Source: an uncultured Deefgea sp. (GTDB taxonomy: Bacteria; Pseudomonadota; Gammaproteobacteria; Burkholderiales; Chitinibacteraceae). From it: a stretch of 64,000 bases of DNA. The stretch is from positions 62,001-126,000 of the forward strand of contig NZ_CAMTIA010000002.1 of the NCBI RefSeq assembly GCF_947072475.1. Direction: 5' to 3'. The notes below the pieces were generated by a model. That model was not told where the DNA came from. It searched no databases and saw only the letters and a list, made by a program, of their open reading frames with translations. Shown here piece after piece: positions 1 to 64,000 of this stretch. Positions within the stretch are counted from its first letter, which is position 1. Each line of letters opens with the position of its first letter. A program made the translations under genes and the position numbers.

Positions 1-164
1 TTGACAGTGTGGATCCGGGACCCGCAGGCTTTAGTGGCAGCTTAATTGTGGCTGAGTTTGAATGCCTGACAGATGCCAAAACATGGGCGTCAGCTGATCC
101 ATATGTAACGAATGGAATTTTTACCGACGTGTCAGTGAAACCCTTCCGACATGTACTACCCTAA
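1..164 (+). CDS. YciI-family protein, C-terminal fragment (5' end outside window)
   Basis: Frame starting at base 3 reads [53 protein letters not shown]; typical YciI C-terminus. Confidence 0.75.
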
Positions 165-173
165 GAGTCTGGT

Positions 174-440
174 ATGATAAGCATTACCGAAGAAATCCGC
201 CTGCGTTTAGCTGTGCTAGAGCCCGAAAACCTTGATATTTTCGACGATAGTTCAGCGCATGCAGGACATGCCGGAGCCGCCAATGGCGGCGGTCATTTTG
301 AAGTGACCATCGTTTCACCTGTATTTGCGGGTAAGAAATCGCTACAGAGGCACCGTATGGTGTACCAGTATTTAGCTGACTTAATTCCAACACAAATACA
401 TGCACTCAGTATTCGAGCGTTAACGCCGGATGAATTTTAA
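174..440 (+). CDS. BolA family protein
   Basis: 88 aa ORF; SSAHAGHAG...GGGHFEVTIVSPVFAGKKSLQRHRMVYQYL matches BolA pattern. Confidence 0.88.
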   Translation: MISITEEIRLRLAVLEPENLDIFDDSSAHAGHAGAANGGGHFEVTIVSPVFAGKKSLQRHRMVYQYLADLIPTQIHALSIRALTPDEF

Positions 441-476
441 AATAGAATTAGCCGACTCATAGAGGAAACACTGCAC

Positions 477-1265
477 ATGTTTAAAGTAAACCGTTTGGTT
501 TTGGCAATTGCCGCAGCCACTCTAAGCACTAGCGTTTTTGCCGCGCCTGCCGGCACTTTAGCCACAGTGAATGGCGTTGCTATTCCAAACAGCAAAGCGG
601 AGCTATTCATTAAAGAATTAACCGCGCGTGGCCAAAAAGACACGCCAGAATTGCGTGCGCAAGTGAAAGATGAACTCATTAAAAATGAAGTAATCTATCA
701 AAATGCATTGAAAAAAGATCTGGCAAAAAACCCAGAAGTTCAAACGCAAATGGATATGATGAAACAGCGGATTTTGATCGGCGCTGATATTAATGCATTC
801 GTGAAAGCCAACCCAATCACAGACTCTGAATTACGCAAAGAATACGACAAAATTAAAGTCAATTTTGCTAGCAAAGAATTCAAAGCACGCCATATCTTGG
901 TACCCACTGAAGCCGAAGCCAATGCCATTGTTGCTGACTTGAAAAAAGGCAAAAAATTCGATGAATTGGCTAAAGCCAAATCAATCGACAAAGGCAGCGC
1001 AACCAATGGCGGCGATTTAGGCTGGGCTAACCCAAACAATTTCGTTAAAGAATTTGGTACGGCATTAGCGGCTTTGCCAAAAGGCAAAATGACTGACAAA
1101 CCTGTTAAAACCCAATTTGGTTACCACATCATCAAGCTGGATGATGTGCGTGAAGCCAAGGGCCCAAGCTTTGAAGAAGCCAAAGGCGAGTTGATGCAGC
1201 AAATGCAAGCACAACAAGTGCAAAACTATGTCAACGAATTGGTTAAAAAAGCCAAAGTCGATTAA
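477..1265 (+). CDS. Peptidylprolyl isomerase, PpiC/parvulin (SurA/PrsA-like), exported
   Basis: Signal peptide; KARHILVPTEAEANAIVADLKKGKKFDELAKAKSID...GGDLGW...FGYHIIKLDDVR parvulin motifs. Confidence 0.93.
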   Translation: MFKVNRLVLAIAAATLSTSVFAAPAGTLATVNGVAIPNSKAELFIKELTARGQKDTPELRAQVKDELIKNEVIYQNALKKDLAKNPEVQTQMDMMKQRILIGADINAFVKANPITDSELRKEYDKIKVNFASKEFKARHILVPTEAEANAIVADLKKGKKFDELAKAKSIDKGSATNGGDLGWANPNNFVKEFGTALAALPKGKMTDKPVKTQFGYHIIKLDDVREAKGPSFEEAKGELMQQMQAQQVQNYVNELVKKAKVD

Positions 1266-1280
1266 GCATTGAAAGGCAAA

Positions 1281-1309
1281 AAAAAACCGGATCAATGATC
1301 CGGTTTTTT
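1281..1309 (+). terminator. Rho-independent terminator after ppiC
   Basis: ACCGGATC-AAT-GATCCGGT followed by T-run. Confidence 0.85.
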
Positions 1310-1322
1310 ATTTATCGTGAAT

Positions 1323-1670
1323 TTATTTTTTAACTGGCGCACTGGCTTTCATTGGCATACTGGCTTTCATGGTTTTATCCATTTTAGCGGGTGCAGCAGG
1401 CGCGGCCATTTTGCCACCAACTGAAATCTCACCTTTGATTTTAGTGTAAGTGCCTTCTTTAATACCAGGCACTTTCATCACGTCTTCTGCTGCTTTAAAA
1501 GGCCCATTTTTAGTACGAAAATCAATAATGTCCTTGGCTTTACTCGGGCCAATTCCTGTTAATGCTTCCAATTGCGCTTGGTTTGCCGTATTTAAATCAA
1601 CCGCTGCCAAAGCCATGCTCATCAAAGCAAAACTAGCCAATACCGCAAGAATAAGTTTTTTCAGCATCAT
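1323..1670 (-). CDS. ComEA-like helix-hairpin-helix DNA-binding protein, exported
   Basis: Signal peptide then VDLNTANQAQLEALTGIGPSKAKDIIDFRTKNGPFKAAEDVMKVPGIKEGTYTKIKGEI. Confidence 0.9.
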   Translation of the reverse strand: MMLKKLILAVLASFALMSMALAAVDLNTANQAQLEALTGIGPSKAKDIIDFRTKNGPFKAAEDVMKVPGIKEGTYTKIKGEISVGGKMAAPAAPAKMDKTMKASMPMKASAPVKK

Positions 1671-1786
1671 CTAATCCCAATCAAGTTTAAAAAATACCAA
1701 CATTGCGTATCATGCGATACGTGTGGCAACTATAGCAGGCCATCTCAATAATTCCATATTTTGTCAGCCAGCAACAAGGAAACCGT

Positions 1787-2641
1787 ATGAAGGGCATCAC
1801 CTCGCAACACACCGTTGAGCATTATGAGAATTTCCCAGTGGGTTCTTTTTTGCTACCAAAGCAATATCGCCCGGCGGTGGCGGTGGTGTATCACGTGGCC
1901 CGTTATGCGGATGATCTGGCCGATGAAGGCCATGCCAGTGCCAGCGAGCGCCTCGCTGCGCTTGATGAATGCAGTGCAGAACTACAGCGAATTGAACGCG
2001 GCGAGACGGCGCTGACGGCACGATTTCAAGCGCTCGCCCCAGTCGCACAGCGCTACCGAATTCCATTACAACTGTTTGAAGACTTGTTTTGTGCTTTTCG
2101 CCAAGATGTGGTTAAAAATCGCTACCAAAATTTTGGTGAAGTCATCGATTACTGCCGCCGCTCAGCCAATCCAGTCGGGCGTATCTTGCTGCATATTTTT
2201 GATCAAACTGATGCACGCCAATTGGCTTTGTCTGACGGAATTTGTTCGGCACTGCAGCTGGTCAATTTTTGGCAAGACGTGGCCATTGATTGGCAAAAAG
2301 ATCGAGTTTATTTACCGCAAGACGACTTACTTCGCTTTGCCGTGACTGAGCAAGATTTAGCCAATGGCATTGCCACACCCGCCTTCAAACAATTAATGCA
2401 CTTTCAATGCGATCGGACTCGACGTATGCTGCGCGCCGGCTCACCGCTGGGCGTGCAATTACCGGGTCGAGTCGGCTTAGAAATTCGCACCATCGTCCTG
2501 GCCGCAGATCGGGTTTTAAGTAAAATACACACCGCACAATACGATGTATTTAATGCCCGACCCACCCTCAGCCGAGGCGATTGGCCGGCTATTTTATGGC
2601 AAGCGCTCAAGACCGGAATCACCAAAAAAACCGCCACATGA
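1787..2641 (+). CDS. hpnC: Squalene/phytoene synthase family, HpnC-like
   Basis: VEHYENFPVGSFLLPKQYRPAVAVVYHVARYADDLADEG; RSANPVGRILLHIF; NFWQDVAIDWQKDRVYLPQDDL. Confidence 0.88.
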   Translation: MKGITSQHTVEHYENFPVGSFLLPKQYRPAVAVVYHVARYADDLADEGHASASERLAALDECSAELQRIERGETALTARFQALAPVAQRYRIPLQLFEDLFCAFRQDVVKNRYQNFGEVIDYCRRSANPVGRILLHIFDQTDARQLALSDGICSALQLVNFWQDVAIDWQKDRVYLPQDDLLRFAVTEQDLANGIATPAFKQLMHFQCDRTRRMLRAGSPLGVQLPGRVGLEIRTIVLAADRVLSKIHTAQYDVFNARPTLSRGDWPAILWQALKTGITKKTAT

Positions 2642-3222
2642 AACAAAAAAATCAACGCGCCTTAATCCATTTATTGACTGCTCGCTCATGGCCCGCACGC
2701 ATTTCAGCCATCGTCATTCTGAGCATTGCCGCCTTCAGTTGGTGGAATGAACGCAGTGTTACGCCTGGCCAGCTGGCAAAAGGCAGCACCATCGAAGGCC
2801 AAGTGGTTGCGGTGGCCGACGGCGACACCATCACGCTACTGGATGCCAATCAGCAGCAATATAAATTACGTTTGGCCTATATCGATGCGCCCGAAAAGGC
2901 GATGCCTTTTGGTCAAGCCGCCAAAACGAATTTATCTGACTTGGTATTTAAGCAAAATATCAGCGCACACATTGATGATGTTGATCGCTACGGACGAGGT
3001 GTCGCCAGAATTAGTAAAAATCAACAAGATATTAATTTGGCACAAGTGAACTCAGGCTTTGCTTGGCACTACACGACCTACGCCAAAAAAGCTCAATCCG
3101 CAGCCGACTTTGCTGACTACGCCAACGCCCAGCAAGCAGCAAAATCCGCACGACTCGGTTTATGGCAAGACCCACAAGCAATGCCACCATGGGATTGGCG
3201 TAAAGCCAAGCGGAGTGAATGA
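2638..3222 (+). CDS. Thermonuclease (SNase-like) family protein, membrane-anchored/exported
   Basis: GQVVAVADGDTITLLDANQQQYKLRLAYIDAPEKAMPFGQAAKTNL; ATG overlaps the hpnC stop (ATGA). Confidence 0.9.
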   Translation: MKQKNQRALIHLLTARSWPARISAIVILSIAAFSWWNERSVTPGQLAKGSTIEGQVVAVADGDTITLLDANQQQYKLRLAYIDAPEKAMPFGQAAKTNLSDLVFKQNISAHIDDVDRYGRGVARISKNQQDINLAQVNSGFAWHYTTYAKKAQSAADFADYANAQQAAKSARLGLWQDPQAMPPWDWRKAKRSE

Positions 3223-3271
3223 GGTATTGCCAGCTAGCCAATATTAAATATTACATCTAGAGCAATACCCA
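3221..3271. repeat. IR51 copy 1 (51-bp imperfect palindrome)
   Basis: GAGGTATTGC...GCAATACCCA; same 51-bp spacing as 6 other copies. Confidence 0.75.
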
Positions 3272-3526
3272 TTGTGAAAAACACAATAATGACAATCACA
3301 CACGACATCAGTATCTTGCTGCATCACAGAGAAGGAAAACACCTGAGCAAGCGACAGCTCGCCGCTTTAAAACGTCCATACACAATGACAGTGACCGCTC
3401 AAATTTCGCAGCATTGTGAAATAACACCTGTAACGTCGTTGTCGCTCAGTTCAGCAAGGCCAAATCACTAAATATTTGGTAGAATTGCGCCAAATTTATC
3501 GTTGGTCCTCACCGCCTGGAATCAAA

Positions 3527-4660
3527 ATGTCTGTAGCTCGTATTACTTTCGCCGCTGTTTTTTCTGTGATGACCTGCATGGCCTATGCCGGTGAAGCGGA
3601 AGATCTGCAGCAACTCTTACGTGCACGACAATTTGCGCAAGCGGTAGAGCGTGCGGATAAGTTTCTCGCCAAAACCCCGAAAGACGCGCAAGTTCGATTT
3701 TTACGTGCCATTGCATTAACCGAAATGGGTCGCAACGAAGAAGCCATCAAGGCGTTTAATAAACTGTCTGAAGACTATCCACACCTGCCTGAGCCTTACA
3801 ATAATCTCGCAGTGCTATACGCCAATACCAAGCAATTTGACAAAGCCCGCACTGCATTGCAAATGGCGATTCAAACCAATCCAAGTTACGCCATCGCTCA
3901 TGAAAACATGGGTGATTTGTATGCCCGCCTCGCCTCGCAAGCATATGACAAAGCATTGCAAATCGAGAACAGCAATTCGCAGCTACAAACCAAACTCAAA
4001 TTAGTTGGCACCCTATTTAATCCAAATCAAGCCCCGGCAACGCGAGTCGCTGCGGCACAAACGACAACCATACCATTAGCAGCAAAAGTGCTGCCTGCGG
4101 CCAACAAACCCCAAGTGAGCGCGCCGACCAATATTGGCATTATTACGCCACAACCAACGCTACCTGCGATTGTGCCGACTAAAACCGCTACGCCAAAAGC
4201 AACAGCCACGGCACTGGCCAGCATCAGCCCAACAGTAGCGCCAAAGAGCACCCCAACTGCAACGCCAAAGAGCACACCAACGACAACACCCAAGGCAACC
4301 AGTACGCCTAACGCAGACAAAGAACAGCAACAGCAAGTCATTGCCAGCGTAGAAGACTGGGCCAATGCATGGAGCAAGCAAAACGTTGGCGCTTACGTCA
4401 ATAGCTACGCCAAAGCATTCAAAGCCCCAGGTGGACGTGCGGCGTGGGAGAAAGACCGTCAAAGCAAAATTGCCGGCCCCAAATCGATTGAGGTCAAAGT
4501 CAGTCGCGTCAAAGTCAGTATGCTTGACGAAAACAATGCCAAAGTCACACTACGTCAATCGTATAAATCAGATCGCTTGTCTAGCAACACCACCAAAACA
4601 CTCCTCATGCAAAAAAGTGGCAACCGTTGGTTGATTCTTGACGAACGGATTGGCGGATAA
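3527..4660 (+). CDS. TPR-repeat protein with Thr/Pro/Lys linker and Cds6-like (NTF2-like) C-terminal domain
   Basis: TPR helices after signal peptide; low-complexity TPK/STPT linker; C-terminal VEDWANAWSKQNVGAYVNSYAKAF... domain; start at internal ATG of the 3476 ORF. Confidence 0.8.
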   Translation: MSVARITFAAVFSVMTCMAYAGEAEDLQQLLRARQFAQAVERADKFLAKTPKDAQVRFLRAIALTEMGRNEEAIKAFNKLSEDYPHLPEPYNNLAVLYANTKQFDKARTALQMAIQTNPSYAIAHENMGDLYARLASQAYDKALQIENSNSQLQTKLKLVGTLFNPNQAPATRVAAAQTTTIPLAAKVLPAANKPQVSAPTNIGIITPQPTLPAIVPTKTATPKATATALASISPTVAPKSTPTATPKSTPTTTPKATSTPNADKEQQQQVIASVEDWANAWSKQNVGAYVNSYAKAFKAPGGRAAWEKDRQSKIAGPKSIEVKVSRVKVSMLDENNAKVTLRQSYKSDRLSSNTTKTLLMQKSGNRWLILDERIGG

Positions 4661-4668
4661 AAATCAGC

Positions 4669-5943
4669 ATGTTACGTTTATCTCCTTGGACCAAGCGTCT
4701 ATTGTGCTTGGCGGCATTACTTTGCTTAGCGCCTGCCGCCACGCCGCGCTTTTTTGAATTTAGTGATGCGCCGTTCGAGCTGAGCAGCGAAGCAAAAGGC
4801 GTGGCGCATACCGGTAGTCACGAAGAACGAATCATCGCCGCACTCGATGCCATTCGCAGTGGCAATATGGCCGATGCCCGCGCTACGGTCGACGCGCTGA
4901 TTGCCGAGCAACCCAATTATCGTCTGGCCCAATTATTACGTGCCGACCTTTACGCCATGCGCGTGATGCCGCTATCGACCATCGGCGGCGGCGTCGCTAG
5001 CGCACCGAGCAATGTGCTGGACGATTTACGCAAAGAAGCCTTGGTGCGAATCGCCCACCGCAATGACAAAATGGATGCTGATCGCTTACCGGCCAATATT
5101 GTCGCTTTTGCGCCGCAGCAAAAATTTGCCATTCTGATCGATGCCGCTACCTCTCGGCTGTATGTTTTTGCCAATGACAATGGACGCCCCAAACGCATCA
5201 AAGATCATTACGTCACCGTGGGCTTATTGGGCGTTGATAAAAAAGTTGAGGGCGACCAACGCTCGCCACTTGGCGTTTACTTCGTTACCAGCCACCTTCC
5301 TCGCGAACAGCTGGATAAAACCTATGGTTCACTGGCTGACTTATATGGTGTTGGTGCTTGGCCGATTTCTTACCCAAACGAGCTCGATCGCAGTCAAAGC
5401 CGCACCGGACACGGCATCTGGCTGCATGGCAGCCCAGCAGCCACGTATGCTCGAGCACCACAAGCCTCCAATGGCTGCGTCGTGCTGACTAACGAAGAAA
5501 TGCTCGATGTGGCCCAATACCTACAACCGGGCAATACGCCGGTGATCTCAGTGCCAGCTATCCAATGGGTGAGTGCGACGCAATGGCAGCAACAACACAA
5601 TGCCGGACTAGCCCTACTTGCGCAATGGAAAAACAGCTGGCAAGCACTCGACACCCCACAATATTTGAACTTCTATTCGACTGACTTTCGCAGTGGAGAA
5701 GGACAAAATCTCGCCATGTGGCGCGAACAAAAAACCGCAGTCAATACCGGAAAAACCTGGAGCAAAATTCAGCTCGAGGATGTCTCTATTTTTGCCGCAG
5801 GCCCTCAAGCCAGTCAAATGGTCGCAAGCTTTAATCAAGACTACCGCAGTAACAACTTAAACAATCGAATGAAAAAACGCGTGTATTGGCAGCAAGATGC
5901 CGCAGGCTGGAAAATCGTTTGGGAAGGCAACGCTCTAAATTAG
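4669..5943 (+). CDS. L,D-transpeptidase (YkuD/ErfK) family protein with Cds6-like C-terminal domain
   Basis: HGIWLHGSPAATYARAPQASNGCVVLTNEEM (HxxxxxxSxGCxxL-type YkuD motif). Confidence 0.9.
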   Translation: MLRLSPWTKRLLCLAALLCLAPAATPRFFEFSDAPFELSSEAKGVAHTGSHEERIIAALDAIRSGNMADARATVDALIAEQPNYRLAQLLRADLYAMRVMPLSTIGGGVASAPSNVLDDLRKEALVRIAHRNDKMDADRLPANIVAFAPQQKFAILIDAATSRLYVFANDNGRPKRIKDHYVTVGLLGVDKKVEGDQRSPLGVYFVTSHLPREQLDKTYGSLADLYGVGAWPISYPNELDRSQSRTGHGIWLHGSPAATYARAPQASNGCVVLTNEEMLDVAQYLQPGNTPVISVPAIQWVSATQWQQQHNAGLALLAQWKNSWQALDTPQYLNFYSTDFRSGEGQNLAMWREQKTAVNTGKTWSKIQLEDVSIFAAGPQASQMVASFNQDYRSNNLNNRMKKRVYWQQDAAGWKIVWEGNALN

Positions 5944-5959
5944 TAGTAAGCGCTCATTA

Positions 5960-6010
5960 AGGGTATTGCTTCAAAGCCCATACCCAAAATAGCTTACAGA
6001 TATATACCCA
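5960..6010. repeat. IR51 copy 2
   Basis: AGGGTATTGC...ATATATACCCA, 51 bp. Confidence 0.75.
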
Positions 6011-6012
6011 AT

Positions 6013-6043
6013 AAAAAACCCGCAATACATCGCGGGTTTTTTA
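6013..6043. terminator. Bidirectional terminator
   Basis: ACCCGC-aatacatc-GCGGGT flanked by A-run and T-run between convergent genes. Confidence 0.85.
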
Positions 6044-6060
6044 TTGGGTCACATAAAGAC

Positions 6061-6801
6061 TTACAAGGTCAAGCCACCGGTCACTTCAATCACTGCGCCA
6101 TTAATATAACTGGCCTCATCCGACGCTAAAAATGCGTAGACGTTAGCAATTTCAGCAGGCTGCGCCAAACGGCGCATAGGGACTTTTTCTTCCATCGCTT
6201 GAATGACTTTTTCTGGCATCGCATTCAAAATCGGCGTTGCCACAAAACCAGGGCAAATGGCATTGGCACGAATGCCTTTTTTACCGAGCTCTTTAGCCCA
6301 TGTTTTTACAAAGCCAATGACGCCAAATTTAGAAGCGGCATAATTGGTTTGGCCAAAATTACCGTAAATCCCCACCACTGACGATGCATTGAGAATCACG
6401 CCAGATTGTTGCTCAATCATGGTATCAACGACCGCTTTCGTGCAGTTGTAGACACCCTTTAAATTAATATCAATCACCCGATCAAACTGATCTTCAGTCA
6501 TCTTAAATAACTGCGCATCCATAACGATGCCCGCATTATTCACCAAGACGTCAATCCGCTGATACTTGTCCTTCACGGCAGCAACCATCGCAGCAATCGT
6601 ATCAGTTTTGGTGACATCGACCACAAAACCAACCGCATCAGCGCCGCTCGCAGTTAACGCGGCAACCACCGCGGCAACGCCAGCTTGATTGACATCACAC
6701 ACGACCACTTTTGCGCCTTCAGCGGCAAATTTAATCGCCGTAGCTTCGCCGATACCGCTCGCAGAGCCCGTGATGATCGCCACTTTATCTTTCAATCTCA
6801 T
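6061..6801 (-). CDS. SDR family oxidoreductase, FabG-like 3-oxoacyl-ACP reductase
   Basis: [29 protein letters not shown] motifs. Confidence 0.9.
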
Positions 6802-6904
6802 AACATACCCCTACACGCTGTCAGATACCCATACGGGCTACATCTGCAGCATAGAACAAATGCTGCATCGCAACAACCGGTTTACGTCGATTGAATGTCT
6901 TGCG

Positions 6905-7204
6905 TCAGAGATCACTATCTTGAATTAAGGAACGACAGTCGACCACCCGCAAATCATTATCGCGGGCAAACGTCATAATAAATTCAAAGACCCGTGGATC
7001 GATTTTTTCTAATTGCTTATCAACCGCCACACAGCGCACATTGTTATGCACCATAGGTCGAACAAACGGGGCGTAAGACAGCTTTTGATCAACACCAAAA
7101 GTGGAGAGGATGCCTGAGAGACGCTCAGCCCAATCACTGGGGCGAAATTCACGCCCGTTGCTGGTAATGCCTTGAATAATGATTTCGTAGGGATTGCAGA
7201 TCAT
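6905..7204 (-). CDS. DUF3579-like conserved protein
   Basis: 99 aa; MICNPYEIIIQGITSNGREFRPSDWAERLSGILSTFG. Confidence 0.75.
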   Translation of the reverse strand: MICNPYEIIIQGITSNGREFRPSDWAERLSGILSTFGVDQKLSYAPFVRPMVHNNVRCVAVDKQLEKIDPRVFEFIMTFARDNDLRVVDCRSLIQDSDL

Positions 7205-7414
7205 GGGGCGGGTGCTTTATTTAATTCGAGAACTGACATCAGTATAACACTCCACTTAGAGTCCAGCGCATGAAAATGTAGCCCCCTTCTGAATAAGTAC
7301 ACAGCCAACAGATCCAGTAAATGACTTGCCTATATAGGGCAAAACATTGAATAATGTTCGTTTTTTCAGCCATTTGGTCACCCGCTTTAAGCGAATCGAC
7401 CAGGACAAAATCTG

Positions 7415-8329
7415 ATGCGCCACTACCTTAAGTTTAGCGATTTTACTTTAGAAGAATATCAATACTTATTTGAACGCACGGCAAAACTAAAAGCCCGTCT
7501 CAAATCAGGCGCACTCTACCAACCTTTACCGGGCAAGGTATTGGGGATGATTTTCGAAAAATCATCCACTCGTACCCGAGTCTCTTTTGAAGCCGGCATG
7601 TATCAGCTGGGTGGTCATGCGATGTTTTTACAATCAAAAGACACGCAACTCGGCCGTGGTGAACCCATCGAAGACGTCGCCAAAGTCATGAGCCGAATGG
7701 TGGATATCGTCATGGTTAGAACGTTCGAGCAAAGCATTATTGATCGCTTTGCCGAAAACTCACTGGTGCCGGTCATTAATGGCTTAACCAATGAATACCA
7801 TCCTTGCCAAATCATGGCCGATATCTTCACTTATATCGAACATCATGGCCCAATTGAAGGCAAAACGGTTTGTTGGATTGGTGACAGTAATAATATCAGC
7901 CGCACTTGGCTACAAGCGGCAAAAATCTTTAACTTCAAGCTCAATTTAGCCTGCCCACGCGGCTATGAAATGACCGTCCTTGACGGTGAAAGCTATAGCA
8001 CGATCAATTTCGAAACCTTTAATGATCCTTACTTAGCTGCGATTGGTGCTGACATTGTGACCACCGACGTATGTACGTCGATGGGTTATGAGCGCGAAAC
8101 ACTACAGCGTAAAAAAGATTTTATTAATTACAAAGTTTCCGAAAGCTTAATGCAGCAAGCCAAGCCCAACGCGCTATTTATGCATTGCTTACCAGCGCAT
8201 CGTGGCGAAGAAGTCGACCCCGAAGTGATTGATGGACCGCAATCGGTGGTTTGGCAAGAGGCAGAAAATCGCATGCATACCCAAAAAGCGGTGATTGAAT
8301 TCTTGCTACTGGGTCGTGTGGACGACTAA
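7415..8329 (+). CDS. argF: Ornithine carbamoyltransferase
   Basis: FEKSSTRTRVSFE, HPCQIMADI, FMHCLPAHRGEEV motifs. Confidence 0.97.
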   Translation: MRHYLKFSDFTLEEYQYLFERTAKLKARLKSGALYQPLPGKVLGMIFEKSSTRTRVSFEAGMYQLGGHAMFLQSKDTQLGRGEPIEDVAKVMSRMVDIVMVRTFEQSIIDRFAENSLVPVINGLTNEYHPCQIMADIFTYIEHHGPIEGKTVCWIGDSNNISRTWLQAAKIFNFKLNLACPRGYEMTVLDGESYSTINFETFNDPYLAAIGADIVTTDVCTSMGYERETLQRKKDFINYKVSESLMQQAKPNALFMHCLPAHRGEEVDPEVIDGPQSVVWQEAENRMHTQKAVIEFLLLGRVDD

Positions 8330-8953
8330 ATGCTAGGCATCACGGATCTTTGGGCGTATGTATTGGGGACGGTACTGATTATTTTAGTGCCTGGCCCCAA
8401 CTCACTGTTTGCACTGACCATGGCCAGCACCCGTGGTCGTAAGGCGGGCTTTGCGGCTGCAGCGGGCATTGTGGTGGGTGATTTAATTTTAATGCTGGCG
8501 GCCAGTTTAGGGGTTGCTTCTTTAATGAAGGCCAACCCGATTGCCTTTGATATCGTGCGTTATTTAGGCGCTGCTTATCTGACGTATATCGGTATACGCG
8601 CTTTATTTTTTAAGTCTCAGACAGATACCCCTGAGGCTAGTCGCCCTCAGCACTCGGCAAAAAAAGCCTTTCGCTCAGCGCTCGGTATTTCATTGGTGAA
8701 TGTCAAAGCGATTTTATTTTTTATGGCGTTTTTTCCGCAGTTCGTGAACCCCAACTACCCACACGTTTGGCATACTTTTGCCGCGCTCGGGCTCATCGTG
8801 CAATTGGTCAGCATCAGCTATTTGACCACTTTAATCTTGGTTGGCAGCAGCCTAGCACGCCGACTTTCAGCTAAAATCTGGCTGAAAACCGTATTGAATA
8901 AATTAGTAGGCACTTTGTTTGTCAGCTTTGGGCTGCGCTTGGCACTGAACTGA
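8330..8953 (+). CDS. LysE/RhtB family amino-acid exporter (LeuE-like)
   Basis: LVPGPNSLFALTMASTRGRKAGFAAAAGIVVGDLILM; starts immediately after the argF stop. Confidence 0.88.
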   Translation: MLGITDLWAYVLGTVLIILVPGPNSLFALTMASTRGRKAGFAAAAGIVVGDLILMLAASLGVASLMKANPIAFDIVRYLGAAYLTYIGIRALFFKSQTDTPEASRPQHSAKKAFRSALGISLVNVKAILFFMAFFPQFVNPNYPHVWHTFAALGLIVQLVSISYLTTLILVGSSLARRLSAKIWLKTVLNKLVGTLFVSFGLRLALN

Positions 8954-8996
8954 TTGAGCAATTATCTTTCTTGAACTAAAGACTAAGGCAATATGT

Positions 8997-10220
8997 ATGT
9001 CCGATATTAATAAAGTAGTTCTCGCTTATTCCGGCGGCCTTGATACTTCTGTGATTTTGAAATGGCTGCAAGACACTTATCAATGTGAAGTCGTCACCTT
9101 TACTGCCGATCTTGGCCAAGGTGAAGAGCTAGAACCTGCCCGCCAAAAAGCACTGCAATTTGGGATTAAGCCAGAAAATATTTTTATCGATGACTTACGC
9201 GAAGAATTCGTGCGTGACTTTGTTTTCCCAATGTTCCGTGCCAACACCGTGTACGAAGGCGAATACCTACTTGGCACTTCAATTGCCCGTCCATTGATCG
9301 CCAAACGCCAAATTGAAATCGCCAATCAAACCAACGCCGATGCGGTATCGCATGGCGCAACCGGCAAAGGCAATGATCAAGTTCGTTTCGAATTGGGTTA
9401 CTACGGCTTGAAACCCGACGTTAAAGTGATTGCGCCTTGGCGTGAATGGGATTTGTTGTCACGCGAAAAACTGCTGGCCTACGCAGAAAAACACCATATC
9501 CCAGTGGATATGAAGCACCAAAACGGCGGCGCGCCCTACTCAATGGATGCCAACCTATTACACATCAGCTTTGAGGGCCGTCACCTCGAAAACCCATCGG
9601 CTGAAGCAGAAGAAACCATGTGGCGCTGGAGTGTCAGTCCAGAAGCTGCGCCAGATGCTGCTGAATACCTCGATGTAGAGTTTGAAAAAGGCGACATCGT
9701 GGCACTCAATGGCGTGCGTATGTCACCAGCAACCGTACTAACCAAACTCAATGAACTCGGCGGCAAGCATGGCATTGGCCGTTTGGACTTGGTTGAAAAC
9801 CGCTACGTCGGTATGAAATCACGCGGTTGCTACGAAACACCCGGTGGCACCATCATTTTGAAAGCGCATCGCGCGATTGAATCGATCACGCTCGACCGTG
9901 AAGTGGCGCACTTGAAAGACGACTTAATGCCGCGTTATGCCAGCATGATTTACAACGGCTTCTGGTGGGCCCCAGAGCGTAAAGTATTGCAAACACTGAT
10001 CGATGCCACACAAACCACCGTCAACGGCTGGGTTCGCATCAAGCTCTATAAAGGCAATGTGATTGTGGTGAGTCGCGACTCAAAAACTAATTCGCTATTT
10101 GATATGAATATCGCGACTTTTGATGATGATGGCGGCGCTTATAATCAAGTCGATGCCGGCGGCTTTATTAAACTAAATGCCTTGCGGATGCGAATTGCGG
10201 GCCGTTTAAATCAAAAATAA
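8997..10220 (+). CDS. argG: Argininosuccinate synthase
   Basis: [31 protein letters not shown]. Confidence 0.98.
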
Positions 10221-10229
10221 GCTCGTCGC

Positions 10230-10265
10230 CTACACCGTGCTTTCTTTAAACAAAGCACGGCGTAG
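10230..10265 (+). terminator. Hairpin after argG, possible terminator
   Basis: CCGTGCTTT-ctttaaac-AAAGCACGG; weak T-tract. Confidence 0.5.
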
Positions 10266-10361
10266 ACGCAAAAAGTAGTACAACACAGCAACAAAATTAC
10301 TTATCGACTTAACGGCTCGGAATATTCTGAGCCGTTTGTATTCCTTTAACCGAGATCACAA

Positions 10362-10583
10362 ATGCTAGATGCCTTATTAGCCATGGATGAAGAACTGTTC
10401 ACCACGCTGTCGGTGACCATTTTATGCAGTGCTTTAATCATCTATATGGGTTTTATCATTTACAATTTGGCCAAAGAATCAAAAGCCGGTAAATACGGCA
10501 CCATTGTATTGTTCTTTGTGCTTGGTTTTGGCATGCTCGGTTTTATTGCTAAAGAAATTCTATCTAAAGTATTACTCAAATAA
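10362..10583 (+). CDS. DUF2788-like small membrane protein
   Basis: 73 aa with two predicted TM segments; conserved-looking. Confidence 0.75.
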   Translation: MLDALLAMDEELFTTLSVTILCSALIIYMGFIIYNLAKESKAGKYGTIVLFFVLGFGMLGFIAKEILSKVLLK

Positions 10584-10605
10584 ATTTTTCACTTAGGAAG
10601 TCACT

Positions 10606-10917
10606 ATGAGCCAATTTGATCAAGTTTCTGTTTTAAAACAAGGCAATGTCTATTTTGATGGCAAATGCGTCAGCCATACTGTTTTGTTTGCCGATGGCAG
10701 CAAAAAAACCATCGGTGTTATTCAGCCCTCTACCCTTACTTTTAATACCGGCGCGGCTGAAATCATGGAAGTTGTCGCTGGGGTATGTTCAGTGAAGCAA
10801 GCCAACGAAAGCACTGCAACAACATACTCTGCCGGTCAATCATTTAGCGTTCCCGCCAATTCAAGCTTTGATATCGAAACCATCGAAACACTGCATTACG
10901 TTTGTCATTTCGCCTAA
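10606..10917 (+). CDS. ppnP: Pyrimidine/purine nucleoside phosphorylase (DUF1255)
   Basis: [46 protein letters not shown]. Confidence 0.9.
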
Positions 10918-11003
10918 TTCATAGCATGCATCAAGTGAATCAACACTTGATTCACTTGAACTTCAAACCTATTTTATTTATTCATCATCCTGCGAGCCTC
11001 ATT

Positions 11004-11498
11004 ATGCCTTCTTTCGACATTACCTCTGCCACCGATATGGTCGCGCTAAAAAATGCGATTGACGTGGCGGCAAAGACCATTATTAATCGTTACGACTTTA
11101 AAGGCACCAGTGCCAAAGTTGAACTGAATGAGAAAGATAAACTGATCACTTTACATGGTGACTCTGATTTTCAACTCGATCAAATTAAAGATATTGTTTT
11201 CCCTGCCCTAGAAAAAAAAGAACCCGATAGCAGTAAACGCCTAGAACAAGGCGATGTGCAAAAAGTATCTGGTAATAAAGTCAAACAAACACTCACCATT
11301 AAAGATGGTATCGATCAAGAATTAGCCAAAAAAATTACTCGTATTATTAAGGATTCAAAACTGAAAGTGCAAGCGGCAATTCAAGGTGATGAAGTCCGCA
11401 TTACCGGCAAAGATCGCGATGTATTGCAAAGCGTGATTGCCTTAATGCGTCAATCAATCAGCGACTTTCCTTTGCAATATCAAAATTTCCGCGACTAA
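11004..11498 (+). CDS. yajQ: YajQ family nucleotide-binding protein
   Basis: MPSFDITSATDMVALKNAIDVAAKTIINRYDFKGTSAKVEL; internal ATG of the 10902 ORF chosen. Confidence 0.93.
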   Translation: MPSFDITSATDMVALKNAIDVAAKTIINRYDFKGTSAKVELNEKDKLITLHGDSDFQLDQIKDIVFPALEKKEPDSSKRLEQGDVQKVSGNKVKQTLTIKDGIDQELAKKITRIIKDSKLKVQAAIQGDEVRITGKDRDVLQSVIALMRQSISDFPLQYQNFRD

Positions 11499-11629
11499 AA
11501 CCTCAATAAAGGTGTGGCATAAATCGTGGCTTGTCGTGAAAATCTAACCCAAACAAGCCACGTTTGACCCTGATCAACATCAATGACATAACAATACGTT
11601 TAGATGGTGTTCATCACGTGGAGAACACT

Positions 11630-11794
11630 ATGGACAACACACCGATTGCCAACATTCTAACCTCGACCATTGGCCTGCTGAGCTTATTTACGATCGGCTT
11701 TATTATTGCAATGGCCATATACCTATATATTTATGTGCAACGCCATATTAATACTGAAATTGCCGAGCAAAATGCCAAGCAAGATAAAATCTAG
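11630..11794 (+). CDS. DUF3149-like small single-TM protein
   Basis: MDNTPIANILTSTIGLLSLFTIGFIIAMAIYLYIYVQRHI. Confidence 0.6.
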   Translation: MDNTPIANILTSTIGLLSLFTIGFIIAMAIYLYIYVQRHINTEIAEQNAKQDKI

Positions 11795-11830
11795 ATTGCT
11801 CGATTTTTATCAAACCTATATGTCAAACCC

Positions 11831-11870
11831 ATAAACAATGCCGAGTTCTATTTAACTCGGCATTGTTTAT
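11831..11870. terminator. Bidirectional terminator, 17-bp perfect stem
   Basis: ATAAACAATGCCGAGTT-ctattt-AACTCGGCATTGTTTAT. Confidence 0.8.
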
Positions 11871-11891
11871 TGCGCAGCACCCAAAGACAAA

Positions 11892-13517
11892 TCAGCGCGA
11901 GTAGAGCGAAAAGACTTCGCGATGTTCTCCCAAACGATTCCCCGTCCAAAGCAAATCTTTAACATTCTGCTTGGCGTCATTTTGCTGCAAAGTAAATGAG
12001 CAATGATTACCTGCTCTCGCATCAAACTGCAGATCAGTAAAATAGACCATCGCAGAAATCGGATCTTTTGATAGCTGAGAAACATCAATGCAAGCCTGTG
12101 GATAAGGCTTCATAGCTTTAACCAAACCATCCGCAACTGGGCGATACGACTTACCAGCATCAATCCAAGTCTGAAACAACCCCACCATCAAACCAATCAC
12201 TAACGTTAGACCACAAGTCCAACTCACTAAGGCCCGACGACCAATCGGTCGCTTACGAAATAACATTCGGCCCCACAGCAAAGTCACCACAATCGCAAAT
12301 AGCAAACCCAGTCCCATAGCAGGCATTGGCGTCGAGCTGTATTTTTGCAAATACGCCCCCACCCCTGCAGGAAACCCGGTGACCAATGCCACCCACGCAA
12401 CCCACACCAGCAAAGCGGCAAGACCCAGCGTCAGCGAGCTAAACCAATTTAGAGCTGCGGCAGCACCTCGCCTTAACTCATCAACACCGGCACTTGCAAT
12501 CAATGCCAGCGTCACCAATAACGGCAAAATCAATGGCTCGCTCGCCTTTCCCGACAAAACAATAAAGCCAAGTTGAGCAATCAACATGGTTAATAGTAAT
12601 TGCCAACGCGGCTGCAGCAGCTCATATCGAAACAAATAAATAGACCATGCCGCAAGTGGTAATGCAGGCCAAGCAAACCACACTAAAACGGCAGGCAAGA
12701 AGCCAAACTCATGCCCGAGCGCAAATGAACGAGCACCGCCAAAGACACCCCATGCATAATAGCGCCACCACGTTTGAAATAATTCACCAGAAAGGTTTTG
12801 TAGCGAATAGCCCCACAAAGCCGCAAAAGGCAGTGCAATAATCAAGGCCGTAATGAGTGTCACGACATAACTGATTTTACGCCATTGCTTAAAGAGCAAG
12901 AGTAGCGATGAAATCAACACTGCCAATAGGGCATCCGCCCAGCTAGCGCCAGTCAACAAGACTAAAAACACCAGTGCCAAGATCACGCCAGCACGCAAAG
13001 GGCGCTTCATCGCCAAGGTCAAGGCATAGGCCAGCCATGCAAATGCAGCCAATACCACAACCGCAGGTGACACATGATGCCCCCACAAAGGTAAGCCCAA
13101 GCAACCCAATAAAATAATGACGGCCATACGACCAAAACGTCGACCAAATAAGTCACGAGCGGCTAAGCCCGTTCCCCACATGCCCAACCCCATCCATAAG
13201 CCAGTACTCAATCGAGCCGCATCGTGAGCGGCAACGCCAAACCAAGATAGGGCATTGGCCAATAGTGTGGCCACCCAATAATAAAGTGGCGCCTGACTAA
13301 ACTGCGGCACTTCGGCAATCGACGCAATCGTCCAATTGGCATTGCGCATAAAATAGGCAACAATCGCCATACTGGTATTTTCATCCGGCTTCCATGGATC
13401 ATGCCCAACCAGACCAGGAATAAGCCAGAACAGGCAAAGCAATAACAAAAGCCAAGGCTTGTCTTGGTTTTGTGCCGCAGCAGAGGGAGATTTTAGGTTC
13501 GCTTGATAGGTCAGCAT
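11892..13517 (-). CDS. GT39/ArnT-like membrane glycosyltransferase
   Basis: Polytopic; GLVGHDPWKPDENTSMAIVAYFMRNANW...PLYYWVATLLA N-terminal motif of ArnT-like GTs; start at internal ATG. Confidence 0.85.
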   Translation of the reverse strand: MLTYQANLKSPSAAAQNQDKPWLLLLLCLFWLIPGLVGHDPWKPDENTSMAIVAYFMRNANWTIASIAEVPQFSQAPLYYWVATLLANALSWFGVAAHDAARLSTGLWMGLGMWGTGLAARDLFGRRFGRMAVIILLGCLGLPLWGHHVSPAVVVLAAFAWLAYALTLAMKRPLRAGVILALVFLVLLTGASWADALLAVLISSLLLLFKQWRKISYVVTLITALIIALPFAALWGYSLQNLSGELFQTWWRYYAWGVFGGARSFALGHEFGFLPAVLVWFAWPALPLAAWSIYLFRYELLQPRWQLLLTMLIAQLGFIVLSGKASEPLILPLLVTLALIASAGVDELRRGAAAALNWFSSLTLGLAALLVWVAWVALVTGFPAGVGAYLQKYSSTPMPAMGLGLLFAIVVTLLWGRMLFRKRPIGRRALVSWTCGLTLVIGLMVGLFQTWIDAGKSYRPVADGLVKAMKPYPQACIDVSQLSKDPISAMVYFTDLQFDARAGNHCSFTLQQNDAKQNVKDLLWTGNRLGEHREVFSLYSR

Positions 13518-13562
13518 GTCATATTCAATCAATTTTTCGAAATAATTTTGGCATAAACCAAT

Positions 13563-13597
13563 AAAAAAAGGCAGCTAAAAAGCTGCCTTTTTTTATT
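13563..13597. terminator. Terminator after rpmE
   Basis: AAAAAGGCAGCT-aaaa-AGCTGCCTTTTTTT. Confidence 0.88.
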
Positions 13598-13609
13598 TCT
13601 AAATCTAAA

Positions 13610-13819
13610 TTAACGTGTAAAACGCGCAAATTTAGAATTGAATTTCTCGATACGGCCTGCCGTATCAACGATTTTTTGCTTGCCAGTGTAGAATGGATGG
13701 CATTCAGCGCAAACCTCAACGTGCAAGTCTTTGCATAAAGTAGACTCAGTCTTAAATGCATTGCCGCAAGAGCAAGTCACGTTGATTTCTTCGTAATTAG
13801 GGTGGATACCAGCTTTCAT
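13610..13819 (-). CDS. rpmE: 50S ribosomal protein L31 (zinc-ribbon type)
   Basis: [28 protein letters not shown]...[26 protein letters not shown]. Confidence 0.97.
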
Positions 13820-13907
13820 GATTTTTTCCTTAGGTTATCGGGCGCCGGGGTTTTGCCGACGCTGCAAAGCATGGGATTATCGCAAAACAATCCCTAATCT
13901 GCAAGAA

Positions 13908-15164
13908 TTAACGACGCATCGAGTCAAAAAAATCTAAATTCGTTTTTGTTGACTTGAGTTTATCCATCAGAAATTCCATCGCTTCCAAATCATCCATCGG
14001 ATAGAGTAATTTACGTAATACCCAAATACGCTGCAGTTGCTCAGGCTTAATCAGCAGCTCTTCACGACGCGTGCTCGATTTATTGATGTTAATCGATGGG
14101 AAAATTCGCTTCTCTGCCATTCGGCGATCAAGTTGAATCTCGTTATTACCCGTCCCTTTAAATTCTTCGTAGATCACATCGTCCATACGACTACCGGTAT
14201 CAACCAAAGCCGTCGCGATGATGGTCAAACTACCACCTTCTTCAATATTTCGAGCCGCACCAAAGAATCGTTTTGGTCGCTGCAAAGCATTCGCATCAAC
14301 CCCGCCGGTTAACACCTTGCCCGATGACGGTACCACCGTATTATAAGCACGCGCTAACCGGGTAATTGAATCGAGCAAAATAACGACGTCTTTTTTGTGC
14401 TCTACCAAACGTTTCGCTTTTTCAATCACCATCTCAGCAACTTGCACATGGCGTGTCGCTGGCTCATCAAACGTCGACGAAACCACTTCGCCTTTCACTG
14501 AGCGCAGCATTTCGGTCACTTCTTCAGGACGCTCGTCAATCAGTAGTACAATCATCACCACTTCAGGGTGATTTGCAGTAATTGCATGTGCAATATGCTG
14601 CAGCATGACCGTTTTACCGGTTTTAGGCGGGGCCACCAATAAAGCGCGCTGCCCTTTACCGATCGGGGCCATCAAATCGATCACTCGACCGGTGATATTT
14701 TCTTCAGCTTTAATATCACGCTCTAACTTCAAACATTCAGTCGGAAATAAAGGCGTCAGATTTTCAAACAAAATTTTGTGCTTAGAAGCTTCAGGCGCAT
14801 CGCTATTAACACGATCGACTTTCACCAAAGCAAAGTAACGTTCGCCATCTTTAGGAATTCGAATTTCGCCTTCAATCGAATCACCCGTATGCAGATTAAA
14901 GCGACGAATTTGGCTTGGACTGACATAAATATCATCCGGCCCAGCCAAATAAGATGTATCTGGACTACGCAAGAAGCCAAATCCATCAGGCAGCACCTCG
15001 AGCGTACCTTCGCCGAAGATACTCTCCCCTTTTTTTGCACGATTTTTAAGTAAAGCAAAAATTAAATCTTGCTTACGCATGCGATTGGCACCGTCAATTT
15101 CAAAACTAATCGCCATTTCGACTAATTCAGTGACGTGCAGATGTTTTAGGTCAGACAAATGCAT
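13908..15164 (-). CDS. rho: Transcription termination factor Rho
   Basis: [54 protein letters not shown]. Confidence 0.98.
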
Positions 15165-15294
15165 AAATAATTACGCTTAAAATAATATAAAAGGGGAGGT
15201 ATTACGGAAGTTCTAGAAGGGGTAAACAGTGATGTGATCAGATTTAACACATCACTGCTACTTTTTTGAAGCGTATATGTATTTAGCTGTAGTG

Positions 15295-15621
15295 TCAAAT
15301 ATTACTATCAATAAATGCAGTCAACTGCGATTTAGACAACGCACCAACCTTGGTGGCTTTAACTTCCCCACCAACAAACAGCATCAGCGTTGGAATACCG
15401 CGAATGCCAAACTTAGGCGGTGTCGCTTGATTTTCATCGATATTTAATTTCGCTACTTTCAACTTCCCCGCATATTCAAGCGCAATATCATCCAAAATTG
15501 GCGCAATCATTTTGCAAGGGCCACACCATTCAGCCCAGTAATCAACCAGCACTGGCTCTTGAGCTTGCAGCACTTCAACATCAAAACTTGCATCAGTAAC
15601 GTGTAGGATATGTTCACTCAT
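15295..15621 (-). CDS. trxA: Thioredoxin
   Basis: [33 protein letters not shown]. Confidence 0.97.
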
Positions 15622-15731
15622 TAGGATTCTCCAATTTCATAAAAGCATTTAAGCTAAGTAAAATAGTAACAAATAACAGCAATTGATTCTTTAGTTAATG
15701 CGGTCGAAAGTCATAATTTCAAGCATTTTTA

Positions 15732-17087
15732 TCAAAAAGCAGCAGCAACCGCTTCATCTAAGCGCTCAACAGCAATCACCGTCATCCCATCAATCGGCTG
15801 CCGAGGTCGATTGGCTTTAGGCACAATCGCCTGCGTAAATCCCAATTTAGCAGCCTCTTTCAGGCGCTCTTGACCACGCTGTACGGGACGCACTTCACCT
15901 GCCAAGCCAACTTCACCAAAAACGACCATTTTTGCAGGCAAAGGCCGATTTTTCAATGACGATACAATGGCGAGCAACATCGCTAAATCGGCTGCGGGCT
16001 CAGAAATCCGTACTCCGCCCACCGCATTAATAAATACATCCTGATCAAAGGCGACAATGCCTGCGTGGCGATGCAATACCGCCAGCAATAAAGCCAATCG
16101 ATTCTGCTCAACGCCTACTGCCAAACGCTTTACCTGTGGTGAATGGGCATCATCCACCAAAGCCTGCACCTCCACCAACATCGGCCGAGTGCCTTCTTGC
16201 GTCACCATGACACACGATCCAGCGACAGGTTCGGCGTGCTGACTTAAAAACATCGCTGATGGGTTAGAGACTTCGCGCAAACCTTTATCGGTCATCGCAA
16301 AAACGCCCAACTCATTCACCGCACCAAATCGATTTTTAATCGCCCGAATCAAACGAAAGCTCGAATGCGTATCGCCTTCAAAATACAACACCGCATCCAC
16401 GATATGCTCAAGCACGCGTGGACCAGCAATGGCACCGTCTTTGGTCACATGACCAACGAGGAGCACTGAAGTGCCATGTCGCTTGGCAAAGCGAGTCAGC
16501 TGCGATGAACATTCTCTAACTTGCGCCACGCTACCCGGGGCACTGGTTAAGGCTTCAGTAAACATGGTTTGAATCGAATCAATCACCACGACTTTAGGTA
16601 CTTCGGCAGTCAGTGCCAATAATATTTTTTCCAAACTGATTTCAGGATAAAGCCGCACCTTAGCCGTTGGCACCCCCAAACGACGCGCCCTTAAAGCAAT
16701 TTGCTGCGCCGATTCTTCACCACTCACGTACAAAACCGCCTGAGTTTCAGAAAGCTTGGCCAAAGCCTGCAATAACAGCGTTGATTTGCCAATCCCTGGA
16801 TCGCCACCAATCAACACCACGCCACCGGGCACCAAACCACCACCCAAAACACGATCGAGCTCTTCCATTTGCGTTGGAATTCGCGGCACTTCTTCGGCAT
16901 TCACTTCCGACAGGTTTTTAATCGCGCCATCGGCAGCTAATGATTGAAAGCGCCCTGTTGCCGCTTTATTTTCAACCACACTTTCTTCCAGCGTATTCCA
17001 GTCGCCACATTGCGGGCATTGCCCTTGCCACTTTGGGGACGTACCGCCACAAACTCGGCATACAAAGGTTGTTTTTACTTTACTCAT
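15732..17087 (-). CDS. radA: DNA repair protein RadA
   Basis: FVCRVCGGTSPKWQGQCPQCGDWNTLEE zinc finger; GGDPGIGKSTLLLQ; KNRFG. Confidence 0.97.
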   Translation of the reverse strand: MSKVKTTFVCRVCGGTSPKWQGQCPQCGDWNTLEESVVENKAATGRFQSLAADGAIKNLSEVNAEEVPRIPTQMEELDRVLGGGLVPGGVVLIGGDPGIGKSTLLLQALAKLSETQAVLYVSGEESAQQIALRARRLGVPTAKVRLYPEISLEKILLALTAEVPKVVVIDSIQTMFTEALTSAPGSVAQVRECSSQLTRFAKRHGTSVLLVGHVTKDGAIAGPRVLEHIVDAVLYFEGDTHSSFRLIRAIKNRFGAVNELGVFAMTDKGLREVSNPSAMFLSQHAEPVAGSCVMVTQEGTRPMLVEVQALVDDAHSPQVKRLAVGVEQNRLALLLAVLHRHAGIVAFDQDVFINAVGGVRISEPAADLAMLLAIVSSLKNRPLPAKMVVFGEVGLAGEVRPVQRGQERLKEAAKLGFTQAIVPKANRPRQPIDGMTVIAVERLDEAVAAAF

Positions 17088-17148
17088 AAGATCCAAACTA
17101 AAACGGCCCGCACTGCGAGCCGTTCAACAATTCACAAAAAAGAAACCA

Positions 17149-18492
17149 TTAAATGTATTTGAACAAACTTAAGTCTTGCACCTGAGCAAAACTTTTACGC
17201 GTGGCATCAAGCACCATTTGATTTTCGGCAAAATCACTAATGGCAGCAGCATAATCAAGCCCTTCGAGCGCAGAGAGCGTCTTAGTGTATTGCAATTTCA
17301 TATCTTCAGTAGTGTCTTTTACTGAATCGGTTTCATTCATCCGAGCACCAAGATAGGCCTGACTCGTCACCACACTACCCAGTGAGTTCGATAAATTCGA
17401 TAAGGCGGTATTCAATTGATTTTGAAATGCAGCCTGCCCTGTTGGACCGGATTGATAGGTATTTAAAGCACTTGATAAGGCGCCCAAGGTAGCAAACAAA
17501 TCCACATTGGTGCTGGTTTTAACGCTAAAACTATCGTTTGTGGTGGCCGTCGCTGCAGGAACACCTTTGACATTGGTTTTAACACCATAGTCCCAAGCCG
17601 GCACGACAGGGATGGCAACTGGATCCGTAGCTAATTGTTTAAACTCAATATCCGCACCTTCAGCATAAGCTCGCGGGAACGCCGTACCCGCAGCACGTGG
17701 CATGGCAGCACCATCAATCAAAGAGACGCCGGTGGTGGTATTCACCAAATCATACGTGGTTATATTTTTTGTTATATTGGCGGGGTCAGGTAAGACTTGA
17801 AACCGAATACTAAAATCACGCGGCGCGGGGGCCAACGCCCATTTATTCGGGTCTGTCACCTCACCGGGGCCCACAATTCCTGAGCCAGTATTGGCCGCGT
17901 TATACGCGGTGACAAAGGTACCATTACCATTTTTAATTTTCTGAAAAATATCGCTACCGGCTTCAGAAATCGGCAATTGTCGACCATCCGAAATTTGCAC
18001 CAAACGCTTGCCATCATCACCTTGGTAAGTGACTTGACCAAAAGCAGCTTCAGTAAAAGGTTTAACGTCGCCCTTAAAGCCAGAAAATAGATAATTTCCC
18101 TGACCATCCGTGGTATTGGCCAAGCCCAGCAGCTCTTGATATCGACCTTGCAACTCAGCATCCAGTGTTTTCTTTTCACTGGCGGTTAAGGCTGGATTAC
18201 CAGCTCGCACTGCGAGCTCCTGAACGTTTTGTATCGTTGACGTCACTTGCTGCAAAGTCGACTCACTCAAACGCATAAATGAATCCGCAGTCGCGCTATT
18301 GGTGCCATATTGACCATTAATTGACTGGGCTTGCGCCAAATCCAAAATACGTGCTGACGCAATCGGATCATCCGCCGGGGTTAAGACACGCCGATTAGCG
18401 GACAGCTGCGCTTGTAATTTAGCCTGAGTACTTTGATGCATTTGCAATGCATTACTGCCAAGGCTAAATATAGTCGTCGTTGCGATGCGCAT
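17149..18492 (-). CDS. flgL: Flagellar hook-associated protein FlgL
   Basis: MRIATTTIFSLGSNALQMHQSTQAKLQAQLSANRRVLTPADDPIASARIL. Confidence 0.95.
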   Translation of the reverse strand: MRIATTTIFSLGSNALQMHQSTQAKLQAQLSANRRVLTPADDPIASARILDLAQAQSINGQYGTNSATADSFMRLSESTLQQVTSTIQNVQELAVRAGNPALTASEKKTLDAELQGRYQELLGLANTTDGQGNYLFSGFKGDVKPFTEAAFGQVTYQGDDGKRLVQISDGRQLPISEAGSDIFQKIKNGNGTFVTAYNAANTGSGIVGPGEVTDPNKWALAPAPRDFSIRFQVLPDPANITKNITTYDLVNTTTGVSLIDGAAMPRAAGTAFPRAYAEGADIEFKQLATDPVAIPVVPAWDYGVKTNVKGVPAATATTNDSFSVKTSTNVDLFATLGALSSALNTYQSGPTGQAAFQNQLNTALSNLSNSLGSVVTSQAYLGARMNETDSVKDTTEDMKLQYTKTLSALEGLDYAAAISDFAENQMVLDATRKSFAQVQDLSLFKYI

Positions 18493-18516
18493 AATATGAA
18501 CTCCTCTGAAGCGATC

Positions 18517-20538
18517 TTATCGGCCTAAATTAACGATTTCTTCAAAGGCCTTTTGAGCGATTTGAATGACCTTACTTGAAGCCTGATAAGCCTGCTGATA
18601 GCGTAATAAATTAGCCGCCTCTTCATCCAAATTCACCGCAGAAACTGAATTGCGATTGTTTTCAGCGCTAATCAATAACTTACTTTGTGCTTTACCCATA
18701 ATGGTGGCCTCACTGGTTTGCGTGCCTACCGTTGCCACCATACGGCCATAAGACTCTTGGTACGTCGCGGTACTGCCATCCAAAACTCGCGTCGTTTGCA
18801 ATTTACCCAAAGCCAAAGCATTGCGATTGTCTGAGTTAGCAGTGCCCGCATTTTTTTGCACCGTGACGCTATCACCACTCGCCGGCTTACCGTCAAGCTT
18901 CATCGTCCACCCGTTATAGCTAATCTCATTCCCCGCTTGATACGGAATATTGCCAGCTACGGCAGGCACCGCCCCGGTCACGGTATAAGCCATCCCAGAT
19001 GGAATGACCGAAGCATCGGGTACAAACGTCAAGGTCACGGGCGTAAATAAATTAGCATCTATCGAGGTATCGGTCGTCACGGCAGTCTGGGGCTTCACGT
19101 CAGGCTGATACACCTTTAAAGTCCCAGTATTCACTACTGCAGGCGCTTTGGGCTCAACAGCCGCCACCGGCCCAGCGGCGGCAATTTCACGCGGATCACT
19201 CACATTGACCTTCATTTGGTCAATAAATCCTTTCAAAGGCATGATAGTAAAGCGATCACCCGCTGCTGGCGTGGCAGTCAGCGACAAAGACAAACCTGCA
19301 GAGCTGGTAAATCCTGCTGGCGTGATTAAAGCGGCGGCCTCGGCGGCATTTAAAGTGTATTTAGTACCATCGCTTAAATTACCCAAGGCGTAATTCGTGC
19401 CGTCAAAACTGAGCTCATAATTGCTGGTCGTGACCTTAGAAATATCTTGAATATACCCAGACAATGCCGCAGTCGCAGGCACAGTGTTATTGGTATTGGG
19501 TCGAATCAAACCCAACTTCGGCGCATCAATGCCTGGTCCTAAATTGGTCGTTGGAAAAGCCCAAAATGCTTTGCCCATATTGCCATTTAAATCTTGCCCG
19601 GCCTGATGCTGCTGATTAAACGTACTTAACAAACCCAATGCAGTGCGCTCTAAGCTATTTTGTGCCAAATCAAGCGATTGATTGCGGTAATCCAATAAAG
19701 CGCCCAACTGCCCACCTGTCACTAAGCTATCGGGCAATAAAATTGAATTACCATTTTGCTCATAACTAATTGAAAGACTCTCTGGATTAGCAGGATTGGG
19801 CACCGCGCCTAAAGTATAGGTTTGTGAGCCCACCACCAAGCCTTGGCCATTACCAACAAACAAATTAATCGAACCATCGCTTAATGGCAATGACGTGGTT
19901 TTAATCAAGGTATTTAAATCTTTCACCAACAAATCACGTTGATCGAGTAAATCATTGGGCGGCTGGCCACTACTTTGCGCGACGACGATCTTGCCATTTA
20001 GATCGGCCACTTGCGCTGCATAGGCATTAATCGTTCCCACCGTATTGGAGATCTCGCCATTGAGCGAGGCACGCTGCTCATTTAAGCGCTGAGAAAAAAC
20101 CTGGAAGCGATTCATTAACGTTTGTGCGCTTGACAGCATGGCTTGGCGCGACGGCGGATTACTTGGATTGGTCGCGACATTTTGTACCGAAGCAAAAAAC
20201 TCTTGTAATGCCGGAGATACCCCCGCAGTGGGATCGGCAACAATATTATTAATTTCAGCCAAATGCGCTAAGCGGGTTTGCTGGTAGCTCGATTGGGTTT
20301 GCGCAATATCGACGGCACGCGTCAAAAACTGATCGTACACGCGCTTAATCGAGTCGACCTGCACCCCCAAACCATTAAAACCATTACCGGTTAGCAAAGG
20401 ATAAGGCGCGCTTTGCTTAATCGTTTGCCGAGAATAGCCATCGGTATTGACGTTGGCAATATTATGCCCAGTGGTGGTTAAGCCTAAATTAGCGGCATTT
20501 AAGCCCGAGACGCCAATACCAAATACCGATGAGGCCAT
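18517..20538 (-). CDS. flgK: Flagellar hook-associated protein FlgK
   Basis: FGIGVSGLNAANLGLTTTGHNIANVNTDGYSRQ; C-term VNLDEEAANLLRYQQAYQASSKVI. Confidence 0.96.
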   Translation of the reverse strand: MASSVFGIGVSGLNAANLGLTTTGHNIANVNTDGYSRQTIKQSAPYPLLTGNGFNGLGVQVDSIKRVYDQFLTRAVDIAQTQSSYQQTRLAHLAEINNIVADPTAGVSPALQEFFASVQNVATNPSNPPSRQAMLSSAQTLMNRFQVFSQRLNEQRASLNGEISNTVGTINAYAAQVADLNGKIVVAQSSGQPPNDLLDQRDLLVKDLNTLIKTTSLPLSDGSINLFVGNGQGLVVGSQTYTLGAVPNPANPESLSISYEQNGNSILLPDSLVTGGQLGALLDYRNQSLDLAQNSLERTALGLLSTFNQQHQAGQDLNGNMGKAFWAFPTTNLGPGIDAPKLGLIRPNTNNTVPATAALSGYIQDISKVTTSNYELSFDGTNYALGNLSDGTKYTLNAAEAAALITPAGFTSSAGLSLSLTATPAAGDRFTIMPLKGFIDQMKVNVSDPREIAAAGPVAAVEPKAPAVVNTGTLKVYQPDVKPQTAVTTDTSIDANLFTPVTLTFVPDASVIPSGMAYTVTGAVPAVAGNIPYQAGNEISYNGWTMKLDGKPASGDSVTVQKNAGTANSDNRNALALGKLQTTRVLDGSTATYQESYGRMVATVGTQTSEATIMGKAQSKLLISAENNRNSVSAVNLDEEAANLLRYQQAYQASSKVIQIAQKAFEEIVNLGR

Positions 20539-20568
20539 GATGAAACTCCTATACTGATGCTATCGGCG

Positions 20569-21537
20569 TTAAGCGCCCAATCTTGAATTTTGAGCACCTA
20601 AGCGCGCCACCACGCTGTCGGCAACGCGCGCGAATTTTTGTGCATATTGCGGATCGGTAGCATAGCCCTCTTTGGCCAAGGCCTTACCAAAACCCAGCGC
20701 ATCGCTGCCTTGCTCTAAAGCATCGCCAAAGCGTCGCTTCATTACACTGGCATAGTCAGCAAACGCATCTTGATATGAATCGTAAGCACGAAATTTTTCC
20801 ACCCGTTTTTGCGCCGCGCCATCGACAAACTCAGTCGTCAACACATCAACGGTTTTTCCTTTCCAGCTACTTCCCGCCTTAATACCAAATAAATTAAATG
20901 AATCATTCCCAGCGGCATCATTCAGCGTTTTTTTACCCCAGCCGGTTTCTAGCGCAGCATGCGCCAGCAATAAATGCGGCGCCACGCCCAATGTGCTGGC
21001 GGTACTTTGCGCCGCAGCGCTGATTTTTTTGATAAAGTCAGCCGCGCCAGACCTTGCGCCATCGGCAAGATCAGTCGGCATAGCGGCAGTTTTTGCCGCG
21101 ACCGCGCTTGCCGCCAGCGGAACGGTTTTAACGTTCCGGTAATCCAAGCCCTGATCCATCAATGGATTCACACCACGATGCAGTGGTTGCTGTAATAAAG
21201 CGGGATTTTGCTGTACTTGAATCTGCCGCATAATCACCTCGGCCAAACCCACCCCACCCTGATTGGCCCACATTTGCGTGAGCTGCTGATCGTGCATGCC
21301 CCGAAACATCTCAACGCTGCTGCTGTCATTCATGCTATCGGTCGGCGCAGCCGAACGCATCGATGACAGCATTTGCTGCATCAAGAGCGCCTCAAATTGC
21401 TGGGCCACCGCTTTTGCGCCCGCCGCCGAGTCAGCTCGATTGGCCACGCGCAACTGATTCACCGCTTTAGGATCAATGGCAAGGGTGTTTTGAATAGCAT
21501 TACTGGCTGAGTTCACAGTCGGCTCCGAGTACATCAA
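20569..21537 (-). CDS. flgJ: Flagellar rod assembly protein/muramidase FlgJ
   Basis: KAVAQQFEALLMQQMLSSMR rod domain; LLAHAALETGWGKK muramidase domain. Confidence 0.95.
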   Translation of the reverse strand: MMYSEPTVNSASNAIQNTLAIDPKAVNQLRVANRADSAAGAKAVAQQFEALLMQQMLSSMRSAAPTDSMNDSSSVEMFRGMHDQQLTQMWANQGGVGLAEVIMRQIQVQQNPALLQQPLHRGVNPLMDQGLDYRNVKTVPLAASAVAAKTAAMPTDLADGARSGAADFIKKISAAAQSTASTLGVAPHLLLAHAALETGWGKKTLNDAAGNDSFNLFGIKAGSSWKGKTVDVLTTEFVDGAAQKRVEKFRAYDSYQDAFADYASVMKRRFGDALEQGSDALGFGKALAKEGYATDPQYAQKFARVADSVVARLGAQNSRLGA

Positions 21538-21723
21538 TAGCTTAGGTTATTAACCCATAAGCAAAGAGTATGCCGATTGGTATTGAGAACTGATTTTGTG
21601 AGGAAAAAGATATAAAGCACCAAGCGCAACAAGATCACGCTGCCTTCATTTTTTGTAATTTTTTTTGGGAGTGGACTGTTATCACTGGGGGGGTGATTTT
21701 TATAGCAACGCTTAAAATAAAGT

Positions 21724-21774
21724 TGGGTATATGCGCGCAGGCTTTACATATAAATGCCAATACACATATACCCA
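21724..21774. repeat. IR51 copy 3
   Basis: TGGGTATATG...CATATACCCA, 10-bp perfect terminal inverted repeat, 51 bp. Confidence 0.85.
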
Positions 21775-21805
21775 GATGTAAATCGCAGACTCATACCGCA
21801 ATAGA

Positions 21806-22894
21806 CTAAATCACTTCAATCACCGCATTTAATGCACCGGCCGCTTTCATGGCTTGCAAAATGGCCAATAAATCTTGCGGCGTTGCGCCGACGGCGTTCA
21901 GCGCCCTAACCACTTGATTCAGCGAAGTAGCCTTCGGTACCCTTACGATGGGCCCCTTACCGGTTTCAATTTGAATTTCGGCGTTTTCAATTCGCTTAGT
22001 CGCGCCACCCGCCAGTGCATTAGGCTGCGCCACGGCATTTTCTGCCAATATCGTCACGGTTAAATTGCCATGTGCAATCGCACACGCCTCAACCGTGACC
22101 GCTTGGTTCATCACAATCGACCCCGTTCGTGCATTAATAATCACTTTGGGATTACTTTTGGCTGGCGTCACATCGATAGTTTCTAAACGTGCCAAAAAAG
22201 CCACGCGTTGATTGGGATCTTGCGGCGCGCGCACCTGAATCACCCGACCATCGAGCGCAGTGGCCACCGCGCCAATTTGGCCATTAATCGCATTCACCAC
22301 ACGACTTGCTGTTGAAAAATCAGTTTGCAATAACTCAAGCTGAACAAATTCGCCATTGCCCAATGAAGTCGGTACGGCTCGCTCAACGGTTGCCCCTGCT
22401 GGCACCAAGCCAGTTGCCAATTGATTCACTTGCACGCTAGTACCAGCCGCGGCAGCACCAGCACCAGCGACAATTAAATTGCCTTGCGCCATGGCATAAA
22501 TTTGCCCGTCCGCACCTTTGAGCGGTGCCATTAATAAAGTGCCGCCGCGCAAACTTTTGGCATTACCAATCGAAGAAACCACCACATCCAAAGGCTGACC
22601 TGGCCGCGCAAACGGCGGCAAAGTGGCGGTCACCATCACGGTGGCGACGTTTTTTAGCTGCAAATTGCCGCCCGTAGGCACTTGCACGCCAAGATTGGTG
22701 AGCATGTTTAGGATCGACTGCACTGTAAACGGCGTTTGCGTGGTTTGATCGCCAGTACCGTCCAAGCCAACGACAAGGCCATACCCCACCAATTGATTGT
22801 TTCGTACGCCGGCAAAACTAGCGAGCTGCTTTAACGGCTCGGCCATACTCAACATCGACGTGCAACACAGCAAAACTAGCAATAAATGGCGCAT
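21806..22894 (-). CDS. flgI: Flagellar P-ring protein FlgI
   Basis: ASFAGVRNNQLVGYGLVVGLDGTGDQTTQTPFTVQSILNML. Confidence 0.97.
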   Translation of the reverse strand: MRHLLLVLLCCTSMLSMAEPLKQLASFAGVRNNQLVGYGLVVGLDGTGDQTTQTPFTVQSILNMLTNLGVQVPTGGNLQLKNVATVMVTATLPPFARPGQPLDVVVSSIGNAKSLRGGTLLMAPLKGADGQIYAMAQGNLIVAGAGAAAAGTSVQVNQLATGLVPAGATVERAVPTSLGNGEFVQLELLQTDFSTASRVVNAINGQIGAVATALDGRVIQVRAPQDPNQRVAFLARLETIDVTPAKSNPKVIINARTGSIVMNQAVTVEACAIAHGNLTVTILAENAVAQPNALAGGATKRIENAEIQIETGKGPIVRVPKATSLNQVVRALNAVGATPQDLLAILQAMKAAGALNAVIEVI

Positions 22895-22913
22895 TATTTT
22901 CCTTTAAACCCGC

Positions 22914-23606
22914 TTAAAATGGCCAAATCGACATAAAAGCACGCTGCATCCAACCCATGGTGTTAGCGTCAGCAATCGCGCCTTGACCGACTTGTTCAAT
23001 GCGCGCATCAGCCACCCGAGTCGACGAAATCGTGTTGCCCGCCCGAATATCGTTTGGATTAACGATACCCGAAAAACGAATCAAGCTGGTTTGCCCATTC
23101 ACGGCAATCTGCTTTTCACCGCCCAAGACTAAGTTTCCATTGGCCAATACATCCACCACCGTCACCGCAATCGTGCCTTTAAAGGTGTTGCTACTATTGG
23201 TTTGACCTTTGCCAGCAAAGGTATTTTCAGACGTGATGTCGGCTTTACCAGACAGTAGTTTTTCAATCGCTCCGGGCATATACGGCAAACTCGTCGACCC
23301 ACCCAATGACAAAGTACCTGAGCGATTAGCACCACTATTGGCCGAATTGACTGCAGATAGGTTTTCTTCGATGGCAATAATTAAGATATCACCAATGCGC
23401 CGCGCCACCGGCTCTTCAAACAGCAATTTGGCCGTACCCGATTGAAAAATCGCGCCATTATTGGCTTGCGTGAGTACATTTTGTTGCGGGCGAGCGCTGA
23501 CTGGCTGCGTCACAATCGACTGCGGCGCAACGCAAGCCGCTAAATTCAATAATAAGCATCCAGCCAGTAGGCTGCGCAGCTGAGTCAATTTAAACAATAT
23601 CGACAC
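22914..23606 (-). CDS. flgH: Flagellar L-ring protein FlgH
   Basis: Lipobox LLNLAAC; GNLVLGGEKQIAVNGQTSLIRFSGIVNPNDI. Confidence 0.96.
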   Translation of the reverse strand: MSILFKLTQLRSLLAGCLLLNLAACVAPQSIVTQPVSARPQQNVLTQANNGAIFQSGTAKLLFEEPVARRIGDILIIAIEENLSAVNSANSGANRSGTLSLGGSTSLPYMPGAIEKLLSGKADITSENTFAGKGQTNSSNTFKGTIAVTVVDVLANGNLVLGGEKQIAVNGQTSLIRFSGIVNPNDIRAGNTISSTRVADARIEQVGQGAIADANTMGWMQRAFMSIWPF

Positions 23607-23607
23607 C

Positions 23608-24393
23608 TTACAAAGTACCCAGTTTTTGCAGCATTTCGTCCGACGTTCGCACAGAACGAGAATTCATTTCATACGCCCGCTGAGCTTGAATCATATTAAT
23701 TAATTCTTCGGTCACATTCACATTCGACGCTTCAACATAACCTTGATTGAGCGCGCCAAGACTATTAGTGCCGGGCGTACCCACTGTTGGCGCACCACTG
23801 GCCGCCGTTTCTAGATATAAATTACCGCCAACCGCCTGCAAACCCGGAGGGTTAATGAAGGTAGCCAATTGAATATTGCCCAATTGAGCTGGCGCGGCGG
23901 CATCATTATTAATGATTGCCGTCACAGTACCATCTTTGGCGATCGTCACCTTAGTTGTTCCCAAGGGAACTTGCAGCGCCGGTTCTAAAGGATAACCATT
24001 GGAGGTCACCACCGTACCTTGGTTATCGACTTGAAAACTACCGTCGCGGGTGTATGCCGTTTTACCATCCGGCATCGCAATTTGAAAAAAACCAGCGCCA
24101 TTAATCGCCATATCCAATGGCCCATCGGTCAACTGCAGATTACCTTGCATAAAAATACGCGCAGTCGCGACTGGGCTCACCCCAGTGCCGACATCCAAAC
24201 CCGTTGGCAATTGAGTGGATTGGCTAGTGGCAGCCCCGGCCTGACGTAAATTTTGATAGAGCAAATCCTGAAAAACCGGACGCTCTCGCTTAAAGCCGGT
24301 GGTACTCACATTGGCTAAGTTATTCGAGATCACATCCACATTAAACTGCATGGCGTCCATGCCGGTTTTTGCGGTCAATAATGAGCGAAACAT
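23608..24393 (-). CDS. flgG: Flagellar distal rod protein FlgG
   Basis: MFRSLLTAKTGMDAMQFNVDVISNNLANVSTTGFKRERPVFQDLLYQ. Confidence 0.97.
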   Translation of the reverse strand: MFRSLLTAKTGMDAMQFNVDVISNNLANVSTTGFKRERPVFQDLLYQNLRQAGAATSQSTQLPTGLDVGTGVSPVATARIFMQGNLQLTDGPLDMAINGAGFFQIAMPDGKTAYTRDGSFQVDNQGTVVTSNGYPLEPALQVPLGTTKVTIAKDGTVTAIINNDAAAPAQLGNIQLATFINPPGLQAVGGNLYLETAASGAPTVGTPGTNSLGALNQGYVEASNVNVTEELINMIQAQRAYEMNSRSVRTSDEMLQKLGTL

Positions 24394-24417
24394 GAGGCTT
24401 TATTCCTTATCGAATAC

Positions 24418-25158
24418 TTAACCGTTCAACGATAAAATCGAAGCGGCAGAACGTGAGTTCTGCTCGGCAGTTTGTAATAATTTAATTTGCATATCGTAAT
24501 GGCGTTGCGTGGCAATCATCGTCACCAATTGATCCACCGCATTCACATTACTCCCCTCGATACCGCCCACAGCCAAGCGCACGTTGGGATCGGACTGTCC
24601 AGCTTCGCCATTGCGGCGGCGAAATAAACCATCCAGGCCTTTTTCCATTTCTGCCGCTGCGGGATTGACCAACTTTAAGCGGCCAATTTCCACCGCTTGC
24701 GCCGGATTGGCCAAATCAATCGCCGACACCGTCCCATCGGCCGCAATCGAGGCTTGGGTGTTTTCTGGAATGGTTAACGGACCACTATCCCCTTCAACGA
24801 TCAAACCGGTATAGGTTTTGAGCATCCCGCTGGCATCAACCACAAAATTACCATTGCGGGTATACGCTTCGCCAGAGGCACTTTGTACTGCAAACCAGCC
24901 ATCGTCGTTAATTGCCGCATCCAGCTCACGGCCGGTTTGCTGAAAAGAACCTTGGCTTAAATCAGAACCCGTACTTTGCTCAACAGCAAATGCGCGTGTG
25001 GCCAAACCGGGGCCGCCAATCACCGGAACCGCACGAAACGCCGCTAAATCCGCCCGAAAACCGGTGGTATTGGCATTGGCCAAATTATTCGCCACGGTCG
25101 ATTGCCGATTTTCGGTTTGCTTAGCGCCGGTCATTGCCACGTAAATTAAACGATCCAT
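24418..25158 (-). CDS. flgF: Flagellar proximal rod protein FlgF
   Basis: MDRLIYVAMTGAKQTENRQSTVANNLANANTTGFRADLAAF. Confidence 0.96.
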   Translation of the reverse strand: MDRLIYVAMTGAKQTENRQSTVANNLANANTTGFRADLAAFRAVPVIGGPGLATRAFAVEQSTGSDLSQGSFQQTGRELDAAINDDGWFAVQSASGEAYTRNGNFVVDASGMLKTYTGLIVEGDSGPLTIPENTQASIAADGTVSAIDLANPAQAVEIGRLKLVNPAAAEMEKGLDGLFRRRNGEAGQSDPNVRLAVGGIEGSNVNAVDQLVTMIATQRHYDMQIKLLQTAEQNSRSAASILSLNG

Positions 25159-25167
25159 ATCTCTCTA

Positions 25168-26685
25168 TTAACGCAAGTTAACGATGGTTTGCAAAATGGT
25201 ATCTTGCGCTTTAATCGTTTGTGAGTTGGCTTGATAATTGCGCTGCGCAGTTATTAAATTCACCAATTCACTGGTTAAATCGACATTCGAATCCTCAACA
25301 GAGGCGGACTGCAGCAAACCGGTACTGCCTGAACCCGGCGCATTAGTGAGTGGCTGACCTGAAGCCGACGACTCCGCCCAGCGATTGTCCCCTAATGGCT
25401 GCATACCCTGCACATTGGTAAACGAAGACAACACAATCTGCGCCACATTACGCGTTTGGCCATTGGAATAACGACCTTGCACCATCCCGTCTTTATTGAC
25501 TGAAATCCCAGTCAAAATACCATCGGTATAGCCATCTTGCGTCAGCGTACTCACCGAATACGGGCTACCAAACTGCGTTGATTTATCAAAATACATTTGA
25601 AAATTCAAGCCGTTTGAACCGTTATTAAGCCCCGCTGCAGTCACGGTAAAATTCGTGCCGCCAACCGGCATGCCTATTGGGCGGCCATTGGCATCAAATG
25701 TAATTGAACTCGATGAATACAGCGCAGAATTCGCAACTTGTGCAGCGGCCAAGACCGAAGCGGGCGTTGCCCCTGCCGCAGCTGCTGCCGTTGCAGCGGC
25801 GGTCGCCACGGCGGTCGCACCGGCGGTATTATCAGTCGCCACAGCAGCTTGAATTGCAGCATTCACCGACGCTGCCGTTGCTGGAGGTACGGTCACCGCC
25901 GCAGCTGTAGTGCCAGCTTTCATTGTTGCTGCCGCTTGCGCACCTAAAGTGCCATCCACATTGACGTCTTTACCATCTAAAGCGTAATGCACTTGCCAAG
26001 TACTCGTTGGTGGTACGGTCGGCGTAGCTGGCGGTACATTTTTACGGAAATAAAACGTTTGCGTGTGGGTGCCGCCCAAAGAGTCGTACACCGTTGCTGA
26101 CGTTGAGTAATTGTAAGTGGTTGGATCAGTCGATGAAAAAGCGGTTGTTGCTGGTAACACTTTATCGTTAGCGTTGAGGTTTAAACCCAAGTTCAAACCA
26201 GCCCCCGTCACGCCAGAGCCGCCCGTTTGGCGCGCGCCGATATTCGAAAACTGCAACTGAATCGGTTGTGGGGTCGAGCCCGCCAATACTTGACCCGTTC
26301 CACGATCCACCGGCCAACCGGTTAGTAACTGGGCATTATTGACAATAAAGCCATTTTTATCTAATTGAAACTGACCATTACGGGCGTAACTAATCGTGCC
26401 AGTTGGATCTTGCATCCGAAAAAAACCATTGCCGGTGATGGCAATATCTAAGGGGTTATTAGTCGACGTGGTATTGCCTTGACCAAATTGCTGCGCAATC
26501 GTTTGGTTCTTAGCACCGATACCGGCAATATTGGACGAAGAGCCAAAGGTACTGGCATAAATATCGGAAAACTCAGCGCGAGCGCCCTTAAAACCCACCG
26601 TATTGGCATTGGCCACGTTATTGCCGATCACATCCAAGCTTTTTGCCGATGCGCCCAAACCACTTAAACCTTGTTGAAAGCCCAT
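25168..26685 (-). CDS. flgE: Flagellar hook protein FlgE, with Ala-rich insert
   Basis: MGFQQGLSGLGASAKSLDVIGNNVANANTVGFKGARAEFSDIYA; C-term SELVNLITAQRNYQANSQTIKAQDTILQTIVNLR. Confidence 0.96.
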   Translation of the reverse strand: MGFQQGLSGLGASAKSLDVIGNNVANANTVGFKGARAEFSDIYASTFGSSSNIAGIGAKNQTIAQQFGQGNTTSTNNPLDIAITGNGFFRMQDPTGTISYARNGQFQLDKNGFIVNNAQLLTGWPVDRGTGQVLAGSTPQPIQLQFSNIGARQTGGSGVTGAGLNLGLNLNANDKVLPATTAFSSTDPTTYNYSTSATVYDSLGGTHTQTFYFRKNVPPATPTVPPTSTWQVHYALDGKDVNVDGTLGAQAAATMKAGTTAAAVTVPPATAASVNAAIQAAVATDNTAGATAVATAAATAAAAAGATPASVLAAAQVANSALYSSSSITFDANGRPIGMPVGGTNFTVTAAGLNNGSNGLNFQMYFDKSTQFGSPYSVSTLTQDGYTDGILTGISVNKDGMVQGRYSNGQTRNVAQIVLSSFTNVQGMQPLGDNRWAESSASGQPLTNAPGSGSTGLLQSASVEDSNVDLTSELVNLITAQRNYQANSQTIKAQDTILQTIVNLR

Positions 26686-26700
26686 GATATTCCCCTACTT

Positions 26701-27393
26701 TTATGCGTTATTGCTGCTACCAGCGGCGCGAATCTGAATCACATCACCAAAACCCGTTTTATTGCCATTGGCCAAATACACACCAACGCCAGCACTACCG
26801 AATTCAACTGATTTAGCGACTTGCCAAGTTACCGTATCTAAAGCAATTTCCTTGCCATCTTTTTGTCCCTTGGCGGCTACCGTATATTCACCAGCGGGCA
26901 ATAAGCTACCATCGGCTTTTTTGCCATCCCATTCCACCTGTGCCAAGCCCGGCGTGGTGCTGCTGGAAGGGATTTTGGCCACTTCAACGCCATCTTTATT
27001 AAATACACTCAATACTGCACCACTCGCACCATCGGGAATATTCATCCGCAAATCCACCTTGCCCGCACCGTCAAAATGGAAGCCTTTGCCGGGGGTAAGG
27101 ACTTCTTTGCCGATCAGATTTGCCGCTTGCATCACTTGCGTTCCAGCATATAGCGATTGCATCTGCATCATGGTTTCATTGAGCTTGCCAATCCCGGTTA
27201 CGGTATTGATCTGCGCCATTTGACTGGTGGTTTGCGCGTTATCCATTGGGTTCATCGGGTCTTGCGTTTGCAATTGCTTCACCAGTAACTTCATAAAGCT
27301 ATCTTGCTGCTCTTCAGCCGCTGTTTTGACTTTATTGTTTTTGGTATTTAAAGAGGTGTAATCAAAATTATTATTAACAGGTGCCGTAGCCAT
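26701..27393 (-). CDS. flgD: Flagellar hook assembly protein FlgD
   Basis: DSFMKLLVKQLQTQDPMNPMDNAQTTSQMAQINTVTGIGKLNETM. Confidence 0.95.
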   Translation of the reverse strand: MATAPVNNNFDYTSLNTKNNKVKTAAEEQQDSFMKLLVKQLQTQDPMNPMDNAQTTSQMAQINTVTGIGKLNETMMQMQSLYAGTQVMQAANLIGKEVLTPGKGFHFDGAGKVDLRMNIPDGASGAVLSVFNKDGVEVAKIPSSSTTPGLAQVEWDGKKADGSLLPAGEYTVAAKGQKDGKEIALDTVTWQVAKSVEFGSAGVGVYLANGNKTGFGDVIQIRAAGSSNNA

Positions 27394-27404
27394 GATGATT
27401 CTCC

Positions 27405-27818
27405 TTAAGCTTGACCGATCGACAAGGTGCGCATCAGCAAAGTTTTTGCTGTATTCATTACATCGACATTGGTTTGATACGAGCGTGACGCTGAAATCAT
27501 ATTGGTCATTTCTTCGATCACACTGACATTGGGCATGGCGATATAGCCATTGGCATCGGCAAACGGACTCTTCGGATCGTAAACCAAGCGCGGTGGTGAT
27601 TGATCTTCGATCACCCCAGCAACTTTTACACCAACGGATGCCGCATTGTGGGTATTGCTCTGCGCAGCTTGAAATACAACCTGTTTAGCCCGATACGGTT
27701 GCCCATCAGAGCTGGTGACTGAATTGGCGTTAGCCAAATTGCTCGCCACCACATTCAAACGCGCCGACTGCGCATTCATGGCTGACGATGCAACATCAAA
27801 AACACGAAACAGAGACAT
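27405..27818 (-). CDS. flgC: Flagellar basal-body rod protein FlgC
   Basis: [55 protein letters not shown]. Confidence 0.96.
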
Positions 27819-27829
27819 TAATGTATTCC

Positions 27830-28234
27830 TTATTGGCCCGTTAACGCGGATTTCATCGACTCAATCCGCCGCGTCAGAAACGTCACTGCGGCTTGATAGC
27901 GAATAGCGTTATCGGTAAATTCTTTCATTTCGGTATTCATATCAACGGTATTGCCATCAATCGATGGTTGCTGCTCATTGCGATACAGCCGCTCTGGCGC
28001 AAATAAATCAACGGTTTGACTCGCCTGCAAATGGCGTGGATTACTGGTTTGCAACAGCGTCGGCGCAGACGGCGCACGCGCGGCGTCAAAAGCCGCTTTA
28101 AAGTTAATATCCCGCGCTTTGTAATTGGGCGTATCGGCATTGGCGATATTGGAGCCCAAAATTTCTTGGCGGTAACTGCGCAATTTCAATGCGGTTTCTT
28201 GACTGCGAAAATAATCGTCCAGACGGCCTAACAT
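27830..28234 (-). CDS. flgB: Flagellar basal-body rod protein FlgB
   Basis: [45 protein letters not shown]; internal ATG chosen. Confidence 0.95.
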
Positions 28235-28265
28235 ATCCACACTCCATGATGTTCGAATAATCATA

Positions 28266-28282
28266 AGCAGGAAACGTGCCAA
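28266..28282 (-). promoter_or_regulatory. Candidate sigma-54 (-24/-12) promoter for the flgB operon
   Basis: Minus strand TTGGCACG-TTTC-CTGCT, close to TTGGCACG-N4-TTGCT, ~30-50 nt upstream of flgB ATG. Confidence 0.6.
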
Positions 28283-28284
28283 CG

Positions 28285-28314
28285 AAAAAAGCCAAGCAAA
28301 TGCTTGGCTTTAAG
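28285..28314 (-). terminator. Terminator for the 28446 gene, directly upstream of flgB promoter
   Basis: AAAGCCAAGCA-TT-TGCTTGGCTTTTTT on minus strand. Confidence 0.8.
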
Positions 28315-28445
28315 AGGTGATTTACGTCTTGATGAGTGCCGCGACTCAGTGGCAACAGCGGGAAAATCCAACGCTGGACTGCCGATTTGAGTGTGCTGGG
28401 TACGACAAATAAATCATGATATTGGCCACGATGGCCAAACAATCA

Positions 28446-28664
28446 TTAATGAAACTGCGATTGAATTTGCTGACGCGCAAGCGCTGCGGCACCTTGTAAC
28501 ACCGAATGCACAGTGGCACGTTGCGCTAACGGCGCAGGCTGCCAATCGGTAACGGGTTTACGCGCATTGCCGTGGCAAATTACAATTTGAAACCAACCTT
28601 CCATCTCGGCAGAACGAGTGGACGGGCGAGCTTCTACATCAAAATCAAACATACGATTAGTCAT
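28446..28664 (-). CDS. Hypothetical small protein (72 aa)
   Basis: ORF upstream of flgB with its own downstream terminator; no family recognised. Confidence 0.45.
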   Translation of the reverse strand: MTNRMFDFDVEARPSTRSAEMEGWFQIVICHGNARKPVTDWQPAPLAQRATVHSVLQGAAALARQQIQSQFH

Positions 28665-29001
28665 TTATGGAATCCAAACTATGGGGCTCGGCTAACCTTG
28701 TTGACGGTTGCTAAGCCAATTTCCGCCCAAAAGCCGGACGGTAAAGCACCAATAGAAGAGCACCACGTTTCGAGGAAACTTTGCAGATAAGCTGAGGAGG
28801 CTTGCTGGGGAGGAACTACTAAACACTTGGCGATCATCACGTCGAGGTGAAGTCGCATTCAATGTGCTCAATCAAATTAGTGCCGCGAATATACGGCATG
28901 AAAAATCAAAAGTCAACGCAATTGTCAAGATAATGACTAAAAAAAGTAACAAGCTTTTGAATTTGCAAGTTATTTCAACAAAAAACCCCGCCCAAAGGCA
29001 G

Positions 29002-31692
29002 TTAAACTGGGTCCTGTAAGCGCTTCACCACCCACTTCAAGCTATCATCCTCCGCATGGCGGGTAATACTAAATCCCATATGCTTCATAAAGGTGAGCAT
29101 GGTTTTATTGCTACTTAACACCTCGCCTTCAATCAGCGATAAGCCCATATCTCGCGCAGCGATAAACAAGGCATTCATTAAGCGCACTCCCAAGCCCATT
29201 CCTTGCCACTGATCACTAATCACCACCGCAAACTCGCAACTATCTCGATCCGGATTGGCATTAAAACGGGCAACGCCAATGATTTCAGTGCCCACGCCGG
29301 TTTCAACCGTCGCCACAATCGCCATCTCTCGGGTGTAATCGAGCTGGGTAAAACGCGCCAGCATCGCTTGGGGTAATGATTTTAACGTGCTCATAAAGCG
29401 GTTATAGCGACTCTCTTCAGACAATTTACTCACAAATAAGGCAATCAAATCAGCATCTTCAGGACGAATTGGCCGCAAAACCAGCGGTAAGCCATTTTTT
29501 AATTGCGTAATCTGCGCCAAATGCGCCGGATAAGGGTGAATCGCCATATGGCTATAGCGACGCGCATGCTCAGCCAATGGCGCCAAAACAATCCTTGCAT
29601 CGACGGCAATGACGCCATTTTCATCGGCAATCAGCGGATTAATATCCAGCTGCTGAATTTGCGGAAACTCGCACACCATCTCCGAAACCCGCAGTAAAAC
29701 CGCCTTCACCGCCGCCATGTCCACGCCGGGCAAATTGCGAAATGGCGCGAGCATTTTTTTGACACGCGTGCGGCTAATTAGATTTTCTGCGAGGTATTCA
29801 TTGAGCGGCGGCAAAGACACTGCGATGTCATTAAATACCTCAACAGTCACCCCACCATAACCAAAAGTAATCACCGGACCAAACGCCCGATCACGGCCAA
29901 CGCCAACCATCAGCTCGCGGCCAGATTTTTTGCCATGCATAGGCTGAATCACCAAGCCACGCACATTCTCGGCGCCGAGCCGCTCTTGCGCACGCGACAA
30001 CATTTTGCTGGCTTCGGTTGCCACCTGCACCAAGCTATTAAGGTTAAGCACCACGCCATCGATATCGGTTTTATGCAATATGCCTTTGGCGTCGATTTTC
30101 ATCGCCACCGGCAGGCCCAAACCCATTGCGGCCGACACGGCCTCGTCGACCGATTGCGCCCGAATGGTCAGCGTAACTGGGATATGAAACGCGCGTAAAA
30201 TCGCTTTTGATTCGACTTCATCGAGTACTTCACGACCACTGGCCAACACGGTGCTAATAATCATTTGCGCGGTTTCGAGATCTGGCGCTTCCATTTCGCC
30301 CAAAGGACTTGGCGTTTGTAGCAGCAATTGCTGATTGTATTGCCATGCGGCCAGCGAATAAAACACTTCAACCGCGCTTTCTGGCGCATTAAAAAACGCC
30401 ATTTGCGATTTGCCGAGTAATTTTCGGCTGGCATCGATTTTTTTACCGCCCACCCAAGCCAATAGCAACGGTTTATCGGTGGTCTTCTTTAGCGCAATCA
30501 TCGCCTCGGCCGTCGCCATATCGTCAGTGCCGACTTGCGGGGTAAACACCACCAACACGCCATCGATATTCGGGTCTTTAATCACCAACTCAGTAGCGAG
30601 TTTAAAGCGCTCGGCATTGGCATCGCCCAACACATCCACCGGATTGTGAACGCTGCTTTGCAGCGGCAATAGCTCCCGCAATTGGGCAATGGTGGCCTCG
30701 GTCAATTGCGGCAATGCAATATGCAAATCGTTGGCGCGATCAACCGCCATTAAACCGGCACCAATCCCGTTGGTAATAATCGCCAGACGCCGGCCTTTGG
30801 TACGGTAAGAGCCGTCCATCACTCGAATCGCGGTGAACAATTGATTGATCGAGCGTAAACGCAACACCCCCGCGCGTTTCAGCGCCACATCAAACACATC
30901 ATTGTGATTAATTAAGCGCTCGGAATGCGTGCGGCCGACTTTAATTTCTTGCTCATAACGCCCGACTTTTAACGCCAAAACCGCTTTGGATCTTGACGCT
31001 GCGCGTAGCGCCGACATGAATAAACGCGCGTCTTTTAATTCTTCGATATACAGCAAAATGGATTTGGTTTTTGGGTCGGCAACCAAATAGTCGAGCACAT
31101 CACCCACGTCGATATCGGATGCGGTGCCTAAAGAAACCACCGAAGAAAAACCAACGTCGTGTAATTCAGCCCAATCTAAAATCGCCGTGGTCACCGAAGA
31201 CGATTGCGAGACCACCGCCAAGCTGCCACTTTTAATTTTGCCTTTAAAATTGGCCGCCAATAATTTACTCGATACGCGGCAATAGCCAAATACCGATGGC
31301 CCTAAAATGCGAATATTGAGCGATTTGGCCAGCTGTAGAATTTTATTCAGTAGCTTTTGGCTGGCTTTATCTTGGCCAACAAAATCGCACGACATAATCA
31401 TTACATGGCGAATATTTTGCTGAGCACACGCTTCGATCAATTTCAGTAGCGTACGACTGGGTGTCGTCAGAATGGCCAAGTCCACAGGATTAGTAATCTT
31501 ACTGAGCGTTTTTACTGCCGGCAAACCCTGCACCGTTTTATGCTTGAGATTCACCGCATACAGCGCGCCAGCATAACCCCCATCCAAAATATTTTTCGTC
31601 ACCGAATACCCAACTGAGCCAACCGTATCTGACGCGCCCACCACCGCAACTGAGTTAGGATCAAACAAAGGGGCAAGATAGTGGGGTTTCAT
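29002..31692 (-). CDS. Bifunctional acyl-CoA synthetase (NDP-forming)/GNAT protein acetyltransferase, Pat-like
   Basis: PHYLAPLFDPNSVAVVGASDTVGSVGYSV; ATP-grasp region; C-terminal GNAT QWQGMGLGVRLMNALFIAARDMGL. Confidence 0.93.
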   Translation of the reverse strand: MKPHYLAPLFDPNSVAVVGASDTVGSVGYSVTKNILDGGYAGALYAVNLKHKTVQGLPAVKTLSKITNPVDLAILTTPSRTLLKLIEACAQQNIRHVMIMSCDFVGQDKASQKLLNKILQLAKSLNIRILGPSVFGYCRVSSKLLAANFKGKIKSGSLAVVSQSSSVTTAILDWAELHDVGFSSVVSLGTASDIDVGDVLDYLVADPKTKSILLYIEELKDARLFMSALRAASRSKAVLALKVGRYEQEIKVGRTHSERLINHNDVFDVALKRAGVLRLRSINQLFTAIRVMDGSYRTKGRRLAIITNGIGAGLMAVDRANDLHIALPQLTEATIAQLRELLPLQSSVHNPVDVLGDANAERFKLATELVIKDPNIDGVLVVFTPQVGTDDMATAEAMIALKKTTDKPLLLAWVGGKKIDASRKLLGKSQMAFFNAPESAVEVFYSLAAWQYNQQLLLQTPSPLGEMEAPDLETAQMIISTVLASGREVLDEVESKAILRAFHIPVTLTIRAQSVDEAVSAAMGLGLPVAMKIDAKGILHKTDIDGVVLNLNSLVQVATEASKMLSRAQERLGAENVRGLVIQPMHGKKSGRELMVGVGRDRAFGPVITFGYGGVTVEVFNDIAVSLPPLNEYLAENLISRTRVKKMLAPFRNLPGVDMAAVKAVLLRVSEMVCEFPQIQQLDINPLIADENGVIAVDARIVLAPLAEHARRYSHMAIHPYPAHLAQITQLKNGLPLVLRPIRPEDADLIALFVSKLSEESRYNRFMSTLKSLPQAMLARFTQLDYTREMAIVATVETGVGTEIIGVARFNANPDRDSCEFAVVISDQWQGMGLGVRLMNALFIAARDMGLSLIEGEVLSSNKTMLTFMKHMGFSITRHAEDDSLKWVVKRLQDPV

Positions 31693-31953
31693 CGCGAGCA
31701 ACCTCAAGGAGTAATAATCAATTGTAGACTGGGCAACAGTATGCCACGCCCTTATTGCAGTGCAATATTTGTACTTTCCCTACATTTTCCGTTCAGCAAA
31801 CTATCAAGAGCTTCAAGGGAAAGATATAATCTAACGCTTTATATCAATCCAAATTTGAAAACTAATCGTCAACCCATTGTATTGCCTAGCAAGGACAATG
31901 ATGACGGCATGCTGTTGGTTTTCTTTCGCTTCATCTACTCAGGATAATCCATC

Positions 31954-32484
31954 ATGGACATCAGCAAGATCCCCGCCGGCAAAAATCTGCCAGAAGACTT
32001 TAACGTTATCATCGAAATCCCAGCCAATGCACCGCCAGTGAAATACGAATTTGACAAAGAATCAGGCGCGATCATCGTTGACCGTTTCGTTGGTACTTCA
32101 ATGTCATACCCAATGAACTACGGTTTTGTGCCACACACTTTATCGCTCGATGGCGATCCTGTTGACGTTTTAGTGCACACACCATTCCCACTCGCCCCAG
32201 GCATGGTCATCAAATGCCGTGCCATCGGTGTTTTGGGCATGGAAGATGAATCTGGCTACGATGCAAAAATCATTGCTTTGCCAGTTGAAAAAGTATGTGC
32301 CATGTATGCACACATCAAAACTTTGGCTGACTTGCCTGAATTATTGCTAGCGCAAGTGAAGCATTATTTCGAAAACTACAAAGCGCTCGAAAAAGGCAAA
32401 TGGGTTAAAGTACAAGACTGGGGTGACAAAGCCGCAGCTGAAGCTGAGATCATGACCAGCTATGAACGCGCGCAACAAAAATAA
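31954..32484 (+). CDS. ppa: Inorganic pyrophosphatase
   Basis: [27 protein letters not shown]...[24 protein letters not shown]. Confidence 0.98.
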
Positions 32485-32501
32485 GCACGCCCTAATACAG
32501 T

Positions 32502-32530
32502 AAAAAGCCGATCATTGATCGGCTTTTTTT
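32502..32530. terminator. Terminator after ppa
   Basis: AAAAAGCCGATCA-TTGATCGGCTTTTTTT. Confidence 0.88.
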
Positions 32531-32586
32531 ATGTCAACAACGACAATGATTTGGCTTAGTCTGAAATAGTATTTCGGATTAATTAA

Positions 32587-32637
32587 TGGGTATATCGACC
32601 AAAGTATTGCAAATAAAGGCCTAGCAGCATATACCAT
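32587..32637. repeat. IR51 copy 4
   Basis: TGGGTATAT...ATATACCAT, 51 bp frame. Confidence 0.7.
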
Positions 32638-32653
32638 TACAAAAAATGCGGCA

Positions 32654-32915
32654 TTCAGATTTGCTGTTGATGCTGTGCCGCGCTCGTCGAGCTGGGGCTT
32701 AAAATCCCGTTCAAGCGCACCGAGTGCGGAAGGGAGACAAACGGTTTTATCGTTTGGCTCACGACAATCGAGGGCACAGCGGAGCTGGGCGCGCTCGGGG
32801 CGCCTTTCTTTCCCCCTCTTTCTTTGGCGAGTCAAAGAAAGAGGGTCCCCGTCGCGGACTGCGACTGTAAAACAATGTGCCGCAGGCACTTAAAACCAGC
32901 AACACGTAATCTGAA
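32654..32915. repeat. R2 dispersed repeat copy 1 (~262 bp, imperfect terminal inverted repeats)
   Basis: Ends TTCAGATTTGCTGTTG / CAACACGTAATCTGAA; interior matches 61312-61576. Confidence 0.8.
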
Positions 32916-32941
32916 CAGCACCACAAAAAATACGGCCTGAA

Positions 32942-33430
32942 TTATTTTAGCTTTTTATAACACACAAAAGCATATTCAATCCCCTTGCTCGACAGCCCCG
33001 GTTCCCTACTTTGCTCTTGCCACTGTTGCAAAGAAAACTCAGGAAAGAATGCGTCTCCTGCGGGGCTTAATGCCACTTCGGTCAAATACAGCGTATTGGC
33101 CAGCGCCAAGCTTTGCTGATAAATCTCACCGCCACCAATCACAAACACCCGTTCATGCCCCGCTGCTTTTGCCGCATCAATTGCCTCATGAAGCCCAGCA
33201 AATACCGTTGCGCCTTCAGCAGACCATTGCGAGTTACGACTAATGACCCAATGCGCTCGGCCTGGCAATAAGCCCGGTAAAGACTCAAATGTTTTACGCC
33301 CCATGAGCATCACGCTCCCCATGGTCAACGCTTTAAAATGCTTTAAGTCTTCTGGCAAGCGCCAAGGTAATTGATTATTGATGCCAATTACACGGTTTAG
33401 GCCTACCGCCGAAATCACTGCTACTTGCAT
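32942..33430 (-). CDS. folA: Dihydrofolate reductase
   Basis: VISAVGLNRVIGINNQLPWRLPEDLKHFKALTMGSVMLMGRKTFESL. Confidence 0.96.
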   Translation of the reverse strand: MQVAVISAVGLNRVIGINNQLPWRLPEDLKHFKALTMGSVMLMGRKTFESLPGLLPGRAHWVISRNSQWSAEGATVFAGLHEAIDAAKAAGHERVFVIGGGEIYQQSLALANTLYLTEVALSPAGDAFFPEFSLQQWQEQSREPGLSSKGIEYAFVCYKKLK

Positions 33431-33531
33431 TTCGCACCTCAATGTACACAGAAACACGCTGCCTTAAATTGACGAGCGATCTTTAATCTAAATGAAATTT
33501 TTTATCGTTTTATGCGACCCCAAACTGGGCA

Positions 33532-34209
33532 TTAACGACTCGGCAGCGCACTCACCGGATTGATGGTTTTGCCTTGATAACGCACTTCAAAATGCAGTTT
33601 CACACGATCGGTGCCGGTTTTACCCATTGCTGCAATCGCCTGACCTTGCTTCACTTGCGCACCTTCTTTCACCAAGAGCTTTTGATTATGTGCATAAGCG
33701 GTCAAATAGCCTTTCGCATGCTGAATAATCAGCAACAAACCATAACCCCGGATCCCGTCACCGGAATACAGCACTTTGCCATCGGCAACGGCGACAATCG
33801 GCGCGCCTAAAGCGCCCCCGATCCCGATGCCTTTCACGCGAGGCGGGGCATAAGCATACAATAACGGTCCTTGGCTGGGCCAAACCATCTCGATTCCCAC
33901 ATTACTCGGTGGTTTTACCTCCGGTAACCGAGGCCGCGCCTGAGTCGGTCTAGGCTTACTCGGTGCACTTACACTGCCCGCTGGCGGCGTCAAACGCAAG
34001 AGTTGCCCCGCTAAAATATCATCGTTTTTGGATAGGCGATTCCAGCGCTGCAACTCGGCAACGCTTTGATCATTATTTTTGGCAATTCGATACAAGGTAT
34101 CGCCCGATTTCACGCGATAAAAACCAGCAGGTGTCGGCCCCGAAACCGAAGCTGGATTACTGCCACAAGCGACCAAGAAAAGACTAAAAATAACCAGCCA
34201 AATTCGCAT
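33532..34209 (-). CDS. LysM/M23 peptidase-domain lipoprotein, NlpD-like
   Basis: Lipobox FLVACGS; LysM YRVKSGDTLYRIAKNNDQSVAELQRWN; M23-like C-terminus KLHFEVRYQGKTINPVSALP. Confidence 0.92.
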   Translation of the reverse strand: MRIWLVIFSLFLVACGSNPASVSGPTPAGFYRVKSGDTLYRIAKNNDQSVAELQRWNRLSKNDDILAGQLLRLTPPAGSVSAPSKPRPTQARPRLPEVKPPSNVGIEMVWPSQGPLLYAYAPPRVKGIGIGGALGAPIVAVADGKVLYSGDGIRGYGLLLIIQHAKGYLTAYAHNQKLLVKEGAQVKQGQAIAAMGKTGTDRVKLHFEVRYQGKTINPVSALPSR

Positions 34210-34760
34210 TATTGACCGCTGGCTTTTAGGCCCAAAGCCAACCAACCGGCGAGACCGATTTTTTCCAAGGTGGCGATATTGCGCTCAAAAATAACATCGG
34301 GATTGGGAAACGCCGCCACCGCTTTCGCAATACTGTCTTCACGAATCAAATGCAAGATGGGGTACGGCGCGCGATTGGTGTAGTTACTAATGTCATTGGC
34401 CTCGGTGCCTGCAAATTGAAAGTCCGGATGAAAACTCGCAACTTGCAACACGCCATCGAGTTCATGCTCGAGTACGATGTCTTCTGCCTGCGCCTGAACA
34501 TCGTTAAAAATTTCAAAATCCGGAAATAAACTCGGATGAATCAATAAAGTGGTATCGACTTCATCGGCCGGTGTGTGTTGCAAAAAGTCCAGTTCACGAT
34601 CCAAATCATCCAAAAAACCATCCAAATGCTTTGCATCGCTCACCACGTAGCGAATTTGATTTTTGACATAGACGGATTTTGCAAAGGGGCACAAATTCAA
34701 ACCAATCACCGCTTGCTCGAGCCAATGCTGTGTTGTTTGAATGATTTCGGCGTGGGACAT
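34209..34760 (-). CDS. DUF1415 family protein
   Basis: WLEQAVIGLNLCPFAKSVYVKNQIRYVVSDA. Confidence 0.85.
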   Translation of the reverse strand: MSHAEIIQTTQHWLEQAVIGLNLCPFAKSVYVKNQIRYVVSDAKHLDGFLDDLDRELDFLQHTPADEVDTTLLIHPSLFPDFEIFNDVQAQAEDIVLEHELDGVLQVASFHPDFQFAGTEANDISNYTNRAPYPILHLIREDSIAKAVAAFPNPDVIFERNIATLEKIGLAGWLALGLKASGQ

Positions 34761-34844
34761 GATGTTTCCTCAAATGAAGCGGCAATTTTACCTGTCTGCG
34801 CTCATTTTGGCTTGTTACAAACACCATTGATGATTTAAGCCATT

Positions 34845-34875
34845 AAAAAGGGCCGATTCAGATCGGCCCTTTTTG
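34845..34875. terminator. Rho-independent terminator-like hairpin
   Basis: AAAAAGGGCCGATtcagATCGGCCCTTTTT. Confidence 0.8.
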
Positions 34876-34963
34876 TCGTAAGCGATATCAAGCTCATTAT
34901 GGCTAAGGATTGGCAATCTCATACCCACCCCACTCAACGCTGCAAACTTGATATATAAACATT

Positions 34964-35014
34964 AAGGTATAGACCCACAATGCTTATAATCTCTGACCTG
35001 TATTCAAATACCCA
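34964..35014. repeat. IR51 copy 5 (degenerate)
   Basis: AAGGTATAGACC...CAAATACCCA, 51-bp spacing conserved; 5-bp core stem. Confidence 0.6.
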
Positions 35015-35016
35015 AA

Positions 35017-35835
35017 CTATCGTAACAAACTCAGCACTTGTCCCGCACTCGCCCGCGCCTGAACTTGCATCGCCAAATTCGCGTTATTACGCACCTTATC
35101 CTGTGTCCATTGCGATGTTGTTGCTGCGTAATCGGTATCGGCAACACGACTTTTGGCAGCAGATAAATTTAAAGCACTGGTTTGCAAATTTTGAATGCCA
35201 CTGTCAATTCGATTTTGAAAAGCGCCCAGTTGCCCCCGCTGTCCAGAAATCAGCTCAATATCACGATCCAGCAAAGAGAGGCTGCTATTGGCAGCACTGG
35301 AACTCGATAAATCAAGTAATCCGGCAGCACTCGCCAAGCCATTTGCACCATTTAAGCTTGGATTATTCAGGCTAAGTAAATCATTGGCATTGGGCCCAGC
35401 TTGAAAATTAAATGCGCCACCTTGCAAAAGCGCCTGACCATTAAATTGCGCGTTATTAACAATATCCGCATTGCTTTGCGACAATGCATCGGCCTCAGCC
35501 TGCATTGCCTGTCGATCACTCGCCGACAAAGTACCGTTGCCCGCAGCCACTGTTAATTCACGCAATCGATCGGTATTGTCCGAAATTGAACTCAAGGCCC
35601 CGTCAGCGGTTTGCGCCAAAGAAATACCATCGTTCAGATTTCTCACCGCCTGATTACTGCCTGCGATTTGCGCGGCAAACTGCTCAATTAAAGCGCTGCC
35701 TGCCGCATCGTCTTTGGCGCTATTGATGCGAGTGCCACTGGACAAACTTTGCAGGGTTTTCGCTTGTGTTGCTTGCGCCAAAGCCGCGCTACTTTGCAGC
35801 CCCAATGCCGCTAAATTAGAAGAGACATTCATCAT
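35017..35835 (-). CDS. Flagellin, short (~270 aa)
   Basis: LSSGTRINSAKDDAAGSALIEQFAAQIAGSNQAVRNLNDGISLAQTADGALS; C-term SRVADTDYAATTSQWTQDKVRNNANLAMQVQARASAGQVLSLLR. Confidence 0.95.
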   Translation of the reverse strand: MMNVSSNLAALGLQSSAALAQATQAKTLQSLSSGTRINSAKDDAAGSALIEQFAAQIAGSNQAVRNLNDGISLAQTADGALSSISDNTDRLRELTVAAGNGTLSASDRQAMQAEADALSQSNADIVNNAQFNGQALLQGGAFNFQAGPNANDLLSLNNPSLNGANGLASAAGLLDLSSSSAANSSLSLLDRDIELISGQRGQLGAFQNRIDSGIQNLQTSALNLSAAKSRVADTDYAATTSQWTQDKVRNNANLAMQVQARASAGQVLSLLR

Positions 35836-35955
35836 CAACTCCTCACGCATCAATATACTTAGTTTCAGATTACGCCAAATATAAGCAAAAGCGAATATAA
35901 ACGACTGGCGGCACACTATGTCGCCAGCGTAAACTTACGTTCCAATTAAACAAAA

Positions 35956-36665
35956 CTACTCATGTGCCTTGATATAGCTCTCGGATTGATCGGCTTTCGG
36001 CGGATGCACAATATAGGCATCATAAACACCATATAAAGTCCCCTCACCGATCACTTTCCCCGTCATGGCCGTGAGTAATTCATTATAAAAATATCCAGGT
36101 TTTAAATTTAAAGGACGATTCAAAGCAAATACTTTGATGGTGTATTTATGCGCAAATCCCACTGGCACCATCCCACCATCCCACCATACGCTGCAGCTTG
36201 CGCAGCGGGCACATCAAAGCCTTTCATTGACGGCATATTAAGCATCACACCATCAGAATAACTATTCACGCCCTGTACCATATTATTGGCGTGAGAACGA
36301 CTGGCATTGGCCGGTAACGAGGTCATGGTGGCTGGAACAACCGTCAGCCAATGAATCCACGGAAAACCAATAATGGGTGAGGTATCGTAATCAACAATCG
36401 TGGTCACATACGCTGCGGTTGATTTTGGCCCTTTGGACCACTGCAATGGAATTGACTCTAAAGGCATTGCGCCTAATTTATCTTTGGATGCCGCGCCATA
36501 TTGAGCATCAATAATGCCATTATTAATACCAGAAGAAGAAAGGCTGAGCTGAATGAAGGGGAGATAATGTGTGTTTTTATCGACTTTATCAGTACTGGCC
36601 ACAACAGGAACAAACAAAAAAAGTTGTAAAACGACAATCGAAATACTTTGAGCTATTTTCATCAA
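35956..36665 (-). pseudogene. YbhB/YbcL (PEBP-like) exported protein, frameshifted at an 8-bp tandem repeat
   Basis: N-terminal part in ORF 36120-36665 (...AAAYGGMVGWCQWD) and C-terminal part in ORF 35956-36171 (MVPVGFAHKYTIKVFALNRPLNL...); removing one 8-bp unit restores AAAYGGMVPVGFAHKYT. Confidence 0.8.
36167..36187. repeat. 8-bp tandem repeat ACCATCCC x2.6
   Basis: ACCATCCC ACCATCCC ACCAT. Confidence 0.9.
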
Positions 36666-36899
36666 TCAGCACTCCATTTTTCAAAATTTAACAAAACATT
36701 TCATGTTTTTATGAAACTATAAAAACATTTTCAGCTTGAATTTCTAGCTCACACCAATTTACAATTCAATTCAATTCAATGTTATTAAATTAAATGATGA
36801 ACGTAAATCCAATTTCATTGCGGCACGATGTAATTTCATTACAGCCAATCACCAAGAAAAACGCTATGCTGCAAGCCACTTTCAATTGAATGATTCTCT

Positions 36900-37505
36900 A
36901 TGTCACAAACACACCTCTCCCACTCGCTCATCGACGATTTACAAGGCATGCTCACCGGCGTGATTTTTGTCGCACTCGCCATCCAATTGTTTAAGCATGC
37001 AGGACTCATTACAGGGGGTACCACTGGGCTCGCCTTTATTTTGTTTTACTTGGGAGATATACCCTACGGCTTAATCTTATTTGTATTAAATGTACCTTTT
37101 TACCTATTTGCTTACAAAGTGCTGGGCAAGGAGTTCACGCTCAAAACGTTTGCCTGTGTCGCCAGCTTGGCACTCATCACCGAGTGGATGCCACATTGGA
37201 TTAGCTTTGGCAAACTCAATCCTATTTTTGCGGGTTTAATGGGCGGTTTAATGGCGGGAGTGGGGATATTGATGCTGATTCGACATAAAGCCAGTTTAGC
37301 CGGTGTAACCGTATTGGCTTTATATTTACAAAAGACCAAAGGCTGGCGGGCTGGGCATGTTCAATTGGTCGTCGATTTAGTTATTTTGGCGATTGGTGCC
37401 GCAATTGTCAGTTGGCAACAATTGATTATTTCAATCATTGGCGCTTTTGCACTTAATTTAGTGATTGCAACTAACCATAAAACTGGGCGCTATATGGGAA
37501 TGTAA
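36900..37505 (+). CDS. YitT family membrane protein
   Basis: SLIDDLQGMLTGVIFVALAIQLFKHAGLITGGTTGLAFIL. Confidence 0.85.
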   Translation: MSQTHLSHSLIDDLQGMLTGVIFVALAIQLFKHAGLITGGTTGLAFILFYLGDIPYGLILFVLNVPFYLFAYKVLGKEFTLKTFACVASLALITEWMPHWISFGKLNPIFAGLMGGLMAGVGILMLIRHKASLAGVTVLALYLQKTKGWRAGHVQLVVDLVILAIGAAIVSWQQLIISIIGAFALNLVIATNHKTGRYMGM

Positions 37506-37519
37506 ATCAGAAAAAATAA

Positions 37520-37556
37520 AAAAGTCATCGATATATAAAATATCGATGACTAAAAA
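37520..37556. terminator. Bidirectional terminator
   Basis: AGTCATCGATAT-ataaa-ATATCGATGACT with flanking A-rich tracts, between convergent genes. Confidence 0.75.
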
Positions 37557-37570
37557 GTACGAATCCCGAT

Positions 37571-38413
37571 TTAATCCAGATTGACTTCAATATTATCGAT
37601 CAATCGAGTATTACCGAGCCGAGCCGCAATTAATATCACTAATTTTTGATCGGTACTTGATGCAGGTTTTAAGGTTTCAGCATTACGGGTATCGACATAA
37701 TCAATATCATGCCAGCCGCGAACGCGTAAATCAGTGACGGTTTGTACCGCCAATTTGGAATAGTCTTTTTCGCCCGCTTCAATCGCGGTTTTCATTCGGC
37801 TCAAATGATAGTGTAAACGCGGCGCTTCAGCGCGCTGATCGGCATTTAAGAACGCATTGCGTGACGATAGCGCCAAACCATCCTCAGCACGCCCTGTATT
37901 GACCGGTAGGATTTGAATATGCATATTCAAATCTTTAACCATGCTTTGAATCACAAATAATTGCTGATAATCTTTTTTGCCAAAACAAGCCATATCGGCC
38001 TGAACAATATTAAATAATTTCGTGACCACGGTAGCGACACCACGGAAATGTCCAGGACGAAATGCGCCACACAATTCGTCGGCAATCGCCGGTGGCGTAA
38101 CCTGATATTGCTGAATCACATTGGGATACAGTTCATGCTCATCAGGGGCAAAAATAACATCAACACCGCCCTGTTCTGCAATCAAAGCGGCGTCGTTTTC
38201 TAAGGTGCGCGGGTAGCGGTCAAAATCTTCGCCTTGGCCAAACTGCAGGCGATTGACAAAGATACTCACGACGGTATGTTCCGCTGCGGCTTTTGCAGCA
38301 TGAATGAGCGACATATGCCCCGCATGCAAGCTACCCATTGTCGGCACAAAAGCCACCGTGCCAACGGTTTTGCGCCAAGCGCGAAGTTCTGCAATGGTAT
38401 GGATGATTTTCAT
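37571..38413 (-). CDS. panC: Pantothenate synthetase
   Basis: [32 protein letters not shown]. Confidence 0.97.
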
Positions 38414-38576
38414 GGTGTTTGAGAGCTGAGATTTGGAGGTAGATAACAATGACTAGAACACGAAAGTCAGGAAAGTCCGAGTGCAATCAGAAAACTACAG
38501 GTAAGACGCAACAATTGGCCGATTAAAACGCTAGATTATGTTTTATTTCGGCCTGTTCGTCGTGTTCGATATTGAA

Positions 38577-39368
38577 TTAAAACGAATGCTCTTCAGCCGG
38601 AAAAGTTAAGCCCTTCACCGCTTTCACATACGCCTCAACCGCGCCCTGAATACTATGGCTGCCAGTCATAAAGTTCTTCACAAAACGGGCTTTCTTACCG
38701 GGATACACGCCGAGCATGTCGTACAGCACCAGCACTTGTCCGTCGACATCAATGCCGGCACCAATGCCAATGGTGGGTACCGACAGCGATTCGGTAATGG
38801 TTTTGGCGACCGACGCTGGCACCATTTCCATCAACACCATACTGGCACCTGCGGCTTGCAATGCCAATGCATCGCGCACCAGCACTTCGGCTTCTGATTC
38901 AGTTTTGCCTTGGACCTTATAACCACCATACACATGCACCGACTGCGGCTGCAGACCAATGTGTGCGCAGACTGGAATACCGCGTTGCACCAAAAATTGA
39001 ACGGTATCGACCATGATTGCACCGCCTTCAATTTTGACCATTTCAGCACCAGCAGCCATCAACCGAGCGGCGTTTTCATAGGCTTGAGCGTGTGAAATTT
39101 GATAACTACCAAAGGGTAGATCAGCCAAAACTAGACCCGTTTGCGTGCCGCGAGCCACCGCCTGTGTGTGGTAATGCATATCGTCCATGGTCACCGGCAA
39201 GGTTGAGCGATGCCCTTGGATTACATTGCCAAGTGAATCGCCGACCAAAAAAATATCCACGCCAGCGGCATCCAATAGCGTCGCAAAGCTGGCATCGTAG
39301 CAAGTCAACATGGCTATTTTTTGGCCATCTTGTTTCATTTTTTGTAATGTAGTCAGAGTCGTCTTCAT
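38577..39368 (-). CDS. panB: 3-methyl-2-oxobutanoate hydroxymethyltransferase
   Basis: [44 protein letters not shown]. Confidence 0.97.
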
Positions 39369-39496
39369 TGTTCGGTATCCATGCAGTTAAAAAGATCAGC
39401 ACTTTTGGTGCTGCTGCGGTGCTGCGATGACGGCAAATTGGGCCGTCCCGCAAAGTGCACCAATCCTAATGGAGATAGATCAGAAAATCGATACAT

Positions 39497-39994
39497 TTAA
39501 GCCGCAAGCGTGGCTTTCTGAGGAATGCGCGTCAATACTTGCTCGGCTACGGTAGCAAGAAAGTGCTTCGCTGGGCCAAGGTGTGGCATTTCAATTTCTG
39601 GCGCGATTTCAAGCAAGGGTTGCAAAACAAAAGCCCGCTGCTGCATCCGTGGATGTGGCACTTGTAAGTTGGCTAAGTCGTATTGCTCTTGGCCGTACAA
39701 AATCAAATCCAAATCCAAGGTGCGCGGTGAATTTTTAAATTCACGCGCACGGCCATTTTGAGTCTCAATCGCAAGCAACGCAGCCAAAACCTCAAGCGCG
39801 GTCAGCTCGGTGTCGATTTCGCAGACCGCATTCACAAAATCAGGTTGCTGGGTATAACCCACTGCCGCGCTACGATAAAAAGAAGAGCTGCGCACCAGCG
39901 TCATTTTTGGCCAAGCGGCTAAGCTGGCCAATGCCACATTGAGTTGGGCGATTGGATCACCCAAATTAGCGCCTAAAGCGACAAATATTTTCAT
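39497..39994 (-). CDS. folK: HPPK (2-amino-4-hydroxy-6-hydroxymethyldihydropteridine diphosphokinase)
   Basis: MKIFVALGANLGDPIAQLN; SPRTLDLDLILYG. Confidence 0.95.
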   Translation of the reverse strand: MKIFVALGANLGDPIAQLNVALASLAAWPKMTLVRSSSFYRSAAVGYTQQPDFVNAVCEIDTELTALEVLAALLAIETQNGRAREFKNSPRTLDLDLILYGQEQYDLANLQVPHPRMQQRAFVLQPLLEIAPEIEMPHLGPAKHFLATVAEQVLTRIPQKATLAA

Positions 39995-39998
39995 CGTT

Positions 39999-41342
39999 TT
40001 AGTTTCCAGACGGCTTGGCTGCGGCGGGTTTACGCGGACGACTACGTTTACGGCGCTTGGCGGGGGCATCACCCGATTGGCCATTTTTGGTGGCCAAGTC
40101 AATCATTGCCGTCCGTTCTGTTTCTTCACTGACTTGAAATTGCGTCCACCAATCGGCTAATGATTTTTCCACTAAGCCGCAGTCGGCACGCAATAACAAA
40201 AAGTCATACGCCGCTCGAAACCGTGCTTGCTCTAATAGTCGGAACGGGCGCAAACCAACGCGTTGCTCAAATCGCGGCTGCAATAGCCAAATTTCTTTCA
40301 TTGCCGCACTGTAGCGATTGGGCACTGCTAAACGTTTGCTGACTTTACTTTCAACTTCATTCATCGCGTCGATCAAGGCGGTGATTTTAGTTTCACCGGC
40401 AGCAAGGCGTTTTTGCCACAGCGCTTCGACTTCATGCCAGAGCAATGCCGCAAACAAAAATCCTGCCGAAACCGGCTTGTCATCGGCTAAGCGCTGATCA
40501 GTATTTTCAAGGGCTTTTTGTAAAAACTTGGCGGTTTCTGGCTGAGAAAGTAGTTTGTCTAGCAATGGAAACAACGGCTGATGTAAGCCATGCGCTCGCA
40601 ACGCTTGCATACAATCCCATGCCTTGCCTGACAGCAATAACTTCATCATTTCGTCGAACAATCGCGCTGAAGGGATGTTCTCCAGTAAAGCGGCATGTTC
40701 ACGAATGGGCTTGCGGGTATCTGGCGCAATCGCCAAGCCCAACTTGGCCGATAGCCGTGCAGCACGCAGCATCCGTACTGGATCTTCGTGATAGCGTTTA
40801 ACTGGATCGCCAATCATCACTAGCTGCTGCTTTTCTAAATCTTCGATGCCATGGTGAAAATCGATAATTTCTTCGGTATTCGGATCGTAATACAAGGCGT
40901 TGACGGTAAAGTCGCGGCGATCGGCATCTTCAGCAATCGTGCCATAGACATTGTCACGGATAATTCGCCCGCTGGCATCGGTGGGTGACTCGGCACTACC
41001 ACGGAAGGTGGTGACTTCAATGATCTCTTCACCGCCGCGATCATAAAATGGCACATGCACAATCCGAAAACGGCGGCCAATAATGCGCGAACGATTAAAA
41101 ATATGCCGAACCTGCTCCGGCGTAGCGCTGGTCGCCACGTCAAAATCTTTGGGTGACTTGCCGAGCAATAAATCACGCACCGCTCCGCCCACGATATAGG
41201 CCTCGTAACCCGCCGCTTGCAGACGATCACAGACTTTCAACGCACCTGAGTGCAGCTGATCACGGCGAATACCATAGTGCTTGGCGTGCACAACACGCCG
41301 TCCCGGGCGCCGTAGCACCTTGCCGATAAATTTACGAATCAT
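39999..41342 (-). CDS. pcnB: Poly(A) polymerase I-like
   Basis: AYIVGGAVRDLLLGKSPKDFDVATSATPEQVRHIFNRSRIIGRRFRIVHV. Confidence 0.95.
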   Translation of the reverse strand: MIRKFIGKVLRRPGRRVVHAKHYGIRRDQLHSGALKVCDRLQAAGYEAYIVGGAVRDLLLGKSPKDFDVATSATPEQVRHIFNRSRIIGRRFRIVHVPFYDRGGEEIIEVTTFRGSAESPTDASGRIIRDNVYGTIAEDADRRDFTVNALYYDPNTEEIIDFHHGIEDLEKQQLVMIGDPVKRYHEDPVRMLRAARLSAKLGLAIAPDTRKPIREHAALLENIPSARLFDEMMKLLLSGKAWDCMQALRAHGLHQPLFPLLDKLLSQPETAKFLQKALENTDQRLADDKPVSAGFLFAALLWHEVEALWQKRLAAGETKITALIDAMNEVESKVSKRLAVPNRYSAAMKEIWLLQPRFEQRVGLRPFRLLEQARFRAAYDFLLLRADCGLVEKSLADWWTQFQVSEETERTAMIDLATKNGQSGDAPAKRRKRSRPRKPAAAKPSGN

Positions 41343-41493
41343 GGAGTAATTTTGCAGCTGCAAAGAGGCGAAACCCAATATTATACAAGCGGAGTGCTTC
41401 ATGCAGTGGATGATTTAAGGACTACCTGATGATTCCAGAACAAAAGCGGACTAATCACACCGATGAATCAATCTAAAAAAATATTAAATTTAC

Positions 41494-41544
41494 TAGGTAT
41501 AGCCACCTAAGCTACGTATTTAATAACTTAGATTCATATACCTA
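41494..41544. repeat. IR51 copy 6
   Basis: TAGGTATAGC...CATATACCTA, compensatory terminal pair A-T, 51 bp. Confidence 0.75.
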
Positions 41545-41554
41545 AGAGAAAATA

Positions 41555-42379
41555 ATGAGAAAAATACAATATCAACTCGTCAATGTTTTTACTACCGAAC
41601 ACTTGTTTTCGGGTAACCCACTCGCGGTTTTCCCCCACGCGAGCGATATCACAGCAGCAGAAATGGCCGCATTAGGCCAGCAGATGAACCTGTCTGAAAT
41701 CACTTTTGTCACGCCAAGCGATCAAGCAGATGCCGCTGTGCGTATTTTTACCCCTAGTTATGAAATGCCATTTGCGGGCCACCCCACGCTTGGCACAGCC
41801 TTTGTGATCGCTCAAGGCCGCTCACATCTCACGCTGCAAATGAAAGCCGGATTAATCCCTGTGCAAGTGAATGGTCATCAAGTCACGCTCACCGCCAATC
41901 CACCCAGCTATCGCGATGGCCCCGAGCGGACTGAACTTGCTAGCGCCCTTGGTATTAGCAGTCATCACATTATTGAACAGCCGCTGTTTGTTCATTGCGG
42001 CACAGAACAATTGATTATCCAATTAGATAGCGCTGACAGCGTCTCGGCTTGCCAAGCTAATTCGGAACAGTTCATGCAAGTGGCAATTAATGTGGATGGA
42101 CGAGCAGGCGCCTTGGTCTGGGCTTACGATGGAGAAACAGTCATCGCGCGTTATTTTTGGAATCAAAATGGCGTCTCTGCTGAAGATTTTGGTACCGGCT
42201 CAGCCTGCGCCAACTTAGGCGGCTATTTGCTCGCACAACATAAACCAACGCCCTTTAGCCTCATCATGGAACAAGGCCACCGCATCAAGCGTATTGCGCG
42301 CTTGCAACTAGATGTAGATACCACGATTCAAGTCAGCGGCAAAGTAAGCACGATCGGCCAAGGTGAGTTTTGGATTTAA
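41555..42379 (+). CDS. PhzF family phenazine-biosynthesis-like isomerase
   Basis: YQLVNVFTTEHLFSGNPLAVFPHA; MPFAGHPTLGTAFV; DFGTGSACANLGGYL. Confidence 0.93.
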   Translation: MRKIQYQLVNVFTTEHLFSGNPLAVFPHASDITAAEMAALGQQMNLSEITFVTPSDQADAAVRIFTPSYEMPFAGHPTLGTAFVIAQGRSHLTLQMKAGLIPVQVNGHQVTLTANPPSYRDGPERTELASALGISSHHIIEQPLFVHCGTEQLIIQLDSADSVSACQANSEQFMQVAINVDGRAGALVWAYDGETVIARYFWNQNGVSAEDFGTGSACANLGGYLLAQHKPTPFSLIMEQGHRIKRIARLQLDVDTTIQVSGKVSTIGQGEFWI

Positions 42380-42402
42380 CTCGTCCTTAGCCCCCCCCAT
42401 CG

Positions 42403-42427
42403 CGCTCAGACCGGCCTCGCTGAGCGC
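42403..42427. terminator. Hairpin after phzF-like gene
   Basis: CGCTCAG-accggcctcg-CTGAGCG; no clear T-tract. Confidence 0.4.
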
Positions 42428-43000
42428 AAATAAGCGTGATGCACTCGCTGAATCAATGACCATCGCCCACAACGCTGACAAAAAAAACCAAAAACTTACA
42501 AAGTAAAACACAAAAAATACAGCAAATGTAAAAATTACCAACGCCAATCTCACCACTTCACAAAAACCCAAAAAAGATACATCAAGCAATTGTTTTTTAA
42601 CTAAAAAAACACATCCCACGCCTATATCGACCACCAGCACAACCACTGTGATTCTTACTAAAAATCAATTTTTTTCTGAATAAAACAACAAGCAGTTAAT
42701 TGTCATTTAATTCAGACATACACACAAAACCCTTAAAAAACAAAGCCTAAACCAACATTCCCGCAACAATAACCACCACATCCATTGACTGAGTAAAAAA
42801 TAAATAACCAATACTACTTACATAAAAAATTTATTACTCTACGTACAATGAAAGCATCAAAAATATCTACGTAAGTATTTAATTCCACTATGTAGAATTG
42901 AATGCAGGCTTGAATTTCTGATCTATAAATAAGCGCTAAGTCCATTTTAACTGGCGGTTACTTAGCCATAAGCTATGAATCATCACCTAGAGGATAAAAA

Positions 43001-44395
43001 ATGCTACATGAGAAAAACGCAGTACGAGGCGATTTACTGGATGAGGTTTTTGCCTCTAATGATCTATCAGTCGCTTTACCAAAATACAAAATTCCCGATC
43101 AAGAGCACGAAGCTCGCCATGTACTGCAAGTCGTTACCGATGAACTGATGCTCGATGGCAATTCACGACAAAATTTAGCCACATTCTGCCAAACATGGGC
43201 AGAGCCTGAAGTCCATCAAATAATGGATATGACGATCGATAAGAATATGATCGATAAAGATGAATATCCACAAACGGCAGAAATAGAAGCTCGTTGTGTG
43301 CATATGATCGCAGATCTATGGAACTCACCCGATGCCAGCAATACCCTGGGCACTTCAACAACCGGCTCCAGCGAAGCGGCGATGCTGGGTGGACTAGCAC
43401 TTTTATGGCAATGGCGTGCTAGACAAAAAGCAGCGGGCAAACCTTATGACAAACCTAATTTAATCACTGGTCCAGTACAAATTTGTTGGCATAAATTTGT
43501 TCGCTACTGGGACATTGAAATCCGTGAAATCCCAATGGATAACGGCCGTATTGTGATGAATGCGGCAGAAGTGCTTCAGCGTTGTGATGAAAATACCATC
43601 GGCGTAGTGCCTACACTGGGTATTACCTTTACCGGTCAATATGAACCGGTAAAAGAAATCAGCGATGCTTTAGATCAATTGCAAAAAGACACTGGCTTGA
43701 ATATCTCAATGCACATTGACGGTGCTAGTGGTGGTTTCCTTGCGCCATTTACTTATCCAGAGCTCGTATGGGATTTCCGTTTACCTCGCGTGAAATCAAT
43801 TAATGCTTCTGGCCATAAATTTGGTTTAGCACCACTCGGTGTAGGTTGGGTGATTTGGCGTGATAAAGCAGATTTACCCCAAGATTTGATTTTCAATGTG
43901 AATTATCTTGGCGGTCAAATGCCCACATTTGCCTTGAATTTCTCTCGGCCTGGCGGACAAATTGTTGCGCAATACTATACGTTATTGCGTCTTGGCAAAG
44001 AAGGCTACCGCAAGATTCATCAAGCCTGCTACGACACCGCGATGTATTTATCCGATGAAATTAGCAAAATGGGCCAATTTGAAATCATTTATAACGGCGA
44101 CCCTAAGCAAGGCATTCCAGCGCTAACTTGGAAATTAAAAGACGGTATTGAGCATGACTTTACTTTATTTGATCTTGCCGATCGACTGCGCATGCGCGGC
44201 TGGTTAGTGCCTGCTTATACCTTACCGGCTCATTTAGAAAATATCCCAGTGCAACGCATTTTAGTTCGCCATGGTTTTAGCCGTGATCTCGCAAGCTTAT
44301 TAATTAAAGACTATAAGGAAGCCGTTGCACATCTCAGCAAACATCCTGTTAGCGTGCCGTTATCCGAGCAAGAAGCCAGTGGTTTTAAACATTAA
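43001..44395 (+). CDS. gadB: Glutamate decarboxylase
   Basis: [45 protein letters not shown]-terminal GFKH. Confidence 0.97.
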
Positions 44396-44527
44396 ACTGA
44401 ATACGATGATTTAGAGAGCCATCAGCAGTCGCCAAGCATGAATTGATTCATCTTGGTACTGCTGATGAATGACTTTGAAATCTAGCCGATTGATTTTGTA
44501 GCATCCTTTATCAATTAGGGGAAGATT

Positions 44528-45799
44528 ATGCGAACACGTCGTAATCATTTCGTAATAAAAATTACCAGTGGAATTGCTTTAATGAGTGCGGCTCAAATTG
44601 CATTAGCTCAAAGCGATACATCAAGCACTGAGCCTTTAGATATCAGTAGCGTCAGTAAAATCAGTCGAATCCAAGACAATATTGATCGCGCAACAGCAAG
44701 GCATTCTTTATATAGCGACGCAAGCGATCTCTATGGCGAATATTCAGCATTTAAAACCAAAACAGCAAAAGAAAACGGTATTTCATGGTCAATGGATTTG
44801 AGTTACTTACAACAATGGGGGCGCTCAAATGGTGGCAGTCCAGCGGGGCAATGGCTAGCAACGCCATCGCTAGATTGGAATTTATTTCAAAATGACAGCA
44901 TTGGTACAGGCTCTCTGCAATTTGCCTACACTTGGGTTCGTTATAGCACCAATCAAAATGGTGCAGACATCCAAAACAACCTAGGGTTGCTGACGCCCAA
45001 TAACGATTTTGGAACACGGCAAAATACATTTTCCCAATTGACTTACACTCAAGCATTACCCGGTAATCAAGTCTTGATCTCTGTAGGGCAATATCCTTTT
45101 TATAATTTTGATGGCAATCAGTATTTAAGTAGCCAACAACAAAATTTTAATAATGATATTTTAAGTCAAAATGGTACATCCACTTATGCCACTGCTGGTT
45201 TAGGTTCTTATATACAAATCAACCCAAGTAGCACCCTGCAATTTGCAACTGGTTTTCAAAGTGCCGACAACATCAGCGGGTCAACATTATCAACCAAGCA
45301 TTTTGGTGATGGTGGCTATTCATGGTTTGCCTATGCCCAATGGACACCGAAATTTGAAGGCCTTGGGAGCGCTCAATACTCGATGACTTACTACCAAGTG
45401 CCTAGTGTTCGATTGCAATCGCCCAAGAGCCATGGCTGGTCATTTAATGCCGTTCAAAATTTAAATGATTCATGGGCCGTATTTGGTAGAGCGAACCAAG
45501 CCTCTGGCTATACCACAGCCATCAAAAGCTCTTACGCATTAGGTGCCGCACTCAATAATCCTCTTCAACGTAGTCCTACCGATCAGATTGGTTTGGCTTT
45601 GGGTTATAGCGATGTAGCAAAATCTTCATTAAATTCAAATAATTTGCGTAACGAGCAATTAATAGAATTGTACTGGAACTGGACCATTGCCAAAGGGTTG
45701 CTGATTACACCTGATGTGCAATATGTACGTAATCCTGGTGCAAATCCTAGTAGAGATAATGCTTGGACACTTTCATTACGTTCAACATTAATGTTTTAA
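44528..45799 (+). CDS. Outer-membrane porin, OprB/carbohydrate-porin-like
   Basis: Signal peptide, beta-rich alternating pattern, terminal aromatic (LRSTLMF). Confidence 0.7.
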   Translation: MRTRRNHFVIKITSGIALMSAAQIALAQSDTSSTEPLDISSVSKISRIQDNIDRATARHSLYSDASDLYGEYSAFKTKTAKENGISWSMDLSYLQQWGRSNGGSPAGQWLATPSLDWNLFQNDSIGTGSLQFAYTWVRYSTNQNGADIQNNLGLLTPNNDFGTRQNTFSQLTYTQALPGNQVLISVGQYPFYNFDGNQYLSSQQQNFNNDILSQNGTSTYATAGLGSYIQINPSSTLQFATGFQSADNISGSTLSTKHFGDGGYSWFAYAQWTPKFEGLGSAQYSMTYYQVPSVRLQSPKSHGWSFNAVQNLNDSWAVFGRANQASGYTTAIKSSYALGAALNNPLQRSPTDQIGLALGYSDVAKSSLNSNNLRNEQLIELYWNWTIAKGLLITPDVQYVRNPGANPSRDNAWTLSLRSTLMF

Positions 45800-45869
45800 G
45801 TAATAAATGTAATTTCAATAAATTTTTTGACTTCTAAATTTTATTAGAAAAAAATAATTGGAGAAACCT

Positions 45870-47414
45870 ATGACTACCGCAGCTCCTGCTAAAAGTGGCA
45901 CATTACGCAAAGCTACGCTTGGTGTAATGACACTAGCAATTATGAACATCACGGCGGTTGTGAGTCTTCGCGGACTTCCAGCTGAAGCAGAATATGGATT
46001 GACCTCTGTTTTTTACTATATCTTTGCCGCTATTTTCTTTTTAATTCCGGTTTCAATTGTTGCTGCTGAATTGGCAACTGCATGGCCACAAAAAGGTGGG
46101 GTTTTCCGCTGGGTAGGCGAAGCGTTTGGACCTCGCTGGGGCTTTGTTGCTATCTTTTTATTATGGGTTGAATCAACGATTTGGTTTCCAACCGTTCTCA
46201 CCTTTGCTTGGGTTTCACTCGCCTTTGTCGGACCAAATCAAAAGTGGGATGTGGCACTTTCAGCAAATATGGTCTACACCATCATTGCCGTTTTGGTTGT
46301 TTATTGGGGCGCAACATTAGTCACGTTACGTGGCGTAAAATCATCCTCAGCTATTAGTAAATGGGGGGGGCTGATCGGTACCATCATTCCCGCTGGCATT
46401 TTGATTTTACTCGGTGCAATTTATTTAATTGAAGGCCGGCCAGTTCATATTGATTTAGGCTGGGATAAACTCATTCCTGATTTCTCTAAATTTGATAACT
46501 TGGTTTTAGCTGCTGGTATTTTCCTTTTCTACGCGGGTATGGAAATGAATGCCATTCACGTTAAAGAAATTGATAACCCAAGTAGAAATTACCCATTAGC
46601 AATTTTAATTTCATCATTAGCGACTGTGGCTATTTTTGTGCTCGGAACACTTGCCATTGGCCTTGTCGTACCACAGAGTGAAATCAATTTAACGCAAAGT
46701 CTGCTAGTTGCTTACAACGACTTTTTCCACTTTTATGGCATCCCATGGGCTGGTTCTATTGTTGCGTTGGCACTATTTGCCGGAGTTATCGGCGGCGTAA
46801 CTGTTTGGGTTTCAGGCCCATCTGCCGCCATTGCGGTTGTTGGCCGAGCTGGTTATTTACCGCCGTTCTTCCAAAAACTGAATAAAAACGGTGTTGCGTC
46901 AAATCTTTTGATTTGCCAAGGCTTAATCGTTACTTTCTTAGCCATCATGTTTGTCGTTTTGCCATCGGTACAAGCGGCCTATCAAATATTAAGCCAATTA
47001 ACCGTTACCCTTTACCTCATTATGTATTTCTTAATGTTCGCTGCCGCAATCCATCTGCGCCACACCGAACCAATCACCAAACGTCCTTATGTGGTGCCAT
47101 TTGGCAGTGCTGGGATGTGGATTTTTGCCGGAGCAGGCTTAGTTGGTGCAATGATCGCATTTATCTTGTCATTCGTACCTCCATCACAAATTTCGGTCGG
47201 TAGCCCAAGTACCTATATTGGTATTCTCATCGCAGGCAATGTCATTTTTGTCGCAATTCCACTGTTAATTTACGCCAACCGTAAACCACATTGGAAAACA
47301 ACCGAAGGCGCCAGTGATTTTGAAGCATTTGGTTGGGAATTAGAAGGCCGTAATCCAAGCGAAGTTCAAACCAAAGTTGTGGTCGTAGACGAAAATAAAG
47401 GGGTGGCACAATGA
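45870..47414 (+). CDS. gadC: Glutamate:GABA antiporter (APC superfamily), GadC-like
   Basis: VMTLAIMNITAVVSLRGLPAEAEYGLTSVFYYIFAAIFFLIPVSIVAAELATAWPQKGGVFRWVGEAFG. Confidence 0.93.
   Translation: MTTAAPAKSGTLRKATLGVMTLAIMNITAVVSLRGLPAEAEYGLTSVFYYIFAAIFFLIPVSIVAAELATAWPQKGGVFRWVGEAFGPRWGFVAIFLLWVESTIWFPTVLTFAWVSLAFVGPNQKWDVALSANMVYTIIAVLVVYWGATLVTLRGVKSSSAISKWGGLIGTIIPAGILILLGAIYLIEGRPVHIDLGWDKLIPDFSKFDNLVLAAGIFLFYAGMEMNAIHVKEIDNPSRNYPLAILISSLATVAIFVLGTLAIGLVVPQSEINLTQSLLVAYNDFFHFYGIPWAGSIVALALFAGVIGGVTVWVSGPSAAIAVVGRAGYLPPFFQKLNKNGVASNLLICQGLIVTFLAIMFVVLPSVQAAYQILSQLTVTLYLIMYFLMFAAAIHLRHTEPITKRPYVVPFGSAGMWIFAGAGLVGAMIAFILSFVPPSQISVGSPSTYIGILIAGNVIFVAIPLLIYANRKPHWKTTEGASDFEAFGWELEGRNPSEVQTKVVVVDENKGVAQ
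46363..46370 (+). repeat. G8 homopolymer inside gadC
   Basis: AAATGGGGGGGGCTGATC coding K-W-G-G-L. Confidence 0.85.
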
Positions 47415-48349
47415 GCTTGGATCACGCAAAAATAGCCGCAGTAGTCAAAGAAGCTTACGATAAATTTTCACAAGCAGCGGGAGGTGAAAATGCAAGCTAC
47501 ATTCCTTATCTCGCATCAGTACCGTCTTCACTTGTAGGTGTCACTGTTGTGACCAAAGATGGTACGGTTTTTGAATGCGGCGATTCAAATTATGAATTTG
47601 CTTTAGAGTCTATCTCCAAAGTATTTTCATTAGCACTCGCACTTGAAGACGTTGGCGCTGAGGAAGTACATAACAAAATTGGGGCGGATCCAACGGGTCT
47701 ACCTTTCAACTCCGTAATGGCGCTTGAGTTACATGGTGGAAAACCACTCTCACCACTCGTGAATGCGGGTGCGATGGCAACCGTGAGTTTAATCAAAGCA
47801 AGTAACCCTGAAGATCGTTGGTCACGTATTTTAGGCATGCAAAGTCAACTTGCAGGACGACAGATTGCACTTAGCGAAGAAATTAATCGCTCAGAACAAA
47901 CGACCAATTTCCATAACCGCGCGATTGCTTGGCTGCTTTATTCTGCGGGCACTATGTATTCCGATCCAATGGAAGCCTGCGATGTCTACACTCGACAATG
48001 CTCGACGTTAATTTCAAGTAAAGATTTGGCCGTGATGGGCGCAACACTAGCGGCTGGCGGTATCAACCCTTTAAATAAACAAAGGGTATTAAAAGCTGAA
48101 AATGTACCCCATATTTTAGCCGCAATGACAATGGAAGGCCTTTATGATAGTTCTGGAGATTGGGCCTATACAGTGGGATTGCCTGGAAAAAGTGGCGTAG
48201 GTGGTGGCATTTTAGCCGTTGCGCCTGGGCAATTAGCCATTGCCGGGTTCTCCCCTCCCCTTGATCCGATTGGCAATAGTGTTCGAGGTCAGTTAATGGT
48301 TGCTTTCATTGCAAAAGAATTAGGTTTAAACCTATACGCTGTCAATTAA
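47411..48349 (+). CDS. glsA: Glutaminase
   Basis: VTVVTKDGTVFECGDSNYEFALESISKVFSLALALEDVG; ATG overlaps gadC stop (ATGA). Confidence 0.95.
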   Translation: MSLDHAKIAAVVKEAYDKFSQAAGGENASYIPYLASVPSSLVGVTVVTKDGTVFECGDSNYEFALESISKVFSLALALEDVGAEEVHNKIGADPTGLPFNSVMALELHGGKPLSPLVNAGAMATVSLIKASNPEDRWSRILGMQSQLAGRQIALSEEINRSEQTTNFHNRAIAWLLYSAGTMYSDPMEACDVYTRQCSTLISSKDLAVMGATLAAGGINPLNKQRVLKAENVPHILAAMTMEGLYDSSGDWAYTVGLPGKSGVGGGILAVAPGQLAIAGFSPPLDPIGNSVRGQLMVAFIAKELGLNLYAVN

Positions 48350-48361
48350 ATTAACGCAATA

Positions 48362-48400
48362 AAAAGGCATGACCTATTTCAAAAACAGGTCATGCCTAAT
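48362..48400. terminator. Terminator after glsA
   Basis: AGGCATGACCT-atttcaaaaac-AGGTCATGCCT. Confidence 0.75.
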
Positions 48401-48499
48401 AATTATTAATACCATGTAAATTAAAAATTTTAAAATGAGTGCAATAAACAGTCTAATTAAAATTAAAGCTGCTTCACTCAATATATATCGGAGAGAAAT

Positions 48500-49705
48500 A
48501 TGAACTGCATGACTCAGCGTAATATTCATGCAAGATGGTATAGCAGCCTCTTTATTGCAACCCTCATTACTTTGTCTGGCTGTAAAAAAACAGAAGATTC
48601 GCCCCCTCCAGCAACTGCAGTTACAGCAATGACCATTGCAGCACAAGATATACCGGTTGATTTTCCTTTTGTGGCACGTGTCGAAAGCTCGCAAAATGTC
48701 GACATCCATGCTCGAGTCTCTGGTTACCTTGATAGTAAGAGTTATACCGAAGGTGGCAAAGTCAGCAAAAATCAAGTTTTATTTAAACTTGATCAACGAC
48801 CATTTCAAGCGGCCTTAGACGCTGCACGTGCTCAACTAGCCAGTAATCAAGCTGCCTTAAATACAGCACAACTCACTTTAAACCGATACAACGAATTAAC
48901 ACCACGCGGCGCAGCCTCCCAAGCGGATCTAGATAATGCTATAGGCACCCACCAACAAGCCAAAGCCAGTGTGAGTCAAGCAAAAGCCAATGTAACTCAA
49001 GCCGAATTAAATTTAAGCTACACCGTGATTACTTCGCCAGTGGATGGCATCAGCGGGATGGCTATTCCCTCGGTTGGCACTTATATCGACGCTAGCAATA
49101 GCAAAATGACCACTGTCGCGACATTGTCACCAATGTGGATCAATTTTAGCGTTTCTGAGAATCAGCGCCAAAGCCAAACAGAAGCAACAAAAAAAGGGTT
49201 GCTACGCGCCCCCGCAAACGGCATATATGAAGCAGAAATTTTACTTGGAAATAATCAAATTTATGCACAAAGGGGCAAGCTCACTTTTGCCTCGCCTTTT
49301 TATAATAGTAATACCGGTACTTTCATGGTCAGGGCCTCAGTAGACAACCCCAATGGGGCCTTACTACCCAATCAGTATGTCAATGTAGTACTAAAAGGTG
49401 CTGTTCGTCCAAACGCCATTTTGTTACCGCAACGAGCAGTACAGCAAGGCGCAGGAACAAATTATGTTTGGGTTGTCGGTAAAAATTCACAAGCCGAATA
49501 TCGCCCAGTGACGACCGGGCCGTGGCGAGGTTTGGGCTGGTTTGTCAATAGTGGTTTAAATGCGGGTGAACAAGTCATCGTTGATGGCGTGACTACCTTG
49601 CGCCCAGAAGCACCACTCAAAGTGACTCCGTTAAGTGCTGCAGAAATGAATAAATCCCTTGGTTTAACTCCGGCTAACGAAGCCCCTTCTGCAGCAAAAA
49701 AATAA
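48500..49705 (+). CDS. RND efflux periplasmic adaptor (AcrA/MexA-like)
   Basis: Lipobox LSGCKK; VDIHARVSGYLDSKSYTEGGKVSKNQVLFKLDQRPFQAALDAARAQL. Confidence 0.95.
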   Translation: MNCMTQRNIHARWYSSLFIATLITLSGCKKTEDSPPPATAVTAMTIAAQDIPVDFPFVARVESSQNVDIHARVSGYLDSKSYTEGGKVSKNQVLFKLDQRPFQAALDAARAQLASNQAALNTAQLTLNRYNELTPRGAASQADLDNAIGTHQQAKASVSQAKANVTQAELNLSYTVITSPVDGISGMAIPSVGTYIDASNSKMTTVATLSPMWINFSVSENQRQSQTEATKKGLLRAPANGIYEAEILLGNNQIYAQRGKLTFASPFYNSNTGTFMVRASVDNPNGALLPNQYVNVVLKGAVRPNAILLPQRAVQQGAGTNYVWVVGKNSQAEYRPVTTGPWRGLGWFVNSGLNAGEQVIVDGVTTLRPEAPLKVTPLSAAEMNKSLGLTPANEAPSAAKK

Positions 49706-49717
49706 ACGAGGCCAACT

Positions 49718-52700
49718 ATGTTTTCTCGATTTTTTATTGAACGGCCAATTTTTGCCGCAGTAATTTCCATTGTCATTTCAATTGTGGGTGCGTTGGCGCT
49801 CTATAGCCTGCCAGTCGAACAATATCCGGTGATTGCACCGGTGCAAATCCAAGTTACCGCAAATTACCCAGGCGCAGATGCACAAACAGTCGCACAAACC
49901 GTCGCAGCGCCCATTGAGCAGCAAATTATTGGCGTTGATAATTTACTTTATATGAAGTCAAGCAGCTCATCGAGCGGCACCATTACCATTACGGCTTACT
50001 TCAATCTAGAAACCGATCCGGATATTGCTCAAGTTCAAGTACAAAATCGAGTAGATCGCGCATTACCGCAATTACCAGCAATTGTTGCGCAAAATGGGGT
50101 CTCTGTAGAAAAACAATCATCGAGTATTTTGATGGTGATTGCTGTCTACGATAAATCGGGAAAAATGTCCTCCGCACAGCTCGATAACTACACCAATATT
50201 AATATCATGGATGCGATCAAACGCGTTCCCGGCGCTGGGCAGGCTACCTTATTTGGTTCACCAAACCAAGCGATGCGAATTTGGTTAAATCCTCGCAATA
50301 TGGCCTCTTTAGGCGTGACCACTAGCGATATTAAATCAGCGATCTCCAGCCAAAATGCGCTGGTTGGTGCTGGACAAATTGGGCAAGCGCCTAACGAAGG
50401 CACCGTCGAAATGACGTTTCCTGTCGTGACTGACGGTGCGTTTTCAGACCCAACCATTTACGAAAATATGATTATTAAAGCGTCGCAAAATGGCAATGCA
50501 ATTGTCCATCTGAAAGACGTCGCAAAAATAGAGTTTGGTCGGCAATATTATTCGGGTGAAAATGTATTTAATAACCGACCTACATCAGCAATTGGCGTTT
50601 ATCTTCAAGCAGGAGCAAATAGTATTGATGTTTCAAATGCGATACGAGCAACGCTGAGTAATGCAAAAACAGATTTTCCAAGCGGCTTAGATTATACCAT
50701 TGCCTTAGATACGACCGATTTTGTCCGAGATTCAATTAAAGAAGTTGTTATTACATTGTTTGAGGCGTTATTACTTGTTATTTGTGTAATGTATTTATTT
50801 TTACAAAACCTCCGCGCCACAGTCATTGCCACCATCGCAATTATCGTTTCTTTATTAGGTGCGTTTATTGGTTTAGCCGCTATGGGGTTTTCGGTTAATT
50901 TATTAACTTTATTTGGCTTAGTACTTGCTATTGGTTTAGTCGTTGACGATGCCATCGTCGTGATTGAACACGTAGAACATACGATGCACGAAAACCCAGA
51001 AATGTCAGTAAAAGACGCGGCGATTCTTTCAATGGATGAAGTCTCTGGCGCAGTTTTAAGCATGACACTTGTTCTTTCTGCCGTTTTCATTCCCGCTTTG
51101 TTTGTTTCTGGAACAACAGGACAACTCTATAAGCAATTTGCAACTACGATTGCAAGTGGTGTTTTGATTTCTGGCGTTACGGCGCTCACACTCACGCCAA
51201 CACTCTGCGCTATTTTATTAAAACGAAGCGCCCCGCCAACCAAAGGCTTCTTTGCTTGGTTTAATGATTGGTTTGCTCGACTTACAAAATCATACGGGAT
51301 TATTTCACATACAATTATTCGTCGCTCGGCGCTTTCTGTTTTGCTATTGGCTGTTATGGTCGCTGGTTTGTGGCAGTTATTCAGAATCGTACCAACCAGC
51401 TTTGTGCCACAAGAAGATCAAGGCTATATGCTTGCGGCTTTAATGATGCCCGAAGCAGCTAGTTTACAAAGGACCATTAGCGCTGGCGAACAACTCAACA
51501 AAGTCATTCGCGACAATCCAGCAGTCAGCTACAACACCATGATTAACGGCTTTAGTATGCTCGATGGGCAAGTTAAAACCAATGCAGCAACGGCATTTAT
51601 TGGTTTAAAACCATTTGATGAAAGAAAATCTGCATCAGAATCCGTTTTTGCCGTTACCCAACAAATCGCCAAAGAAACCAGAGGTATGACCAGCGGAGCT
51701 GTTATTCCATTAGTTCCTCCTCCTATACCTGGAATCGGCACGTCTGGCGGCTTTGAAATTTGGTTGCAAAACAAAGGTACGGATACACCGGAACAAATGC
51801 AGCAAGTGTTACAAAAATTTGTTGCTGCTGCTAGTAAACGACCTGAATTAGGTGGGCTGACCAGTACCTTTAATGCCAATAGCCAACAATTAAAAGTAAC
51901 GATTAATCGTGAGCAAAGCAATCTGATTGGCGTGCCTATTTCAGATGTTTTGTCTGCTCTACAAGCCCAATTTGGCTCTTTAAGGGTGAGTCAATTTAAT
52001 CAATACAGTCGAGTTTGGGATGTCACCATGCAAGCTGAAGCACGCTATCGGCAAAAGCCTGAAGACATTGACCAAATTTATACTCGTTCACACAGCGGCG
52101 ACATGGTGCCTTTGTCTGCGGTTGTGAATATGAGCTTTGTCAATGGCCCAACGATTATGTCGCACTTTAATGGGTTTCCGGCGGTCAACATCATTGGCTC
52201 TCCCAACCCAGGTTACAGTTCAGGTCAAGCAATCTCCGCTCTCAAAGAGGTCGCAGCGGCCACATTACCAAGTAGCTACAGCTACGCATGGGCAGGCTTA
52301 TCTTATTCAGAAACGACTTCGGGTAATGATTCGATTTATATTTTCTTGCTTGGCATCTTAATGGTCTTTCTGATTCTGGCGGCCCTATTTGAATCATGGT
52401 CACTCCCCGCTGCCGTCATCTGCGCAGTGCCTTTTGGCTTGCTAGGCGCCTTAATTTTCACTTGGTTACGTGGGCTAGACAACGATGTCTATATGCAGAT
52501 TGGTTTATTGGTTTTAGTGGGTTTGGCAGCGAAAAATGCGATTTTGATCGTAGAGTTTGCCATCAAGCAACATCAAGCCGGCCATAGTTTGCTCGAATCC
52601 GCAGTTGAAGCCGGTGAATTACGTTTACGCGCCATTATCATGACTTCACTCGCATTTATGTTAGGCACATTACCTTTGGCGCTTGCATCAGGCAGTGGTG

Positions 52701-52891
52701 CTAATGCGCGCCACTCTATTGGTACCGGTATTATTGGTGGGATGGTTTTACTTTCCTCACTGGCTTTAATTTATGTGCCGTTGTTTTATTATCATTTTGA
52801 AAGTTGGCGCGAAAAAAATAAACAGAAATCAGCACCCGAAGTAACAGAGCCAAAGTCGGATGCAAGTCCTACAGAGGAGCAGCCACAATGA
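49718..52891 (+). CDS. RND efflux inner-membrane transporter (AcrB/HAE1 type)
   Basis: [70 protein letters not shown]. Confidence 0.97.
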   Translation: [1057 protein letters not shown]

Positions 52892-54303
52892 AATACCTAA
52901 CTCCTTTAGTGAGCATCACCTTACTTTCTGCCTGCGCTGTTGGACCTGATTATCAACGCCCTGCAGTCGACATACCCGCAAGCTTTCAATATGTATCAAG
53001 TAAAGCACAGCAAGATGCACTCGATACTGAGTGGTGGCGGCAATTTAATGACCCAGTACTTGACCAATATGTGCAAGAAGCAGTGCAACGCAATCGAAAT
53101 CTGGCCATTGCCCTTGCCAATATCAACGCAGCAGCAGGACAACTCACTGTTGCTCGCTCAGCACTTTACCCCTCGATTGGCTATCAAGCGGGCGCAGCCC
53201 GTGGACTCTCTAGCAGCGAGCGTTTAGCAGGTGGCCAGCGCGTCAGCAATAGCTATCAAGTTGCCGGTAATGTGAACTGGGAAATCGACTTATGGGGAGG
53301 ATTGCGCCGACAAAGTGAATCGGCTAAGGCGCAATTAGAAGCCAGCAAACAAGCGCGTCGCGGTATCTTGCTGAGCGTGGCTGGCGCAACAGTGCAAACG
53401 TATTTGCAATTACGCGGCCTAGATCAGCAGCTTCGCATCGCCAAAGATACCGTCAATAGCTATCAACGCAGCGTGGAATTATTTGAATTGCAATTCAAAT
53501 ACGGCGTTATTGCTCGAATCACGCTTGAGCAAGTCAGAAGCCAATATCAAGAAGCACAATCGAATGTTCCACCAATCGAAAAAGCCATTGTCAGTACCGA
53601 AAATGCGCTCTCCATCTTAATGGGTCGTAATCCAGGGCCAATCACCCGAGGTAAAGCACTGGATGCATTAACAGCGCCGGTTATTCCTAGCGCCTTACCT
53701 TCTAGCTTATTAAGCAACCGACCTGATATTTTAGAAGCTGAAAGACAGCTTGAAGCTGCCAATGCGCAAATTGGCGTAGCCCGTGCACAATATTTTCCGC
53801 AAATATCGCTAACCAGTTTAGCTGGCGGCGTTAGCGAGCAATTGAGTAATTTACTCAAAGCCGGTAGCTCGATTTGGAGTTTAGCCGCACAAGCCAGTGG
53901 CAGCGTATTTTCAGGCGGCTCAACGCAAGGGCAAGTAAAAACGGCAGAAGCACAAACCCAAGCCGCAGAGCAACGTTATTTACAAACGATACAACAATCT
54001 TTTGCTGATGTAGAAAATGCTTTATCGAGCTATCAAGCCGATGGAAAAACCCTCAATTCACTGACGCAACTGGTCAATACCAATCTGGAATATTCAACGC
54101 TGGCATCACTGCAATATAACGGCGGTTTGGCCCCCTACTTAACCGTTCTCGATGCACAGCGCCAAGCCTATTCAGCTCAGCAATCGGCGACATCTGCACG
54201 AGTAGCCTACCTGAGTAGTGCGGCGAATTTATATCTCAGTCTAGGTGGCGATTGGATTAATCAGTTAGAGCAGCAATCAAGTACCAAACCGACTCAAAAC
54301 TAA
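52888..54303 (+). CDS. RND outer-membrane factor (NodT/OprM family)
   Basis: CAVGPDYQRPAVDIPASF; NRPDILEAERQLEAANAQIGVARAQYFPQISLTS. Confidence 0.96.
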   Translation: MKYLTPLVSITLLSACAVGPDYQRPAVDIPASFQYVSSKAQQDALDTEWWRQFNDPVLDQYVQEAVQRNRNLAIALANINAAAGQLTVARSALYPSIGYQAGAARGLSSSERLAGGQRVSNSYQVAGNVNWEIDLWGGLRRQSESAKAQLEASKQARRGILLSVAGATVQTYLQLRGLDQQLRIAKDTVNSYQRSVELFELQFKYGVIARITLEQVRSQYQEAQSNVPPIEKAIVSTENALSILMGRNPGPITRGKALDALTAPVIPSALPSSLLSNRPDILEAERQLEAANAQIGVARAQYFPQISLTSLAGGVSEQLSNLLKAGSSIWSLAAQASGSVFSGGSTQGQVKTAEAQTQAAEQRYLQTIQQSFADVENALSSYQADGKTLNSLTQLVNTNLEYSTLASLQYNGGLAPYLTVLDAQRQAYSAQQSATSARVAYLSSAANLYLSLGGDWINQLEQQSSTKPTQN

Positions 54304-54433
54304 ACCTGAGCTGCTGTGCTTTTACCCAAGCAAAACAGCAAGCTGCTTACACGGTAATTCACCAGCAGCTCATTTTTAAGTCGCATTTTTTCACTCGCTG
54401 TGAGTGATTTCTACATAAAACAATTCCCCCCCA

Positions 54434-54489
54434 CGGCAACCGGCAACCGGCAACCGGCAACCGGCAACCGGCAACCGGCAACCGGCAAC
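54434..54489. repeat. 7-bp tandem repeat CGGCAAC x8
   Basis: Eight exact consecutive units. Confidence 0.97.
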
Positions 54490-54495
54490 AAAATA

Positions 54496-56256
54496 TCACT
54501 CAATCCAATTTGGATTTGGATTTGGATTTGGATTTGGATTTTCATCCCGAGCTTGAATTCGCTTTAAAATCAAATCCCATTGAGAATAAACCTTGTCCTG
54601 CGGCCCAAACTCAGCACGCCAATCCTCATCAATCAGAGCTCGGCGATCTAATCGAGCAGATAAATAATCTAAGGCGTGTTCCAAATAATCCGAAACAAGC
54701 GTTGCATTGCTTGACCAGCGCAATAAATAGGCCAGCGCATCGGCATTTATCCCCCACAAAATCAGTAATAAAGCACTACGCCGACAATGCTCAGCGAATG
54801 GTAAATCCTCCAGCGGTGTGGCTAGGCGATGAAAAAAAGCCGCCCAGATCATCAAGCCATGCTCAGTATCCAAAGCGGCGAACGTGCAATCCTCAAGCAC
54901 CGCCCGCGAAAAATTAGCCACCAACAATGCACGTTGATACTGCGCTTGGTGTAAAGACGGTGGCACGCCGCGCGAAGAACATAATAAATTTCGGTAGGTA
55001 TAGGACTCCAAGCTATATTCAAACTTGGCAAACTCATGCATACCCTTTTTAAAATCAATTTCTAACAGATTTAACTCAAGCAATAATAAAGCGGTATGTT
55101 TTGGATTATCTAGCCAATATGGCGCCAATTTAGATAAAACCACCAGCTCTTGATCCAAAGCCGCATCCAATCGCTCTGAGTGACATTCAGCGAAAAACCA
55201 CGCCTCTGCCACATGCCACTTTGCACTTGCTCGACTTGGAAAAGATCGATTCAACTCGCGACGAAATTGGCTTGGCGACCAAGTAAACCACAAACCAAAA
55301 GCACGCTCAAAAGTACTCCTTTCGGCAAAACCCAATGAGTGCGCAAGATCTTCAAGACGAACCTTGGGATCCAATAATGCATGAATCGCTCGATTGCGCT
55401 TCATTTGCACACTAATTTGGCGAAAGCTCGTCCCCTCTAAACTCAGTTGACGACGAAATGAAGCGCTACTTAAGCCCAAAGCGTGGGCAGTATTGGCTAA
55501 ATCAGCCCAAGCTAACTGCTGCCCTCTGGCTAAATGCTGCCAAGTACGCCTCAGCAAAGTATGTTGCGCCTGAAAATGCTGCAATCGTTGATTGAACATG
55601 ACTTGCAAATTGCAATGCAAACTCGCGCTAAACCCAGGCAGTTTGCTCTGCAAATATGGCGTAGGCCATGCCACACTAAAACACTCCGCCTGATAAACAA
55701 TTGGCGTAGCGCAAATCGCCTCCAGCTCAGTCGAATCCATCTTGGCGGTCATGACTTGCACTGACAGTGGACGGATATCACCGCCCAAAATACAACTCAC
55801 CGCCCGGATCAGCCACACGACAATCGCCTCATAGCGCAGTAAGCCGCCCAAACGATCAAACTGCGGCAATGGTGATAATTGAATTTGCCATTGCTCCGCC
55901 TCAGTCACGACACGCATATCGCCATCGGGAAACAACATCGGCGCAAATCGCGACAGCTCAGCAATCGCCATCTCTAAAGTATTCGCGCTGCGTAAGTAAT
56001 AGATAAAACCATCACCAGCGGCCAAATCAATCTGACTTGCCACCCAACTCATGGCATGAGGGTCGCCCATCGCGTGTAAGTATTCGTTCAATTGCAAAGC
56101 CGATTCGGCGGCGATTTCTGACAAATTATCAGACGTAACTGGGCGCAAACCAAACAAATATTCGAGTTCACTTAATAAAGCAGGACGATCACGGTAACGT
56201 AAATATAAGCCCTGCAAATAGCGTAACTGCACCGTTTGATGTTGCCGTGCTGACAA
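54496..56256 (-). CDS. AraC-type transcriptional regulator with extra ~240-aa C-terminal region and (NP)n tail
   Basis: HTH region LAWADLANTAHALGLSSASFRRQLSLEGTSFRQISVQMKRNRAIHALLDPKVRLEDLAHSLGFAERSTFERAFGLWFTWSPSQFRREL lies mid-protein. Confidence 0.82.
   Translation of the reverse strand: MSARQHQTVQLRYLQGLYLRYRDRPALLSELEYLFGLRPVTSDNLSEIAAESALQLNEYLHAMGDPHAMSWVASQIDLAAGDGFIYYLRSANTLEMAIAELSRFAPMLFPDGDMRVVTEAEQWQIQLSPLPQFDRLGGLLRYEAIVVWLIRAVSCILGGDIRPLSVQVMTAKMDSTELEAICATPIVYQAECFSVAWPTPYLQSKLPGFSASLHCNLQVMFNQRLQHFQAQHTLLRRTWQHLARGQQLAWADLANTAHALGLSSASFRRQLSLEGTSFRQISVQMKRNRAIHALLDPKVRLEDLAHSLGFAERSTFERAFGLWFTWSPSQFRRELNRSFPSRASAKWHVAEAWFFAECHSERLDAALDQELVVLSKLAPYWLDNPKHTALLLLELNLLEIDFKKGMHEFAKFEYSLESYTYRNLLCSSRGVPPSLHQAQYQRALLVANFSRAVLEDCTFAALDTEHGLMIWAAFFHRLATPLEDLPFAEHCRRSALLLILWGINADALAYLLRWSSNATLVSDYLEHALDYLSARLDRRALIDEDWRAEFGPQDKVYSQWDLILKRIQARDENPNPNPNPNPNWIE
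54509..54541. repeat. 6-bp tandem repeat TTTGGA x5 plus TTT, encoding the NPNPNPNPN tail on the minus strand
   Basis: Five exact units inside the 3' end of the AraC-type CDS. Confidence 0.95.
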
Positions 56257-56410
56257 ACTTCCCCCAAGACAATGAACATAAATGTCATAAAAATAGTACG
56301 AAACAGCATATCAGAATATGCTTACATTCAATATGATGAAAGAAAAATACTGACAAATGCCCAACAGCAGCGGCATTGCTTTTACTTATTTCAATACTTA
56401 GAGCTTGATC

Positions 56411-59218
56411 ATGAATCCAAAATACGTCGGCAGCGCCATACTTTTACTGCTGTTAACAGCATGTGGTGGTGGCACAGAAGTTAGCCCGCCTTCAATTGGC
56501 GGAGGTGGCGGCAATACAGGAATCGGGCCAAGCTCTGCGCCAGGCGTCACGCCAACCCCAGAGCCCACAACCCAAGCTACACCTGCTCCAACCATAGAGC
56601 CGATCCCCGACCCAATCGAAGTCGCACTAAAAACCGGCAGCGTCCAAGGACTGAACCGCAGTGATATGCCAACATTACTGCGTTTATCACAACAAACTGC
56701 AGGCCAGTACCAACAGCGGCAAACTGCGGCACTCGTTGATATTTATGGCGATAGCAAATTAAATCTAGCGCTCAATCACACCACCAATAGCATTGAAATC
56801 AATCGCTCAATCTCCACCATGGCTTCACCATTGATTGTCGCTGACGACGGTAGCGGCATGGCTGCCATCTCGCAATATGGTAAAGGGCGTGGCTTAGCTT
56901 ATGGCGTAAATATGCTGCAATGGATGGCCGATCAATCCAGAGAAACTCAGCACTTGCCAATGTTTACCCGAGCATTCAATTGGGTTGTTACCGGCAAAGC
57001 AACTGGCCCACTACCTGACACGCTTAAATTTGCCACCGCGGGCTATGACGCACCAACAGTAAGTCGCTTCATCACTTTACTCGGTAAAAAACCCGAAGCC
57101 ATTCCCTGTGATTTAACGCTCAGCAGCAATACCTGCTGGCAAAACGCCGATGTTTTGGTGTTCGGTGCTGGTGTTAGAGATGATGCCAACTTAATTAATT
57201 TGGTCCGCCAATACCAAGCCAGCGGCAAAGCCATTATCTATATGCACCCCAATTGGATTGACTCGGGCGGTGGCCGCAAAGTGGCCAAAGCCATGGGGAT
57301 GGACCTCGGTGGCTACCCTGGCAATTACTTTGCCGGTGCTGCAGGCTATTCGGTGAACAGTAACCGCACCATCGCTGACGCATTGCAGCGCGGCGATCAA
57401 ATGGGTGCCCTAGCCAAAGCACTCGAACAAATGGGCACGGACAATCTCAGCGTTGACTTAGCGGCAGATACTCGCTCAACCTCCGCCATCAGCCAAATTC
57501 ACAATGAAATAGCTACATTACAAAGCAGTGGCATCGATTTATTTGCTGAAGCGCCAACCGATTTGCATCGTTTACTCATTCTTTGGGCCGATCTTTATCG
57601 TCCAACCATTCAATACGGCAAAATCAATCGCACCACCAATCCCGCTGAGTTTTTACGCACCTATGCCTCAGATTCTTGGCTGGCTTACAACCGCAGCTAC
57701 ACCACTTTTGCCAGCGCAGGCCAAGGTGACTTTATGCCGGTTGCCGCGCAAAGCATCCCCGTCAGCCAAAGCGATGAACTGATCGACGTCACCATTGCGC
57801 AAACCGGTGGCACCTCCGCCATTGGCCGTGCCAGCATCCCAGGTAAACCCGTCTTAATCGAAATTGTCGACAAAGGCAGCGCCAACCTCAGCATTCAAAC
57901 CAACCACGTGCGCGCCTTTGGTAATCCACTCACCGACAGCGTGGCCGAAGGTTATAAACGCCCGCGCCGTCCGCAATCGTTCGCCATGCCACTCAATACC
58001 ACCAAAGCCACGGTGTTTGTTTCTCCCTTTGGTGGTCCGCTTTACCTTAATTACAGCGGCGCAAGCGCTGGGCAAACCGTCACCTTAAAAATTCGCGGTG
58101 CCGCCAAATATGCGCACTTTGACTTTAGCAAGCCACAAAGCGACGCCGAAATCAACGAGGCCGTCGCCGCACTCAAACGCAAAGACTTTGGCTGGCAGAC
58201 GGCGAAATTTGTCGGTGGAGAAATCCAACAAACCATCAATTACGCCAATCAAGCCATGGGCAATATCGACCCTAAGGTGTATATCTTGGATCAAGTCAAA
58301 GGCAGCTTATTTGATAGCAATCACCTCGCCAATGGCTATAGCAATATGCCGATGTCGGCCAATGTGTCGCAGCTGTGTACGAAATTAGGTTGGCAGTGTG
58401 ATGGGCCGATTCACCGCGCACCGAGCGTACAGCACTTTGTTGGTTGGATCGCTCAATGTGGATTTCTTTGCTCGGGCAATCCATCCGATGGCTTTGCGGG
58501 TATCAGTGGCACCGGCTGGGGACACGCGCATGAGCTCGGCCACAACACGGTGCAGCGCGTGATGACGATTGCATTTAATGGCCAAGGGTGTGTCACAGAA
58601 TGCAATAACAACATCCTCGCCAGCGCGCAGATGATGCGGCAATTTAAAACGCTCGGCGTCGATACGGGGCATACCACCAACCACCCAACCTTGTATCAAC
58701 ACATCAAAAACAACCGAGACACCAACAAAGTCGGAGAAGAGAAAATCCTCGACATGCAAAAACGACTTTGGACCATGGCGGATCCAAACTCAATGCGCGC
58801 CGTACACTTTCAATTGGCGTTTTTGTTTAGCAAATATCGCGCCAATGAAGCCAAGCCGAGTATGGAAGCCAGTCTGGATTACTTCACGCTACTCACCAAG
58901 GGCGATCGCCTCGTGAGCCAAGCATGGGATGCCAGTAATAAAGGCAAATACGCAATGGGCAGCTATGCCGACAACAAGACCATTAACAACCCAGATTTGC
59001 TGTATGTTTTAAGCTCAAAAATCATCGGCAAAGACTTAAAAAACATTTTCGCGATGTATGGCATCACACTCACAGCGAACGCCATCAATTCGGTAGCGGC
59101 CTTAAACCTGACTATATTGCCGGAAACCTTTTACGCACTCGCAAGCAGCAAGTACAACCAAGTCAGTACCGGTGTTTGGCTCGACCTCTCAGCTCAAACC
59201 CCGAACTATCCGTTTTAA
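56411..59218 (+). CDS. Secreted/lipoprotein metalloprotease, M60/ImpA-like
   Basis: Lipobox LLTACGGG; Pro-rich linker; GWGHAHELGHNTVQR zinc motif (HELGH). Confidence 0.85.
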   Translation: MNPKYVGSAILLLLLTACGGGTEVSPPSIGGGGGNTGIGPSSAPGVTPTPEPTTQATPAPTIEPIPDPIEVALKTGSVQGLNRSDMPTLLRLSQQTAGQYQQRQTAALVDIYGDSKLNLALNHTTNSIEINRSISTMASPLIVADDGSGMAAISQYGKGRGLAYGVNMLQWMADQSRETQHLPMFTRAFNWVVTGKATGPLPDTLKFATAGYDAPTVSRFITLLGKKPEAIPCDLTLSSNTCWQNADVLVFGAGVRDDANLINLVRQYQASGKAIIYMHPNWIDSGGGRKVAKAMGMDLGGYPGNYFAGAAGYSVNSNRTIADALQRGDQMGALAKALEQMGTDNLSVDLAADTRSTSAISQIHNEIATLQSSGIDLFAEAPTDLHRLLILWADLYRPTIQYGKINRTTNPAEFLRTYASDSWLAYNRSYTTFASAGQGDFMPVAAQSIPVSQSDELIDVTIAQTGGTSAIGRASIPGKPVLIEIVDKGSANLSIQTNHVRAFGNPLTDSVAEGYKRPRRPQSFAMPLNTTKATVFVSPFGGPLYLNYSGASAGQTVTLKIRGAAKYAHFDFSKPQSDAEINEAVAALKRKDFGWQTAKFVGGEIQQTINYANQAMGNIDPKVYILDQVKGSLFDSNHLANGYSNMPMSANVSQLCTKLGWQCDGPIHRAPSVQHFVGWIAQCGFLCSGNPSDGFAGISGTGWGHAHELGHNTVQRVMTIAFNGQGCVTECNNNILASAQMMRQFKTLGVDTGHTTNHPTLYQHIKNNRDTNKVGEEKILDMQKRLWTMADPNSMRAVHFQLAFLFSKYRANEAKPSMEASLDYFTLLTKGDRLVSQAWDASNKGKYAMGSYADNKTINNPDLLYVLSSKIIGKDLKNIFAMYGITLTANAINSVAALNLTILPETFYALASSKYNQVSTGVWLDLSAQTPNYPF

Positions 59219-59225
59219 ATCGCAA

Positions 59226-59276
59226 TCACCGCGCACAGCGACCTTGATCCAAGGTGGCCGTGCGCGGTTTTTTATT
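59226..59276. terminator. Terminator after metalloprotease gene
   Basis: CCGCGCAC...GTGCGCGGTTTTTTA. Confidence 0.8.
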
Positions 59277-59287
59277 CTGAGGTGAAA

Positions 59288-59605
59288 TTAACTGGCAGCA
59301 CCGGGGCCACTCACCCATTTAGGACAAGACTCCACTTCACCTTGGCGGTTCACAATCACCGTGCTCGGGCCAATCTTGCACCAGCGAAAGCTGCCAAAAT
59401 CAAAAACATGGTCGATATCTGCTTGCTTGCCGCTAAAGGTGCCGGCCGCTAGCGTATAGATGCCATGCTCACCGTCCCAAACTGCAACGGGCAAAATACT
59501 ATAATTAATCACTTTGCCATTCATCGGCCAAGGCCAAATCATCGCCATCGCGGGCTGCAATACAAACAAAGACAACACAAAAAAATAGCGCATCAGCAAC
59601 TCCAT
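59288..59605 (-). CDS. Hypothetical exported protein (105 aa)
   Basis: Signal peptide; no family recognised. Confidence 0.5.
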   Translation of the reverse strand: MELLMRYFFVLSLFVLQPAMAMIWPWPMNGKVINYSILPVAVWDGEHGIYTLAAGTFSGKQADIDHVFDFGSFRWCKIGPSTVIVNRQGEVESCPKWVSGPGAAS

Positions 59606-59805
59606 GAATCAGAGCCGCATTTTCGCAAAGCCAAGCGTAATCCCCCGTGACCTAATGCCCAAAAAATAAGGTATTTTGTCGCAATGAATTCAAGCTTATT
59701 GTGAATGTAAATTTTCAACGCAGCAAAAGGCATTCAATCACAGTTTTCGCGGCACTAAACGCCGTATAATCGGTCCTTTGTGCTCCGACTCACTTTTTAA
59801 TAGCC

Positions 59806-60948
59806 ATGAATTCGATGAAAACCAGCCTGATTGCCGCTCTAATCGCTCTACCTAGCCTTGCCCACGCATTTGTGCCGCCGGTTCCCGAAATCGCGGCCAA
59901 GTCGTATTACCTCTACGACAAGCAAAGCGGCCAAGTGCTCGCAGCACGTGATCCGGACATGAAAATCGAGCCGGCATCGCTCACTAAAATGATGACCGCC
60001 TACATCACCTTTAAAATGGTAAAAGAAGGCAAACTCAAACTCGACCAAACCCTCTTGGTGTCTGATAAAGGCTGGCGTACAGAAGGTTCGCGCATGTATC
60101 TAGATCCTAAAGTACCAGCGACCGTGGACGACCTGATCAAAGGCATGATCGTGCAAAGCGGTAATGACGCTTGCGTGACTTTGGCCGAAGCCATTGCCGG
60201 TAGCGAAGAAGTGTTTGCGCAATTGATGAATAAAGAAGCCAAACGCCTCGGTCTGCACAATTCATTCTTTACCAATAGCACCGGCTTACCCGACCCGGCC
60301 TTATTGGTCACCACCAGTGACTTAGGCCGTTTAGCCACCGCCATCATTAATGACTTTCCAGAGTTCTATCCGGTTTATGGCATTAAAGAATTCAAGTACA
60401 ACAATATCAGCCAGCCCAACCGCAATTTATTGCTCTACCGCGACCCTTTTGTTGACGGCATGAAAACCGGCCACACCGCATCTGCGGGTTACAATTTAGT
60501 CACCTCAAGTAAACGCGATGGTCGCCGCTTGATTTCAGTGGTGGTTGGCACCACCAGCCCCGAAGTTCGCGCCACCGAGTCGTCAAAACTCCTCAACTGG
60601 GGCGCACAATTTTTTGAAACGCCACGCCTGTACACCGCCAAACAAGCCGTACAGCAAGTACCAGTATGGAAAGGCAAAGCCGACACCGTTGGCGTCGGTT
60701 TTATGCAAGACCAATACATCACCGTACCCAAAGGCGATGCTGCAAAACTTAAAATTGATCTAGTCAGCCAACAGCCTTTGATGGCGCCGATCAAAGAAGG
60801 CCAAGTGGTTGGCACGATGAAAATCAGCCTCGACGGCAAAGTCCTTTCTGAGCGCCAAGTGGTAGCGATTACTTCAGTCGAAGAAGCCAATATTTTTGGC
60901 CGAGCATGGGATACGATTCGCTTGTGGTGGAAAGGTTTATTTAACTAA
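59806..60948 (+). CDS. D-alanyl-D-alanine carboxypeptidase (PBP5/6 type, S11)
   Basis: EPASLTKMMTAYITF (SxxK); QSGNDACVTLAEAIAGSE (SGN); DGMKTGHTASAGYNL (KTG). Confidence 0.96.
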   Translation: MNSMKTSLIAALIALPSLAHAFVPPVPEIAAKSYYLYDKQSGQVLAARDPDMKIEPASLTKMMTAYITFKMVKEGKLKLDQTLLVSDKGWRTEGSRMYLDPKVPATVDDLIKGMIVQSGNDACVTLAEAIAGSEEVFAQLMNKEAKRLGLHNSFFTNSTGLPDPALLVTTSDLGRLATAIINDFPEFYPVYGIKEFKYNNISQPNRNLLLYRDPFVDGMKTGHTASAGYNLVTSSKRDGRRLISVVVGTTSPEVRATESSKLLNWGAQFFETPRLYTAKQAVQQVPVWKGKADTVGVGFMQDQYITVPKGDAAKLKIDLVSQQPLMAPIKEGQVVGTMKISLDGKVLSERQVVAITSVEEANIFGRAWDTIRLWWKGLFN

Positions 60949-60967
60949 TTCAATTTACCGCCCGAGC

Positions 60968-61004
60968 GACAATGAGCCCAACGAGCCGTTGGGCTTTTTT
61001 ATTA
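60968..61004 (+). terminator. Terminator after PBP5-like gene
   Basis: GCCCAACGAGCCGTTGGGCTTTTTTATT. Confidence 0.85.
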
Positions 61005-61019
61005 ATTCAATATTACCAA

Positions 61020-61070
61020 TGGGTATATGCCGCTAGTACTTACACTGCAAATCATAGCGAGATATACCCA
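61020..61070. repeat. IR51 copy 7
   Basis: TGGGTATAT...ATATACCCA, 9-bp terminal stem, 51 bp. Confidence 0.8.
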
Positions 61071-61127
61071 GTAAAAATTTTCCATTTTCAGATTACGTGT
61101 TGATCCTGATTAAAGCTTCGCGGCATT

Positions 61128-61230
61128 CCCTCTCCCTTGATGGGAGAGGGCTAGGGTGAGGGTGATACTACGGCGTATATTTTAAGCTCAACACCCCCAT
61201 CCCAACCTTCCCCCGTCGAGGGGGAAGGGG
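61128..61230. repeat. Inverted pair of REP-like hairpins
   Basis: CCCTCTCCCttgatGGGAGAGGGCTAGGGTGAGGGTG ... CACCCCCATCCCAACCTTCCCCCgtcgaGGGGGAAGG. Confidence 0.75.
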
Positions 61231-61311
61231 CTGCAGTCGATCGGTTTAAACGCGTGCAATTTAAAATATCAACACCAAATCCAAACATCGCCTAAAAATC
61301 GGCTTTGTTAA

Positions 61312-61576
61312 AATTTGCTGTTGATGCTGTGCCGCGCTCGTTGGGCTGGGGCTTATCCATCCCGTTCAAGCGCACCGAGTGAGGAGGACGACAAATAGCT
61401 TTATCGTTTGGCTCACAGCGGAGCTGGGCGCGATCAAAAGCGCTTTTCTTTCCCCCTATTTCTTTGGCGAGTCAAAGAAAACGAAGTTTCTGCGTAGTTA
61501 AAGAGGGCTCCGCCACTGACTGCGACTGCAAACAGCCGTGCCGCAGGCACTTAAAACCGTCAACACGTAATCTGAA
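61312..61576. repeat. R2 dispersed repeat copy 2 (core)
   Basis: AATTTGCTGTTGATGCTGTGCCGCGCTCG...GTGCCGCAGGCACTTAAAACCGTCAACACGTAATCTGAA, homologous to 32654-32915. Confidence 0.8.
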
Positions 61577-61603
61577 CATTGTCTCCCAATCGAGGACCGC
61601 AGT

Positions 61604-61813
61604 ATGTACAACCAAGACCCGCAGCACGGCATTACCTTAGAAAAAATGCTCACCGACCTAGTCGATCATTTTGGCTGGGAAGAACTCGCTCGCCGTATCC
61701 CAATTAAGTGTTTTTCGAATAACCCGTCGATCAAATCGAGCCTAACCTTTTTACGCCGCACGCCATGGGCGCGCGCGCAAGTTGAGCAACTCGATGCCCG
61801 CATGCGGCGCTAA
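61604..61813 (+). CDS. VF530-family (DUF2132-like) small protein
   Basis: DPQHGITLEKMLTDLVDHFGWEELARRIPIKCFSNNPSIKSSLTFLRRTPWAR. Confidence 0.85.
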   Translation: MYNQDPQHGITLEKMLTDLVDHFGWEELARRIPIKCFSNNPSIKSSLTFLRRTPWARAQVEQLDARMRR

Positions 61814-61909
61814 GCGCAGCGGCCCGCATAAAATCGGGATGATACTTCCTGACAAACTGCGGCCAATCGGTCCTATTTTTGCCATTTAATTTGATAAGCC
61901 AAGCCAACG

Positions 61910-62971
61910 ATGAACGACTCAAGCAGCAATCCAGAAATCGATACTTTTACCGCGTCCAGCGCGCTAGTGGCCATTGCCCAGCAGCATTTAAGCGATGTAT
62001 TGCGCATTGCTTTTGAGCATAGCGCGGCAGAAAAAGCGGTGGTGGTGTTTGATAGCCGCAGTGAATTGGCCGTCACCCTCACTGCCGCTTACCGCCATTG
62101 CCTACCGCACGCCCATTTTATTGATTTTGACCACAGCACGCCCGAACAAGTGCTGGCCGAATTTGCCGATCTTGCCGCCAAAGACTTAGTGGTGTTGGTG
62201 CAATCAACGCATTTTCGCCTTGAAGCCTTTCGGATTCGCGTTGAGCTATTTAAACGCAGCCTCAAAGTCATTGAGCATCCCCACTTGGGTCGCATGCCCG
62301 GCGCAGAAGTCGCCTACTACATCGATTCACTAGCGTACGATCCAAGTTATTACCGCGATGTAGGCCATGCGCTCAAAGCCAAAATCGATGCCGCACCGCA
62401 CGGACTGATCGACAGTGGCGCAGGCAATCAACTGATTTTTGCTACGCCGTTTGAATCGGCCAAACTCAATATTGGCGACTATCGCCAGATGAATAACACC
62501 GGAGGACAATTTCCATTAGGCGAAGTGTTTACCGAAGCGGCTGATTTAGATTTAGTGAATGGCCGAGTGCGGATTTTTATTTTTGGCGACACGCGCTTTC
62601 GCGTGAACCGCCCCACTACGCCCATCACTTTAATCATTGAAAAAAGCCAAGTGATTGACGTCATCGACTCCACACCTGAATTTGACACCATGCTGGCGAT
62701 GATTCGCGCCGATGAAGGTGGTGTGGTTTGGGTGCGAGAGCTGGGTTTAGGCATGAACCGTGCCTTTAGCTTTGCGCGCACGGTCAGCGATATAGGTAGC
62801 TATGAGCGAATGTGCGGCATTCATTTATCACTGGGCATGAAGCACGGTATTTACGCCAAGCCGCATATCAAACGCGGCGAAGGTAAATACCATATCGACG
62901 TGTTTGCCATTACCGAATCCGTCCAGTTTGGGGACGACGTCGTGTATCGTGATGGTCAGTGGGTGGTCTAA
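61910..62971 (+). CDS. Conserved protein, possibly M29 aminopeptidase-like
   Basis: 353 aa; QLIFATPFESAKLNIGDYRQMNNTGGQFPLGEVFTEAADLDLVNGRVRI resembles M29-type enzymes; low certainty. Confidence 0.55.
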   Translation: MNDSSSNPEIDTFTASSALVAIAQQHLSDVLRIAFEHSAAEKAVVVFDSRSELAVTLTAAYRHCLPHAHFIDFDHSTPEQVLAEFADLAAKDLVVLVQSTHFRLEAFRIRVELFKRSLKVIEHPHLGRMPGAEVAYYIDSLAYDPSYYRDVGHALKAKIDAAPHGLIDSGAGNQLIFATPFESAKLNIGDYRQMNNTGGQFPLGEVFTEAADLDLVNGRVRIFIFGDTRFRVNRPTTPITLIIEKSQVIDVIDSTPEFDTMLAMIRADEGGVVWVRELGLGMNRAFSFARTVSDIGSYERMCGIHLSLGMKHGIYAKPHIKRGEGKYHIDVFAITESVQFGDDVVYRDGQWVV

Positions 62972-62982
62972 ACCCCCAAAAC

Positions 62983-63016
62983 AAAACGCCCGATGTGATT
63001 CGGGCGTTTTTTTATT
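62983..63016. terminator. Terminator
   Basis: ACGCCCGA-tgtga-TTCGGGCGTTTTTTTATT. Confidence 0.82.
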
Positions 63017-63045
63017 TCGGCGCAATCGCTGCGCCAGCATCAAGC

Positions 63046-63735
63046 TTATAAAGCCCGTGGGTCGGGATAAATCACCGGTGCCACTTGGCTGGCTTTTTTC
63101 AGTGACGGCGGCGGTGTAATCCCCATCGATACATAAATACTGGTCAGTTTATCCACGCCAATATTGGCTGGGCGTATCCATTCCTTGGGGATATACAGCA
63201 AGCCACCACCAATGGGTACTGGCGCGGTCGGCACTAAAATCGCTTGATACTCGCGGCCATCAATCTCGATCGGCACTGGATTGGGCATCAACGCCAAAAC
63301 CGCCACCCCATCGCCGCCAAACAAACACCACACCGGGCTCATCGCGCCAATATCAGCGTCTTGCTTTTGATCGAGCAAGCTCACAAAGCGATCGGCCATA
63401 TTATAAAAACTGCCAATCACCGGAATGCGCCGCACCGTGCTATCGACCAGTGCCGCTAATGGCTTTTTCAGTCGTGAGCGCACCAAAATACCTAAAGGAT
63501 AAATCGCCCCTAGCAGCATCACCCAGCCAATCAAATAACCAAAGATCGGATGATCCACCACCGGCTGGCCAATAATCGAAAACAAACGCCCGACCAAACT
63601 ATTGGGGCCCAAGTAATCATTGAGTAAATTCACCACCCACGCCAACAGCGAAATAGTGAGCAAAAAAGGCAACAAGGCCAATAGACCCGACAACCAAGTG
63701 GTCAACACACTTTTTAAACCACGCTGTAACAACAT
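63046..63735 (-). CDS. DUF502 family membrane protein
   Basis: TTWLSGLLALLPFLLTISLLAWVVNLLNDYLGPNSLVGRL...VPTAPVPIGGGLLYIPKEWI. Confidence 0.88.
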   Translation of the reverse strand: MLLQRGLKSVLTTWLSGLLALLPFLLTISLLAWVVNLLNDYLGPNSLVGRLFSIIGQPVVDHPIFGYLIGWVMLLGAIYPLGILVRSRLKKPLAALVDSTVRRIPVIGSFYNMADRFVSLLDQKQDADIGAMSPVWCLFGGDGVAVLALMPNPVPIEIDGREYQAILVPTAPVPIGGGLLYIPKEWIRPANIGVDKLTSIYVSMGITPPPSLKKASQVAPVIYPDPRAL

Positions 63736-64000
63736 CACAACTCCATTGATGACGACGACAAACATCAGACCTGCATTCTACAGTGGCAAAGCACTTGCGC
63801 GGCATCGATCTATTAAAATTAAAGCTAAACCAGTGCTTTTATCAATTAAGCAACTCACCACAAATAATTAAATGGCATATTTAATTATTTAAGTGATTAG
63901 CTTATTAATAGCATAGATGGCAATACAATTTCATTTAATACATCAATTTTACAACAATCGTTTTTATACTCTCCAATCCAAGTAAATCGCTTAATTACCA

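Follow-up and report, generated by a model that had tools for sequence, protein, structure and literature searches.

IR51, a 51-bp dyad present in hundreds of copies per genome, is probably a site for a putative sequence-specific DNA-binding protein that acts chromosome-wide in Deefgea, Chitinibacter and Chitinilyticum. The protein would serve a role other than promoter control, and either its complex with IR51 or the site itself would guide the transposition of IS1595-type elements. The MITEs that we found beside IR51 are an independent in vivo sign of its recognition, at one-base resolution. Judged from the sequences, conservation alone would call for a DNA-binding protein.

We analyzed a window of 64 kb, which is the whole stretch of Deefgea DNA under study. 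It holds all seven IR51 copies where the initial annotation had placed them, each with GGTAT in columns 3-7 and ATACC in columns 45-49 (Table 1). The same annotation described A16 and C34 as invariant, which is true of these seven but not beyond them, as A16 was found in roughly 70% and C34 in roughly 43% of 46 copies. Two extra exact-ended matches lie in the window, both of them intragenic, and the one at 51681 may possibly be coincidental. Allowing up to one mismatch, the window contained 15 matches, whereas dinucleotide shuffles averaged 0.91 and never exceeded 5. The copy at 41494 represents the rarest IR51 context, a divergent gap. At the 3221 locus, G005 has a near-perfect palindrome with one end mutated. 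Two orthologues carry additional sequence at their right edge: a short tandem duplication (~12 bp) of the ATACCC end at the 21724 locus of G001, and an additional ATACCC half farther along at the 3221 locus of G003. Among the annotated genes of the window, none was conspicuous as a candidate for an IR51-binding protein. The FlgI encoded in the window is most similar to those of Deefgea chitinilytica and D. rivuli. The gene at 56405-59218 encodes a protein of the secreted-metalloprotease type, with IMPa_N_2, IMPa_helical and weak M60 peptidase domains.

Table 1. IR51 copies and adjoining mobile elements in the window. G numbers denote compared genomes.
Feature	Position	Strand	Context and conservation
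IR51	3221..3271	.	Directly 3' of gene ending 3222; exact orthologous copy in G001, G002, G003, G006
IR51	5960..6010	.	Convergent gene gap; exact ends in 5/5 other Deefgea species compared
IR51 (copy under study)	21724..21774	.	31 bp 3' of flgI (21806-22894, minus); exact ends in G001, G002, G003, G006
IR51, coding, exact ends	29791..29841	.	Inside gene 29002-31707 (ATP-grasp/CoA-ligase/GNAT protein, minus)
IR51	32587..32637	.	MITE 11 bp from core; IR51 at orthologous place in 5/5 relatives
8-bp target duplication ACAAAAAA	left 32639..32646, right 32923-32930	.	Flanks MITE 32647..32922
MITE, ~276 bp	32647..32922	+	Terminal repeats of GGCAATGTTCAGATT type, degenerate in this copy
IR51	34964..35014	.	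2 bp 3' of flagellin-like gene 35017-35850 (minus); orthologous copy in 5/5 relatives
IR51	41494..41544	.	Divergent gap, 10 bp before start at 41555; exact in G001, G002, G003
Exact-ended match	51681..51731	.	Inside gene 49718-52891; retained in G001 and G002 only
IR51	61020..61070	.	MITE 11 bp from core; orthologous copies in G002, G003, G005, G006
Shorter MITE, ~213 bp	61080..61292	+	Adjoins IR51 at 61020; flanked by TAAAAATT/TAAAAATC
MITE of 276-bp type	61301..61583	+	76% identical to the 32647 MITE; directly behind MITE 61080..61292

We found the pattern GGTAT-N37-ATACC at 382 places in the Deefgea genome (3.45 Mb) from which the window was taken, versus 5 for the mirror pattern. When spacings from 15 to 99 were scanned in a 458-kb sample, we found 46 cases at spacing 37, five at 38 and 0-3 at every other. 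Enrichment is confined to the 37-bp spacing. Spacing 38 was slightly raised in the totals (5 in the 458-kb Deefgea sample and 4 in a stretch of Chitinibacter G064) and absent between genes. A mismatch-tolerant profile search of the 458-kb sample returned about 72 copies scoring at least 8 bits, or about 540 per genome by extrapolation; the reversed sequence gave no hit at this threshold. The initial annotation expected a genome-wide search to exceed chance, to reach related genomes and not to find copies equally inside CDSs. The count is far above chance and related genomes do carry IR51, so its proposal was not refuted, though copies lie inside CDSs too.

Exact copies numbered 259-453 per genome in Deefgea, 376-542 in Chitinibacter and 276-298 in Chitinilyticum, and we put the total load in these three related genera of freshwater bacteria at about 400-600 copies per genome. 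Against our reading, the number of copies varies almost twofold from one Deefgea species to another, so many sites are individually dispensable. The remaining genera of the family and order had 0-8 matches, near their own mirror controls. A stricter pattern, run against 250 genomes of the order from 120 genera, matched in Deefgea, Chitinibacter and Chitinilyticum only. In IMG/VR, a strict pattern matched only two contigs. The viral contig L275 (IMGVR_UViG_2931094325_000001) has two exact-ended matches in 14.8 kb and is possibly a prophage of an IR51-bearing host. Our literature search for a named repeat in the three genera found none, and we know of no described site family with the length, spacing and number of IR51.

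Comparison of the 32587 locus with relatives revealed a dispersed element beside IR51. These MITEs have the terminal repeat GGCAATGTTCAGATTwsGTGTTGAT, measure about 276, 213 or fewer bp, and number about 50 per Deefgea genome. Several families with different interiors share this one terminal repeat in Deefgea and Chitinibacter. IR51 (up to one mismatch) was present within 120 bp of 48 out of 109 distinct outer MITE flanks in Deefgea, where each MITE has two ends of which only one is expected to touch IR51; in the control, it was present in 8 of 580 random 120-bp stretches. The distance to the core was exactly 11 bp in 35 of these 48 associations and 8-12 bp in 46. Chitinibacter MITEs picked by their terminal repeat alone all lay 9-12 bp from IR51 (13/13, with 11 at 11 bp), and most cases in an additional batch agreed. 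Among 46 two-ended MITEs, the target duplication was 8 bp and no other length (identity 79% versus 31% in the control). The elements adjoining IR51 have both the shared terminal inverted repeat and the 8-bp target duplication that characterize IS1595-family MITEs. Targeting is strong but not absolute, since some MITEs, for example those at L201, L210 and L214, have perfect duplications and no clear IR51. All five relatives have IR51 at the 32587 locus, and in G002 the MITE is clearly absent beside it, which shows that IR51 predates the insertion. IR51 copies next to MITEs were not more palindromic than other copies. We therefore rejected a cruciform as the transposon's cue, which points to the site or a bound protein instead.

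Full-length matches to the 276-bp MITE were limited to IR51-bearing genera, while other genera shared internal segments alone. One such internal part (approximately query 84-199), the hairpin-like CTTTCTTTGGCGAGTCAAAGAAAG, has many copies with other ends in genera without IR51, so it is likely to be an older repeat that the MITE acquired. At 61080-61583 in the window, two MITEs are arranged in tandem at a single IR51: one lies at 11 bp, and the other follows immediately. Two MITEs in G003 (L226:1528-3113 and L227:1644-3223) contain an IS481-type insertion at an identical internal point, and both composites adjoin IR51. The IS481-type transposase on L226 (L226:1708-2898, minus strand) matches rve and LZ_Tnp_IS481. 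In G034, IS110-type transposase-like genes were seen by eye just inside MITE-type terminal repeats (L284 from 839, L285 from 880).

The transposase that mobilizes the MITEs would belong to the IS1595 family. Two contigs of the Chitinibacter genome G020 end within an element that starts with a MITE-type terminal repeat. The 77-aa C-terminus encoded on this fragment matches NCBIfam NF033547 (IS1595 family) with an E-value of 2.4e-12, below the whole-protein cut-off, and its plasmid homologues are annotated as IS1595. Pfam gave no transposase match on the fragment. Members of the IS1595 family generate 8-bp target duplications, with which the duplication measured for the MITEs agrees. A third copy in G020 is interrupted by other sequence resembling an IS transposase. 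No complete autonomous element was recovered; it is known from the two contig-end fragments and the one interrupted copy in G020. The search of Deefgea genomes revealed no copy of this IS1595-type transposase.

One alternative is that this IS1595-type transposase recognizes IR51 DNA by itself, with no host protein involved in targeting, and that IR51 has some other host function. This would account for the targeting without a host protein, and the offset is indeed exact and independent of both the MITE interior and the host genus. However, IR51 is found at hundreds of MITE-free places, including genes, and is conserved there, and several IR51-rich genomes lack a detectable copy of the transposase. 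Since IR51 persists within genes and in genomes without a detectable copy of this transposase, we favor docking on a host protein and consider direct recognition unlikely.

Using gene calls from a simple home-made predictor, we found that IR51 avoids divergent gaps, which contained 5 of the 90 assigned intergenic copies, and is enriched per kb in convergent gaps (Deefgea and Chitinibacter). In twenty 20-kb samples of a complete Deefgea chromosome, IR51 was present in all but three. A site restricted to a macrodomain, like matS, was rejected on the basis of this wide distribution. Regular spacing was likewise rejected because the gaps between IR51 copies are near random, and there is thus no direct sign of chromosome organization in the spacing.

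Such a distribution might also be expected of an uptake or self-recognition signal (DUS/USS-like) that is spread and kept by molecular drive and not by a local function. Like DUS and USS, IR51 has hundreds of copies both inside and outside genes, 3'-end enrichment and lineage "dialects" in its interior. DUS dialects are known in the Neisseriaceae, which like Deefgea are Betaproteobacteria (PMC3630211). In several other respects IR51 differs from such signals. The IR51 dyad spans 51 bp, with its two boxes always 37 bp apart, and one copy every 6-9 kb is sparse for an uptake signal. DUS measure about 10-12 bp and USS less than 40 bp; both are far shorter than IR51 and need no paired boxes set four turns from each other. 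The precise docking of the transposon further points to an intracellular protein-bound site. An uptake signal therefore seems rather improbable to us.

We compared the seven window loci with five other Deefgea species. An exact-ended 51-bp copy was present in 30 of the 35 comparisons; as orthologue calls required exact ends, this is the informative figure. It would be unattainable if the ends drifted like the interior, which suggests that the ends are under selection. Identity in the interior of orthologous copies was only 44-76%, while ends and length were constant. The diverging middle and the selected structure of fixed length that had been proposed for the seven copies are thus both borne out, with counts far above mirror controls, the 37-bp spacing enriched, and ends and length conserved. 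Missing sites at the window loci align as decayed sequence of about equal length, as at 41494 in G005.

Approximately one third of the exact copies are intragenic in coding frames, far above chance. The intergenic location described for the seven copies therefore holds for them but not genome-wide. We counted 12 exact copies in strongly coding frames over 458 kb of Deefgea sequence, and 27 over 560 kb from Chitinibacter, against an expectation of approximately 0.2-0.4 per spacing; all three reading frames are used. The coding copy at 29791 retains GAG GTA TTT ... GAA TAC CTN, with synonymous codon choices preserved, in one Chitinibacter and five further Deefgea species. Together, the excess, the use of all three frames and the preserved codons place selection at the DNA level.

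These results make it very improbable that IR51 is a mobile palindromic element (REP/BIME- or MITE-like) whose copies arose in a single spread and are now decaying. Its imperfect palindrome, its hundreds of copies and its enrichment between genes and at 3' ends are in line with such an origin. Conversely, orthologous loci keep ends and length despite a diverging interior, lost copies look like same-length decay and not like excision, and coding copies encode ordinary protein. A REP/BIME system with RAYT was rejected, since REP-associated transposases (Y1_Tnp, PF01797) had no match in G003, G004, G011 and G016, which have 259-409 IR51 copies. The coding copies are also at odds with the extragenic location of REP/BIME. 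A MITE nature of IR51 itself was rejected as well, given that relatives keep the site at the window loci or have decayed sequence of similar length there, instead of clean empty sites. The initial annotation had suggested a non-autonomous mobile element. IR51 does not fit this description, being conserved in place, without an empty-site insertion signature and read through as protein in genes; the true mobile element, the MITE, lies beside IR51 and uses it as a target.

The interior of IR51 is mostly poorly paired, with approximately 8-8.5 of the 18 interior pairs formed on average. Intergenic copies showed modest palindromy beyond column composition (z = 2.6 and 3.6), and coding copies showed none. 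Template-switch correction of quasi-palindromes may explain the intergenic excess. G.U and A.C mismatches were about equally common on the sense strand (97 versus 107), which disfavors an RNA fold. An RNA hairpin at mRNA 3' ends (a terminator or stability element), also considered in the initial annotation, would suit the intergenic pairing and the enrichment near stop codons and between convergent genes, but can scarcely be correct considering the lack of G.U tolerance, the copies within genes, the absence of an Rfam match in the window and a fixed 37-base interval that has no evident meaning for a loop.

The protein-bound palindrome fits best among the three candidates proposed earlier, although binding itself is a prediction from sequence. 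The two GGTAT boxes are inverted and 42 bp apart, which at 10.5 bp per turn makes four helical turns. In intergenic copies, T13, A16 and A/T at columns 21-22 are preferred, plus the mirror images, while coding copies contain mere traces of these preferences. The inner preferences are spaced by roughly one turn, so we infer that they and the boxes face one side of the helix. Because the boxes are four turns apart and the inner preferences follow the turns, a putative dimer or tetramer may contact one face of the DNA over roughly 50 bp. Its role would be structural (nucleoid organization, insulation or similar) and not promoter control, as suggested by the avoidance of divergent promoter regions and the enrichment at convergent 3' ends. 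Given the promoter avoidance, the tolerance of intragenic sites and the chromosome-wide spread, we consider structural or insulating roles most likely, with uptake/self-recognition as the main alternative. An IS1595-type transposase would dock on the protein at IR51 (or directly on the site), and this docking would supply it with hundreds of safe landing sites away from promoters.

A fuller proposal is that each genome has 400-600 four-turn dyad sites occupied by a dedicated protein with a non-promoter function, that these sites keep their places and are common to three genera, and that IS1595-type transposons have evolved to read the complex as a safe-harbor address. We consider the arguments for and against such a previously undescribed system to be evenly balanced. 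Dense, long, strictly spaced and conserved sites in one branch of a family would imply a new chromosomal DNA-binding protein with hundreds of sites. They would also offer a natural example of a mobile element steered to hundreds of neutral sites, and make testable both the origin of genome-wide site systems and how transposases find protein-marked targets.

Several known systems share features with IR51. The sites of parS, matS, SlmA and Noc are short dyads that are likewise spread along the chromosome and conserved in place. They measure 12-20 bp, have few to tens of copies and either occupy only certain chromosomal regions or are depleted from them, whereas IR51 measures 51 bp, has approximately 400-600 copies and occurs in most sampled stretches. 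The MITEs beside IR51 share the 8-bp target duplication with the IS1595 family, and the transposase C-terminus from G020 matches NF033547 of that family. To our knowledge, IS1595 elements do not characteristically dock at a fixed position next to dispersed host sites, and we found no report of it in the literature searched. Insertion sequences that target REP palindromes have been described (PMC1525189), and these too use an abundant dispersed palindromic repeat as a landing site. ISPpu9 is reported to insert into REP sequences (PMC8450116), whereas the MITEs land outside IR51, which is not a REP, at a constant 11 bp. Nearest to the MITE targeting, by analogy, would be the behavior of IS1202-family insertion sequences, which insert 5 bp beside the XerC sites of dif/pdif and for which docking on bound XerC has been proposed (PMC10132070). 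Both insert at a fixed small distance beside a dyad site, which is protein-bound for dif and predicted to be so for IR51. The IS1202 family uses an XerCD site (dif or pdif) with few copies per replicon, a 5-bp target duplication, one orientation and a TnsB-like transposase. The IR51 system, in contrast, has a 51-bp dyad in hundreds of copies, an 11-bp offset on either side, an 8-bp target duplication and a putative IS1595-type transposase, and consists mostly of MITEs.
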